The notes beneath the pieces are model-generated. The model did no database searches, was not told where the DNA came from, and saw only the letters and a program-made list of their open reading frames with translations. DNA of 42,816 nucleotides from a virus: positions 1 through 42,816 of IMG/VR virus record IMGVR_UViG_3300018411_000039. One strand, given 5' to 3'. Position numbers and translations under genes: made by a program. Shown piece by piece: positions 1 through 42,816 of the stretch. The stretch's first letter is position 1. The number at the start of each line of letters is the position of its first letter.

Positions 1-264
1 CGCCTGATAGGTCGCCTGATAGGTCGCCTGATAGGTCGCCTGACGGGTCGCCTGATCGGTCGCCTGATCGGTCGCCTGATCGGTCGCCTGATCGGTCGCC
101 TGATAGGTCGCCTGATAGGTCGCCTGATAGGTCGCCTGATAGGTCGCCTGATAGGTCGCCTGATCGGTCGCCTGACGGGTCGCCTGATAGGTCGCCTGAT
201 AGGTCGCCTGATCGGTCGCCTGATCGGTCGCCTGATAGGTCGCCTGACGGGTCGCCTGACGGGT
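1..264 (-). repeat. 12-bp in-frame tandem repeat, 22 units
   Basis: There are 22 consecutive copies of CGCCTGATAGGT. Between units only the codon at positions 7-9 varies: ATA, ATC or ACG on the plus strand, that is Tyr, Asp or Arg on the coding minus strand. The other nine bases are invariant, including third codon positions, which points to recent expansion or homogenisation rather than old selection. The array resumes at 42688-42816. Confidence 0.97.
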
Positions 265-534
265 CGCCTTGTTCTTCTGTGCGTGCCAGATAGCTGCGGA
301 TGCACCGTAGGCAAAGGCCATGACCATTGGCGACGGAACAATGACGATGCGCGGGCGCTTCAATCCTGCCGCCGCGTAGATGCCCTCGATAGCCGGGACG
401 ATCTTGTCAGCCTCGATTGGATCAGTGCGCATGGCGCGCGAAATCCAGAGACGGGCATGCTCGTCCATCAATTCCTTCTCGCGGGCTGTAATGCCGCCGT
501 GGGCTTTGGTCTTTGTGCGAATGATATTGGTCAT
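1..534 (-). CDS. DUF6745-type tetrapeptide-repeat protein, N-terminal part (continues at 42816)
   Basis: The gene starts at the ATG at 534-532, behind a GAGGA ribosome site, and is open without a stop to base 1. Its codon phase matches the frame that ends at 41977, so on a circle it is one protein of about 457 residues. Residues 1-90 are non-repetitive (MTNIIRTKTKAHGGITAREK at the start, then GLKRPRIVIVPSP) and resemble the N-terminus of DUF6745 proteins. The rest of this part is an uninterrupted T-x-Q-A tetrapeptide repeat with x = Tyr, Asp or Arg. DUF6745 proteins of phages and bacteria often carry Q-rich tetrapeptide repeats at this place, as I recall. Function is unknown. It lies in the PL operon after a run of small genes. 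The apparent truncation is only where the circle was opened. Confidence 0.8.
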   Translation of the reverse strand, partial: MTNIIRTKTKAHGGITAREKELMDEHARLWISRAMRTDPIEADKIVPAIEGIYAAAGLKRPRIVIVPSPMVMAFAYGASAAIWHAQKNKATRQATRQATYQATDQATDQATYQATYQATRQATDQATYQATYQATYQATYQATYQATDQATDQATDQATDQATRQATYQATYQATYQA

Positions 535-558
535 AGTGGTGTCCTCGTTGTCAGGCGG

Positions 559-672
559 TCAGGGAAGTCTCCCGTCGAGTTGCCCCGCCAGCAGGATCGC
601 GGCGCAAAGCAGCGCGCATGCGAGGCGTGGGTTGTGGAACAGGCGGTTGGTGATGTGGTCGAGGGCGGACAT
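559..672 (-). CDS. 37-aa small membrane protein
   Basis: The ATG at 672 overlaps the TGA of the upstream gene by one base (TGATG), as at several junctions of this operon. The product begins MSALDHITNRLFHNPRLACA and continues into a hydrophobic stretch (residues about 16-31, ALLCAAILLAG) that could be one membrane segment. No family is recognised. It is kept because of the coupled start and the lack of any alternative in the gap. Confidence 0.5.
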   Translation of the reverse strand: MSALDHITNRLFHNPRLACALLCAAILLAGQLDGRLP

Positions 673-911
673 CACGTCTCCGCGTAGTCCACGTAGAAGG
701 TCTCTGGATCGTGGACGCTTAGATTTCCGTCCTTGATTTCCATGCATTCGCCGAAGCTTTTGACTTGCAGTTTGCCGCAAACGTCAATCCGCATGAGGCC
801 CGTCTGGACCTCGAAATCGTTGACCGGCCACCATGTCTTGTCGCCACAGAAGCGGGCCAGAAACGGAGGGGGCAGGCGGTTGATGTAGTCCATGCGTAGG
901 AGATCGGACAT
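672..911 (-). CDS. hypothetical protein, 79 aa
   Basis: Starts at the ATG at 911, overlapping the preceding stop as TGATG, with GAGGAGGTGG just upstream. A GTG three bases earlier is possible but less well spaced. The sequence is soluble and mixed (MSDLLRMDYINRLPPPF at the N-terminus, a Trp pair near residue 27). No domain recognised. Member of the PL operon. Confidence 0.65.
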   Translation of the reverse strand: MSDLLRMDYINRLPPPFLARFCGDKTWWPVNDFEVQTGLMRIDVCGKLQVKSFGECMEIKDGNLSVHDPETFYVDYAET

Positions 912-1348
912 CACGCCACCTCCTCGACAGGAGCAGGCTCGACGCTAAGGACGGCCTTTGCCTCCTCAAGCATCTTCTGGATCGCCTCGACCTCGGCGGT
1001 TGCCTTGTCGGTCAGACGAGAGGCTTCCTCGCGCATCAGGCGCGCAGCCGTGGCGAAGATTTCCTTTTGGTGGACGTTCAGCGCCTTGATCAGGAACGGC
1101 TTGACCAGATCGGTGTGATAGACGCGCATGATCGTGCTGCATGACGAGTTGCCGTAATATCCGGCATGGCTGTCGAAGCTGGTCTTGATCTCGAAAGCCG
1201 AGAACCGGTTATCAATCCCGAAGCCGTAGCCTTTCTTGTCGCAACGACTGTCGGGCGCATACTTGGCCGAGTAGAGTTCGTGGAACCCGGCGAAATTGGC
1301 CGCTTCCGAGCGCAGCGCCTTGATCGTGTCGATGGTCTTGGTGTCCAT
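911..1348 (-). CDS. hypothetical protein, 145 aa
   Basis: Starts at the ATG at 1348, two bases after the preceding gene's stop. The N-terminal two thirds are globular (FHELYSAKYAPDSRCDKKGYG); the last 45 residues are a predicted long helix rich in Ala, Glu and Lys (LMREEASRLTDKATAEVEAI). No family recognised. The compact spacing makes it a typical accessory gene of the leftward early operon. Confidence 0.75.
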   Translation of the reverse strand: MDTKTIDTIKALRSEAANFAGFHELYSAKYAPDSRCDKKGYGFGIDNRFSAFEIKTSFDSHAGYYGNSSCSTIMRVYHTDLVKPFLIKALNVHQKEIFATAARLMREEASRLTDKATAEVEAIQKMLEEAKAVLSVEPAPVEEVA

Positions 1349-1350
1349 GG

Positions 1351-1602
1351 CTATGCGGCCTCATCGTTGCGATACCGGGCCAATTCGGCCTTGATCTCGT
1401 TGCGGTTACGGATGACACGACGGGTCGTAGACATTGCGTCTCGCGCCTGTTGCTCGACGATCTCGTCAAGCTGTTCGTCGGTCAGGAAATGCTCGGCACC
1501 AATCCGGTAGACGGCTGCGGTGATTGCTTTTTCGAGCGCATTCGAGCCGAACGATTTGATGAACTTGATCCGCTTTTCGCGGGTGGAAACGGGAGCCGAC
1601 AT
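1351..1602 (-). CDS. hypothetical protein, 83 aa
   Basis: ATG at 1602 overlaps the TGA of the upstream gene (TGATG). The product is highly charged and helical (MSAPVSTREKRIKFIKSFGS, then FLTDEQLDEIVEQQARDAM). No known domain. The context is the PL operon, so a role in early host takeover or recombination support is possible but unproven. Confidence 0.7.
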   Translation of the reverse strand: MSAPVSTREKRIKFIKSFGSNALEKAITAAVYRIGAEHFLTDEQLDEIVEQQARDAMSTTRRVIRNRNEIKAELARYRNDEAA

Positions 1603-1817
1603 CAGGCGGCCCTCGGTGTGCGGCGCTCAGCCATGACGGTGAGGGCCTGACCCATGGCGGCCTCAAAGGTGTCTCCGATACCGCTGGAGCAGCTGTCTTC
1701 GCCGTGCTTCCAATGCAGGTAGACGCCCACATAAGGGCCGGTGTCGGCCCGGAAGATGTTGACGCCGATGCCGGTCAGCCCGTGCTCGGCGCAGAGTTGC
1801 TTGAGGGTCTGTTCCAT
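1602..1817 (-). CDS. hypothetical protein, 71 aa
   Basis: ATG at 1817 overlaps the upstream TGA by one base. The protein (MEQTLKQLCAEHGLTGIGVN..., with YLHWKHGEDSCSSG) reads like a small alpha/beta protein of unknown function. Its 3' junction bases GGGCCGCCTGATG are nearly the same as those at the end of the next upstream gene, so both proteins end in RAA. Confidence 0.65.
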   Translation of the reverse strand: MEQTLKQLCAEHGLTGIGVNIFRADTGPYVGVYLHWKHGEDSCSSGIGDTFEAAMGQALTVMAERRTPRAA

Positions 1818-2194
1818 CAGGCGGCCCTCCGGTTCGCAATCGCCATCGCATCCCAAGCGTCGGACGACGTGGCGAAAGGAATGCCGAGTGCGGTCATTTC
1901 CTGTTCGGCTTCGGTGATGGCACGGACGCGGGCGGTATACCTCTTGAGCGTCGTTGCAAGATTGGTGCGGCAAGCCGAGACGTAGGCTGCCGAGTGACGC
2001 GGCCACTTTCCGGCCAGCAATTCATCCTTCTCAGCGATCACTTTGCGATACTGGCCGATGAAACGGATATCCTCGCGGATGCCGCTTAAGGCGTGGCGCC
2101 ACGTGTCACCGAGACGGTCGGCACGGTCGTGCGAGGCCATCGACATGAGAGGACGGGTCAGGTCGGCGAAGGTTTGGGCGAGGGGGGCGTTCAT
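1817..2194 (-). CDS. hypothetical protein, 125 aa
   Basis: ATG at 2194 overlaps the zinc-ribbon gene's TGA (TGATG). The protein (MNAPLAQTFADLTRPLMSMA) is mainly helical, with a central basic segment (YRKVIAEKDELLAGKWPRH) and a Thr/Arg-rich helix after it. Larger in-frame starts upstream would overlap the neighbour by over 150 bp and were not chosen. No family recognised. Confidence 0.7.
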   Translation of the reverse strand: MNAPLAQTFADLTRPLMSMASHDRADRLGDTWRHALSGIREDIRFIGQYRKVIAEKDELLAGKWPRHSAAYVSACRTNLATTLKRYTARVRAITEAEQEMTALGIPFATSSDAWDAMAIANRRAA

Positions 2195-2409
2195 CAGACC
2201 TGCATCCCTTCCGGGTACTTGGTCGTCAGCGCGCGATAGGTCTCGGACGCCTTCTTGCCGCACGCCTTGCATTCCATGTTCGGAATGACGTTCTCGTGGA
2301 AGTAGGCATCGTCGTAGCCGGTGCCCTTGCGGGTCTCGCCGCAATGGTCGCATTCGTAGATCGCGGTGAAGTCACGGCGATGCTGGCCGATGATTTCCTT
2401 GATGCGCAT
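2194..2409 (-). CDS. small zinc-ribbon-like protein, 71 aa
   Basis: The product MRIKEIIGQHRRDFTAIYEC continues with two Cys pairs, C-x2-C near residues 20-23 and C-x2-C near residues 48-51, which is the ligand pattern of a zinc ribbon. Such small proteins in phage early operons usually bind nucleic acid or a protein partner. The specific role is unknown. The start was chosen at 2409, where the protein begins cleanly after the preceding stop at 2420. Confidence 0.75.
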   Translation of the reverse strand: MRIKEIIGQHRRDFTAIYECDHCGETRKGTGYDDAYFHENVIPNMECKACGKKASETYRALTTKYPEGMQV

Positions 2410-2419
2410 CGGTCGACCC

Positions 2420-2623
2420 TCACAGGGCTTCGCAGAACGCCAAAGCGGCGGACTGATTGGTGAAGTCGTTGCGGTAAACAGGACCGGCCAGAATGCGGTA
2501 CTTGGCGAAGGCCTCGGAAGACTTGGACATCTGGGCGACGATCTTGCCGTCGCGAATGACATCCCAGAGGCGGGTACGCTTGCCGCTGACGTAGCTGTCG
2601 TTTCGTGCTGTGATCGTTACCAT
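2420..2623 (-). CDS. first gene of the PL operon, hypothetical, 67 aa
   Basis: ATG at 2623 follows a GGGAGAGACAG ribosome site. It is the first gene after promoter PL, with a leader of about 60 bases. The product (MVTITARNDSYVSGKRTRLW) has the look of a small beta-rich protein (WDVIRDGKIVAQMSKSSEAF). No family recognised. An upstream in-frame ATG at 2701 would lie inside PL and operator OL1, so it was rejected. Confidence 0.7.
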   Translation of the reverse strand: MVTITARNDSYVSGKRTRLWDVIRDGKIVAQMSKSSEAFAKYRILAGPVYRNDFTNQSAALAFCEAL

Positions 2624-2692
2624 CTGTCTCTCCCATCGTTTCCGGCAGATCGGCGCCCCGTTGGGTGCTCGTCGTGCTGGGTTGATGAGAGC

Positions 2693-2721
2693 AATGTGCA
2701 TTATGCATATCAGATCGTCAA
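2693..2721 (-). promoter_or_regulatory. promoter PL of the leftward early operon
   Basis: On the minus strand: -35 TTGACG (2721-2716), a 17-bp spacer, and -10 CACATT (2698-2693). The layout TTGACG, 6 bases, 15-bp operator, TT is the same as in PR at 3878-3906. The predicted start is about 2686, some 60 bases before the first gene. Confidence 0.7.
2695..2709. promoter_or_regulatory. repressor operator OL1
   Basis: TGTGCATTATGCATA, an imperfect palindrome of the form TGTGC-N5-GCATA. It fills the 3' half of the PL spacer and overlaps the -10, so binding would block RNA polymerase. Confidence 0.7.
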
Positions 2722-2728
2722 GCGAAAA

Positions 2729-2743
2729 TGTGCGAAAGGCATA
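2729..2743. promoter_or_regulatory. repressor operator OL2
   Basis: TGTGCGAAAGGCATA matches TGTGC-N5-GCATA exactly in both half sites. It lies just upstream of the PL -35 element, 34 bp (about three helical turns) from OL1, which suits cooperative binding. Confidence 0.6.
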
Positions 2744-2786
2744 TTATTTTGATGTCGCTATTTAGCCGTGCGAATCTATGGGCATG

Positions 2787-2808
2787 AAAAAGCCCGCACG
2801 AGGCGGGC
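2787..2808 (-). terminator. rho-independent terminator of the Arc-like gene
   Basis: Read on the minus strand: GCCCGC, a 5-base loop, GCGGGC, then TTTTT. It lies 22 bases after the stop of the 3045-2830 gene and upstream of PL, so it separates that gene's transcript from the PL operon. Confidence 0.85.
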
Positions 2809-2829
2809 CAGATCAACCAGGATGGCGAG

Positions 2830-3045
2830 CTATTTTGAAGCTCCTTTGTCGAGAATCGCTAAGGCCTGAGTCAGCGCCTCGCGTAGCCGACGGCGTTCAG
2901 CGTCTGATATCTCGAAAGAGCCTTCAACTCGTGCCGCAATTTCAGCGTTGATGCTGCGATCATTCTCAACGGCAGCGAGTTTTATTCGCTTCATGAGGGC
3001 GGCTGACAACCGGATATGGAAGCTCGGCGGCTCGGACTGTGGCAT
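2830..3045 (-). CDS. Arc-type ribbon-helix-helix DNA-binding protein
   Basis: The 71-residue product has the Arc-family pattern: a short beta strand (PSFHIRLSAALMKRIK), then the two helices with NDRSINAEIAARVE, the hallmark region of Arc/Mnt-like repressors. Such proteins bind as dimers through the N-terminal strand. It is a single-gene unit, closed by its own terminator. A perfect inverted repeat upstream (3095-3112) is a likely autoregulatory operator. In phages such as P22, Arc-type proteins tune the switch between lysis and lysogeny. By analogy this is a second regulator beside the XRE repressor; its targets are unknown. Confidence 0.85.
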   Translation of the reverse strand: MPQSEPPSFHIRLSAALMKRIKLAAVENDRSINAEIAARVEGSFEISDAERRRLREALTQALAILDKGASK

Positions 3046-3094
3046 GGCCCGTCCTTATGGCCGAAAGCTTAACGTCCCGAAATCGTTCCATTAA

Positions 3095-3112
3095 TTGGTA
3101 GGATAGTACCAA
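3095..3112. promoter_or_regulatory. inverted repeat, candidate Arc-like operator
   Basis: TTGGTA-GGATAG-TACCAA is a perfect 6-bp inverted repeat with a 6-bp spacer, 50 bases upstream of the Arc-like gene start. A degenerate further copy (TACGGTATCATA) follows at 3115-3126. Ribbon-helix-helix proteins often bind tandem short palindromes of this size. Confidence 0.55.
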
Positions 3113-3290
3113 AGTACGGTATCATATCCCCGCTATTCACACCGCGTTGTTACAAGTCGGAATATTACGTTAAGAAAACGATAGGGCCTGTGGCGAAAAT
3201 TGGACATGTGGCGAGGGGGCACGCCCGATTGACAGAAGATAAGGAATTTGTTCCTATTATATTCCGAATTGGGCTTGGGAGTGAGATGAA

Positions 3291-3518
3291 TTGGCGGATC
3301 ATCAACTGCGCCAGCAGGCGCGGAACGAAGCAATAGTCGCAGACCTGAGAAATACAGCCGGTGTGGGGGCTCCCCTCGATCAGAAGATGATTATCAAGCG
3401 TAAGGCGGCAGAGATATCTACCGCGATGGCGCTTCTGTACGGGGGCGATTGGCGAGTACAGTTTGATCTGGAGGAGGGGTTGGTTCTGATTGCCCGGCGT
3501 CTTCCAGATATCCGCTGA
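3291..3518 (+). CDS. hypothetical protein, 75 aa (TTG start)
   Basis: Starts at TTG 3291 after GGGAGTGAG. The ATG six bases before it is in another frame that stops after a few codons. The product (MADHQLRQQARNEAIVADLR, then ALLYGGDWRVQFDLEEGLVL) resembles small rhizobial proteins I have seen with a GGDWR core, but no function is known. It points towards the repressor gene and its last 101 bases overlap that gene's 3' end on the other strand, so reading one could dampen the other. Confidence 0.65.
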   Translation: MADHQLRQQARNEAIVADLRNTAGVGAPLDQKMIIKRKAAEISTAMALLYGGDWRVQFDLEEGLVLIARRLPDIR

Positions 3519-3849
3519 TCAGGCGCCATAGTGGGTTGACGGCAGCTTCCGGCAGATTCTCAATCGTACGAAGTAGATCCTTTACGGCCCTCTCTCCACT
3601 GATCTTGGGTGGTGGGCCGCCCGTTCCCTCACCGGTCAACAACCAGCCTTCCCCTACGCGAAACGCCTCTGCGTAGCGGCCTGCGGCGCGGCTGATACCT
3701 CGAATTCCTTGCTCATGCTGGATATAGGTTTCGTAGGTCCACCCGAAAAAACGGGCCGCCTCCTTAGCTGTGCGAAAGCCACGGTTTACCCGCGCCTTTT
3801 CTAGTCGCTTTGCCTGGTCCGGACGATCATCAAATGCCATGGTGTGCAT
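3418..3849 (-). CDS. XRE-family phage repressor (CI-like)
   Basis: About 143 residues from the ATG at 3849 (MHTMAF; a second ATG is at 3840). The helix-turn-helix lies at about residues 12-60 (KRLEKARVNRGFRTAKEAAR, FFGWTYETYIQHEQGIRG). The C-terminal half has no LexA/S24 peptidase signature, so it would not be inactivated by RecA-stimulated self-cleavage. It diverges from the Cro-like gene with operators between them, the usual immunity switch. It is the best candidate to bind the four TGTGC-N5-GCATA sites and keep PL and PR silent in the lysogen. The start codon at 3849 lies inside one of those sites, which suggests autoregulation. Confidence 0.8.
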   Translation of the reverse strand: MHTMAFDDRPDQAKRLEKARVNRGFRTAKEAARFFGWTYETYIQHEQGIRGISRAAGRYAEAFRVGEGWLLTGEGTGGPPPKISGERAVKDLLRTIENLPEAAVNPLWRLISGYLEDAGQSEPTPPPDQTVLANRPRTEAPSR

Positions 3850-3857
3850 TTTGCACG
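3843..3857. promoter_or_regulatory. repressor operator OR2, overlapping the repressor start
   Basis: TGTGCATTTTGCACG contains the perfect palindrome GTGCA-TTT-TGCAC. It covers the repressor's first ATG (3849-3847), a place where bound repressor or Cro would limit repressor synthesis. Confidence 0.6.
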
Positions 3858-3877
3858 TTATCGATATGCGTTTCGAC

Positions 3878-3906
3878 TTGACGAAGCGATGTGCATAACG
3901 CATATT
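3878..3906 (+). promoter_or_regulatory. promoter PR of the rightward early operon
   Basis: -35 TTGACG (3878-3883), a 17-bp spacer, -10 CATATT (3901-3906). The predicted transcript start falls at about 3912-3914, directly before the Cro-like ATG at 3915, so the first gene is probably translated from a leaderless mRNA. There is no ribosome site before that ATG. Confidence 0.75.
3890..3904. promoter_or_regulatory. repressor operator OR1
   Basis: TGTGCATAACGCATA, in the PR spacer and -10, at exactly the same distance from the -35 as OL1 is in PL. Confidence 0.7.
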
Positions 3907-3914
3907 CCATCGCC

Positions 3915-4109
3915 ATGAGCGACTTGGACATCAAACAAATTCGTGCTGATCGCGGCCTCACTCAAAGGGAGTTGGCCGATTTGGCTGGTGTAAATCTCTC
4001 AACCGTTTGGCGTTGGGAGAATGGCAAGCCGCCACGTGGAACCGCGCGTGCGCTATTGCTCCAAATGGCTGGCGAAACACCGATCTCCCAAGAAGAGCGG
4101 GTGGCATGA
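3915..4109 (+). CDS. Cro-like XRE regulator
   Basis: A 64-residue single-domain helix-turn-helix protein (MSDLDIKQIRADRGLTQREL, then ADLAGVNLSTVWRWENGK), a typical XRE fold with the recognition helix near VNLSTVWRWE. It is the first gene of the PR operon and diverges from the repressor, the position of Cro. The start at 3915 is preferred to 3891, because 3891 lies upstream of the PR start point and inside OR1. It overlaps the next gene as ATGA. Confidence 0.85.
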   Translation: MSDLDIKQIRADRGLTQRELADLAGVNLSTVWRWENGKPPRGTARALLLQMAGETPISQEERVA

Positions 4110-4594
4110 GCGCGACCGTCTCCGACAACTTGATCCGCTCGCTGTTCGAGCGCTGGGAGCGTCTTGAGGAAGAGAAGCGCAACATCTCCGACGACCTCAA
4201 GGAGTTGTTCGCGGAAGCTCGCGGCCAAGGCCTCGACACGAAGGCCCTGCGCGCGGTGTTCCGCGAACAGGTTGGCGACAAGGACGCCCTCCAAGAATTT
4301 GATGCGATATGCGATCTGTACCGGGCCAGTCTGAACAGCCCTCGCGCGGGACGCACGCGTGAAGCTTCGTCGCATGGTGAGGACTTTGTCCCTCTTCACC
4401 GCGTCTCCACCCAAGAGCCCGCCGCGAGCCGGGGCGACAAAATCGCGGCACCCTTTTCCCATTCGGCAGACCCTCTCCCTGCCGAGCCCGAGGTAGAGCC
4501 CCAAGCCCCCCTTGCCACTACCTCGGGCGAAATTTCCGATGATGGCTTTGACCCGTCTCAACTCTGGCTGAATAAGCCGGGGAGGGCGGCATGA
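4106..4594 (+). CDS. GapR-family (DUF2312) DNA-binding protein with C-terminal extension
   Basis: Residues 5-75 match the GapR pattern: a charged coiled coil (RSLFERWERLEEEKRNISDD, LKELFAEARGQGLDTKALRA) followed by a short helical segment. GapR is the alphaproteobacterial protein that binds overtwisted DNA ahead of replication and transcription. Here the domain is followed by an Asp/Glu/Pro-rich tail of about 85 residues (residues about 78-162), longer than host GapR, which is about 90 aa in all. The ATG at 4106 overlaps the Cro stop (ATGA). Placement directly after Cro suggests very early expression. It could alter nucleoid structure or support phage replication; this role is inference. Confidence 0.8.
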   Translation: MSATVSDNLIRSLFERWERLEEEKRNISDDLKELFAEARGQGLDTKALRAVFREQVGDKDALQEFDAICDLYRASLNSPRAGRTREASSHGEDFVPLHRVSTQEPAASRGDKIAAPFSHSADPLPAEPEVEPQAPLATTSGEISDDGFDPSQLWLNKPGRAA

Positions 4595-5019
4595 CGGCGA
4601 TTATCATTTGCTCCCCGCAAAACGGCTGGGCGAGAGTGACGAGGACCACTCTCTCCCAGCCAAGCGCCGACTGCGGGGTTGCGGCGCTTTTCAAATACGT
4701 GGGGCGCATCTGCGCGATCTTTGGGCATGTCAGTTCCGCCCGCGTTCAGGGGTACGGCGGCTGTCAGGAAACAACCGGACACCGTACCCCGATCTCTTTC
4801 CAATCCGCTGCGCTTTTCTCCGTTGGCCGTAGCGTGATCGTCACCGCGTCCTCCCACGGTGATGTGACTGCCGGGAGCTTGCTGCGTCTGTCGCGCGGCT
4901 CCCGGCCTTTCTATTCCTTCGGGCCGTCTAAGGTCGCCCGACACCTTCATCCCGTTGGCTCTCATCGCGCGCTCACAGTCTGCCAGGACACCGCGCGCGA
5001 GTTCGCCAATCGACTGCAC
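4558..5019 (-). CDS. antisense hypothetical protein with C-terminal AVLRGANDNR motif (copy 1)
   Basis: GTG start at 5019 after AGAAGGGGTAAGAAA; about 153 residues. The N-terminus (MQSIGELARGVLADCERAMR) is a plausible helix, the middle is low in order, and near the C-terminus lies RPAVLRGANDNRR. The same motif ends the gene at 6219-5740. Between the two copies the differences in GANDN-side codons are silent on the minus strand (GGA/GGC, GCA/GCG, GTT/GTC) but change residues on the plus strand, so the minus strand is the one under protein selection. The gene is antisense to the PR transcript and overlaps the GapR 3' end by 37 bp. Function unknown. Confidence 0.6.
   Translation of the reverse strand: MQSIGELARGVLADCERAMRANGMKVSGDLRRPEGIERPGAARQTQQAPGSHITVGGRGDDHATANGEKRSGLERDRGTVSGCFLTAAVPLNAGGTDMPKDRADAPHVFEKRRNPAVGAWLGESGPRHSRPAVLRGANDNRRHAALPGLFSQS
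4613..4687. repeat. palindromic element, copy 1
   Basis: Nested stems: CCCCGCA (4613-4619) with TGCGGGG (4672-4678); GGCTGGG (4624-4630) with CCCAGCC (4655-4661); GAGAGTG (4632-4638) with CACTCTC (4647-4653). It is similar to the element at 5816-5893, including the trailing TTGCGGCGC, and the inner stem differs between copies with pairing kept. It codes the C-terminal motif of the minus-strand gene. Confidence 0.8.
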
Positions 5020-5056
5020 TTTCTTACCCCTTCTGCCGGATCAACCGGCTCAGTCA

Positions 5057-5081
5057 GTACTTGTGACGGACACATAAGTAC
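5057..5081. promoter_or_regulatory. palindrome between divergent genes, candidate operator
   Basis: GTACTT-GTG-acgga-CAC-at-AAGTAC, in the 77-bp gap between the minus-strand gene (start 5019) and the YdaS-like gene (start 5097). The position suits an operator for the YdaS-like protein acting on both genes. The binding protein is an inference. Confidence 0.45.
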
Positions 5082-5096
5082 CGAAGGGAAATCAAC

Positions 5097-5420
5097 ATGT
5101 CCGACAAAAGAATTTCCGAAATCGGAAACAATCTTTCCGGGGCTGACATGAGTACGGCGTTGATCGAGGCTGCTCAGTGGGCAGATGAACTTATGGAAGC
5201 CGAGACGAAATCTCGGCGTGAGAAAGAGTACATGGTCCGCAACAGGCTCGCCAAAGAAGTCGGCTGCTCGCAGCAGTACATTTCATTGCTTCTGCGAGAG
5301 GGCGGCCAACTTAGCGCTGAAATGTCGCTTGGGTTCGAACGCGCCACCAATTCGGTTATTTCTCGCCACGATCTCCGCCCCGACATCTTCGGCCCCTCCC
5401 AGGAAGAGAGGGTGGCATGA
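5097..5420 (+). CDS. YdaS/Cro-like helix-turn-helix regulator
   Basis: 107 residues. Residues about 45-107 fit the YdaS_antitoxin/Cro pattern: MVRNRLAKEVGCSQQYISLL, then AEMSLGFERATNSVISRHDL and RPDIFG, the strongly conserved ending of that family. An N-terminal extension of about 45 charged residues precedes it. The start is the ATG at 5097 after GAAGGGA. It overlaps the next gene as ATGA. YdaS-type proteins act as repressors in prophages, often paired with a partner gene. A third DNA-binding switch in this control area is unusual but well supported by the motif. Confidence 0.75.
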   Translation: MSDKRISEIGNNLSGADMSTALIEAAQWADELMEAETKSRREKEYMVRNRLAKEVGCSQQYISLLLREGGQLSAEMSLGFERATNSVISRHDLRPDIFGPSQEERVA

Positions 5421-5791
5421 CGACGCGATCAGTTCGCTGGCCCCTCAGGCTTCGCATGCATGGCAAGCTGACTATCGATCATATTCCTGATCGTAATTGC
5501 CGTATTGAGATCGAAACGAAGGCGGGATGCGACAACGAGGTCCGCGTCAGTTTTCTCTTCGCCGGGCATGAAACGAGCAACGACGAAGGTCATGTTCATG
5601 ACGCCATTAATAATGCCGCAGGTGGCGACCTCGTTAACGAACGTGACGGGTATTTGATAGGGGTCGGTTACACGAACACCCTTCGGCCTATCGACCTCAA
5701 TAGCTTTCTTGGACAACAGCTTCTCTCCCAGCAAATCAACTATTTGACTGGCGAGATCATGGATCGCTCCAAAAAGAGAGTCGAGCCGTGA
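5417..5791 (+). CDS. hypothetical protein, 124 aa
   Basis: The ATG at 5417 overlaps the YdaS-like stop (ATGA), and the two genes are likely translated together. The product is basic at the N-terminus, then beta-rich (LTIDHIPDRNCRIEIETKAG, RVSFLFAGHETSNDEGHVHD). A His-containing segment (GHVHDA) could be structural. No family recognised. YdaT-like partners follow YdaS in some prophages, but no clear match was seen here. Confidence 0.65.
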   Translation: MTTRSVRWPLRLRMHGKLTIDHIPDRNCRIEIETKAGCDNEVRVSFLFAGHETSNDEGHVHDAINNAAGGDLVNERDGYLIGVGYTNTLRPIDLNSFLGQQLLSQQINYLTGEIMDRSKKRVEP

Positions 5792-6219
5792 CGAATATGT
5801 TTCCTATTATCATTCGCGCCCCGCAAGACGGCTGGACGAAGGCGACGAGGAAACCAACCTTCGTCCAGCCGAGCGCCGACGGCGTTGCGGCGCATTACGA
5901 ACACCTGGAGCATCGGCTTCTTGCCGTTGCGATCTGCACCAAGGACGTCGTCCAGGCTAGGGTAGCCGCGATCCTTGGTAGTTTCACCGCACAAGATCGA
6001 AACTCTCGAAAGCGGCTGCCCGTCCTCCAATTCCAATCCGCGACTGTTGGCGCGGATACCGGAGGCTTGAGGAGCTTTCCTCCCCGAGCTGCTCGCCTCC
6101 GGTTCAATTCGTTCGGGCATCTCGCCCGATGGTCTATTCCGCCGCGCTTCAAGCCTGCGAAGCAACCGCGCGGCGGCTTCACCAAGAGTTTCGACCTTTC
6201 GTTTGCTGTCCTTGTTCAT
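5740..6219 (-). CDS. antisense hypothetical protein with C-terminal AVLRGANDNR motif (copy 2)
   Basis: ATG at 6219 (an in-frame ATG also at 6231). About 159 residues: a basic helical N-terminus (MNKDSKRKVETLGEAAARLL), a Glu/Pro/Ser-rich middle and a C-terminal RLRPAVLRGANDNRK segment shared with copy 1. The N-terminal halves of the two proteins are unrelated, so only the C-terminal piece is shared. No strong ribosome site is seen, so expression is less sure than for copy 1. It overlaps the preceding plus-strand gene's 3' end by 52 bp and starts 31 bp from the divergent gene at 6251. Confidence 0.5.
   Translation of the reverse strand: MNKDSKRKVETLGEAAARLLRRLEARRNRPSGEMPERIEPEASSSGRKAPQASGIRANSRGLELEDGQPLSRVSILCGETTKDRGYPSLDDVLGADRNGKKPMLQVFVMRRNAVGARLDEGWFPRRLRPAVLRGANDNRKHIRHGSTLFLERSMISPVK
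5816..5893. repeat. palindromic element, copy 2
   Basis: A perfect 13-bp stem, GGCTGGACGAAGG (5830-5842) with CCTTCGTCCAGCC (5858-5870), sits inside an outer stem CCGCAA (5821-5826) with TTGCGG (5885-5890). It lies within the minus-strand coding region, 20 bp beyond the plus-strand stop, the same position as copy 1. Confidence 0.8.
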
Positions 6220-6250
6220 GGTCACAACCATGCAGCAAGGAGCTTCGGAA

Positions 6251-6658
6251 ATGTCCGAAAAGTCATCGGAGAAATCAGAAATGTCATCGCTTGAGTTTGC
6301 GCAGTTCGCGCTCCAGTCGCGGGTGGCACCGCCGTCGCTTGGATCGGCGGGTATCCGCCTACGTCACGCGATTTCAGCACTCCTTCGCCACGACCGCAAG
6401 CGAGACAACCGCAAGCGTCGCTGGACCGCCAATCGGGTCAAGGACTGCTGGTACGCCGATGACCGCATCACCCTCAATGCGGACGAAATCCGCGACCTCG
6501 AAGAACTGACAGGGTTGTCTTATGGCCAGCAGGAACTCCGCACCAACGACGAACTCATCGACCAAGCCTCCGCTCTCTTGGCTGGCCACGAAACGGATTT
6601 CTACAGCGCGTTCTTTACTGCGCTCCGCTCGATGGCTCGCCCTTCTAATCGCGCCTGA
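6251..6658 (+). CDS. hypothetical protein, 135 aa
   Basis: The ATG at 6251 has AAGGAG at good distance; earlier in-frame ATGs at 6218 and 6230 lack this. The central part is basic and aromatic (RHDRKRDNRKRRWTANRVKD, WYADDRITLNADEIRDLEEL), suggesting a nucleic-acid-binding helical protein. I recognise the KRRWTxxRVKD pattern from rhizobial phage proteins without a known function. PR operon member. Confidence 0.7.
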   Translation: MSEKSSEKSEMSSLEFAQFALQSRVAPPSLGSAGIRLRHAISALLRHDRKRDNRKRRWTANRVKDCWYADDRITLNADEIRDLEELTGLSYGQQELRTNDELIDQASALLAGHETDFYSAFFTALRSMARPSNRA

Positions 6659-6670
6659 GTTGAGGGGTGA

Positions 6671-6799
6671 ATGATGACGCCTGAGGATATCTCATCCATG
6701 CAGCAGGCGGTTCAGACATGGCCGCAGGCGGTCGCAATCATCGGCGTTGCTTTCGCCTTTGCTGCCGTCCTCATAGCACTTTTCTGGAGCGTGCGATGA
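6671..6799 (+). CDS. 42-aa membrane protein
   Basis: Starts at the ATG at 6671 after GAGGGGTGA and ends with TGA at 6797-6799, overlapping the next ATG at 6796 (ATGA). The first half is polar (MMTPEDISSMQQAVQTWPQA) and the second is one hydrophobic segment ending in FWSVR. Both junctions are coupled, which supports a real gene despite its size. Function unknown. Confidence 0.65.
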   Translation: MMTPEDISSMQQAVQTWPQAVAIIGVAFAFAAVLIALFWSVR

Positions 6800-6933
6800 T
6801 CGAGCACGACTTTGCCGACGATCTTCGCGGCCCCGACCCATCCGACAGGCTGCACCGCATTGTCATGGCGATCCTCGTCGGGCTCGTGATAGCGACCGTC
6901 TTCATTGGCTTGATCATATGGACGGTGGCATGA
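6796..6933 (+). CDS. 45-aa membrane protein
   Basis: Begins MIEHDFADDLRGPDPSDRLH; residues about 23-43 form a single hydrophobic segment (MAILVGLVIATVFIGLIIW). Coupled by ATGA overlaps to both neighbours. Two consecutive single-span proteins before the replication genes may be superinfection-exclusion or membrane-anchoring proteins; there is no direct evidence for either. Confidence 0.7.
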   Translation: MIEHDFADDLRGPDPSDRLHRIVMAILVGLVIATVFIGLIIWTVA

Positions 6934-7364
6934 TGGCAATTGCGCGCATCGACCTTCCGTTCCCGCCTTCCGTACATGGTCTTTTTCGTGGCGGTCGCTG
7001 GAAAGGCGACCTAAGCCCGCAATACAAGGCATGGCGCGATGAGGCCGGATATCGGCTCAATCTCCAACGCGTGCCCGCTTTTGATGGTCAGGTTCGCATT
7101 CTTATTCGACTTGTCGCGCCAGACAATCGCGAGCGCGACAGCGACAACTATCTCAAGGGCGTTCTCGATCTACTCGTATCGCATGGCGTGATCGCCAGTG
7201 ATGCCCGCTCAACGGTTCTTGCACATATCGTGGAATGGGCAGACGATGGCTCGCCCTGCACTGTCATTGTCCAATCCGCTGACGCAGATACCTGGGAGCA
7301 GGTAGGGACAGCTATCAATCGCGTCTTTGCGTCTCTGCCAGTTCCACGGCGAGGTGCTGCATGA
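6930..7364 (+). CDS. rusA: RusA-family Holliday junction resolvase
   Basis: About 144 residues with the RusA signature: an N-terminal PFPPSVHGLF strand and the acidic active-site cluster RERDSDNYLKGVLDLLVSHG followed by VIASD, matching the family pattern D-x-D-N-x2-K...G-x3-D. RusA cuts four-way DNA junctions formed in phage replication and recombination. It precedes the helicase gene (ATGA overlap at 7361), so it belongs to the replication module. The start is 6930, with a second ATG at 6933. Confidence 0.88.
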   Translation: MMAIARIDLPFPPSVHGLFRGGRWKGDLSPQYKAWRDEAGYRLNLQRVPAFDGQVRILIRLVAPDNRERDSDNYLKGVLDLLVSHGVIASDARSTVLAHIVEWADDGSPCTVIVQSADADTWEQVGTAINRVFASLPVPRRGAA

Positions 7365-8791
7365 CCGCAATGCCGAAGGCCGAAAGCTTCGTTGTCGAGA
7401 TCGAGCAGGACTTGCTTGGCTCCATCATGCAGTCGGGTGAACTGCCACGTATATCCAGCATCGTCCGCGTCGATCATTTCGTTGAGCCGATACACGCCTT
7501 CCTGTTCGGCTATTTCCAGTCGGCTTTTGAGCGCTTCGGTTCGGTCACCCCGCCGATCATCTATAAGCTGATACCGGAAGAAGACCGGAGGGCGTGGGAG
7601 GCGCGGCTTGACATTAGCATGTCGGCCTATCTCGCCAACCTCGTTGCCGGGTGCATCTCCGGCGGCCGGTTTCTTGAGCGCAGCGCGCGTAAGGTAGTCG
7701 AGCAGGCCGGCCGGTTGAAGATCGTCGCGGAAGCAAAGCTTTTGGCAGAAGCCGCCGCCGATCCGAACAGCGACCCCATGCAGCTTATCACGTCATGTGG
7801 ACGCACTTTCGATGACATCGCATCCGACGTTCGCGCCGGTCCGAAGCGCAAGACGCGCTTGGCTTTCGCGGAAGCCGCCGGAAATGCGTTCACAGCCGCA
7901 GAGGACGCTCGCCAGCGCGGCGCGGGGCTTACGGGCGTCACATGGGGCCTGACAGACGTGAACCGCCTGACTGGAGGGATACAGCGACGCGACCTGACAT
8001 TGATCGGTGCAAGACCATCAATGGGCAAGACGACACTGGGCCTTTCGGTGGGCATCAATGCCGCTCGATCTAAGGTCGGCGTCGGCTTCATCTCTCTCGA
8101 AATGGATGCCGACAAACTTGCCGCGCGCGGTATTTCCGACCTCGCCTTTGATCGCGGTTTGAAAATCCCATACTCCGACATCATTCGCGGCAAGGTTGAT
8201 GACCAAGCGCTGTCGGCGCTGTCTGCCGCGACCGACAACATGCGCGACTTGCCGCTCATGATTGAGGACCAGTCCGGGCTCTCCATCACCGATATTCGCG
8301 TGAAGACCGAAATCATGATGGAGCAGTGCCAACAGGCTGGAACTCCGCTTGGCGCTCTTTTCATCGATCACTTGGGCCTGATTCGGGCATCGTCTCGCTA
8401 TTCAGGCAACCGCGTCCACGAAATCACGGAAATGACCGGCCTGCTCAAGGGGCTGGCGCGTGAGTACGACATAGCCGTTGTTCTGCTCTCCCAGCTCAAT
8501 CGTGCTGTAGAAGGCCGGGACAACAAGCGCCCGCAGCTTTCCGACCTCCGAGATTCCGGCGCCATTGAACAGGATGCCGACACCATCATGTTCCTTTACC
8601 GGGAAGCCTACTACCTAGAGCGGGAAAAAGGCGGTTCTGCCGAAGCGCAGATTGAGCGAACGGATAGGCTGATCGACTGCCAGAACAAGCTCGAACTGAT
8701 TATCGCCAAGCAGCGAAACGGCCCCCTTGCAACTGTTGAGCTCTTCGCGGACATGGCTTGCGCGGCCGTGAGAAACGGGGCGCTGCAATGA
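7361..8791 (+). CDS. dnaB: replicative DNA helicase, DnaB family
   Basis: 476 residues, the usual DnaB length. The N-terminal domain spans about residues 10-150 (EIEQDLLGSIM). The RecA-like ATPase domain follows, with Walker A GARPSMGKT at 216-224, FISLEM after it, Walker B LFIDHLGLI near 330, and the RDSGAIEQDADTIMFLYRE block near the C-terminus. It unwinds the phage origin as a hexamer. It lies directly before the DUF1376 replication gene (ATGA overlap at 8788), so initiator and helicase are coupled, with their order reversed compared with lambda O and P. Confidence 0.95.
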   Translation: MTAMPKAESFVVEIEQDLLGSIMQSGELPRISSIVRVDHFVEPIHAFLFGYFQSAFERFGSVTPPIIYKLIPEEDRRAWEARLDISMSAYLANLVAGCISGGRFLERSARKVVEQAGRLKIVAEAKLLAEAAADPNSDPMQLITSCGRTFDDIASDVRAGPKRKTRLAFAEAAGNAFTAAEDARQRGAGLTGVTWGLTDVNRLTGGIQRRDLTLIGARPSMGKTTLGLSVGINAARSKVGVGFISLEMDADKLAARGISDLAFDRGLKIPYSDIIRGKVDDQALSALSAATDNMRDLPLMIEDQSGLSITDIRVKTEIMMEQCQQAGTPLGALFIDHLGLIRASSRYSGNRVHEITEMTGLLKGLAREYDIAVVLLSQLNRAVEGRDNKRPQLSDLRDSGAIEQDADTIMFLYREAYYLEREKGGSAEAQIERTDRLIDCQNKLELIIAKQRNGPLATVELFADMACAAVRNGALQ

Positions 8792-9675
8792 GCGGCCCAT
8801 GGATGAAGTTTTACCCGTCTGACTGGCGCGCTGATCCGGCGTTGCGCATGTGTTCTATGGCGGCGCGCGGGCTTTGGATCGAGATGCTTTGTGTCATGCA
8901 CGAAGCAGAGCCACGCGGTCATCTGCTGGTGAACGGAAACCCGGTGACAGAACGCCAGCTTGCCGCCCTTGCCGGCGTATCTCTCAAGGAAGCCGGCGCC
9001 CTCGTTGGCGAACTTGAACAAGCCGGCGTGTTCAGCCGCGACGATAACGGCACGGTTTACTCTCGCCGTATGAAGCGCGACGAAGAAAAGGCAAATCAGG
9101 ATAAGGCAAATGGCAAGCGAGGGGGCAACCCAAAGCTAAACCGGGGGGTTAACCCCCCTGATAAAGCCCAGAAGCCAGAAGCCAGAAACCAGAAAGAAAC
9201 TACACCTAGCGGCGTAGTTTCTGGCGCGCTGCCACCGGCCGATCTCGAAATGCTCACGAGCCGTTTGCTCGATGCTGCCGGTGAAAACATCCAACCTCAC
9301 GGCGCGCTGGTCGTCGGGCCGATACTCGAGTTGATCACTCAGGGCGTTGACCTCGAAACCGATATCCTCCCGACAGTTCGTTCCCGAGCGTCGCGGCTCA
9401 AGCGTCCGGCAGGCTCATGGGCTTACTTCGTTGACGCCATTCGAGATGCGCATGCTCAACGCCTTGAGGCGGGAAGGGGCGTCACTAAGCCGGTAGTCGT
9501 GGATGTCGATGATGAGCGCTGGGCGAAACGCCTGCGCCTCGCCCGAGAACGCCTCCAGTGGTCAACGGCAGAGTGGGGGCCAGCTCCCGGCATCCTCGGC
9601 AGCCGCGTTCCCCAAAACCTTATCCAGCCCGGCGACGGTCAGGGCTGGTCAGAATGGAAATCGGAGGCCGCCTGA
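8788..9675 (+). CDS. phage replication protein, DUF1376 type (candidate origin-binding initiator)
   Basis: 295 residues from the ATG at 8788. The N-terminus MSGPWMKFYPSDWRADPALR and the following winged-helix-like region (LAALAGVSLKEAGALVGELE) match DUF1376 replication proteins. Residues about 110-150 form a polar linker rich in Gly, Asn, Pro, Lys and Gln; the DNA coding for this linker holds repeats and palindromes typical of an origin. The C-terminal part (about 150-295) is a separate domain. Lambda O has the same plan, an origin in the linker between DNA-binding and helicase-loading domains. The role as initiator is inferred from family, position and these repeats. Confidence 0.75.
   Translation: MSGPWMKFYPSDWRADPALRMCSMAARGLWIEMLCVMHEAEPRGHLLVNGNPVTERQLAALAGVSLKEAGALVGELEQAGVFSRDDNGTVYSRRMKRDEEKANQDKANGKRGGNPKLNRGVNPPDKAQKPEARNQKETTPSGVVSGALPPADLEMLTSRLLDAAGENIQPHGALVVGPILELITQGVDLETDILPTVRSRASRLKRPAGSWAYFVDAIRDAHAQRLEAGRGVTKPVVVDVDDERWAKRLRLARERLQWSTAEWGPAPGILGSRVPQNLIQPGDGQGWSEWKSEAA
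9143..9222 (+). other. candidate replication origin inside the DUF1376 gene
   Basis: Within 80 bp there is a perfect 16-bp palindrome GGGGGGTTAACCCCCC (9143-9158), four adjacent 7-bp direct repeats CCAGAAG, CCAGAAG, CCAGAAA, CCAGAAA (9168-9195), and a perfect 9-bp inverted repeat AGAAACTAC/GTAGTTTCT (9195-9203 and 9214-9222). Iterons plus palindromes in the linker of a replication gene are the lambda-type origin arrangement. Confidence 0.55.
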
Positions 9676-9676
9676 A

Positions 9677-9922
9677 ATGACGATCCACAACGTTCCGAAG
9701 CGCAGCAAATCGAAGACCGCCGATCTGCAAATAGCACGTGAGGTTTCGGCGGCGCGAAAAGCGGCCGGGCTCACCTACATGGTCTCCAGCCATGCGGTTG
9801 ATGAGCAGGCCCGTAGGCTCATGGCATTCATCCCGAGAGATACGCGCAGCCTGACCGGTCGGGTTTGCGGCGATCCATTGCCGGGCCGTAGTGCGCTCGA
9901 CCGCCAGCACAGAGAGGCATGA
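9677..9922 (+). CDS. hypothetical protein, 81 aa
   Basis: The ATG at 9677 comes one base after the preceding stop. The product (MTIHNVPKRSKSKTADLQIA) ends with TRSLTGRVCGDPLPGRSALD, a segment I recognise from small rhizobial phage proteins without known function. The last residues overlap no neighbour; the next gene starts 2 bp later. Confidence 0.7.
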   Translation: MTIHNVPKRSKSKTADLQIAREVSAARKAAGLTYMVSSHAVDEQARRLMAFIPRDTRSLTGRVCGDPLPGRSALDRQHREA

Positions 9923-9923
9923 G

Positions 9924-10463
9924 ATGGGAAAGCCAAAGCGCAAATCTCAACAAGCGCCCACGATCACGCTAGCAACCGTTGAAAACCCGAACTGGTCGCG
10001 CGCCCATGACGGCGACAAGACCAATCCTCGCTTGATCCAGGTTGTCATCAATCCGCGTGAAAGTGCCGTTGGTGGCATGGTTGCCCGCAAGCTGCTGGAC
10101 GAAGCGCAAGCCATGTCGGCAACGCGGTTCCGCCAACTTTGGGAAACACTCGGAGGTAAAGGCGCTGGCGCCATCGACTACACCAAGGAGCCAGTGGACG
10201 GGGGGCAGATTGCTGAACCGATCGATCTTCGCCAGATGCAAGCCGGTATCGAGTTGAAGCGCTGCCGCGAATTGCTCGGGGAGAGGGGGTACAAGCTCGT
10301 TTCTCAGGTCTGTGGAGAGGGCTTTCAAATCAATGAACTGGTGGACGGGAAGCGCGCGCAACTCTCGCTGATGGACGCGCTACGGGGCTTTCTGGACGAT
10401 CTGAGCGCGATGTGGCGTTACTCAAGCAGCGCACAACAAACACGCATTGCTGTGCGAAAATAG
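9924..10463 (+). CDS. hypothetical protein, last early gene, candidate late regulator
   Basis: 179 residues from the ATG at 9924. The central and C-terminal part has a conserved look (TRFRQLWETLGGKGAGAIDY, LLGERGYKLVSQVCGEGFQI), similar to DUF6456-like proteins of rhizobial phages, as far as I can recall. It is the last gene before the non-coding gap and late operon, the position that Q-type antiterminators or late activators hold in lambdoid phages. That role is inferred from position only. Confidence 0.7.
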   Translation: MGKPKRKSQQAPTITLATVENPNWSRAHDGDKTNPRLIQVVINPRESAVGGMVARKLLDEAQAMSATRFRQLWETLGGKGAGAIDYTKEPVDGGQIAEPIDLRQMQAGIELKRCRELLGERGYKLVSQVCGEGFQINELVDGKRAQLSLMDALRGFLDDLSAMWRYSSSAQQTRIAVRK

Positions 10464-10600
10464 GTTGACGAGGTGAACCTCGGGGAGTAGTGTTTTGCTA
10501 TGCAGGTGATTTGCGTTCCAGGCCCAAATCACAGCATTCCCCGGAAGAGTGCGGGTGCGCCCCGGGGAGCCAATTCCGCGAGAGCGGACAGAGTTGGGCA
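10462..10600 (+). ncRNA. structured non-coding region before the late operon
   Basis: No gene is seen in 10464-10764. The left half can fold as AGGTT/AACCT (10462-10466, 10476-10480); then a long arm CGGGGA (10481-10486), TGCT (10496-10499), GTGATTTG (10506-10513) pairing with the contiguous CAAATCAC-AGCA-T-TCCCCG (10525-10543); then TCCGC-GAGA-GCGGA (10575-10588) with flanking CCAA/TTGG. Such density of long stems is far from chance. It may be an RNA element acting on late transcription. No Rfam family is recognised. Confidence 0.5.
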
Positions 10601-10618
10601 GCGGGATCTAACCAATCT

Positions 10619-10720
10619 CGTCAAGCTGTAGCTCAAGGGTAGAGCGGTCCTGCCTATGACGCCGTGGTGGCCGAGGGACAAACGGGACAGGTTGGCGGTT
10701 CGAATCCGCTCAGACGCCCA
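10619..10720 (+). ncRNA. tRNA-like element, non-canonical
   Basis: A D-arm-like TAGCTC-AAGGGTA-GAGC (10629-10645), a stem GTCCTG/CGGGAC enclosing 30 bases instead of a 7-base anticodon loop, a good T-arm (GGCGG-TTCGAAT-CCGCT, 10694-10710) and an encoded 3' CCA (10718-10720). The acceptor pairs only as CGT/ACG and CTG/CAG with a 4-base bulge. Inside the large loop, GGTGGCCGAGG resembles the 5' part of a second tRNA type. So this is a degenerate, fused or purpose-changed tRNA, not a standard one. Confidence 0.5.
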
Positions 10721-10764
10721 TTCATTTCCACCGCATAGAGTGGCAAGACATCAGGACATCGCAC

Positions 10765-10950
10765 ATGTTCGATTGGATCGGCAAAGTGGCCAGCATTGCC
10801 GTTGATACGGTGACGCTACCGGTATCTGCGGCTGTTGACGTTGTCACGCTTGGCGGTGCTCTCGTGGACCGCGATGAGCCATACACTGTCACCAAGGCCA
10901 AGCGGATAGTCGAAGCAGCTTCGGAAGCTATCGAAGATTTGGCTGAGTGA
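10765..10950 (+). CDS. hypothetical protein, 61 aa
   Basis: MFDWIGKVASIAVDTVTLPV, then SAAVDVVTLGGALVDRDEPY and a C-terminal helix. The Val/Ala-rich N-terminal half could lie along a membrane. Similar small proteins are common in proteobacterial phages near terminase genes. First gene of the late operon; AGGA lies 9 bases upstream of the ATG. Confidence 0.75.
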   Translation: MFDWIGKVASIAVDTVTLPVSAAVDVVTLGGALVDRDEPYTVTKAKRIVEAASEAIEDLAE

Positions 10951-10957
10951 GGTGCAT

Positions 10958-11182
10958 ATGCCTGACGACACAGAACATCTTGTCACTGCCTGCGCAGATT
11001 TCGCATCCAAGCACGGCATAGACGCAATGCTGGATGTGCTCGCAGGCGTCTATCAGGTTTATGCTCCACTTTCCGAAGACGTAGCAATCAAGATCGCATG
11101 GGATATTGCTTCGGGGTCTGACGTAAGCGTCGTGACCGAAATCGACAGCGACGGCAATGCTACTCACCATACGGTGCAGTGA
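10958..11182 (+). CDS. hypothetical protein, 74 aa
   Basis: The start is put at ATG 10958, five bases after GAGG; a GTG at 10952 lies on the ribosome site itself. The product (MPDDTEHLVTACADFASKHG) is acidic and small, with no recognised domain. It precedes the small terminase gene with a one-base overlap. Confidence 0.65.
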   Translation: MPDDTEHLVTACADFASKHGIDAMLDVLAGVYQVYAPLSEDVAIKIAWDIASGSDVSVVTEIDSDGNATHHTVQ

Positions 11183-11631
11183 TGGCCGAACGAGGCAGGC
11201 CGACAGACTACAAGCCGGATTATGCGGAGCAGGCAGCAAAGCTGTGCGCACTTGGTGCTACCGACTTTGAGTTGGCGGATTTCTTCAAGGTGGACACTCG
11301 CACAATCTATCGGTGGAAGAATGTCCACGAAGATTTTTGTCAGGCGCTCATAGTTGGCAAGGAGAATTCCGACACACGGGTAGAGCGCGCGCTCTACAAT
11401 CGAGCGGTTGGCTACACATTCGAAAGTGAGAAGGTTTTTCAGTTTCAGGGTGAGGTCATTCGCGCTGCGACCGTCGAACACGTCGCCCCCGATCCAGGGG
11501 CGGCAAAGCTGTGGTTGACCAATCGAAAGCCGAACAACTGGCGGGATAAGCAGGACCACACGCTTTCAAACCCCGATGGCTCACCAATTGTCTTCCAGAA
11601 CATTTTTGAGGCGAAGCCGGACGGGCAATGA
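11182..11631 (+). CDS. terS: terminase small subunit
   Basis: 149 residues. The N-terminal helix-turn-helix (YAEQAAKLCALGATDFELAD, then FFKVDTRTIYRWKNVH) is typical of phage small terminases that recognise the packaging site. The central segment ALYNRAVGYTFESEKVF and the C-terminal PGAAKLWLTNRKPNNWRDKQ are family hallmarks. It acts as a ring with the large subunit to start packaging. ATGA-type coupling to the large subunit (11628) supports the call. Confidence 0.9.
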   Translation: MAERGRPTDYKPDYAEQAAKLCALGATDFELADFFKVDTRTIYRWKNVHEDFCQALIVGKENSDTRVERALYNRAVGYTFESEKVFQFQGEVIRAATVEHVAPDPGAAKLWLTNRKPNNWRDKQDHTLSNPDGSPIVFQNIFEAKPDGQ

Positions 11632-12995
11632 CTTTTGTCCGCCGCTGGCGCTGGTATCAGTCGTCATTTTTCCAACATCTCATCAATGCGCAAGACTGCC
11701 GAGCAATAGAGATAGCGCATCGGCGTTGGGGAAAGGACGAAGTCGCTCTCGGTGCCGCAAATCAGCGGATGCATCACCGCGTTGGAACCTACTGGCACTG
11801 CCTTCCTGAATATGCCCAAGCGAGGAAGGCAATATGGGAAGCCGTCAACGCCAACACAGGAAAGCGGCGCATTGACGAGGCTTTCCCGCCAGAAACACGC
11901 CGCCGGACACTCAATGATGAGATGTTCATTGAGTTGCGGAACGGCTCGACATGGCAGTGCATAGGATCAGACCGATACAACGCCACGGTTGGCGCTGGTC
12001 CTGTGTTCATCACGTATTCTGAATGGGCGCTCGCTAACCCATCAGCATGGGCCTATCACCGTCCGATGCTGGAGGAAAACGGCGGTGGTGCGGCGTTCAT
12101 CACCACGCCGCGCGGCAAGAACCACGCTCACGCAACATTCCAGCGCTACAAGAGGATGATGGCTGAAAACCCGCGTTATTTTGCGGAACTCAGCACAATT
12201 CATGACACCGGGGCGCTTTCGCTTCCTCAACTCGAAGAAAGCCTGAGCGAGTACATTGACCTGTACGGCGACGACGTAGGTCGCGCGCAGTTCGAACAGG
12301 AGTACGAGTGCAGTTTCAACGCCGCGATTCTCGGCGCCTTTTATGCCCGCGAAATGGTTGCGGTGCGCAAGGAAGGGCGCATTGCTGAAGTCGAGGCCGA
12401 CCCGACGAGACCGGTGCATCGGGCTTGGGATATCGGCGTCAAGGATGATACCTCAATTTGGTGGTTCCAGGTCGTTGGGACGCAGGTCTTCATTCTCGAT
12501 TGCTATTCGCAGTCGGGCGCCGGCGTTGATCACTTCGCGGAGATAGTTGAGCAGCGCCGCAAGCTTCACGGCTGGAAGGATGGCACGGACTTCGTGCCTC
12601 ACGACGCGAAGGTCAAGGAATGGGGCACAGGCCGCACCCGCGTCGAGACGATGCAGGGGCTTGGGCTTCATCCTCAAGTAGTGCCGCTCGCCGGCAAGTT
12701 GGATGGCATCAACGCGGCCCGTAAGACGCTGGCGCGGTCGGTGTTTCATCCACGCTGCGAGGAGCAGGGCGTTGCCGCGCTGGAGCAGTATCGGCGAGAG
12801 TGGGACGACGACAAGAAGACGTTCAAGGCCAGTGAAGTCCACGACTGGTCATCGCACTTGGCAGATGCCTACCGCTATCTATCCATGGCATGGCGGGCAA
12901 TTCCTGAGCCCAAGCCAGAGCCAGCCAAGCCCGAATACGCGCACGAAGACGGATATGTCCGTGCCCCGCCGCTGCCGAGCGTGCGCAGGAGATAG
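11628..12995 (+). CDS. terL: terminase large subunit
   Basis: 455 residues, ATPase plus nuclease. The P-loop is the variant HRRWGKD (residues 31-37), as in Terminase_6-like proteins. Walker B with catalytic Glu is VFITYSEW (126-133), followed by the coupling motif ITTPRG. The nuclease domain starts at RAWDIGVKDDTS (Asp near 268) and ends with SSHLADAYRY. It translocates DNA into the prohead and cuts it. The packaging type (cos, pac) cannot be read from this sequence. Confidence 0.95.
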   Translation: MTFVRRWRWYQSSFFQHLINAQDCRAIEIAHRRWGKDEVALGAANQRMHHRVGTYWHCLPEYAQARKAIWEAVNANTGKRRIDEAFPPETRRRTLNDEMFIELRNGSTWQCIGSDRYNATVGAGPVFITYSEWALANPSAWAYHRPMLEENGGGAAFITTPRGKNHAHATFQRYKRMMAENPRYFAELSTIHDTGALSLPQLEESLSEYIDLYGDDVGRAQFEQEYECSFNAAILGAFYAREMVAVRKEGRIAEVEADPTRPVHRAWDIGVKDDTSIWWFQVVGTQVFILDCYSQSGAGVDHFAEIVEQRRKLHGWKDGTDFVPHDAKVKEWGTGRTRVETMQGLGLHPQVVPLAGKLDGINAARKTLARSVFHPRCEEQGVAALEQYRREWDDDKKTFKASEVHDWSSHLADAYRYLSMAWRAIPEPKPEPAKPEYAHEDGYVRAPPLPSVRRR

Positions 12996-12998
12996 CCA

Positions 12999-15440
12999 TT
13001 GGCTGATGAACTAGAAACTGAAGTCAGCGACACGCTGGTAGACGAGGGCGGCGAGGCCCGTTCGTCGTCGCGTGTCCTGTCTGCCATCAAGAAGGCAACG
13101 GACACGTTTCGCGACTATCAGGACACGTGCCGGCGCATCGATGACGTTTACAGCCGCGACAATACTTATGACAGCACGTGGCTAGACCCGGACTATGATC
13201 TGTTCTGGTCCAGCATGGAAATCCTCAAGCCGGCGATCTACGCTCACGCTCCGGTTCCCGCCGTGGCCCCAATGTTTGCGGATCGCCGCCCGCTCTACAA
13301 CACCACGGCGGAATTGTTAGAACGCGTCACGACTTCGGCGTTTGACCGTACCAATCTCGATCAGTCCATGCTTTCCTTGCGTGATGACCTGGCCTTCACC
13401 AATCGCGGCGTTCTGTGGGTCACCTATGAGAGCGAGGACGGCGAGCAGCGCGCTTGCGTAGACCATGTGGACCGCACCGACTTCCTTCATGAGCCGGCCC
13501 GTTGTTGGGCTGATGTCGGCTGGGTGGCTCGTCGGGCTTGGATGACCAAGACTGAGATGCGCAAGCGTTTCGGTAGTACCAGCGGCAAGGCATACCAGCA
13601 GGCTAAGACCGAAATCCGCCGTGACGACAAGGACAACGGCAGCGCCGACGACAGCAAGAAAGCTGGCGTTTGGGAAGTCTGGCACCGCAATGACAACAAG
13701 GTCTATTGGGTCGCGCCAGACTGCCCAGTGATGCTGGACGAGGGCGAGCCGCACCTAAAGCTGCGCGACTTCTACCCGTGCCCACGGCCAGCCTATGGCA
13801 CGTTGCGTAGGCGTTCGCTTGTTCCGGTGCCGGATTATGTTCGCTACGCCGCGCATCTGTCGAAGATCAGCACGCTCACGAGCCGCATCTATCTGTTGCT
13901 CGACAAGGTTCGGTTGAAGGTTCTTATCCCGGCCGGCGGCGATATCGGAGACGCTATCGATCTAGCCCTCCGAAGCGACGACGACGAGATCGTTATCCCT
14001 GTCCCGGCAGCGGCGCTTATGGCGTCTGCCGGCAGCAACCTTATGGTAACGCTGCCGCTTAAGGAGCTTGCGGAAGCCATCCAGGGTCTGATTGCATCAC
14101 GCGGCCAGCTATTCGAGGATTTCTACCAGCTTTCCGGCATCTCGGATATTATGCGAGGGGCTACCGAAGCGCAGGAAACGCTAGGCGCACAGCAGCTCAA
14201 GAGCCAGTACGGCTCAGTTCGCGTCCGCGATAAGATCGATGAATTGCAGCGCGTGGCGCGTGACGTTGCTCGCATCGTTGCCGAGATCGCCTCAGATAAG
14301 TTCTCGAAAGAGACGCTGCTTGACATGGCGCAGATGGAAATCCCGTCGAAAGCGGAGATCGCCAAGAACATCAAGGGTATCGAGGAATCCGCCAAGCAGG
14401 AATTGAAGGCGCTGGGAGAGAAGGCCAAGGGGATGGCTCAACAGGCGGCGCAGGGGCAGCAACCTGGACAGCCGCAAGGCCAGCAGGTCGACCCGCAGCA
14501 GGCTCAACAGCAGTTCCAGGCCGCGCAACAGCAGATCATCCAGAAATATGCCGGGCCTCTCAAGCAGGCCGAGGAAACCGTGCCTATCGAGGACGTGATT
14601 GACCTACTGCGCGATGACCGCACACGCGGCTTTGCCTTCGAGATCGCGACCGATAGCACCATCATGACCGACGAGGTTGCGGAGAAAGCGGCCCGCAATG
14701 AATTCCTGGGCGTGGTGGCCCAATCGACGCAGGCTCTTGTTGGGCTGGCTCAGATGGGAGAAGCGGGCGCTGCGCTTGCCGGCGGCTTCCTTAAGTTCGT
14801 GACGGCTCCCTACCGTGTCGGGCGCGAGTTGAACGGCCTCATTGATGACTTCGTTGATGCAGCGCCGCAGATGGCCGCTCAGATGGCAGGGCAGCAGGGC
14901 AACGGCGACGCTGAGAAGGCGATGGCCGACGCCAATGCGAAGCTTGCCGATGCCGAAATGGAAAAGGCCAAGGCTGCCATGGCAGGCGTACAGGCCAAGG
15001 CCGCACTCGATCAGGCCGAAAACCAGCGCAAGATTGCCGAGTTGCAGATCAAGGCTCAAAACGATCAGGCCAAGACCGAACAGGAAAACGGCAAGCTGAA
15101 ATTGCAGCTCGGGGATTTGCAGACCAAGGGGTCAAAGGCGCAAGCCGAAATCGACAACCTCACGGCGCAGACGGCGAAAATCCTCGCGTCGATTGGCCTC
15201 GATGAGCGCAAGCAGCAGCTATCGGAATACACCGCCGCCAATCATGCGCAGGCGCAGCAGGTCGATCAAGCTATGCAGGCTGCCGGGCAAGTCCAGCAGG
15301 CGAAGGCGGCAGACAAAAGCGCTACCTTGGCCGATAGACAACAATCATTTGCCGAACGGCAGGGCACGAGCGCAGAGACCCGCGCCAATCGCCAGCAGAG
15401 CTTTGCCGAGCAGCAGGCAGCCAAGGAGCCAGCGCAATGA
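12999..15440 (+). CDS. portal protein with long C-terminal coiled coil
   Basis: 813 residues starting at TTG 12999 behind AGGAG; there is no ATG in frame nearby. The body (residues about 30-450) reads as a podovirus portal (DYDLFWSSMEILKPAIYAHA, LSGISDIMRGATEAQETLGA). A Gln-rich insertion follows (about 475-520). The last 170 residues are a Lys/Gln/Ala coiled coil with a near-duplicated RQQSFAERQ/RQQSFAEQQ motif at the end. P22-type portals carry such a helical barrel reaching into the capsid. It forms the dodecameric vertex through which DNA passes. Its position after terL agrees. Confidence 0.9.
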   Translation: MADELETEVSDTLVDEGGEARSSSRVLSAIKKATDTFRDYQDTCRRIDDVYSRDNTYDSTWLDPDYDLFWSSMEILKPAIYAHAPVPAVAPMFADRRPLYNTTAELLERVTTSAFDRTNLDQSMLSLRDDLAFTNRGVLWVTYESEDGEQRACVDHVDRTDFLHEPARCWADVGWVARRAWMTKTEMRKRFGSTSGKAYQQAKTEIRRDDKDNGSADDSKKAGVWEVWHRNDNKVYWVAPDCPVMLDEGEPHLKLRDFYPCPRPAYGTLRRRSLVPVPDYVRYAAHLSKISTLTSRIYLLLDKVRLKVLIPAGGDIGDAIDLALRSDDDEIVIPVPAAALMASAGSNLMVTLPLKELAEAIQGLIASRGQLFEDFYQLSGISDIMRGATEAQETLGAQQLKSQYGSVRVRDKIDELQRVARDVARIVAEIASDKFSKETLLDMAQMEIPSKAEIAKNIKGIEESAKQELKALGEKAKGMAQQAAQGQQPGQPQGQQVDPQQAQQQFQAAQQQIIQKYAGPLKQAEETVPIEDVIDLLRDDRTRGFAFEIATDSTIMTDEVAEKAARNEFLGVVAQSTQALVGLAQMGEAGAALAGGFLKFVTAPYRVGRELNGLIDDFVDAAPQMAAQMAGQQGNGDAEKAMADANAKLADAEMEKAKAAMAGVQAKAALDQAENQRKIAELQIKAQNDQAKTEQENGKLKLQLGDLQTKGSKAQAEIDNLTAQTAKILASIGLDERKQQLSEYTAANHAQAQQVDQAMQAAGQVQQAKAADKSATLADRQQSFAERQGTSAETRANRQQSFAEQQAAKEPAQ

Positions 15441-15646
15441 GCGGCATTCCGGTCACTATCACCAATACGGGCGTTCCTGTGACCAATATGGTTGGCGGCG
15501 TGCCGATAACGCTGGTTGGAGGCACTGCCGCCGCCGTGAAGAGCGGCATGATCATTGCGAGCGTCCCCGTGGATGGAACACCCCGCAAGGTCACATTTAC
15601 CGTCGCCAATGGCGTTGTAACTGCAATCACCACAGCCGCCCCGTAA
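15437..15646 (+). CDS. hypothetical small virion protein, 69 aa
   Basis: MSGIPVTITNTGVPVTNMVG, rich in Val, Thr and Gly with alternating hydrophobic residues, so probably an all-beta protein. The ATG overlaps the portal stop (ATGA). The repeated short phrase T-N-x-G/V-P-V-T suggests an internal duplication. Its place among head genes suggests a minor head or decoration protein. No family identified. Confidence 0.65.
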   Translation: MSGIPVTITNTGVPVTNMVGGVPITLVGGTAAAVKSGMIIASVPVDGTPRKVTFTVANGVVTAITTAAP

Positions 15647-15658
15647 AGGATAACTCCC

Positions 15659-15874
15659 ATGGCAAACAAAAGCAGACTTGTTGAACTGAGTATGGTTCCG
15701 CCGCTGGCGCAGGAAGTCGCATCGCAGATCGACGGCGCAGTAGGCGCAAAGGCGCAGATCGCCGCGCTGACGCCAGTCGCGACGCCGGACGCTACCGACG
15801 CCACGACCGTCATTACGCTGGCGAACGCGAACAAAGCTAAGATCAACTCCATCATCGCGGCTTTGAAAGCCTGA
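15659..15874 (+). CDS. head-fibre-like small protein, 71 aa
   Basis: MANKSRLVELSMVPPLAQEV, then AATPDATDATTVITLANANK and a C-terminal helix ending in ALKA. The D-A-T-T-x-I-x-L-x-N-x-x-K-x-K-I-N pattern resembles the helical N-terminal part of phage head fibre proteins (phi29 gp8.5-like), a weak match from memory. A ribosome site AAAGGA precedes the ATG at 15659. It ends one base into the next start. Confidence 0.6.
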   Translation: MANKSRLVELSMVPPLAQEVASQIDGAVGAKAQIAALTPVATPDATDATTVITLANANKAKINSIIAALKA

Positions 15875-16227
15875 TGGACGCCTACGACTGGATCGACCTT
15901 GGCAATGGACGCTTCGTCTATCGCAAGGTCGGGCCGATGTGTCGCGGTCCTCGATCCGAACTGGCAACGCCGATGCTGGTGCGGGCCTTCAGCGAGCCTG
16001 TACAGTCGATGGCGGATGGCAAGTGGTATGATACGCCGCGCGACCTTGAACGCACGTACAAGGCCAGCGGCAACCCGCGCGGGGAAGAATTCACTCCGCT
16101 CGGCAATGAGACGATGAAGACCGTCGAGGCTGTGGCCGACCCGAAAGAGCGCCGGGCCCATGTCAAGCAGGCGATGCAGGACGTGATGACCGGCAATCTT
16201 CCGCCTGAAATCGCAGCTATCGAGTAG
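15874..16227 (+). CDS. hypothetical virion-region protein, 117 aa
   Basis: The ATG at 15874 overlaps the previous stop (TGATG). The product contains WIDLGNGRFVYRKVGPMCRG and YDTPRDLERTYKASGNPRGE, then a helical C-terminus. This pattern recurs upstream of scaffold genes in podoviruses of proteobacteria, without a known function that I can name. Its last 11 bases overlap the 3' end of the minus-strand gene at 16411-16217. Confidence 0.65.
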   Translation: MDAYDWIDLGNGRFVYRKVGPMCRGPRSELATPMLVRAFSEPVQSMADGKWYDTPRDLERTYKASGNPRGEEFTPLGNETMKTVEAVADPKERRAHVKQAMQDVMTGNLPPEIAAIE

Positions 16228-16411
16228 TTTCGGGGGTCCCGAGGATCATCTTCTTGCTGATGGCAAGGAAAGCGGGAGAATGGGCATCAATCCATTTTTC
16301 GCCATCGAATACTTCGAGAAACATGATCGGGTTGTCGCTCCATTCAACGACGCGAGCGACCTGTCTCATCTGTCCTAGGGTCGGCAAGTAATCGGCATTC
16401 TCGATACCCAT
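16217..16411 (-). CDS. minus-strand moron-like gene, 64 aa
   Basis: The ATG at 16411 sits behind GGAGACTGCAA. The product (MGIENADYLPTLGQMRQVAR, then VVEWSDNPIMFLEVFDGEKW) has balanced composition and is the only sensible coding use of the 246-bp gap between the 117-aa protein gene and the scaffold gene. It is transcribed against the late operon, the hallmark of a moron expressed in the lysogen. Function unknown. Confidence 0.6.
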   Translation of the reverse strand: MGIENADYLPTLGQMRQVARVVEWSDNPIMFLEVFDGEKWIDAHSPAFLAISKKMILGTPETTR

Positions 16412-16473
16412 TTGCAGTCTCCATTTGGCCTGGAACTATACCTGCCATCCTTCCTCAGACAAAGGATAATCCG

Positions 16474-17724
16474 ATGACCGATATGCAAGCGGCGCCCGTA
16501 CAGGGCACGGCTCCCCTTTCCACGTCCATTGATCAGGGCGGCGCATCGCTAGGAACGGGCGGTGGTGTTCCCAGCCTGACGGAGCCGAAGCCGGTCGAGA
16601 CCGCGCCCGCTCCGAAGGTTGAGAAGCCGGAAGATGCTGGCGACACGCTGAGGGGCGAACTGGCGCGCATTCGAGACGAGGAAGCGAAGGAAGCTGAGAA
16701 GGTCAAGGCGAAGGGCGACGAAGCCGCCAAGGACGCCAAGGCTAAGGTGGACGACACCGAAAAGGCAGAGAACGAAAAACCCGCCAAGCAGCGCGACGAG
16801 ACAGGGAAATTCGCCAAGGCCGAAAAGGAGGCTGAGGTGGACAAGGGCGAGCCTGAGAAGGCCGCGACCGGGCAGGGGGAAGCGGATAAGTCGCGCCAGT
16901 CTGAGGGCCAGAGGTATCACGAACCTCCTGCCCGGTTTCTCCCTAAGGCCAAGGAAGTGTGGGGCAATGTCCCTAACCCGGTGAAGGGCGAAATCGCCCG
17001 CATGAGCCAGGAGCATGAGGCGGAAGTCACCAAATATCGCGAGGCCGGCGAGCGCTATGAGCCGATCCGGCAGTTTGACGAAATTGCGAAGTCGAATGGC
17101 CGTGAACTGAAAGACAGTTTGGCCAAGCTGGTCGAGGTCGAGCGCGCTTTGACGCAGAACCCGATTGCTGGGCTTGAGGCTGTTCTTCGCGAGGTTGGCC
17201 CACGTAAGGCAGACGGTTCGCACCTGAACCTGATGGACGTTCTCCAGTACGTCGCGGAGAACCCACAAGCCTATCAGCAGGCCGTCAACCAGCCTCGCCC
17301 GCAGCAGCAGGAACGCCGGCCTGACCCGGAAGTGATCGCGCTGCGGCAGGAGATCCAGTCGATGCGCGCTGATCAGATGACTACATCGATCATCACCCCA
17401 TTCGCGGCCGCAAACCCGCGATACCATGAGCTTGAGGGCGACATAGCGTTCTTCCTCACCTCTGGAAAAATCCCCGCGTCCTTGTCCCCTCAGGAAAGGC
17501 TTGAAGCTGCGTACGACATGGCTGTCCGGATCAATCCGGCTTCTTCATCCGTATCTTCCCAAGCGTCCGAGAAACCTGCTGTCGCGAAACCCGCGCCCTC
17601 TGACGATGCTGGCGCGAAATCCATCCGTGGCGCTCCGAACGGCCAAGACCCGGACGATGACGAGGGCGACGAAACCGACATCAGGAAGCTGCTGGCGCGC
17701 GAAAGGCGCAAGCTGGCTTCATAA
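16474..17724 (+). CDS. scaffolding-like protein
   Basis: 416 residues placed directly before the major capsid gene, where podoviruses encode scaffold. The N-terminal 150 residues are Ala/Lys/Glu/Pro-rich and probably unstructured or coiled. The middle (RYHEPPARFLPKAKEVWGNV, then helical segments) and the acidic tail (DDDEGDETDIRKLLARERRK) fit scaffolds, which guide coat assembly and leave the prohead. The C-terminal basic helix resembles the coat-binding helix of such proteins. Family not named. Confidence 0.75.
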   Translation: MTDMQAAPVQGTAPLSTSIDQGGASLGTGGGVPSLTEPKPVETAPAPKVEKPEDAGDTLRGELARIRDEEAKEAEKVKAKGDEAAKDAKAKVDDTEKAENEKPAKQRDETGKFAKAEKEAEVDKGEPEKAATGQGEADKSRQSEGQRYHEPPARFLPKAKEVWGNVPNPVKGEIARMSQEHEAEVTKYREAGERYEPIRQFDEIAKSNGRELKDSLAKLVEVERALTQNPIAGLEAVLREVGPRKADGSHLNLMDVLQYVAENPQAYQQAVNQPRPQQQERRPDPEVIALRQEIQSMRADQMTTSIITPFAAANPRYHELEGDIAFFLTSGKIPASLSPQERLEAAYDMAVRINPASSSVSSQASEKPAVAKPAPSDDAGAKSIRGAPNGQDPDDDEGDETDIRKLLARERRKLAS

Positions 17725-17736
17725 GGAGAAATCCAA

Positions 17737-18747
17737 ATGGCTATCGTAACAGACCGCCAGTATAGGCAGCTTCTGACCGCTGCCGTGGCAAAGCGTTCCA
17801 AGGTCGTGCAGGATATCGTCTACAAGACGACGCCCCTCACGCGCATTCTCAAGGACAGCGGGCGCATTCGCAGCAAGCGCGCTGGCGGCCCCGAATTGCG
17901 TATCCCTATCGAGTTCGACAAGCTCGATGCGACGTGGTTCACCGGCTACGACAAGGTGCCGATCACGCCCAAGGAACTGCTGAACTCGGCAGTTTTCAAC
18001 TGGTCGCGTGTCGTCTCCATGTTCTCCCTGAACGGTACCGAACTGCTCTATACGAGCGGCGAGGAAGAGCAGATCGACTTGATGGAATTCTACCTCAAGG
18101 CGGCTGAAAAGAGCCTGAAGGAAGAGTGGGAATCGTCCCTCGTGGGTGACGGTACCGGCTCGGGCGGCCGCCAGATGGTTGGCCTCGGGGGCGCCGTTCC
18201 TATCGTGACCAATTCCGGCACTTACGGCGGCATCGACCGTGCAAACGTGCCGAACTGGCGCACGACCTATTACGACGTGACGGCGGGTGATGTGTCCGGC
18301 TTCACGGCGTGGGATAGCACGACCGCGCGTCCGATCATGGAAAAGGTCGCCTTGGCCCGCTCGCGCAACAACATGTACCCGAACCTTTGGGTCATGGATG
18401 CGAACAGCTATTCGGCGGTTTCTGCTTCCATGGTCGCTCACCAGCGCATCACCACCCAGCGCGCCGCAAACCTCGGCTTCGAAAGCCTTGGCGTGTGGAC
18501 CCCGGCCGGTCTGGTGGATGTGGTGGCGGCGGGTGGTATCGGCAACGTCATGCCGTCCAATACCATCTTCGCGCTCAATCCTGATGGCATGGGCATCTAC
18601 TCGTTCCCGAACCAGGAATTCGTTCCGTTCCATCCCGGCGAGGGCATTCGCCCGATCAACCAGGATGCTTATGCACAGGGCATCGTCTGGTCCGGCCAGT
18701 TCGTGGTGGAGAACCCGCTTTCGCAGGTTCGCATCAAGACCGCGTAA
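17737..18747 (+). CDS. major capsid protein
   Basis: 336 residues, with features of an HK97-fold coat: an N-terminal helix (QYRQLLTAAVAKRSKVVQDI), a long central P-domain-like region (LKAAEKSLKEEWESSLVGDG), and a C-terminal part with FVPFHPGEGIRPINQDAYAQ. It follows the scaffold gene with a strong ribosome site (AAGGAGA) and is followed by a small decoration-like gene and a terminator. It forms the icosahedral shell. Confidence 0.9.
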   Translation: MAIVTDRQYRQLLTAAVAKRSKVVQDIVYKTTPLTRILKDSGRIRSKRAGGPELRIPIEFDKLDATWFTGYDKVPITPKELLNSAVFNWSRVVSMFSLNGTELLYTSGEEEQIDLMEFYLKAAEKSLKEEWESSLVGDGTGSGGRQMVGLGGAVPIVTNSGTYGGIDRANVPNWRTTYYDVTAGDVSGFTAWDSTTARPIMEKVALARSRNNMYPNLWVMDANSYSAVSASMVAHQRITTQRAANLGFESLGVWTPAGLVDVVAAGGIGNVMPSNTIFALNPDGMGIYSFPNQEFVPFHPGEGIRPINQDAYAQGIVWSGQFVVENPLSQVRIKTA

Positions 18748-18771
18748 CCCAATTCAGGAAAGGAAACGATC

Positions 18772-19095
18772 ATGGCATTCCGAACCACCCCGAACCTTGG
18801 CCAGCAGCTTGACGCTACTGGCGCGAACTATTGGGACCAGTTGGCGGGAATCACCTCGCCTTCTCCCAAGCCCGGCAACAAGGAACTCGGCAGCGACGGC
18901 GGCGAATATTGGTTCGTCACCGCCACCGCCGATATCGCTGCTACGGCCGCAACCGGAACTCAGGTTATTCTTACCTATCCGGCCTATACGGTGGCGGCCG
19001 GCGCAGGCGGCTTTTACACCCCGCCGGCAACCGCAGTGAAGAACGGTGATGCGCTGTGGATTCGCCGTGGCGCTTACAACGCTGCGCCGGTCTAA
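18772..19095 (+). CDS. decoration/minor head protein candidate, 107 aa
   Basis: MAFRTTPNLGQQLDATGANY, then a Thr/Ala/Gly-rich beta-type sequence (TGTQVILTYPAYTVAAGAGG). Strong ribosome site AGGAAAGGAAAC. Position directly after the coat gene and before a terminator suggests high expression with the coat, as for decoration proteins. No named family. Confidence 0.7.
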   Translation: MAFRTTPNLGQQLDATGANYWDQLAGITSPSPKPGNKELGSDGGEYWFVTATADIAATAATGTQVILTYPAYTVAAGAGGFYTPPATAVKNGDALWIRRGAYNAAPV

Positions 19096-19117
19096 CACTC
19101 CATAGGCCATACATCAG

Positions 19118-19141
19118 GGGCGGCTTCCGAGCCGCCCTTTT
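19118..19141 (+). terminator. rho-independent terminator after the capsid genes
   Basis: GGGCGGCT-TCCG-AGCCGCCC followed by TTTTCCTTT. The 8-bp perfect stem and tetraloop lie 23 bases after the decoration gene's stop. It would reduce read-through into tail genes and favour capsid transcript abundance. Confidence 0.85.
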
Positions 19142-19171
19142 CCTTTCCCACTCAGACAAAGGATTTTCACC

Positions 19172-19897
19172 ATGGCAGAGCCAATCGAACTTGATACCCG
19201 CGAAATCACCGTCACGCCTCTGTTTCGATATGAGAGCGTCGAGGACATCAACGCTTCAGAGCGTGCGGGCCATCTCGTCAAGAATATGATCCAGGTGGTT
19301 GAGGTCCGCTTCGCCGGATCGAAAAACTATTCCCCTGTTTTCCCCGTCGATGCGATGTGGAAGCGCGAGAACGGCAAGGTCATCACCTTTGCTGAGCGCT
19401 GGGCAGATCAGTACCGCGCATTCCTCGCCGGAGCCGATCAGGAAGCCGCAGGGACGCCGCTGGAGATGCTGAGAAGCTTCGGCATGTCCGACGCCAATCT
19501 CTCCCTGTGTCGGGCACTGCGCATCTATTCTATCGAGGCACTTCACCATCTCGAGGGCGATGCGCTGAAAAGCCTTGGCATGGCTGGAAACGGCCTGAAG
19601 GAGATGGCGCGGAACTATATGGCCGCGCGCGACAAGTCCAACGCCAATTCCGATGAAGTCGAAAAGCTGAGGGCCGAATTGGCCGCGCTCAAGGCGCAGA
19701 TCATCCCCGTCAAAGAAGCTTCGCCGGCCGATATCGACGCGGCCATACAGGCTTCTGACGATGAATACGCAGCACTATCGAACGACCAGATCAAGGAGCG
19801 CATCGCGTCCCTGAATGATGGCAAACGCCCGCTTGGCAATCCGTCACGGGCCACACTCGTTGACGCGCTCAAGGAATTGGAAGGGGCGGCTGCGTAA
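19172..19897 (+). CDS. hypothetical virion-associated protein, 241 aa
   Basis: The N-terminal 100 residues are mixed alpha/beta (MAEPIELDTREITVTPLFRY, VITFAERWADQYRAFLAGAD). The middle holds a helix-hairpin-like segment (YSIEALHHLEGDALKSLGMA). The C-terminal 80 residues include a coiled coil (DEVEKLRAELAALKAQI) and a SAP-like or HeH-like ending (NDQIKERIASLNDGKRPLGN then PSRATLVDALKEL), a fold that binds nucleic acid. Its position between coat and connector genes suggests a head-completion role, which is inference. Confidence 0.7.
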   Translation: MAEPIELDTREITVTPLFRYESVEDINASERAGHLVKNMIQVVEVRFAGSKNYSPVFPVDAMWKRENGKVITFAERWADQYRAFLAGADQEAAGTPLEMLRSFGMSDANLSLCRALRIYSIEALHHLEGDALKSLGMAGNGLKEMARNYMAARDKSNANSDEVEKLRAELAALKAQIIPVKEASPADIDAAIQASDDEYAALSNDQIKERIASLNDGKRPLGNPSRATLVDALKELEGAAA

Positions 19898-20595
19898 TGT
19901 CGGTCCTCTCGGCAGCGCAGCAGGCAATCATGACGCTGGTCGGGCGCAAGCCCGCAGCCGTCGTATCCAGCACGGACGTAATCTGTGTAGAGATGACCGC
20001 GCTTGCGCAGACTGCCGCCGTAGAGATCGCCAAGTCGCACGATTGGCAGGCGCTAAGCCAGTTCTACACCATCACAGCGAACGGGACGGATGCAGCATAT
20101 CCGTTTCCATCCGACTACGACCGCATGGTCCAGGCTTCGGAACTCTACGACCCGAACAATTGGTGTTGGGGCTATCGCCATATCTCAGATTATGGCGAAT
20201 GGCTCCAATACCAGATTTCCGGCATCGGCCTGATTTCTCCCGGCATCTGGACAATCCGCAAGAACCAGTTTCAGTTCATGCCGACCCCGGGGGCGTCGCA
20301 AAAGGCGATTTTCCCCTATGTTTCGAAAAACGTATGGGTCGCTACGAATGGAAGTCCAAAAGCCGAATTGACGGCTGATACGGATGTTTTCGCGCTGGAT
20401 GAGCGACTTTTGACGCTCTCGCTTCTGTGGCGATGGCTGGCGCTCAAGCGCATGGATTACCAGCAGGAATTTGCTGACTTCGAGCTTGCTCTTTCGCAGG
20501 AGCAGACGCGCGACAAGGGCGCCCGCACTATCCGTTCGGGGCGCTCTCTGCGTCGTTTCAACATCGGCCCCGCGTATCCATGGCCATTGGGGTAG
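19897..20595 (+). CDS. head-tail connector (adaptor) protein
   Basis: 232 residues. N-terminal helices (AQTAAVEIAKSHDWQALSQF) are followed by a beta section with PFPSDYDRMVQASELYDPNN and the phrase LLTLSLLWRWLALKRMDYQQ, then EFADFELALSQEQTRDKGA near the end. This arrangement matches podovirus adaptor proteins placed below the portal. It starts with an overlap at the previous stop (TAATG) and precedes the tail protein. Homologues are common in rhizobial podoviruses, as I recall. Confidence 0.75.
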   Translation: MSVLSAAQQAIMTLVGRKPAAVVSSTDVICVEMTALAQTAAVEIAKSHDWQALSQFYTITANGTDAAYPFPSDYDRMVQASELYDPNNWCWGYRHISDYGEWLQYQISGIGLISPGIWTIRKNQFQFMPTPGASQKAIFPYVSKNVWVATNGSPKAELTADTDVFALDERLLTLSLLWRWLALKRMDYQQEFADFELALSQEQTRDKGARTIRSGRSLRRFNIGPAYPWPLG

Positions 20596-20599
20596 TCTG

Positions 20600-22507
20600 A
20601 TGCGTGTTCCCGCTCGACAGGTCGCCGCGCCGCGCATGCGAGAGGCTGAGCCCGTTACGTTTTCCGCACCGACCGCAGGATGGGTTAGGAACCGTGCGTT
20701 GGCGCTGCCGCAAAATGGACCGCAGGGCGCGACGGTGCTGGAAAACTGGTTTCCGACAGCGACAGGGGCAATCCTTCGGCGAGGATCAGGCCCAAAGGCT
20801 GAAATGCCGACAGAAACGCCGGTTCTGTCCATTTTCAAATACGTGGTCGGCAACAAGCGAAAGCTGTTCGCTGGCACGGCCGACGCGATTTACGATGTCA
20901 CGACGATAGCAAGCCCGACGAATAGCATTGTCGGTGAGCTTCCTGATGAGATTGGAGAGGTTGGCTCTTACTCCGTTGGCGAAAATTCGATCCAGCCCGA
21001 GAACATCGCGTGGACTGGTACACTGGGAGGAAATTGGTTCACCGTTCAATTCTCGGTAACGGGCGGCGTCTACCTGATTGGCGTCAATGGGAAGTCTACC
21101 GGCTTCATCTACGATGGGGCAGCCTTCTACCCGAATGTTAAGGGCGGGGTTTGGGCGCTGTCGTATAAGGCGCGGACGGCACCGTTCACCAAGGGCGCCG
21201 TCGTGACCGGCGGCACATCCTTGGCAACGGCAACCATTCTGGACGTTGTCATAGGGGCCGTACCCGGCGAAGGAGCGTTGCTCCTGACAGGCATTACCGG
21301 CACATTCCAAAACAATGAGGCGATTACTGGCGGCGGTGGTGCGGCTACATCGGCAAGCGTCGCGTCAAGCGTCGTGCCGGGAGTTACGTTCCCGGGCGTG
21401 CTCACCAGCGCTGACATGGCTTTCGTGTGGAGCTACAAAAATGCTCTCTACTTCGCGCAGAAGGATAGCCTTTCAGCGTGGTATTTGCCTGTCGATCAGA
21501 TTGGCGGGACGGCAACAGAACTCCCCCTTGGTGCAGAGTTCGGGCAGGGCGGTTCGCTGCTAGTCGGGCAGGCATGGTCGCTCAATGCTTCAGGGCAGGG
21601 TGGTCTTTCCGAGCAGAATGTTTTTGTTTCTTCCGAGGGTGAGGCGGTCGTATTCCAAGGTCCGCATCCGTCCGTAACTAATGGATGGAGCAAGGTTGGA
21701 ACGTACCGCATCGGCACTCCGATGGGCCGCCGGGCATTCATTCGGGCTGGCGGCGATCTGGTTTTCGCAACAACGATTGGGTTCGTTTCACTCTCGACGG
21801 CTGTACAAGTAGATCTGGCCGCACTCGCGCCAAAGGCGGTTTCCTTCGCCATTGAAGATGCATGGAATGAGGCTGTTTCGCAGCGAGGTCGCACCGATTG
21901 GGTATGCTGCCTATGGCCGGAAAGCCAGATGGTCGCGATTGCCACGCCTACCGGTGAAATGTCGCCATTGTTCCTTGTCTCGAATGCAAGAACAGGCGCC
22001 TGGTCGCCATTCACGAACTGGAATGCACTATGCATGGAAGTCTTTGAGGGTTCTATGTATTTCGGCACTCCAAACGGCTTTGTAATGCAAGCCATGGTCG
22101 GCGGGACGGACATGGATACGCCTTTCACCGGAACGTATATGCCGTTGTTCTCGGACGCCGGAAAACCTACCGGGATGAAGATTGCGCGCATTGCTCGGTC
22201 GGAACTGATTTCCGCAACGGAGATCAATGAACGGCTGTCCTGCCGCTTCGACTTTGACGACACTATCCCAGCCCCGCCCGATGTTGCGCCTGTTCCGGTC
22301 GGCAACGAATGGGACAACGCGACTTGGAATGAAAGCGTATGGAGCGCCGAACGGGCTAAGATCGTTTCCAAGCGGCGTCATTCAGTTGCCGGCAATGGCT
22401 ACCGACTCGCTCCAGTATTGCAGGTCACATCCGGCGCGGTTGTGCCATTGGATGTCCAGATTGTTTCGTTGGATGTTACCTATCAAACCGGGGACACCTT
22501 CACTTGA
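20600..22507 (+). CDS. tail hub / DNA-stabilisation protein (P22 gp10-like by position)
   Basis: 635 residues from the ATG at 20600, after the previous stop at 20595. The protein is mostly beta, with recurring W/F-G repeats (TATGAILRRGSGPKAEMPTE near the N-terminus, then many blades such as LFLVSNARTGAWSPFTNWNA and YFGTPNGFVMQAMVGGTDMD), consistent with a propeller-like tail component. Equivalent genes in podoviruses plug the portal after packaging and bind the tailspike. The call rests on order and fold type. Confidence 0.7.
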   Translation: MRVPARQVAAPRMREAEPVTFSAPTAGWVRNRALALPQNGPQGATVLENWFPTATGAILRRGSGPKAEMPTETPVLSIFKYVVGNKRKLFAGTADAIYDVTTIASPTNSIVGELPDEIGEVGSYSVGENSIQPENIAWTGTLGGNWFTVQFSVTGGVYLIGVNGKSTGFIYDGAAFYPNVKGGVWALSYKARTAPFTKGAVVTGGTSLATATILDVVIGAVPGEGALLLTGITGTFQNNEAITGGGGAATSASVASSVVPGVTFPGVLTSADMAFVWSYKNALYFAQKDSLSAWYLPVDQIGGTATELPLGAEFGQGGSLLVGQAWSLNASGQGGLSEQNVFVSSEGEAVVFQGPHPSVTNGWSKVGTYRIGTPMGRRAFIRAGGDLVFATTIGFVSLSTAVQVDLAALAPKAVSFAIEDAWNEAVSQRGRTDWVCCLWPESQMVAIATPTGEMSPLFLVSNARTGAWSPFTNWNALCMEVFEGSMYFGTPNGFVMQAMVGGTDMDTPFTGTYMPLFSDAGKPTGMKIARIARSELISATEINERLSCRFDFDDTIPAPPDVAPVPVGNEWDNATWNESVWSAERAKIVSKRRHSVAGNGYRLAPVLQVTSGAVVPLDVQIVSLDVTYQTGDTFT

Positions 22508-22881
22508 TCGTCACTGACGAGCGGGTGGCAAAATTCATCAGCGATGCAGTGGGGAAGGGATTTGTCCCGCCGTTCACATGCATGGGTATCGAACGGCACG
22601 GCGAGATTATCGCTGGGGTTCTCTTCAATGTTTACGAGCCGCCCGATGTGCATGTGACGGTCGCCGGGCACGGTTGGACAAAGAGCTTTCTTACCGATGT
22701 AGGACAGTATGTCTTTGGCACCCTTAGGTGTCAGCGCATGACGGCGATCACGGAACAGCCGCGCATCGTCAGGATTGCGGAACGCCTTGGCGGTCAGGTC
22801 GAGGGCATGTTGCGAAATCACTTCGGCCCCGGTCGCAACGCCTTCATCGTCGGCATTTTGAAGGAAGACTACCCATGGTGA
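22504..22881 (+). CDS. acetyltransferase-like virion protein, 125 aa
   Basis: Starts at TTG 22504, overlapping the previous stop as TTGA. The pattern (MIVTDERVAKFISDAVGKGF, then GIERHGEIIAGVLFNVYE and GQYVFGTLRCQRMTAITEQP) resembles the GNAT-like fold of T7 gp13-type internal virion proteins, which have the fold without known enzymatic activity. It lies just before the ejection proteins, as gp13 does in T7. Confidence in the fold is moderate. Confidence 0.65.
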   Translation: MIVTDERVAKFISDAVGKGFVPPFTCMGIERHGEIIAGVLFNVYEPPDVHVTVAGHGWTKSFLTDVGQYVFGTLRCQRMTAITEQPRIVRIAERLGGQVEGMLRNHFGPGRNAFIVGILKEDYPW

Positions 22882-23852
22882 GCACCCCTAAGGCGCCCGA
22901 CCCGGTCGCCACCGCGCAAGCGCAGGCCGGTATGAACCGGGACACCGCGCGCGATCAGCAGATGCTCAATATGAATAACCAGGTCAATCCGTGGGGCTCG
23001 GTCAACTACAATCAGACCGGAACGAACAGTTATGTGGATTCACAGGGGAAGACCATCACCCTGCCGCAGTTCACGCAAACGACGACGCTTACTCCACAAC
23101 AGCAGGCAATTTTCGACAAGTCTCAGGCGGCGCAGGGCAATCTGGCCGGGATCGCACAAGACCAATCCGCCAAGATGCGCGATCTGCTGAACACGCCATT
23201 CCAGTTCAATAACTCCGACGCGGAAAAGTGGGCCTACGATCTAGCTTCGCCCCGCATCCTTGCCCAGCAGGGTCAGAATGAAACGGACCTTCGTTCCAAG
23301 CTGATCAACTCCGGCATTCGCCCCGGAACAGCGGCTTGGAACAGCGAAATGACCCGCCTGACGAATTCCAATAGCGACCAGATGAACCAGCTGGCATTGA
23401 CGGGCAGGCAGCAAGCCTTTTCCGAGGCATTGGCGCAGCGAAATCAACCGATCAATGAAATTACCGCGCTCATGTCGGGATCGCAGGTTTCCAATCCCGC
23501 TCAAATGTCCGGCGCCACACCTCAAACCGGCGTCGGCGGCGTTGATTACACGGGTTTGGTAAATCAGAAATACCAGTCCGAATTGCAGCAATCGAATGCT
23601 TCCATGGGCGGCCTATTCGGACTGCTCTCCGCACCATTCTCCATGCTCAAGTTCTCAGACGAGAGACTGAAAGAAGACATTGAGCGCATCGGTGAAACGG
23701 ATGAAGGAACGCCGCTTTACCGCTATCGATACAAAGGCGATCCGACGCCGCAAATCGGCGTCATGGCACAAGAGGTTGCGGAAGATCAGCCCGAAGCAGT
23801 TGCCAGCCACCCGAGCGGCTATCTCATGGTCGATTACGAGAGGGTTCATTAA
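22875..23852 (+). CDS. virion protein with C-terminal S74-type chaperone domain
   Basis: 325 residues from the ATG at 22875, overlapping the previous gene by 7 bases. Residues 1-255 are Gln/Asn-rich and helical (QQMLNMNNQVNPWGSVNYNQ). The C-terminus carries SDERLKEDIERIGETDEGTP, then IGVMAQEVAEDQPEAV and MVDYERVH. This is the intramolecular-chaperone/Peptidase_S74 signature, with the Ser of SDERLK and the Lys dyad visible. Such domains usually end tail fibres, but here the carrier is an internal-protein-like polypeptide. Confidence 0.75.
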   Translation: MVSTPKAPDPVATAQAQAGMNRDTARDQQMLNMNNQVNPWGSVNYNQTGTNSYVDSQGKTITLPQFTQTTTLTPQQQAIFDKSQAAQGNLAGIAQDQSAKMRDLLNTPFQFNNSDAEKWAYDLASPRILAQQGQNETDLRSKLINSGIRPGTAAWNSEMTRLTNSNSDQMNQLALTGRQQAFSEALAQRNQPINEITALMSGSQVSNPAQMSGATPQTGVGGVDYTGLVNQKYQSELQQSNASMGGLFGLLSAPFSMLKFSDERLKEDIERIGETDEGTPLYRYRYKGDPTPQIGVMAQEVAEDQPEAVASHPSGYLMVDYERVH

Positions 23853-26218
23853 TGGCCCTACAAGACATCGCCAACCCCTTCGTTTGGGGTGCGGGTGGCG
23901 CTCGCAAGACGCCCGAGCAGATTGCACGCGACCGGGAGATGGCCGCCGCCCTTATGGGCAAAGGCGTTGACTTCTCGCCCATCGCCAGCCCGTGGCAGGG
24001 ACTTGCGCGAGTGGCGAACGCCGCCGTTGGCGCGTATGGTGATTATCGCACCAATCAGGCCGAAGCGGCCAATGCCGAAACCTCCCGCGATATTGTCGCT
24101 CGGATGCTATCGGGCGCAGGCGGACAGCAATTCCCGGCGGCTCCTAATGGAACAAACGTCCCTTTGGCTGGGGACTATGCCGATGCCCGCGTGAAAACCG
24201 CCTTTGGTGACAACGCAGCGGACATCAAGCAAGGTCTTGTTGATCGCGGCATGTCCCCTCAGGTGGCCGATGCCTTCGTGATGAATTTTCAGGACGAAAG
24301 CGGCCTTAATCCGGGCGTGAATGAGCAAAACCCGGTTGTTGCCGGTTCCCGTGGTGGATTTGGCCTTGCTCAGTGGACAGGGCCTCGCCGTAGGGCGCTT
24401 GAGGCATATGCTGCACAGCGCGGCGCCCCAGTTTCTGACACAGGCACTCAGCTTGATTATCTCATGTCGGAGCTTCAGGGGCCTGAAGCCAAAGCATATC
24501 AGACCATCGCCGCCGCGCCCAACACTGGCAGTGCAGCAGCAGCCATCGTCAATCAATTCCTTCGCCCGGCCGAAGAGCATCGCGCGGCCCGCGAGCGCCG
24601 ATATCTGGCGACTGGTGGCGATCCTGTTCAAGTCGCCAGTTTAGACGCGAACATTGGCGTTCCGTTCACTGGTCAACCCCTATCAGCAGAAGAGCGCGCG
24701 CAGAAGCAGGCTGAGTTGCAGCCAACGCTAAGCCAGATCGGCCAACCTTACACGCCTCCTAAACTGCCCATTGATGTTGCCGCCGCGCTATCCGGTAAGG
24801 GCGACCGTCTGACGATGGCAAACGCGACCCCTATTGCAATGCAGCCGGGGCCGCTGGCATCGGGTCCGGCACAATCCGGCTTCATTGATCGGATGACTGA
24901 TCCGGCTTCGATGACGGGCGGTTCTCCTATGCCGATGCAGGGAGCGCCTGCCAGCGCGACACAAACGGCCACCACCGCGCCGGAGACGGTTGTGCAGGCC
25001 CTCACCGGGCAAGACCTTTCCCGCGTCCCTGTTACTGCCGGCGGCAATGCCGGCGTGTATCAGCCGGGGCAGTCTCAAGGTTTCAACCCAGCGATTATCG
25101 AAGCCCTTTCGAGCCCCTACGCTGATGATCAGACGAAGCGTATCGCCGGTATGCTTCTGGGGCAGCAGATGCAGCAGCAGCAGGCGACGGCGCAGGCGCA
25201 GGCCGCCCGAAACAATTGGGTTTTCCAGCAGCAATATCAGGAGCAGGCGAACGCTCGCGATCCGTTGCGGCAGGCGCAGATTGAGAAAGCCCGACGTGAA
25301 GCGCAGTATGGTCAGCCGCTTATTAACGCGGGTGGTGGCGCGATCTACAACCCGAACAGCGACAGGTGGCTTACTTCACCCACTCCGGCAGCAGCGGCGA
25401 AAGTGGGCGGGTCGTCCGTCGATCTGGAAAGCCTGCCCCAGGTAGGAATGACCGGTGATGGCGTCGTAGATAAATCAGCACAGGGAGAATTCCTGAAGCA
25501 ACTGCCCCCCTCTATCGCATCGCAGGTGCAGGGCATTGCGGATGGGCGGATTGATATTAGGAACGTCACATCTCTTCGTGGTGGCGAGAGGCAGGAACTT
25601 GCCAAGCTCGTATCTCTTTATGATCCTTCATGGGACATGTCACAGGTCGGCGCTCGCGCGGCCGCTCAGAGAGACTATACAAGCGGCGAAATGGCCAAAC
25701 TCGCAGGTTCTACCAACCTCGCAATCAAACATATGGGTGGCATGGTCGCGGCCGGTGAGAGGCTCGGGAATACGTGGTTCACACCATGGAATACAATCAA
25801 GAATATTTATGGCTCGAACACCGATGATCCAGACATAAAGTCCTTTAACACGTATCGACTTGGCGTCGCCGATGAACTCGGCAAGGCGTTCCACGGTGTT
25901 GGTACTGTACCGGAGTCGCAGGTCAAAGCATGGCAAGAAGCAATTAGTAGCAGCAGCGGCCCGGAACAATTGAAAGCGTCTGTGACTTCAGCATTGGAAA
26001 TGCTAGCGGCCCGAACCGAGACATACAATCAGCGCTATCGCAATGTCATGGGCAAGGATGCACCGATGTTCCTTGACAAAACTGCGGTGAAAGTTCTGCA
26101 GGACCTGAAGATCGATCCTTCACATGTAGACCCTCGCTATGCCGGTTCGGCGCCAAGCAGCGGCGGCGATGGCTGGAACGACGCGGGCAATGGCGTCAAA
26201 ATCAGGGTGAAGCAATAA
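23852..26218 (+). CDS. internal virion (ejection) protein with phage tail lysozyme domain
   Basis: 788 residues. Residues about 110-255 match Phage_lysozyme2: MNFQDESGLNPGVNE with the catalytic-type Glu, then GGFGLAQWTGPRRRALEAYA and QLDYLMSELQGPEA. The rest is a Gln/Ala-rich body with a helical C-terminus. In podoviruses such proteins enter the cell envelope with the DNA and open peptidoglycan locally. It overlaps both neighbours by single codons (TAATG), so the three ejection-type genes form one translational block. Confidence 0.85.
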   Translation: MALQDIANPFVWGAGGARKTPEQIARDREMAAALMGKGVDFSPIASPWQGLARVANAAVGAYGDYRTNQAEAANAETSRDIVARMLSGAGGQQFPAAPNGTNVPLAGDYADARVKTAFGDNAADIKQGLVDRGMSPQVADAFVMNFQDESGLNPGVNEQNPVVAGSRGGFGLAQWTGPRRRALEAYAAQRGAPVSDTGTQLDYLMSELQGPEAKAYQTIAAAPNTGSAAAAIVNQFLRPAEEHRAARERRYLATGGDPVQVASLDANIGVPFTGQPLSAEERAQKQAELQPTLSQIGQPYTPPKLPIDVAAALSGKGDRLTMANATPIAMQPGPLASGPAQSGFIDRMTDPASMTGGSPMPMQGAPASATQTATTAPETVVQALTGQDLSRVPVTAGGNAGVYQPGQSQGFNPAIIEALSSPYADDQTKRIAGMLLGQQMQQQQATAQAQAARNNWVFQQQYQEQANARDPLRQAQIEKARREAQYGQPLINAGGGAIYNPNSDRWLTSPTPAAAAKVGGSSVDLESLPQVGMTGDGVVDKSAQGEFLKQLPPSIASQVQGIADGRIDIRNVTSLRGGERQELAKLVSLYDPSWDMSQVGARAAAQRDYTSGEMAKLAGSTNLAIKHMGGMVAAGERLGNTWFTPWNTIKNIYGSNTDDPDIKSFNTYRLGVADELGKAFHGVGTVPESQVKAWQEAISSSSGPEQLKASVTSALEMLAARTETYNQRYRNVMGKDAPMFLDKTAVKVLQDLKIDPSHVDPRYAGSAPSSGGDGWNDAGNGVKIRVKQ

Positions 26219-28212
26219 TGCCTGTTTTTGAACTCCAAGGCCCTGACGGCAAGACCTACGAAATCGACGCGCCGGACCAGAAAGCTGCGCTATCGGCTTT
26301 CCAATCCTTCGCAGCACCGAAGGTAGATCCTGCCACCAATCAGCCGCGAGGCGTGCCGGAATTCGTTCCGCCCGGTGTGCAGGGGTACGACCCTAAGACC
26401 GGCGAAGTCACACCGCAGTACAGCCGTGGAGGCTCCGCCGCCATGGGTGCGGCCGATGCGACTACGCTTGGTTGGGGCGATGAGCTGGCCTCATATCTCG
26501 GCAGCGCGCTTAGCGGCGTCCCGCGCGAACAAGTGCTTTCCGAGATGCGCGGCGATGCGAAAGCGGCTCAGCAGCAAAACCCAGGTTCGTATCTTGCCGG
26601 GCAGATCGGCGGCGGATTGGCGCAGGGAGTTTCGGGCGTTGGCGGTCTCGCGACAAAGGCAGCCATAAAAGGCGGTGGCACTCTCGGCAAAATTGCCCTC
26701 GGCAGCACGGTTGATGGAATTGTGGGTGGAGGGGCCTACGGGGCCGGCAGTGCTGATGAGGGAAATAGGGTATCTGGCGGAGCGTGGGGCGCTGGCCTGG
26801 GCGGTCTGACCGGTTTGGCGGCGCCACTGGCGATAGCTGGCGTAAGTGCTACCGCAAAACCATTTCTCGCGCCTCTTCTTGCTCGTCTTAACCCGCAAGG
26901 CTACGCCAATAAGGCACTAGAAATGGGCGTGCGGCGCTCTGGCATGTCAACAGACGACATTGCCAGCATGCTTGCGCGGTCGAATGCCGATGATCAGGGC
27001 ATGTTTACCGTTGCTGATGCCCTCGGGCATCAAGGGGGCCGGATGCTGTCAACTGTGGTCCGCAATCCGAATGAAGCACGGCAACAGATCGTGGACGCGC
27101 TCACCAGCCGACAGATGGGGCAGGGAGAGCGCCTATCGAATTTCCTGTCGGAAGGCTTCGCCGCGCCGGATACGGCTGCACAGCGCGCCACCTCACTATC
27201 TGCACAGCGCACAGCAACCGCAAATGCCAACTATGGCGCGGCGCGCGAAGGCGCAGGCGCGGTTGACACCAGTAGGGCTATCCAGGCCGCAGATGACTTT
27301 CTGACGCCGGGCGCAACGGGCCTGATGAACCCAGGCAATAACATCGCTGACGATAGCATCGAGGCGGCCGTGCGCCGAGCACGATCCTATTTCACCGATG
27401 GCCGCTCCAATCTGTCGGACTTCAATGCCGCCCTTCGATCCAAACAGGAATTGGACGGGATGATTGAAGGCGCGAGGCCGGCCGTTCAACGCCAGTTAAT
27501 TCCGATCCGCAACGCACTGGACAATGCGCTTGAGCAGGCATCCCCGAACTATGCTCAGGCGCGTGACGTGTTCCGTCAGCAGAGCCGCGCAATCGACGCT
27601 ATCGATACCGGGAGCAATGCCGCTTCGGGACGTTCGCGCGCGGCCGACAACATCGCGACTTTCCGAGGGATGACGCCAGAAGAGCAGCCGGCTTTCCGAG
27701 CTGGCTATGTCGATCCTTTCATTGCGCGAACTGAGAGTGGTGCGATCTCGCCAACCACGAACAAGGCGCGCGGCCTGATGACAACCAAGACGGGTCAGGA
27801 GTTTCCCGAATTTGCCGCGCCGGGGCAGGCCGATCAGCTTGGCAACCGTGTTGCCCGTGAACAGCGCATGTTTGAAACATCGAATGCCGCTCTTGGCGGG
27901 TCGAAGACAGCCGACAATCTGGCCGATGCTGCCGAAATGTCGAAATTCGATCCGTCTGTCATGGCGAAACTGTTTTCAGGGCGCCCCCTCGCCGCAATCA
28001 TGGATGCGGTTGGTAAACTCCTCAACGAAGGCAAGGGAATGCCCCCTGGCGTTCTGGAGCGTGTAGGCCAAGCGCTCATGACAACCGATCCAAACGCGGC
28101 GCGCGCTGTTCTAACCGCCGCAAAGCAGACGGTACAACGCAATGCAACAAGGCAGGCAATCGCCTCGTCACTCCTCAGAGGTGGAGCGCTTCCTGTTTTG
28201 GAAGGACGCTAG
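26218..28212 (+). CDS. internal virion (ejection) protein, glycine-rich membrane-active type
   Basis: 664 residues. The N-terminus has a tudor/SH3-like start (MPVFELQGPDGKTYEIDAPD). Residues about 105-215 are Gly/Ala-rich with repeated G-x3-G motifs (GQIGGGLAQGVSGVGGLATK, GGAYGAGSADEGNRVSGGAW), suited to membrane insertion. The remaining 440 residues are helical. Large, Gly/Ala-rich helical proteins after a lysozyme-bearing protein are the DNA-ejection channel proteins of podoviruses. No enzyme domain visible. Confidence 0.75.
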   Translation: MPVFELQGPDGKTYEIDAPDQKAALSAFQSFAAPKVDPATNQPRGVPEFVPPGVQGYDPKTGEVTPQYSRGGSAAMGAADATTLGWGDELASYLGSALSGVPREQVLSEMRGDAKAAQQQNPGSYLAGQIGGGLAQGVSGVGGLATKAAIKGGGTLGKIALGSTVDGIVGGGAYGAGSADEGNRVSGGAWGAGLGGLTGLAAPLAIAGVSATAKPFLAPLLARLNPQGYANKALEMGVRRSGMSTDDIASMLARSNADDQGMFTVADALGHQGGRMLSTVVRNPNEARQQIVDALTSRQMGQGERLSNFLSEGFAAPDTAAQRATSLSAQRTATANANYGAAREGAGAVDTSRAIQAADDFLTPGATGLMNPGNNIADDSIEAAVRRARSYFTDGRSNLSDFNAALRSKQELDGMIEGARPAVQRQLIPIRNALDNALEQASPNYAQARDVFRQQSRAIDAIDTGSNAASGRSRAADNIATFRGMTPEEQPAFRAGYVDPFIARTESGAISPTTNKARGLMTTKTGQEFPEFAAPGQADQLGNRVAREQRMFETSNAALGGSKTADNLADAAEMSKFDPSVMAKLFSGRPLAAIMDAVGKLLNEGKGMPPGVLERVGQALMTTDPNAARAVLTAAKQTVQRNATRQAIASSLLRGGALPVLEGR

Positions 28213-28442
28213 CGCATCCACTTTGGAGCTTTGTTGCCGGTTATCTCGATCATGATGATCGCAAAGACGCCACCTGTAAGCGCACCCAAGATAACGGAAC
28301 CCCAGTCAATTTTGCCGGCCAGCAAATTGCCTATCCATACGAGCAACACGCAGATGCCGGCCATCCAATAGAGGCCGTTTCCCGTCCTATCGCGCGGCGG
28401 CTCGTCAGGATCGTGATCGATAGTTTTTCGGTCTCGGTTCAT
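28209..28442 (-). CDS. minus-strand membrane protein, moron-like, 77 aa
   Basis: MNRDRKTIDHDPDEPPRDRT is a charged head; two hydrophobic spans follow (LYWMAGICVLLVWIGNLLAG and SVILGALTGGVFAIIMIEI). It fills the 300-bp gap between the ejection protein and the collar fibre and is read against the late operon. The ribosome site is weak. Proteins of this shape can be superinfection-exclusion factors; that role is inference. Confidence 0.65.
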   Translation of the reverse strand: MNRDRKTIDHDPDEPPRDRTGNGLYWMAGICVLLVWIGNLLAGKIDWGSVILGALTGGVFAIIMIEITGNKAPKWMR

Positions 28443-28514
28443 TGAAACATCAAATACCCAGCAAACCCCAAGAATCCCACACCCATTCCTGAAACACAAG
28501 CAGGAGAGGCGCCC

Positions 28515-29312
28515 ATGCCTTTCGCCAGCGGCGGTACTTTCAGCCTCATCCCTAGCTATAAGGCTACTCCAGGGCAGACGATCCGCACAGAGCAGCACAA
28601 CCCCGTGCTGGAGGACATCGCCAACGCTCTTTCGGCTGTGCTCAAGAGAGACGGTCGGGACGGCATGGTCGGCCCGCTTAGCATGGGGTCGTTCCCGATC
28701 ACCAATGTTGCGGCCAGCCAGATTGCAACCAATGCCGCTACGGTCGGGCAGGTGCAGTCATCGGCACCCATTGGGTTGGTGGCCGACTTTGCAGGCTCTA
28801 TTGCGCCGGATGGATGGCTGCTCTGCTACGGCCAGGCGGTTTCGAGAACGGCCTATGCCGCGTTGTTTGCGGCTATCGGGACGACATATGGAACCGGCGA
28901 TGGAACGACGACATTCAATGTGCCAGATCTACGCGGGCGCGCGGTGGCCGGCCGTGACAATATGGGCGGTACGGCTGCCGGCAGACTGGCCAGCATATCT
29001 GGACTAGGCTCTGTCGGAGGCAGCGAAAGCGTTTCCCTTACGGCGGCGCAATTGCCAGCAAACATTCCAAACGACGCTGCCACGACAACTGCTACGTCCA
29101 TAGGCGCCGGCTCTCAATTGTACGGGGGGCAGGCACTCTCGCCAGCGCCAGCGAGCCCGCCAAATATAGCCAATGTTCCGTACAACGCCACGCCGATCAC
29201 TGCTGTTTCGACCAGCACTACCGTGGTGATGATCAATCCAGGCGGTGGAAGCGCTCACAATAACGTTCAGCCCACAATGGCGCTGAACAAGATCATCAAG
29301 GCTACCTACTAG
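28515..29312 (+). CDS. tail fibre with phage Collar domain
   Basis: 265 residues. Residues about 90-155 hold the Collar signature (IAPDGWLLCYGQAVSRTAYA, TYGTGDGTTTFNVPDLRGRA, then VAGRDNMGG). The C-terminus ends with NNVQPTMALNKIIKATY, as in many collar-type fibres. Ribosome site AGGAGAGG. It is likely the adhesin or a fibre tip. The terminator at 29342 follows. Confidence 0.88.
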   Translation: MPFASGGTFSLIPSYKATPGQTIRTEQHNPVLEDIANALSAVLKRDGRDGMVGPLSMGSFPITNVAASQIATNAATVGQVQSSAPIGLVADFAGSIAPDGWLLCYGQAVSRTAYAALFAAIGTTYGTGDGTTTFNVPDLRGRAVAGRDNMGGTAAGRLASISGLGSVGGSESVSLTAAQLPANIPNDAATTTATSIGAGSQLYGGQALSPAPASPPNIANVPYNATPITAVSTSTTVVMINPGGGSAHNNVQPTMALNKIIKATY

Positions 29313-29341
29313 CCCTCCCCCAAATCCCGAAGCTGTTTCTT

Positions 29342-29364
29342 CCCGCCCGCGAGGCGGGTTTTTT
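29342..29364 (+). terminator. rho-independent terminator between the two fibre genes
   Basis: CCCGCC-cgcga-GGCGGG followed by six T. It lies 29 bases after the collar fibre stop and just before the ribosome site of the next gene. Confidence 0.85.
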
Positions 29365-29379
29365 CATGGAGGCCACCCC

Positions 29380-31578
29380 ATGGCGATCAAGCCTATCCGC
29401 GCCGTAACGAAGACGATCACGCCAGCCCCTACCAACCTTGTCTTGTTGGACGACGGAGTTGCCATGGGCAAGGCGACTTTGGACGACGCGGTGAAGGTCA
29501 TTGCGGGTCCGTTAGCCGATACCAAGATCACGGCGCTGAACCTCAACACAGCTTCGCAGAAAGCAACGGAGTTTTTCGCGACAGCAGCGCAGGGCACGAA
29601 AGCCGATACCGCCATCCAGACAATTGTGGCGGGACAAAGCACTTCCATCAATAACACCGACCCGCGAAATCCCGTCGTAGGGTTCACCGGCACCGGCACG
29701 GGCGACATGCTCAAGGCCAACGACCTTTCAGATTTGAACAGCATGCCGAACGCGCGCAAGAACATGGCCGTTGGGGTCTACGTAGCTAACCGGACGGCGC
29801 TTAGAGCGCTCGATACGAGTAAAGACACCTCTGCTTATCTCACGGAAGCAGGGCGCAAGGGCCAGTTCTTTTGGGACGGTTCCAACCTGTCCGCACAGGT
29901 TACCGCCGACACGGCGCAAGGCGTCTATATAGCCCCGGCAAGCGCCCCGACTGGTGCAAGTGGCGCTTGGGTGCGGTCGTTTGACTTCACGAACTACGAA
30001 GATAGCTGGTTCGGCACGGTGGCAGATAATGCCACCGATAGCACGAATGCTATCAATGCCGCGCTCGCTGCCATGAGCGTCCATAACCCCGGCTACGCCG
30101 CGTACCTTAACGTTCGGCGCGGTGTTCGCTTTTCTTCAAACGCGATCAATTGGAACGCCAATACCAGTCAGTCATTTGCGTATATCCGATATGGTGCCGG
30201 CAGCGATCTGACCGTTGGCGTGCCTACGGGAGGGCAAGGCGCGTCCGAGTCGCATGTGCTAAGCGTAAATTCCGGCTTCCCTAACTACCCCGGCAGCGGG
30301 CTGGTGGGCGAATGGTCCTTCGATAGCCCACTCAATCCGGCCTTGGTGGTAAATACTGCCAAGAACGTGAATGCATCCATCTATCCTCACATCGGCCCCG
30401 GCCAAACCGTTGCGCCCCATTGGAAAAGCGCGGTGCGAGCGTCGGGTCCGTTTATTCGGGATGAGAACCAGAACAGGTTCTATGGGGTCTATCAGAACTA
30501 TGCGGGGTTTAACGCCTATAACTTCTATATGATGGGAGCGGTGTTGCGTTTTGGCTATGTGTCGGTTGGTGGGGGCGTAGCTGCATGGGGTTCTCCCCTG
30601 CCTGTGGCGGGCGACATTATCCGGGGGCAAACGTCCTGCGGACGCGTCACCGTTACCAGCAAGGATACCAATTTCCTCTACTTCAATTGGCTGGCCGGAG
30701 CACTAGTGATCGGTGAGAAAGGGTTGATCGAAAAGGCAGTCGTGGAGGCCAGTTTCGCAGGCGGCGTAATGACCGTCACCAAGGTCCTGGATGACACCTA
30801 TCCACTCGCGAACGGTCACACGCTCGTTGGAACCTATGCGGGGCTGGGGCTGAATGCCGGCACCACGCTCACCAGCCAGATCAGCGGAACGCCGGGGGGC
30901 GTCGGCACCTACAACGTGACGTCAACACAGACGATTGCGTCCAACTCGATAACTTCGGGATGGTCGTCTGCGGTTGCCTTGAGTTTCAACCACTACGAGG
31001 ACGCCAATCTATCCCCTCTGACCTTCGGTCTGGACACTGCACAGATCGGGTGGAATGCCATCCCCGGCGAGTTTGGTACGGGCTTCACAATCGGTGATCG
31101 GCTGACCTTGACGAAATCGAAGGCGGTCGGAAAGCAGTGGGAGACGGTGACGAATGCGTCGCTTGTCTTTACGAATGACACAGCAAAGCCCCCCGTAGCA
31201 GGCAGGCAGATTGTCCTCGATGACAGCAACCGTCTCGTTGCGGTGAAGGGGACTGCTAACGGTACGGGTTCTGGCGCGACGGCTTTGGTGAGTGCTGTTA
31301 CGGCGGCTGGCGGGATTACTCCTACCCCTACATTGAAGACAGGTAGTTTCAATGTGGCTTTTGCGAATTACGTCGGGACGGGAGTGTATCGCCTCAACTT
31401 CTCTGCGGCTCTGGATAACGTAAACTACCAGGTAGGAACGTCGGGTTATGCGGCGGCTGATGAATGGCGCGTCGGCAACAAAGGAACGAATTACGTTGAA
31501 ATCAAATGCTACCACGCTGGAGCGTTGGCCGATGCCTCGGGCGATGTTGACGTTATCGTGTTTGGCGGGCTGGCGTGA
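29380..31578 (+). CDS. receptor-binding tail fibre/spike protein
   Basis: 732 residues. The N-terminal 130 residues (MAIKPIRAVTKTITPAPTNL, VVGFTGTGTGDMLKANDLSD) are the virion-attachment part. Then comes a region with the phrase FWDGSNLSAQVTADTAQGVY, typical just before the beta-helix of tailspikes, and NATDSTNAINAALAAMS, the usual start of a pectate-lyase-like helix. The C-terminal half is beta-rich with a small terminal domain. It probably recognises host surface polysaccharide. Confidence 0.8.
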   Translation: MAIKPIRAVTKTITPAPTNLVLLDDGVAMGKATLDDAVKVIAGPLADTKITALNLNTASQKATEFFATAAQGTKADTAIQTIVAGQSTSINNTDPRNPVVGFTGTGTGDMLKANDLSDLNSMPNARKNMAVGVYVANRTALRALDTSKDTSAYLTEAGRKGQFFWDGSNLSAQVTADTAQGVYIAPASAPTGASGAWVRSFDFTNYEDSWFGTVADNATDSTNAINAALAAMSVHNPGYAAYLNVRRGVRFSSNAINWNANTSQSFAYIRYGAGSDLTVGVPTGGQGASESHVLSVNSGFPNYPGSGLVGEWSFDSPLNPALVVNTAKNVNASIYPHIGPGQTVAPHWKSAVRASGPFIRDENQNRFYGVYQNYAGFNAYNFYMMGAVLRFGYVSVGGGVAAWGSPLPVAGDIIRGQTSCGRVTVTSKDTNFLYFNWLAGALVIGEKGLIEKAVVEASFAGGVMTVTKVLDDTYPLANGHTLVGTYAGLGLNAGTTLTSQISGTPGGVGTYNVTSTQTIASNSITSGWSSAVALSFNHYEDANLSPLTFGLDTAQIGWNAIPGEFGTGFTIGDRLTLTKSKAVGKQWETVTNASLVFTNDTAKPPVAGRQIVLDDSNRLVAVKGTANGTGSGATALVSAVTAAGGITPTPTLKTGSFNVAFANYVGTGVYRLNFSAALDNVNYQVGTSGYAAADEWRVGNKGTNYVEIKCYHAGALADASGDVDVIVFGGLA

Positions 31579-31593
31579 CGTGTGGGATCGCGC

Positions 31594-31776
31594 TTAACGG
31601 ATTTCCCAAGAGGCAAGTGCGTCATCGCGCTCATTGGCCGTCATTTCACGGTATTCGAAGGCGTGTCCGTTCCATCGGCGCCACCGGTTGTTTTCGAGGT
31701 CAGCGGCCCAATACCGGGGGATAAAGAACCCCAAGAAATGAATCAGCCCGTCGATTACAGTTTTCAGAAAAGACAT
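31594..31776 (-). CDS. minus-strand moron-like gene, 60 aa
   Basis: MSFLKTVIDGLIHFLGFFIP is an amphipathic, possibly membrane-associated N-terminus; RYWAADLENNRWRRWNGHAF then EYREMTANERDDALASWEI follows. The RWRRWNGxxxEYREM core is one I recognise from rhizobial small proteins of unknown role. The plus-strand frame in the same place is low in quality. The gene runs against the late operon, between fibre and endolysin genes. Confidence 0.6.
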   Translation of the reverse strand: MSFLKTVIDGLIHFLGFFIPRYWAADLENNRWRRWNGHAFEYREMTANERDDALASWEIR

Positions 31777-31862
31777 TCCAAGCGCCCCAATCCCCGCTAG
31801 TCAGCGGGCCAACGGCAGAAGTAAGCCGAAAATCAGCTTCTTGCAATAACAAAGGAAAGAAC

Positions 31863-32546
31863 ATGGACCGTTCGCGTTTCTACGCGGCGTTGCGCATGCG
31901 CTCGTCTGGCGTTTTCGGCACGTCGCTTTCTCAGTCGCAGGTTGACGGCGTCGAGAAGGTGCTTGACGAGGCCGAGCGCCGGGGCACGCCGATGCGCCAT
32001 CTCTCCTACATCCTGGCAACTGACTACCACGAGACCGGCGCCACAATGCAGCCGATCCGGGAACGTGGCGGCGAAAGGTATCTGCGTTCCAAGCCCTACT
32101 ATCCATGGGTAGGCGAAGGGCTGGTGCAGGTGACATGGGAGACCAATCACCGCAAGTTCGGGGCCACCACACCCGGCCAGATGATGACTTGGCCAATTGC
32201 TCTCCGCGCGATCTTCGACGGCATGACCAAGGGCATGTTCACCGGCAAGAAGCTGGATGACTACATCAGCGGCGATTATGTCGACTATCTCAACGCTCGT
32301 CGCATCGTGAATGGCATGGACAAGGCGGCTCAGATCGCCGGCTACGCCCGAGCATTCGAGAAAGCACTGTCGGATGCCGGATACTATGGCGCGCTGCGGC
32401 CTGCCGCGCCCGCTGAAGCGGTTTCGCCTGATCCCGCACCTCCGAAGCCGCCAACGCCGCCAACGGCCTCTGTGACTATTCCCCAGCCCGGTTCAAAGCC
32501 GGGCTTTTTTGCATCCCTTCTCAACCTGTTCCGCAAAGGAGCCTAA
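31863..32546 (+). CDS. endolysin (lysozyme/chitinase-like fold)
   Basis: 227 residues after AAAGGAAAGA. The catalytic domain (about 1-165) includes LSYILATDYHETGATMQPIR with the likely catalytic Glu in YHETG, and YPWVGEGLVQVTWETNHRKF, the pattern of phage endolysins related to GH19 enzymes. A Pro-rich linker (about 180-205) leads to a short amphipathic tail. The DNA for this tail contains a terminator (32485-32510). No signal peptide, so a holin or the tail must help export. Confidence 0.85.
   Translation: MDRSRFYAALRMRSSGVFGTSLSQSQVDGVEKVLDEAERRGTPMRHLSYILATDYHETGATMQPIRERGGERYLRSKPYYPWVGEGLVQVTWETNHRKFGATTPGQMMTWPIALRAIFDGMTKGMFTGKKLDDYISGDYVDYLNARRIVNGMDKAAQIAGYARAFEKALSDAGYYGALRPAAPAEAVSPDPAPPKPPTPPTASVTIPQPGSKPGFFASLLNLFRKGA
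32485..32510 (+). terminator. intragenic terminator in the endolysin gene
   Basis: AGCCCGG-7 nt-CCGGGCT with a run of six T, inside the endolysin coding region, 36 bases before its stop. It codes QPGSKPGFF. Termination here would cut off the lysis genes downstream or leave a shortened message. Confidence 0.75.
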
Positions 32547-32549
32547 GCC

Positions 32550-32723
32550 ATGATCACCGCCGCAGACAAATTCTGGATCGCCGTCCTGATCCTCTCCGCC
32601 AATGGCATTCGGTCTCGGTACGGGATCGACTTCGGTCTCGATCAACAGTCCGCAAACGATCTGGTCAGCGGCATCGCCGCCGCCTTTGTGTGGCTTGTGC
32701 CGAATAAGGAACGAGCGAAATGA
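32550..32723 (+). CDS. small lysis-cassette protein, 57 aa
   Basis: ATG at 32550, stop TGA at 32721-32723 (overlap ATGA with the next gene). The product is MITAADKFWIAVLILSANGI, then a polar centre and GIAAAFVWLVPNKERAK. Two short hydrophobic segments (about residues 8-19 and 42-51) make it a possible small holin or pinholin-like protein, but the spans are short. Lysis-cassette position is the main support. Confidence 0.6.
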   Translation: MITAADKFWIAVLILSANGIRSRYGIDFGLDQQSANDLVSGIAAAFVWLVPNKERAK

Positions 32724-32962
32724 CAGCGCTTCTCACGGCCATCCTTGCCAATCCAACAGTCATCGCAATCCTCGCCGGGATCGTTGGTGCCATCGGCTGG
32801 GGCTTACGCCAGCGTAGGGCAGGCGCCAGCGCCGCAATCAACGCACAGAAGGCCAAGGAGGCCGATGCATATGCCAAGCATATTCAGGACATCGCTGACG
32901 CTGCTAACGCTCGCCCTAGCAGGTTGCCAAACGATGACCCGTACAACCGCGACAACCGATAG
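32720..32962 (+). CDS. i-spanin-like protein (Rz type)
   Basis: 80 residues: an N-terminal membrane anchor (about 4-28, ILANPTVIAILAGIVGAIGW) followed by basic residues and a helical periplasmic part (SAAINAQKAKEADAYAKHIQ). This is Rz topology, though shorter than lambda Rz (153 aa). A lipoprotein gene starts inside it in another frame, the classic Rz/Rz1 arrangement, which makes the call. Confidence 0.65.
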   Translation: MTALLTAILANPTVIAILAGIVGAIGWGLRQRRAGASAAINAQKAKEADAYAKHIQDIADAANARPSRLPNDDPYNRDNR

Positions 32963-33074
32963 GGCCGTGTGCGCCATCTGGGCGCCCGTGACCTATTCAG
33001 CCTCGAAAGACACCCCTGAAACAGTCGCGGGCAATCGAGCGCTAAATGCTCGCCGTGACGCCTATTGCCGGTGA
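32871..33074 (+). CDS. o-spanin lipoprotein (Rz1 type), overlapping Rz in another frame
   Basis: 67 residues from the ATG at 32871: MPSIFRTSLTLLTLALAGCQ is a signal peptide with lipobox LALAGC. The mature part keeps Cys at AVCAIW and near the C-terminus. It begins within the Rz-like gene, 92 bases before its end, and reads in a different frame. Rz1 lipoproteins sit in the outer membrane and pair with Rz to fuse the membranes at lysis. Confidence 0.75.
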   Translation: MPSIFRTSLTLLTLALAGCQTMTRTTATTDRAVCAIWAPVTYSASKDTPETVAGNRALNARRDAYCR

Positions 33075-33078
33075 AAAC

Positions 33079-33360
33079 ATGAACGATGCAGCCAGCCAAC
33101 CAGCGCAGCGGTTCAACGAATTGGATGAGAAAGTGCAGGAGATGCTTTCTCAACTGAAGCCGGACCACGTGAAGACGCTGGAGTACCTCTCCACCTTGCC
33201 GAAGGAAGAGGTGCAGGGTCTCATGAAGATGTTCCGCGACATCAAGGCGGTGAGCAAATTTCTCCGCTGGCTCATCGTTACCTTGGTAGCGATCTTCATC
33301 GGGGGCGTGGCGCTTGGCGAGAACATCGCGAAGGTAGCCGGGTGGATGAAACGGGGCTAG
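33079..33360 (+). CDS. holin candidate, 93 aa
   Basis: Starts at ATG 33079, four bases after the Rz1 stop. The N-terminal 55 residues are helical and polar (MNDAASQPAQRFNELDEKVQ), then one membrane span at about 62-84 (FLRWLIVTLVAIFIGGVALG). Single-span proteins with a long N-terminal helix are found as holins in some phages. It is the last gene of the late operon, with 33361-33591 non-coding behind it. Confidence 0.65.
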   Translation: MNDAASQPAQRFNELDEKVQEMLSQLKPDHVKTLEYLSTLPKEEVQGLMKMFRDIKAVSKFLRWLIVTLVAIFIGGVALGENIAKVAGWMKRG

Positions 33361-33395
33361 GTGAGGCTTAGAACATCTATAGAACGTCGTCCCCG

Positions 33396-33430
33396 GATTT
33401 TCCACGGATTGCCATGCCGTGTTCCACCGA
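33396..33430. other. candidate integrase arm-type sites, left arm
   Basis: GATTTTCCACGGATT (33396-33410) and a weaker GTTCCACCG (33420-33429). The motif TTCCACGGATT recurs on the other side of the attP core (33619-33630, with TTTTCCACGC at 33629-33638, both inside the 3' end of the integrase gene). Arm-type sites of tyrosine integrases have this layout. Confidence 0.45.
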
Positions 33431-33524
33431 CGTTCTCCAGCGTTTGCCGAGCGAGATCGCGGCGGCCGTATTCGGAAAGCATCAAAAAACCAAGAAAAAT
33501 CAATGGGAAAAAGCGCGAGCGGAA

Positions 33525-33570
33525 TGGTGGGCGATGTAGGGATTGAACCTACGACCCCACCCGTGTGAAG
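33525..33570 (-). other. attP: attP core: 3' half of a tRNA-Val gene
   Basis: On the minus strand this is the 3' half of a tRNA: anticodon loop TTCACAC (anticodon CAC, Val), variable region, T-arm GTAGG-TTCAATC-CCTAC, acceptor end ATCGCCC and CCA (33527-33525). The 5' half of a tRNA is absent. A stretch like this beside an integrase gene is the standard crossover site that restores the host tRNA on integration. The exact core limits need the host sequence. Confidence 0.8.
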
Positions 33571-33591
33571 GGCTGGCCCAGCATAACGAAT

Positions 33592-34680
33592 TCAACCGTT
33601 TGCGCGATTTGTCTTCCCATTCCACGGATTTTCCACGCTTTTTGCCTTTCTAGGTCGCTTCGGCGTGGGCAGCAAATCCGCCTTTCTGGCTTCCTCTGAA
33701 ACCACCACGTGCTCATAGCGAGCGGCTGAAGTCTGGTCCTTCCATGTGCCCGTGGCAACTAGGCCACGAGTATCCAATCCGCCATAGCGGCGCATCCATG
33801 TTGCCCAGGTATGCCGGAGCATGTGGAAGGTCACGTGATCGAGGTCCTGGCCGGCCGCCACTTTGATCTTGGCGAACCAAGTGTATAGCCGGCCGCATTT
33901 CCTGTAGCGGAAGACCTTCTGCTTGCCGCGATCAAGGCCGCGTGGATGGTTCGCCAAAGTCGCGACCGCATACGGGGGCAAATGGATGCCTCGCGGATCG
34001 CCATTCTTGGTCTGCGGCAGATAGGCGAAGGCCTCGGAGAGCGAGAGCCGGTCGCATGTCAATGATAGTCCTTCGTTGAGGCGCGCGCCGGTGTAGAGCA
34101 GGAACACAAGGAACGCTCCGAACTCTTCCTGAAACTCGAATGCTGCTGTGATCAATCGAAAGGCTTGTTCGGGCTTCAGCCAATCAACGCGCTGCTTTCC
34201 GCGCCATCCTTTTGGGCGCCGCACTTTGAAATCGTGCCCGGAGTGCTTGAGCACTGAGGAAATGGGAGTGTAGGCCTGCCGGTTACGTGTGGCTGCTGAA
34301 GCGTGCGGGTAAAGTGCGACTGCCGTTTCGTCGATGATCTGCTGTGTGACTTCCGAAAGACGTTTCCCGATCAGATGCGGGATGACGCCCCCGATCCAGA
34401 CCTTGGCCTTGGCGTCGAACTTGCCGAGATATTGGGGATCGCCGCCAGCCTTGATGTACAGAAGAGCGGCTTCCTCGAATAACGGTTCCTTCTGTTCCTC
34501 GGCTACCGGTTCCGCAAGGCGACCACGTTCGATGTCGCGTTTGATCGCGGCGAGGACTTGCTTCGCTGTGGCTTCGACAGGAGTTCCTGTAGTTCGGTCA
34601 ACGCTGACCCCGAGATAGGTTCCGCGTATCGTGTAGTTGGGCGATTTGCTTTTGCGTGGCGGCTTGAGTTTGAGGGCCAT
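33592..34680 (-). CDS. int: tyrosine integrase
   Basis: 362 residues. The N-terminus (MALKLKPPRKSKSPNYTIRG) is arm-binding, followed by the core-binding region. Catalytic residues visible: Arg200 in YTGAR, Lys225 in TKNG, His286 and Arg289 in TFHMLRHTW, Trp313 (in place of the usual second His) in GTWKD, and the nucleophile Tyr322 in AARYEHV. It integrates phage DNA at the tRNA-Val site. It ends 22 bp from attP and starts within the upstream helix-turn-helix gene. Ribosome site AAGGAAG lies before the ATG at 34680. Confidence 0.95.
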   Translation of the reverse strand: MALKLKPPRKSKSPNYTIRGTYLGVSVDRTTGTPVEATAKQVLAAIKRDIERGRLAEPVAEEQKEPLFEEAALLYIKAGGDPQYLGKFDAKAKVWIGGVIPHLIGKRLSEVTQQIIDETAVALYPHASAATRNRQAYTPISSVLKHSGHDFKVRRPKGWRGKQRVDWLKPEQAFRLITAAFEFQEEFGAFLVFLLYTGARLNEGLSLTCDRLSLSEAFAYLPQTKNGDPRGIHLPPYAVATLANHPRGLDRGKQKVFRYRKCGRLYTWFAKIKVAAGQDLDHVTFHMLRHTWATWMRRYGGLDTRGLVATGTWKDQTSAARYEHVVVSEEARKADLLPTPKRPRKAKSVENPWNGKTNRANG

Positions 34681-34853
34681 CTTACGGCTTCCTTGCGCAG
34701 TCCTGCCACGATAGCGGCGATGTCGGCTTCCGTGAACAGCTTCTTGTGGCCGTTCACGTAATAGAAAGGGTGGCGTTTCACGATCTCTTGCATGGAACGT
34801 CGCGATACTCGAAGCTGCTCAGCAGCCTCCTCCATTGTCCGCGCCCTAGTCAT
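34503..34853 (-). CDS. excisionase-like helix-turn-helix protein overlapping int
   Basis: 116 residues from the ATG at 34853 with GGAGG five bases upstream (a GTG at 34859 is a weaker start). The N-terminus is a MerR/Xis-type helix-turn-helix (TMEEAAEQLRVSRRSMQEIV, then YYVNGHKKLFTEADI). The last 59 codons, Ser/Arg-rich, overlap the integrase start by 178 bp in another frame. Position before int suggests a recombination directionality factor. Confidence 0.7.
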   Translation of the reverse strand: MTRARTMEEAAEQLRVSRRSMQEIVKRHPFYYVNGHKKLFTEADIAAIVAGLRKEAVRWPSNSSRHAKANRPTTRYAEPISGSALTELQELLSKPQRSKSSPRSNATSNVVALRNR

Positions 34854-35085
34854 TGCCACCTCCGGGGAGCGGCAGGCGCGGACGAGTTTTACGCAGTGAC
34901 GCTTTCAACTGTCTGGCTTCTTCGACCGCCGCGTTACTCCAGTAGCATTCGACTGACCGTCCTTGGCCCGATACTCCGCCAGGGGCGAGTTTCAACAGCC
35001 CGCGAGCCTTCCATTTTCGAAGCAGGCTCGGGTCTACTCCCAACAGTTTCGCCAACTCGCTGGTCCTGAGTTCGCGTTCAGCCAT
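34846..35085 (-). CDS. MerR-like helix-turn-helix protein, 79 aa
   Basis: MAERELRTSELAKLLGVDPS, then LLRKWKARGLLKLAPGG: a winged helix-turn-helix of the MerR/excisionase type. The start is coupled to the previous gene by overlap. With the next gene it gives two adjacent small winged-helix proteins before int, so either may be the excisionase and the other a regulator. Confidence 0.75.
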   Translation of the reverse strand: MAERELRTSELAKLLGVDPSLLRKWKARGLLKLAPGGVSGQGRSVECYWSNAAVEEARQLKASLRKTRPRLPLPGGGND

Positions 35086-35290
35086 CCCCGCCTCCTGTAA
35101 GGGCTCGGAACAGGGCGTATTTGCTCGGCGCGAGAATCATACCGTCAAAGTCGGCGTCCTCGATAGGTGAGCCGAACTTGCCTACCCACACGATTTTGCC
35201 GTTGCGCGTCAACGCCATGCAGTCGTCTGGCATGATTTCGCTGCATGAAAGACGGATGTCGCCAAAGGCTGGAAGTGTGGTCGCCCTCAT
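35078..35290 (-). CDS. hypothetical protein, 70 aa
   Basis: MRATTLPAFGDIRLSCSEIM, then TRNGKIVWVGKFGSPIEDAD. Beta-rich small protein without recognised domain. Overlaps the preceding stop (ATGA) and the following start by 8 bases, so it is a translationally coupled member of the PL operon. Confidence 0.65.
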   Translation of the reverse strand: MRATTLPAFGDIRLSCSEIMPDDCMALTRNGKIVWVGKFGSPIEDADFDGMILAPSKYALFRALTGGGDG

Positions 35291-35856
35291 TTCGGCTCTC
35301 CACGCTGAAGAGCGGCGCGAAGACTTTTCAACGCGCGATCAACCGTTCGTTGGGTGTCCTGACAAGTAGCGCTTCCGCCATCCTTGCCCATGTCCTCGTC
35401 ATCCATGGCAATAACGCCGTCGAGGGCAAATGAAGCATGGGAGAGGGCGGTTTCAACCAGCGGAAGCGCCTCGCGCAGCCGCGCTACCTCGGCTTCGGCG
35501 GCATCCGCGTGCCGTCTTGCGTTGCCGTGGGCCACTGCCGCGTCAAAAGCGTTGGCTTGTGCCGCATCCCGCTCCCGCTCTGCTTTCTCGGCTCGCTCCT
35601 TCATTTCGTAGAAGCGGATGGTCAGGGCGTCGTTTTCGCGCTGGTTTGACCAATCGCCATGGCTACGAGTTTTTTCAATGGCGAGTTCCCGCTCCGCCTC
35701 ATCCCGTCCCTGTACGGCTTCGGATAGCTGGCGCTGGAGGGCGGCAAGCAAATCAATACAGTTCGACGCGGACTGTCGGTCAGTTTCGCCACCTTTGAAT
35801 GTGGCGCTGGCCACGAACGAGTGAAGGTTCCTGAGAGCGATTTCCTCGATCTTCAT
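35287..35856 (-). CDS. coiled-coil hypothetical protein, 189 aa
   Basis: The start at 35856 overlaps the DUF3307 stop (ATGA). MKIEEIALRNLHSFVASATF is followed by a long helical region with heptad-like charge pattern (ALQRQLSEAVQGRDEAEREL and KERAEKAERERDAAQANAFD) and an Ala-rich helix. Proteins of this type occur in many phage early operons without known function. Confidence 0.7.
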   Translation of the reverse strand: MKIEEIALRNLHSFVASATFKGGETDRQSASNCIDLLAALQRQLSEAVQGRDEAERELAIEKTRSHGDWSNQRENDALTIRFYEMKERAEKAERERDAAQANAFDAAVAHGNARRHADAAEAEVARLREALPLVETALSHASFALDGVIAMDDEDMGKDGGSATCQDTQRTVDRALKSLRAALQRGEPK

Positions 35857-36209
35857 TGGAAAACCCCGATCGCTGCGACCCACACGACCTTGCACATGAC
35901 ATGCAACATCTGGTCCTGATCGTAAGAGAGGCGGCCACGGCACTTGGTGTCGTCAATGACGCAATGAGCAACGAACTCGGTAAGCCCTAAGACGAGGCCA
36001 GTGGTTTGCGATCCAGTCATCAGACCGACGATCGCGCCAACAAATCCGCCGTGGATTGCCGCGTGGTTCAAAAGGCCATGATACCAACCTTGGCCCGGAA
36101 GTGGGGCAAAGCGGTTTTTCAGCTTGGCCAGATAGTCACCTTGCTGCGGGAAGTCCGCCAGCGAATGGCCGACAATAAGAAGCGCGAACAGGGAAATCGT
36201 CTCAACCAT
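35853..36209 (-). CDS. DUF3307 membrane protein
   Basis: 118 residues with the DUF3307 pattern: FALLIVGHSLADFPQQGDYL at the N-terminus and THCVID-type segment FVAHCVIDDTKCRGRLSYDQ with the conserved His and Asp-Asp-x-Lys. About four hydrophobic spans. DUF3307 proteins occur in phages and bacteria; the molecular function is not established. It sits in the inner membrane. Confidence 0.85.
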   Translation of the reverse strand: MVETISLFALLIVGHSLADFPQQGDYLAKLKNRFAPLPGQGWYHGLLNHAAIHGGFVGAIVGLMTGSQTTGLVLGLTEFVAHCVIDDTKCRGRLSYDQDQMLHVMCKVVWVAAIGVFQ

Positions 36210-36525
36210 GGTCCTGCGCCTCCTTGGCTAGAGCGGCGCGGCCTGCTTCGATTGGCTCGGTGATTGGCCAATGGCCGATGCGTTTTGCCAGCGCCGTGGA
36301 AGGTCGCTTGAAAGAGACAAGCGGCGTGTAGACGAAGCCTCCATAGTGGTTGAATGGTTCGACCGAGACCATCCCAGCCTCAACTAATTCATCCAGTGCG
36401 TCTTGCGTACGCTTCGACGGGCGGCTTTCGTTCATCTTGAAGGTGACTTGGCCCTTTTCAGGCTGCATCAAGCCAAAAAGGAAACCTCCCAAAAACATCG
36501 CGTCGGAGCTGATCAGCTTAGCCAT
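36202..36525 (-). CDS. hypothetical protein, 107 aa
   Basis: ATG at 36525 with AAGGAG nine bases before it. MAKLISSDAMFLGGFLFGLM, then KMNESRPSKRTQDALDELVE and AGMVSVEPFNHYGGFVYTPL: the second part reads like a winged-helix domain (a helix, then a Gly-turn wing), so it may bind DNA. No family named. Confidence 0.65.
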   Translation of the reverse strand: MAKLISSDAMFLGGFLFGLMQPEKGQVTFKMNESRPSKRTQDALDELVEAGMVSVEPFNHYGGFVYTPLVSFKRPSTALAKRIGHWPITEPIEAGRAALAKEAQDHG

Positions 36526-36967
36526 GGCGCGCATTCTCCTTAGTCGGGTCTGGATGCGTGCAGGAGCCGTCACAGTCGCCGTGGTGGCGACAGTCGCAAT
36601 GCTCCAGCCACTCGCCCCACGTTAAGAGGTGAGAGCATCGGAGCGCATTTGCGACTGCCGATAGGACGATATTGCGATGGTGGACGCTGACTGCGAATGC
36701 CGGGTTCTTCCGACCTCGAATTTCAATGTCCGCATGGATGCAGCGCAATAGGTCGTCGGACGGAAAGCCAACTTCCGGGTCCAGAACGTCAGCTACCCGC
36801 TCGCGATCCACGACCATCCAAGCCGTCACACCGCCGTCCGCGCAAATCTCTTCGGGGTCGATGCCCTGCCGAGCGCATTCCTCGCGGGCCTCGATTTCGC
36901 GCTCTTGCTCGGGCGTGATGTCGAAATAGCCGCTGTCGATGAGATGATCGCCGTAGGTGATGCCCAT
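36518..36967 (-). CDS. hypothetical protein with Cys/His-rich C-terminus, 149 aa
   Basis: ATG at 36967 after GGAGG. Acidic N-terminal helix (ITPEQEREIEAREECARQGI), a middle domain, and a C-terminus with HCDCRHHGDCDGSCTHPD, a cluster of Cys and His that could bind metal. No family recognised. Confidence 0.65.
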   Translation of the reverse strand: MGITYGDHLIDSGYFDITPEQEREIEAREECARQGIDPEEICADGGVTAWMVVDRERVADVLDPEVGFPSDDLLRCIHADIEIRGRKNPAFAVSVHHRNIVLSAVANALRCSHLLTWGEWLEHCDCRHHGDCDGSCTHPDPTKENARHG

Positions 36968-36968
36968 C

Positions 36969-37784
36969 TTACTGGCCCTCCTTGGCGGCAGGGCCGGCGG
37001 GGAGAGGCATCCAGTGGGTCGCGCCCTTTATCGGCTCGATCTGTTCGCCCGTACTGTCGTCCCACCATTCGCCATTGAGAGTGCGGCTGACTGGAGCGAA
37101 CCAATGTGGACCCAGGTCACTTTGCGCGACGTAGACCATAAACGCACTGCCGTCTCTCGGCGCGCTGTCCATCGTCTGCCAGCCCTGCACTGGCTGTGAA
37201 AGCGCAACCTTGGCGCTGTCGTGCCAGTTGACGTATGTCAGTGGAATAAGCTCCTGCGCTCGTTCGATAAGGTCACGAAGCATGAAACTCACCTCGCTCG
37301 CCGCCTTCTCTGAGGCGGGTGCGATGTTCTCATTTTTGGGGACATTTTCAGGGTCATTCGGCAAGGGTTTGCCGAGGTTTCTCGGTTCGTTCGATAGCTG
37401 TTCCGCCTTCTCTGAGGCGGGGACGGCGAAGAGGGGGCAGACGTTGCGCACAGCCGAACCGCAATGCTTCGTCGGAGGGCTCGCGCCGCCATCTGGGCGG
37501 TTCAGGATGACGTGCCGTTTCCACACCGATCCGAAGTCATGAAACTCGTATGCCCACGCCACCGGCTCGGCCTCCTGCGGCTCAAGAGCGGCGCGAAGCT
37601 CGGCGGCAACCCTATCCAGTAGGTTCACGACTTCTTGCGCGTCTTCCATGTAGAATTCGAACGAACAATCGCCGTCGGCAAAGAGGCGCACCCTGTCAAC
37701 TGCCGAGACCGATTTACCCGGATTTCCGAGAACGGAATCGAGCAGTTCGGCCAGCGCCTTCACGCGCGGTGCTGTGTTAGGCAT
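36969..37784 (-). CDS. DUF551-domain protein, 271 aa
   Basis: Starts at ATG 37784, overlapping the previous gene by 8 bases. An N-terminal helical part (MPNTAPRVKALAELLDSVLG) is followed by a segment with VAWAYEFHDFGSVWKRHVIL. The C-terminal 65 residues match DUF551 (WQTMDSAPRDGSAFMVYVAQ, then GATHWMPLPAGP). A repeated phrase, PASEKA, flanks the middle (about residues 150-190), suggesting a small internal duplication. Function unknown. Confidence 0.8.
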   Translation of the reverse strand: MPNTAPRVKALAELLDSVLGNPGKSVSAVDRVRLFADGDCSFEFYMEDAQEVVNLLDRVAAELRAALEPQEAEPVAWAYEFHDFGSVWKRHVILNRPDGGASPPTKHCGSAVRNVCPLFAVPASEKAEQLSNEPRNLGKPLPNDPENVPKNENIAPASEKAASEVSFMLRDLIERAQELIPLTYVNWHDSAKVALSQPVQGWQTMDSAPRDGSAFMVYVAQSDLGPHWFAPVSRTLNGEWWDDSTGEQIEPIKGATHWMPLPAGPAAKEGQ

Positions 37785-38130
37785 GCTGGTGGCCCTCCGC
37801 TTTGGAGATAATGATGTCCGCCGAGCGCAAAGCTGGGTCAGAGGCTTCCATGACATCAACGGGATCGCATGAGCCGCCAAATGCAATGATGCGATCCCGT
37901 CCGATTTCGAGCAGATTCACGTAGGCGAGGCGAAGCCGTTTCAATTCCTCGAAAAGCTCTGGCGCGACGGTGATCAAGCGAGCGTTCGCTTCGTCGGTAT
38001 CGTTGCTCGGCTCGATGTGGACGTTCGCCAGCACGCGCATGCGGCTTGCGTTGGTTACGATATGCCAATTCGGTTCGGTACTCGGCAGATCAGCGTAGCA
38101 TTGCCACGGTCCCGGGGTGTGCTTCGCCAT
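37777..38130 (-). CDS. conserved phage hypothetical protein (HTPGPW type), 117 aa
   Basis: Begins MAKHTPGPWQCYADLPSTEP, an N-terminus shared by many phage proteins of unknown function, then NDTDEANARLITVAPELFEE, LKRLRL and a C-terminal helix. That DEANARLIxxAPEL block is the family hallmark. A strong ribosome site, GGAGGGGTGAGAG, lies before the ATG. Confidence 0.82.
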   Translation of the reverse strand: MAKHTPGPWQCYADLPSTEPNWHIVTNASRMRVLANVHIEPSNDTDEANARLITVAPELFEELKRLRLAYVNLLEIGRDRIIAFGGSCDPVDVMEASDPALRSADIIISKAEGHQHA

Positions 38131-38133
38131 CTC

Positions 38134-38790
38134 TCACCCCTCCATATCTGCGGAGGCGGGCCACTGAGGCACCTTGCGCCAGCCTAGAAATTCGTCGCCG
38201 GGGTCCATGTACATGGGCGAATAGGTCAATCCATCCTCGCCATCGCCGGTCGCACTGTACCAACCCGTTATCGGGCAACCATCTTCGCAGCCGTTGCCGT
38301 CGCAACCCTCGCCCTTCGGGCACTCATATTCGTATCGAAGCGGGTAGGCGTTCAGGTAGGCGGACGGGAACGAATAGACTTTGCCGCTTCTGGCCCGGCG
38401 CACCGCTACGATGAAATTCTGCTCGGTCCCCTTGGGCGTGTCTGGCATCTCGTCGGGCGAGCGCCATTCGTCCACCAGCCCCTTTTCGTCTGCCGGGAGG
38501 GTGGGAGCGGCACGGCGGTTCCAGGCTTCGACCGCGTCAATCTTGGTTTCGCCGTAAGCGCCGCTGCATCCACAGCCGCGACCTTCCATCCCGTCCCATC
38601 CAGCAGCATCGCAAATGACATAGAAGCCGGGCATAGGCGGGTCGCCATCCCATAGCTTGAGCTTCGGCGCTGAACTGCTGCCGCAATGGGGGCATGGCAG
38701 AAGCGCGACGTTCGCTGTCTGCGCCGCATTCGTTCCTGTTTCAGGGCTAGTCGTGTCAGGGAGTTGGCAAGAATCGGGTGCCTGGGTCAT
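38134..38790 (-). CDS. Lar-like zinc-ribbon protein with second domain, 218 aa
   Basis: Start at ATG 38790, overlapping the previous stop (ATGA). Residues about 30-80 hold LLPCPHCGSSSAPKLKLWDG, then the ICDAAGWDGMEGRGCGCSGA and DAVEAWNRR blocks, the pattern of Lar restriction-alleviation proteins. The C-terminal 110 residues form a separate region with a Cys-rich patch (CPKGEGCDGNGCEDGCPITG). Lar-type proteins lessen type I restriction; whether this one does so is unknown. Confidence 0.75.
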   Translation of the reverse strand: MTQAPDSCQLPDTTSPETGTNAAQTANVALLPCPHCGSSSAPKLKLWDGDPPMPGFYVICDAAGWDGMEGRGCGCSGAYGETKIDAVEAWNRRAAPTLPADEKGLVDEWRSPDEMPDTPKGTEQNFIVAVRRARSGKVYSFPSAYLNAYPLRYEYECPKGEGCDGNGCEDGCPITGWYSATGDGEDGLTYSPMYMDPGDEFLGWRKVPQWPASADMEG

Positions 38791-39221
38791 GCCACTTCTC
38801 CAGTCGATGGATTGAACGGACGCGGCGCGAATGACGACCCGCGCTCGACGTTGTTGATGACCAGAAGGGCGCGGTCCCGATTGGGATAAGCCGCGAACAG
38901 GAAGGCCGCGACCACACAAGGGTCTATGCCGACTACCTTCCAATATTCGCGCTCGCCCATGGAGTGCTGGTGGCGATGCTCGTCAGGATGGAGCGGAACA
39001 GCCCAGCAATCACTTTCCTTGGCTCCCTTGCCGCGTCCAAGCTTTCCGGCGCGCGGTTCGGGGTAGGAGACGTGCGCAGCTTCGACAGGCACCTTGCGGG
39101 TCACGATGCAGGGAAGGGACCGGATGAAGTCGAGGTAGGCAGGCTTCTCGACGCGCTGGCTGGCCTTTCCTGTCGGCTGGAGCGAGAACGCCGTTGCGGC
39201 CTTGCGGAGTTGCATCGCCAT
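38787..39221 (-). CDS. HNH-like nuclease (DUF968/Ref-like)
   Basis: 144 residues from ATG 39221. Residues about 26-95 show the pattern: YLDFIRSLPCIVTRKVPVEA, AHVSYPEPRAGKLGRGKGAK, ESDCWAVPLHPDEHRHQHSM, which contains the His of AAHV and the His-rich PLHPDEHRHQHS motif of DUF968/Ref nucleases. These process DNA during phage recombination. It is placed with NinB and exonuclease genes. Confidence 0.8.
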   Translation of the reverse strand: MAMQLRKAATAFSLQPTGKASQRVEKPAYLDFIRSLPCIVTRKVPVEAAHVSYPEPRAGKLGRGKGAKESDCWAVPLHPDEHRHQHSMGEREYWKVVGIDPCVVAAFLFAAYPNRDRALLVINNVERGSSFAPRPFNPSTGEVA

Positions 39222-39385
39222 CAGCTCTTTCCCTTTTGATTGTAGGAATAGGATCCACCGATGAAGCTTGCGACAAGGAGGAACCATCCCCATCCAGACA
39301 GGCCATGCGCAGCGAGATAAACCGCTCCGCCGCACAAGATGATTGCAGGCGCAAAGGCAAGAGCGGCAACAAGGGTGTGCATCAT
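39221..39385 (-). CDS. 54-aa membrane protein
   Basis: MMHTLVAALAFAPAIILCGG, then AVYLAAHGLSGWGWFLLVAS: two hydrophobic spans and a basic tail (NQKGKS). The ATG at 39385 overlaps the previous stop (ATGA) and its own stop overlaps the nuclease start. Unknown function. Confidence 0.65.
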   Translation of the reverse strand: MMHTLVAALAFAPAIILCGGAVYLAAHGLSGWGWFLLVASFIGGSYSYNQKGKS

Positions 39386-39546
39386 GCTCGCCTCCACCAA
39401 GAGGCCAGCCGGCCAAGCCACGAGACCTTGCGGCGGCCTTCAACTTCCTTACGAAGCTGCTCGTGGATATCATCGCGTTTGAAGCGGATCGCGATTGAAC
39501 GGGGACGTGCGCTCGGGTAGTGGCGCAGATATTCGAGGGCGGTCAT
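39382..39546 (-). CDS. 54-aa basic protein
   Basis: MTALEYLRHYPSARPRSIAI, then RFKRDDIHEQLRKEVEGRRK. Basic, with an amphipathic WLGRLASWWRR end that could bind membrane or nucleic acid. Coupled on both sides by ATGA overlaps. The RPRSIAIRFKRDD phrase may be an RNA- or DNA-binding helix, which is speculation. Confidence 0.6.
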   Translation of the reverse strand: MTALEYLRHYPSARPRSIAIRFKRDDIHEQLRKEVEGRRKVSWLGRLASWWRRA

Positions 39547-39938
39547 GCTGCTGCCTCCAAGCTCGGATCGGTCCAAAGCACGCCGTGCCGGTCGCCGTAC
39601 TCTTGAATGCAGGTGATGAGGTCGGCCATCTGGCGCACAGTCAGGCGGGAGGAACGGAAACCCATCGGGAAGGGACCGGCGCCATCCAAGCCCTCGCAAA
39701 AGATGATCTGATGCCCGAGCGAATGCATGAACGCAGCTTTCCATGTCTCAGGGGTCCAGCATCGGCCTTCCGGCTTCGCGCGGCTCACGTCCGAAAGCAT
39801 CGCCCACATGCGAGCGTTCTGCTCCAGATTGCGGGAGGCTTCCTTGATCGTCAGCACCGCATTGATCGGGGCGCGGTCGATGAGCTGCTTGGCAATCGCG
39901 CGCTGGCGTGGCCCGTCGAGAACGACTGTCTGTGCCAT
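39543..39938 (-). CDS. ninB: NinB-family recombination protein
   Basis: 131 residues. Signature blocks: QRAIAKQLIDRAPINAVLTI, KEASRNLEQNARMWAMLSDV, WTPETWKAAFMHSLGHQIIF, and LTVRQMADLITCIQEYGDRH. NinB binds single-stranded DNA and can stand in for host RecFOR functions. ATG 39938 is used; a TTG six bases earlier (39944) overlaps the exonuclease stop. Confidence 0.92.
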   Translation of the reverse strand: MAQTVVLDGPRQRAIAKQLIDRAPINAVLTIKEASRNLEQNARMWAMLSDVSRAKPEGRCWTPETWKAAFMHSLGHQIIFCEGLDGAGPFPMGFRSSRLTVRQMADLITCIQEYGDRHGVLWTDPSLEAAA

Positions 39939-39940
39939 GG

Positions 39941-40603
39941 TCAACCTGCCGCCATGAGACGCACCACTTCCGGCGCATCGGCGTTGTCAGGCTCGTATTT
40001 CGCCTTGAGCCTATGAACCGTGTCCCGAAGCTCGTTCAGGAAATCGATCACGTCCTTTTCGAGCGCCGCAATAACTATGTCTTCGCGGCTCACGCGTTCG
40101 ACATGCAGGCGCATTGCTTCGGGCAAGCGCGGGTCATAGCTGACGAAATCGCACCACTGGCGGCCAGTGCAGGAAAGCTGCCATTGGATCTGATAGAAAT
40201 ATTTCTGCGGCAGTTCGGCGCCGAGAAGCGTTTCCAGATGGGTCGCCGTGTTCGGACACTTGATTTCGACCAGTCCGTCATCGCGGACAAGCCCGTCCGG
40301 CGAAGCGCCGGTTTCGGCAATCGAAGGGTGAGGAACGAAGCCAGTTTCGACCACTGTGGCATCGCGATAGAATTCGTATGCGATGCGCGCCTCCGGTTCC
40401 TGGTCAGTGCCCCACTGCATAGCTGCGTTGGTGAACCCTTCCTGCCGAGTTCCAGTCAGGCGTTCGGCCACCAGTTCGGCCATGTAATTTTTGCGGCCGG
40501 CGCCCCACCCAGTTTTCGTACGGGCGCAAACGTCCGCGATGCGGGAGGCGGTGACGCGGCCTAGTCTGGCGGCGAACCATTCGTCTGTGCGCTGGAGGTC
40601 CAT
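39941..40603 (-). CDS. YqaJ/lambda-type exonuclease
   Basis: 220 residues. The fold's motifs are visible: an N-terminal RTDEWFAARLGRVTASRIAD, GTDQEPEARIAYEFY, ASPDGLV with catalytic Asp, VEIKCPNT (Glu-x-Lys), and the YFYQIQWQLSCTGRQWCDFV block. It degrades one strand of double-stranded DNA ends and hands the single strand to the ERF protein next to it. The start at 40603 overlaps the ERF stop (TGATG). Confidence 0.93.
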   Translation of the reverse strand: MDLQRTDEWFAARLGRVTASRIADVCARTKTGWGAGRKNYMAELVAERLTGTRQEGFTNAAMQWGTDQEPEARIAYEFYRDATVVETGFVPHPSIAETGASPDGLVRDDGLVEIKCPNTATHLETLLGAELPQKYFYQIQWQLSCTGRQWCDFVSYDPRLPEAMRLHVERVSREDIVIAALEKDVIDFLNELRDTVHRLKAKYEPDNADAPEVVRLMAAG

Positions 40604-41373
40604 CAATTCGCCCCCCGCTTCTTTTCGAGCATGGCGACGACGCGGCCAAACTGCGATTGGAGAATGTCGGGAATGGCCTCGACCTTGAGATACGCGCACA
40701 TTTTCTCAATGTCGGAATTGGTTTCCTCGATCAGGTCGCGGATGGTCTGCGCCTGTTCCGGCGTGATCGCCTCGCTGTGTTTGGGCGGCGTGTTGCCGTC
40801 TTTGTCGTCCTCTCCAACCGCGACGTTGAAGATGCCTTTCAGCAGGTAGCGCATCCCGTAGGATGCGGCGGCTCCGGTCGCGTGGGTCTTGGTCATCACG
40901 TCGCCACCCTTCGCGCCCTTGCCGTCCGCTGGCATGTCCTTGCGATAGGTGCGGGTGAAACCAGCCTCATGCGCCACATAGGCGAGAACGCGGATATGAT
41001 CCGGCTTCGGGCTGTCGTCCTCATCGAAGCTGACGGAAAATCCGTGGCTGGTGTAGATCGGCCGCAAGACCGCATCCAGCTTCGCATAGGTCGCATACTT
41101 GCTGCGCGTCTGCGAATTGTTGGCGTCGGTGCCGACCGTCCGCATTTCCGACTGCGCGGACTTCATGGCCTCGTTGAAAGCCTGCTCGGCAGAACGGTTC
41201 AATTCCCGCTCGCGCATCGCCATCAGGCGTTCCATCTTATCGAGATCAACATTCGGGTCACGCGCCGCGCGTTCGATGATCTGGAAGATTGCGGCCGTCT
41301 CGCTAACCGGTGTCGCCATCGTTGGTGGAGCAATTTGCTCGCGCTCAACAAGCGCATTTGCTGCGGTGTTCAT
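40603..41373 (-). CDS. erf: ERF-family single-strand annealing protein
   Basis: 256 residues. The ERF core is visible: FNEAMKSAQSEMRTVGTDAN, NSQTRSKYATYAKLDAVLRP, IYTSHGFSVSF, then GAAASYGMRYLLKGIFNVAV. It anneals single strands made by the exonuclease beside it, allowing recombination and genome circularisation. A C-terminal helical tail (about 200-256) is extra. The start overlaps the previous stop (ATGA). Confidence 0.92.
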   Translation of the reverse strand: MNTAANALVEREQIAPPTMATPVSETAAIFQIIERAARDPNVDLDKMERLMAMRERELNRSAEQAFNEAMKSAQSEMRTVGTDANNSQTRSKYATYAKLDAVLRPIYTSHGFSVSFDEDDSPKPDHIRVLAYVAHEAGFTRTYRKDMPADGKGAKGGDVMTKTHATGAAASYGMRYLLKGIFNVAVGEDDKDGNTPPKHSEAITPEQAQTIRDLIEETNSDIEKMCAYLKVEAIPDILQSQFGRVVAMLEKKRGAN

Positions 41374-41555
41374 GCGACTTTCCTTTCGTGATCTATTTCG
41401 TCGGCTGCCGCGAACATGCGCGCGGCTTGCAAAATCTGGTGACGGGCTTCTTCATGTTCGCCGGCATCTGCGCAGACCATTGCCCAGCGACGGGCGCTCA
41501 GGCCGTTGCGCCGATACTCGCCGGCAGTCAGTGAACGGGCAGGGGCGGGGTGCAT
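41370..41555 (-). CDS. hypothetical protein, 61 aa
   Basis: ATG at 41555 behind GGAG at good distance. MHPAPARSLTAGEYRRNGLS, then ARRWAMVCADAGEHEEARHQ: a small helical protein. The 46-bp gap to the previous gene holds nothing else. No family recognised. Confidence 0.65.
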   Translation of the reverse strand: MHPAPARSLTAGEYRRNGLSARRWAMVCADAGEHEEARHQILQAARMFAAADEIDHERKVA

Positions 41556-41601
41556 CACAGTCTCCAGAGTGGTGGGCGGCATTTGCGCCGCCCGTTGCCA
41601 G

Positions 41602-41973
41602 TCAGTCCGCAACTCGCCGTGCCTGTTCGAGGAACGGGTTGTATTCGACGTTGTTCGTGATGAAATATTCGCCGGGTTCGACGGTCTGCTGCTTGTGCGG
41701 AGCGCCAGCAGATTGCTTGAGTGGAACCGGCTCCAGCAGGATTGCATGAAGGACGCGCATTCCGTTGTGTGTGCGCTCCGTCACCGTGACGCCGTGCGCT
41801 TCCAAAACGTGGTTGTGGCCGCTCTCGCTGTGGCCGACAATGAACGAGCCGTTCAGCGGTTTGACCTCGGTAAAACCCGCCGTGTTTAGCGCTCCGTCCG
41901 TGATGCGGAAGAAGTTCACTTCGCCGTGGGCGTTAGTCAGTTCGCAGGCCTTGATGTTGTCGAAGATCGACAT
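41602..41973 (-). CDS. hypothetical protein, partner of the repeat protein, 123 aa
   Basis: MSIFDNIKACELTNAHGEVN, then SFIVGHSESGHNHVLEAHGV. The GHSESGHNHV segment has several His, which may bind metal in a cupin-like small beta protein. It starts three bases after the DUF6745-type gene, and I recall such proteins next to DUF6745 genes in other genomes, so the two may work together. Function unknown. Confidence 0.75.
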   Translation of the reverse strand: MSIFDNIKACELTNAHGEVNFFRITDGALNTAGFTEVKPLNGSFIVGHSESGHNHVLEAHGVTVTERTHNGMRVLHAILLEPVPLKQSAGAPHKQQTVEPGEYFITNNVEYNPFLEQARRVAD

Positions 41974-41976
41974 GGT

Positions 41977-42816
41977 TCAGCTCCTTTGCTGGGGGTAAGA
42001 GAAGAGGCGTGCCGGCACATTGGCGTGCCAAGCGTGGGCATGCTTGAGGTCAAATTTCTGGAGTTCCCGCTTGTTCACGGCCTCCATCATTTGGCCGTTA
42101 CGCGGGCACTCGAATTTCAGGTAAAGCTCGGGCTCAGGAAGCCCCGGAAGCGTGACTTCGATCAAATCACCGCATTGCGGGTCTTCGTGGCTGTCGATGA
42201 TCTTGTGCGGCAAAGCATCAAGCATCCGAGCCCAGCCGACGATGTCACAGCCAGCCGCGCGCTGTTCGACGTTCTCTGCACGCAGGATTTCAGCAGGGTT
42301 GATAGTCTTACGATTTTCAATCCATTCCGCAGGAACGCGAACGCCATGCCAGTGATAAAGGCTCCAACCATCACTCCAGCGATGCGAAGGACCGTTTTCG
42401 CAATGCGGTCTGTTCTGATCGTCCACACGCAACACTTCGGGGAAGTCCGAGACGATGCAGAATTCCTCATGCATGACGCGGAAGCCGCCGTGGGTCGCAG
42501 CCTGCTCCCAAGCCGCATAGCCAGCGTGGCTGGTCAATTCGAGCCCAAGAATGTCGCGGCAGGCTGTTAGGTAGCAGTCATAGCCGGCCCACATGTTGCC
42601 GCCCTGGTAGACACTCCACCAGCGCTTTGCACATTCGATGCCAAGATCGCCGCCGAGATCGTAGCAAGCGCCCACGGCGCCGATTTCCGCCTGATAGGTC
42701 GCCTGATCGGTCGCCTGATAGGTCGCCTGATCGGTCGCCTGATAGGTCGCCTGATAGGTCGCCTGATGGGTCGCCTGAGAGGTCGCCTGATAGGTCGCCT
42801 GATCGGTCGCCTGATC
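41977..42816 (-). CDS. DUF6745-type tetrapeptide-repeat protein, C-terminal part (continues from base 1)
   Basis: The frame is open from the right edge to the stop at 41977, 279 codons. The first 43 are T-x-Q-A repeats, here also with His and Ser at x, then EIGAVGACYDLGGDLGIECA. The C-terminal domain carries CENGPSHRWSDGWSLYHWHG and VRVPAEWIE, the W-Y/W-x-W-x-G-V-x-V-P block of DUF6745. It joins the 178 residues coded at 534-1. Exactly one codon (Thr) is missing from the repeat phase at the junction, which an assembly break would explain. Confidence 0.8.
   Translation of the reverse strand, partial: DQATDQATYQATSQATHQATYQATYQATDQATYQATDQATYQAEIGAVGACYDLGGDLGIECAKRWWSVYQGGNMWAGYDCYLTACRDILGLELTSHAGYAAWEQAATHGGFRVMHEEFCIVSDFPEVLRVDDQNRPHCENGPSHRWSDGWSLYHWHGVRVPAEWIENRKTINPAEILRAENVEQRAAGCDIVGWARMLDALPHKIIDSHEDPQCGDLIEVTLPGLPEPELYLKFECPRNGQMMEAVNKRELQKFDLKHAHAWHANVPARLFSYPQQRS
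42688..42816 (-). repeat. 12-bp in-frame tandem repeat, right part
   Basis: Ten full units and nine bases of an eleventh, same consensus as 1-264. Two units have unique variants (ATG and AGA at the variable codon, His and Ser on the coding strand). Joined with the left array, at least 33 units are present. Confidence 0.97.

Follow-up and report, generated by a model that had tools for sequence, protein, structure and literature searches.

The window analyzed here is the whole 42,816-nucleotide stretch of the virus record IMGVR_UViG_3300018411_000039, a record of 42.8 kb that encodes an integrase, an excisionase, a DnaB-type helicase, a terminase and a portal protein. The gap of interest separates a 190-aa ORF, which ends at 10463, from a 61-aa gene that starts at 10765; a preliminary description had taken it to be gene-free, and indeed no ORF of at least 60 aa is present in it. 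The 61-aa gene (phrog_33676) has two Rhizobiales matches, and the terminase large subunit is encoded next after the small subunit gene at 11179-11631. The region displays the following features:

9891..10463 (+): phrog_21451 gene (PHROG match 4.3e-53), proposed late anti-terminator
10465..10493 (+): putative late promoter, with TTGACG at 10465-10470, a 17-nt spacer and TAGTGT at 10488-10493
10469..10482: palindrome CGAGGT-GA-ACCTCG, overlapping the last bases of the -35 and continuing into the spacer; a candidate ZBE- or QBE-like binding site for the anti-terminator
10500..10537 (+): hairpin with which the late transcript is expected to begin, ATGC..GTGATTTG / CAAATCAC.GCAT
10505..10515 (+): GGTGATTTGCG box, at approximately +6 to +16 relative to the expected TSS, recurring 3' of the gene in relatives
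10539..10597 (+): two GC-rich hairpins at the position of the relatives' terminators, with no T-run
10619..10720 (+): tRNA-like sequence, identified by RF00005 score, our own tRNA model and arm geometry
10765..11631 (+): first late genes, namely the 61-aa phrog_33676 gene, a 76-aa ORF and the terminase small subunit (11179-11631)

The gap thus appears to comprise two separate things, a late-gene control region at 10464-10597 and a tRNA derivative at 10619-10720.

The likely start codon of the upstream ORF is the ATG at 9924, which would yield a protein of 179 aa. A first scan of genome contigs recovered zero relatives of this protein, while a search with an alignment as the query recovered 68 viral loci encoding phrog_21451-type relatives. 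The Pfam domain DUF6456 was matched by 24 of 48 relatives at E<=0.1 (best 2.5e-7), with three of ten re-scanned relatives scoring above the Pfam cut-off; the Pfam search with the window protein itself returned no DUF6456 match. Its AlphaFold model (mean pLDDT 75) has its best BFVD fold match in a phage protein with DUF6456 (E 1.4e-5). Neither the window protein nor its family has a significant sequence or fold match in the PDB, where Q21 comes up with E values of 3.3 and 6.5, and a search of solved structures with the protein family recovered nothing. Similarly, the family matches no Q protein in Pfam or PHROGs, and homology to the Q proteins of Lambda or Q21 was not detected. The GTA regulator GafA, used as a BLAST query, retrieves proteins annotated as DUF6456 (PMC9638019). 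Together, the profile and fold matches suggest that phrog_21451 is a remote relative of the DUF6456/GafZ-type proteins. A control search with DUF6456 matched Caulobacter, and GafZ itself probably carries this domain. The phrog_21451 product is probably a late anti-terminator. GafZ of the Caulobacter GTA is an anti-terminator: it binds a near-perfect palindrome located between the -35 and -10 elements and bypasses GC-rich repeats that serve as a terminator (PMC11150451).

The putative promoter 3' of the phrog_21451 gene has its expected TSS near 10500; the strict promoter scan of the gap did not list TTGACG-N17-TAGTGT because its -10 (TAGTGT) is weak. Like the GafZ element, the window palindrome at 10469-10482 lies between the -35 and the -10; within the 19 nt examined it has arms of 5 bp, which gives a p of 0.022 for the site. 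The GGTGATTTGCG box downstream of it fits the elemental pause pattern G-10...TGYG and may form a promoter-proximal pause or loading element near +15. Two further repeats were observed here: the promoter spacer GGTGAACCTCGGGGAG (10472-10487) is repeated (81%) at 10554-10569, 82 nt further 3', and TTGACGAG (10462-10472) recurs inverted at 10617-10627, just 5' of the tRNA-like acceptor.

Examination of the region 3' of the gene across 51 loci of relatives revealed a recurring order after the stop codon: a TTGAC promoter, a GGTGATTTGC-like box, a hairpin, often an intrinsic terminator, and then the late genes. The promoter was found at 17 loci versus 1.5 expected, the intrinsic terminator at 13 versus 1.5 expected, and the GGTGATTTGC box, a pattern chosen after inspection, at 22 versus 0.45 expected; about two thirds of these relatives are without the strict promoter pattern. 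The promoter is often situated within a few dozen bases of the gene, and the box sometimes takes the form of GGTGATTTGC in reverse. In 25 relatives the spacer palindromes have a mean arm of 3.6, as against 2.95 in shuffles (0 of 1000 shuffles reach 3.6) and 2.96 at 327 other TTGAC sites. The same kind of region also follows the gene in four loci recovered by profile search (L010, L036, L040 and L078). Of ten large ORFs further downstream, nine encode terminase large subunits, which belong to at least two families. The open-access literature searched yielded no report of a GafZ-like phage anti-terminator family with its promoters.

DNA similarity to the gap was confined to a single relative, L085, and therein to the upstream half alone; the tRNA-like module is absent from it. 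L085 has the promoter TTGACG-N17-TACTGT, and by a hand count on the alignment its blocks are 90% (51 nt from 10464), 98% (44 nt) and 97% (34 nt) identical to those of the window, with the hairpins at 10539..10597 showing 97-98% identity. Its 5' hairpin pairs still (GTGATTTGC/GCAGATCGC), with an apex that is 36 nt longer. In the adjacent gene the two agree at 62% of the third codon positions and, among fourfold sites, at 43 of 76 (57%). Given the 90-98% identity in the gap against 57% at the fourfold sites, the 5' half is likely to be constrained, or to have been recently exchanged, at the DNA/RNA level, going by this one close relative.

Other interpretations of the 5' half were considered. 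A 43-codon ORF occupies 10500-10631; L085 carries insertions of 36 bp and 114 bp here whose lengths are divisible by three, and the frame stays open across them, as a short gene would have it. However, the start codon of such a gene would coincide with the expected TSS, its third positions are conserved like the others and it has no family match; we hence consider a gene here highly improbable. Alternatively, the hairpins might constitute a DNA packaging (cos/pac) site 5' of the terminase genes, which would suit both their position before the terminase small subunit and the strong conservation at the DNA level. This too is very unlikely, as the promoter/terminator pattern recurs in phages whose terminases belong to different families.

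The stems and the GAGA-capped hairpin of the preliminary description are all present, as a GTGATTTG/CAAATCAC hairpin core at 10506-10532, a CCCCGG/CCGGGG hairpin at 10539-10567 and a GAGA-capped hairpin, CCAA.CCGC-GAGA-GCGG.TTGG, at 10570-10597. The suggestion that dense RNA structure sets this gap apart was not borne out: the MFE of the 269-nt gap has a z of -0.58 relative to dinucleotide shuffles, 60 of 200 of which are as good, and RNA fold was thus rejected as its main signal. The intrinsic terminator pattern was not found in the gap, the hairpins being GC-rich but without a T-run. Taken jointly, 13 leaders of relatives fold slightly better than shuffles (Stouffer -4.2), a signal that partly comes from the terminators themselves. 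The put RNA of HK022 likewise has hairpins where a phage transcript begins, and the 5' half might accordingly be an RNA anti-terminator independent of the upstream protein. The location of the hairpins at the expected transcript 5' end, the conservation beyond synonymous sites and the slightly better folding of the 13 leaders as a set would be consistent with this. Nevertheless, we view it as improbable: unlike in HK022, a protein anti-terminator candidate is encoded beside the leader, by a gene of a probable protein anti-terminator family, and the relatives have no common hairpin sequences, with terminators giving part of the folding signal. We also know of no sequence relation between HK022 put and the window leader.

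The 3' part of the gap had been described as matching no RNA class, but it matches the Rfam tRNA family RF00005 with 31.1 bits, above the gathering score of 29 (E 2.5e-6 in a one-family search of the window genome), and tRNA was the sole family matched in the Rfam scan. A tRNA model of our own, built only from tRNAs of other loci, gives the module 30.8 bits. Thus, its tRNA likeness is beyond chance; of the scans proposed earlier, Rfam returned a tRNA and ARAGORN called none at the module. Its parts are:

10619-10628/10711-10716: bulged acceptor, 3+3 bp around a 4-nt bulge
10631-10645: D arm, intact
10647-10651/10684-10688: anticodon stem, 5 bp, intact, with a 32-nt loop
10694-10710: T arm, intact, with the loop TTCGAAT
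10718-10720: CCA, one base early and outside the normal register

The variable loop is likewise intact. The D-arm-like and T-arm-like parts, the encoded CCA and the bulged acceptor are hence as originally described, and the enlarged anticodon position also holds, with a count of 32 nt in place of 30 bases. The 5-bp anticodon stem does not carry the seven-nucleotide loop of a tRNA, and a continuous 7-bp acceptor with an NCCA end is lacking. With its 32-nt anticodon loop and 4-nt acceptor bulge the module cannot be an ordinary tRNA, as had been maintained and as the ARAGORN result also indicates; judged by its sequence, it is a real tRNA derivative and no unknown class of RNA. The cloverleaf, at -15.7 or -21.4 kcal/mol, lies 9-15 kcal/mol above the MFE of -30.7, and the folding of the tRNA-like piece relative to shuffles has a z of +1.0. 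In a search for a parent or an intact copy, the two exact patterns of the module had zero matches in 2.9 million viral contigs; plasmids yielded nothing useful and phages only generic tRNA arms.

Several origins of this module were considered and set aside. The earlier idea of a relic of fused tRNAs survives in its first half, in that the evidence supports one damaged tRNA gene; nothing shows fusion, a second perfect T arm being absent from the gap. A group I intron in the anticodon loop was rejected, as the insertion is only ~25 nt and Rfam gave no intron match. The gap was also rejected as the site of an attB/attP fragment, the integrase and a tRNA 3' fragment being located instead at 33.5-34.7 kb. 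There, 33528-33614 (-) is a tRNA 3' half ending in TTCACAC...GGTTCAATCCCTACATCGCCCACCA that adjoins the integrase gene at 33592-34680 (-) and is probably the attP core for a tRNA-Val(CAC) gene.

A search with the tRNA model in 62 loci of the gene family recovered eight plus-strand matches (E<=5), seven of them 100-550 nt past the stop codon; when near-duplicates are counted once, five of six matches fall in that approximate tenth of the sequence. The tRNAs after the gene are intact in L111/L112, L127 and L159, unlike the window copy with its 32-nt anticodon loop and bulged acceptor; in L166 the tRNA at the same place has a disrupted acceptor, and the matches in L122/L123 have low scores. Ahead of the large subunit, tRNAs are also encoded in the terminase relatives L026, L027, L050 and L054, and L055 contains a tRNA-like piece whose anticodon arm is unusual. 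These phages therefore repeatedly have a tRNA in the late leader, and more than one of the copies is damaged. This is reminiscent of other phages with tRNA genes near late promoters, which, as in the window, have the tRNA in the leader just 3' of the promoter; in phage 933W tRNAs lie between Q and stx, near the late promoter.

Some additional elements were noticed in these phages. Two leaders contain, after a normal CAT tRNA, a second and aberrant tRNA-like piece (L026:4301-4400 and L083:4386-4490). A near-identical late-leader block, GCATGATGACGCGGTAATTAGCC...GGCATGCGA, whose ends pair, is found at L083:4303-4385 and L084:4139-4222, adjoining the CAT tRNA in L083. At L021:4941-5037 and L051:6568-6652, 3' of the terminase large subunit, tRNA-like sequences with different bodies have the common T arm GTACG-TTCGAAT-CGTAC and are possibly non-decoding. 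L095:4780-4990 and L096:4760-4990 contain a common, probably structured leader block (GATCAGCGGACCCTCCGATC...) between an ORF and the 61-aa phrog_33676 gene. In Mesorhizobium phage vB_MseS-P1 (L101:5001-5075) a good CAT tRNA is situated inside an ORF annotated as a transcriptional repressor, so that the annotation or the end of this ORF is doubtful.

It might be argued that the window module is a functional, non-decoding tRNA mimic, acting in RNase P/Z processing, RNA end protection or as a decoy for host tRNA nucleases. In its favor, the disruption of the anticodon loop has spared the 5-bp anticodon stem as well as the D and T arms, and odd tRNA-like pieces are found near the same place in L055, L166, L026 and L083. 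However, we hold this to be unlikely: the acceptor is bulged, the CCA is outside the normal register, the cloverleaf is less stable than alternative folds, and the exact patterns are without a match in the viral contigs. The absence of the module from L085, the nearest relative, likewise goes against the tRNA decoy or RNase P/Z signal proposed in the preliminary description. A broader version, in which rhizobial and related phages recurrently have non-decoding tRNA-like RNAs in the late leader, kept for processing, RNA stabilizing or as nuclease decoys and coupled to a GafZ-type switch, is comparably doubtful. As both the acceptor and the anticodon arm are disrupted in the window phage, the tRNA-like 3' part most likely has no role in decoding and persists in the leader as decaying cargo.

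Thus, the gap probably belongs to an anti-termination module of the GafZ/Q type in a temperate alphaproteobacterial phage, supplying its late promoter together with an untranslated leader in which a tRNA gene has decayed. The earlier proposal of a role in late transcription fits best, resting on the promoter, the spacer palindrome and the upstream anti-terminator-family gene more than on RNA fold. The product of the 9891-10463 gene would control the late promoter directly 3' of its gene: like GafZ at the ZBE and lambda Q at the QBE, it would load onto RNA polymerase at the spacer palindrome, while the polymerase pauses near +15. The loaded polymerase would then read through the leader hairpins, of which the GC-rich ones would be the terminator to be bypassed, into the late operon. 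A tRNA gene would have been acquired at a spot where relatives carry tRNA genes, and have decayed thereafter. Features that speak against this proposal are the want of a T-run terminator in the gap, the weak -10, the lack of a DUF6456 match of the window protein and of a significant PDB match of its model, and the many relatives without the strict promoter pattern.

The proposed module is closely comparable to GafZ and its ZBE at the GTA promoter of Caulobacter crescentus, in that a probable DUF6456-type protein is combined in both with a late structural operon, a palindrome in the spacer of the promoter and, downstream, inverted repeats rich in GC (PMC11150451). Unlike in that system, the window gene is in a phage and directly adjacent to the promoter, and anti-termination is a prediction; further, the -35 is TTGAC in the window versus AATCAT at the GTA promoter, and the palindromes differ. 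Similarly, the proposed order recalls the Lambda Q/pR'/tR' system, with an anti-terminator gene, a late promoter, a proximal pause, a terminator and the late genes, and with the Q binding element between -35 and -10. In contrast to Lambda, there is no detectable Q sequence homology, and the window leader has no clear tR'.

An apparently unclassifiable RNA thereby becomes a testable late-gene switch, and the large, unannotated phage family phrog_21451 is suggested to comprise relatives of the anti-terminator in charge of gene transfer agents, GafZ. If true, many alphaproteobacterial phages would control their late genes by the mechanism that also governs GTAs, and natural protein-palindrome pairs would be available by the dozen for studying how a non-Q-like anti-terminator recognizes DNA and polymerase. 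The late leader, in turn, would be both a landing place and a graveyard for phage tRNA genes.
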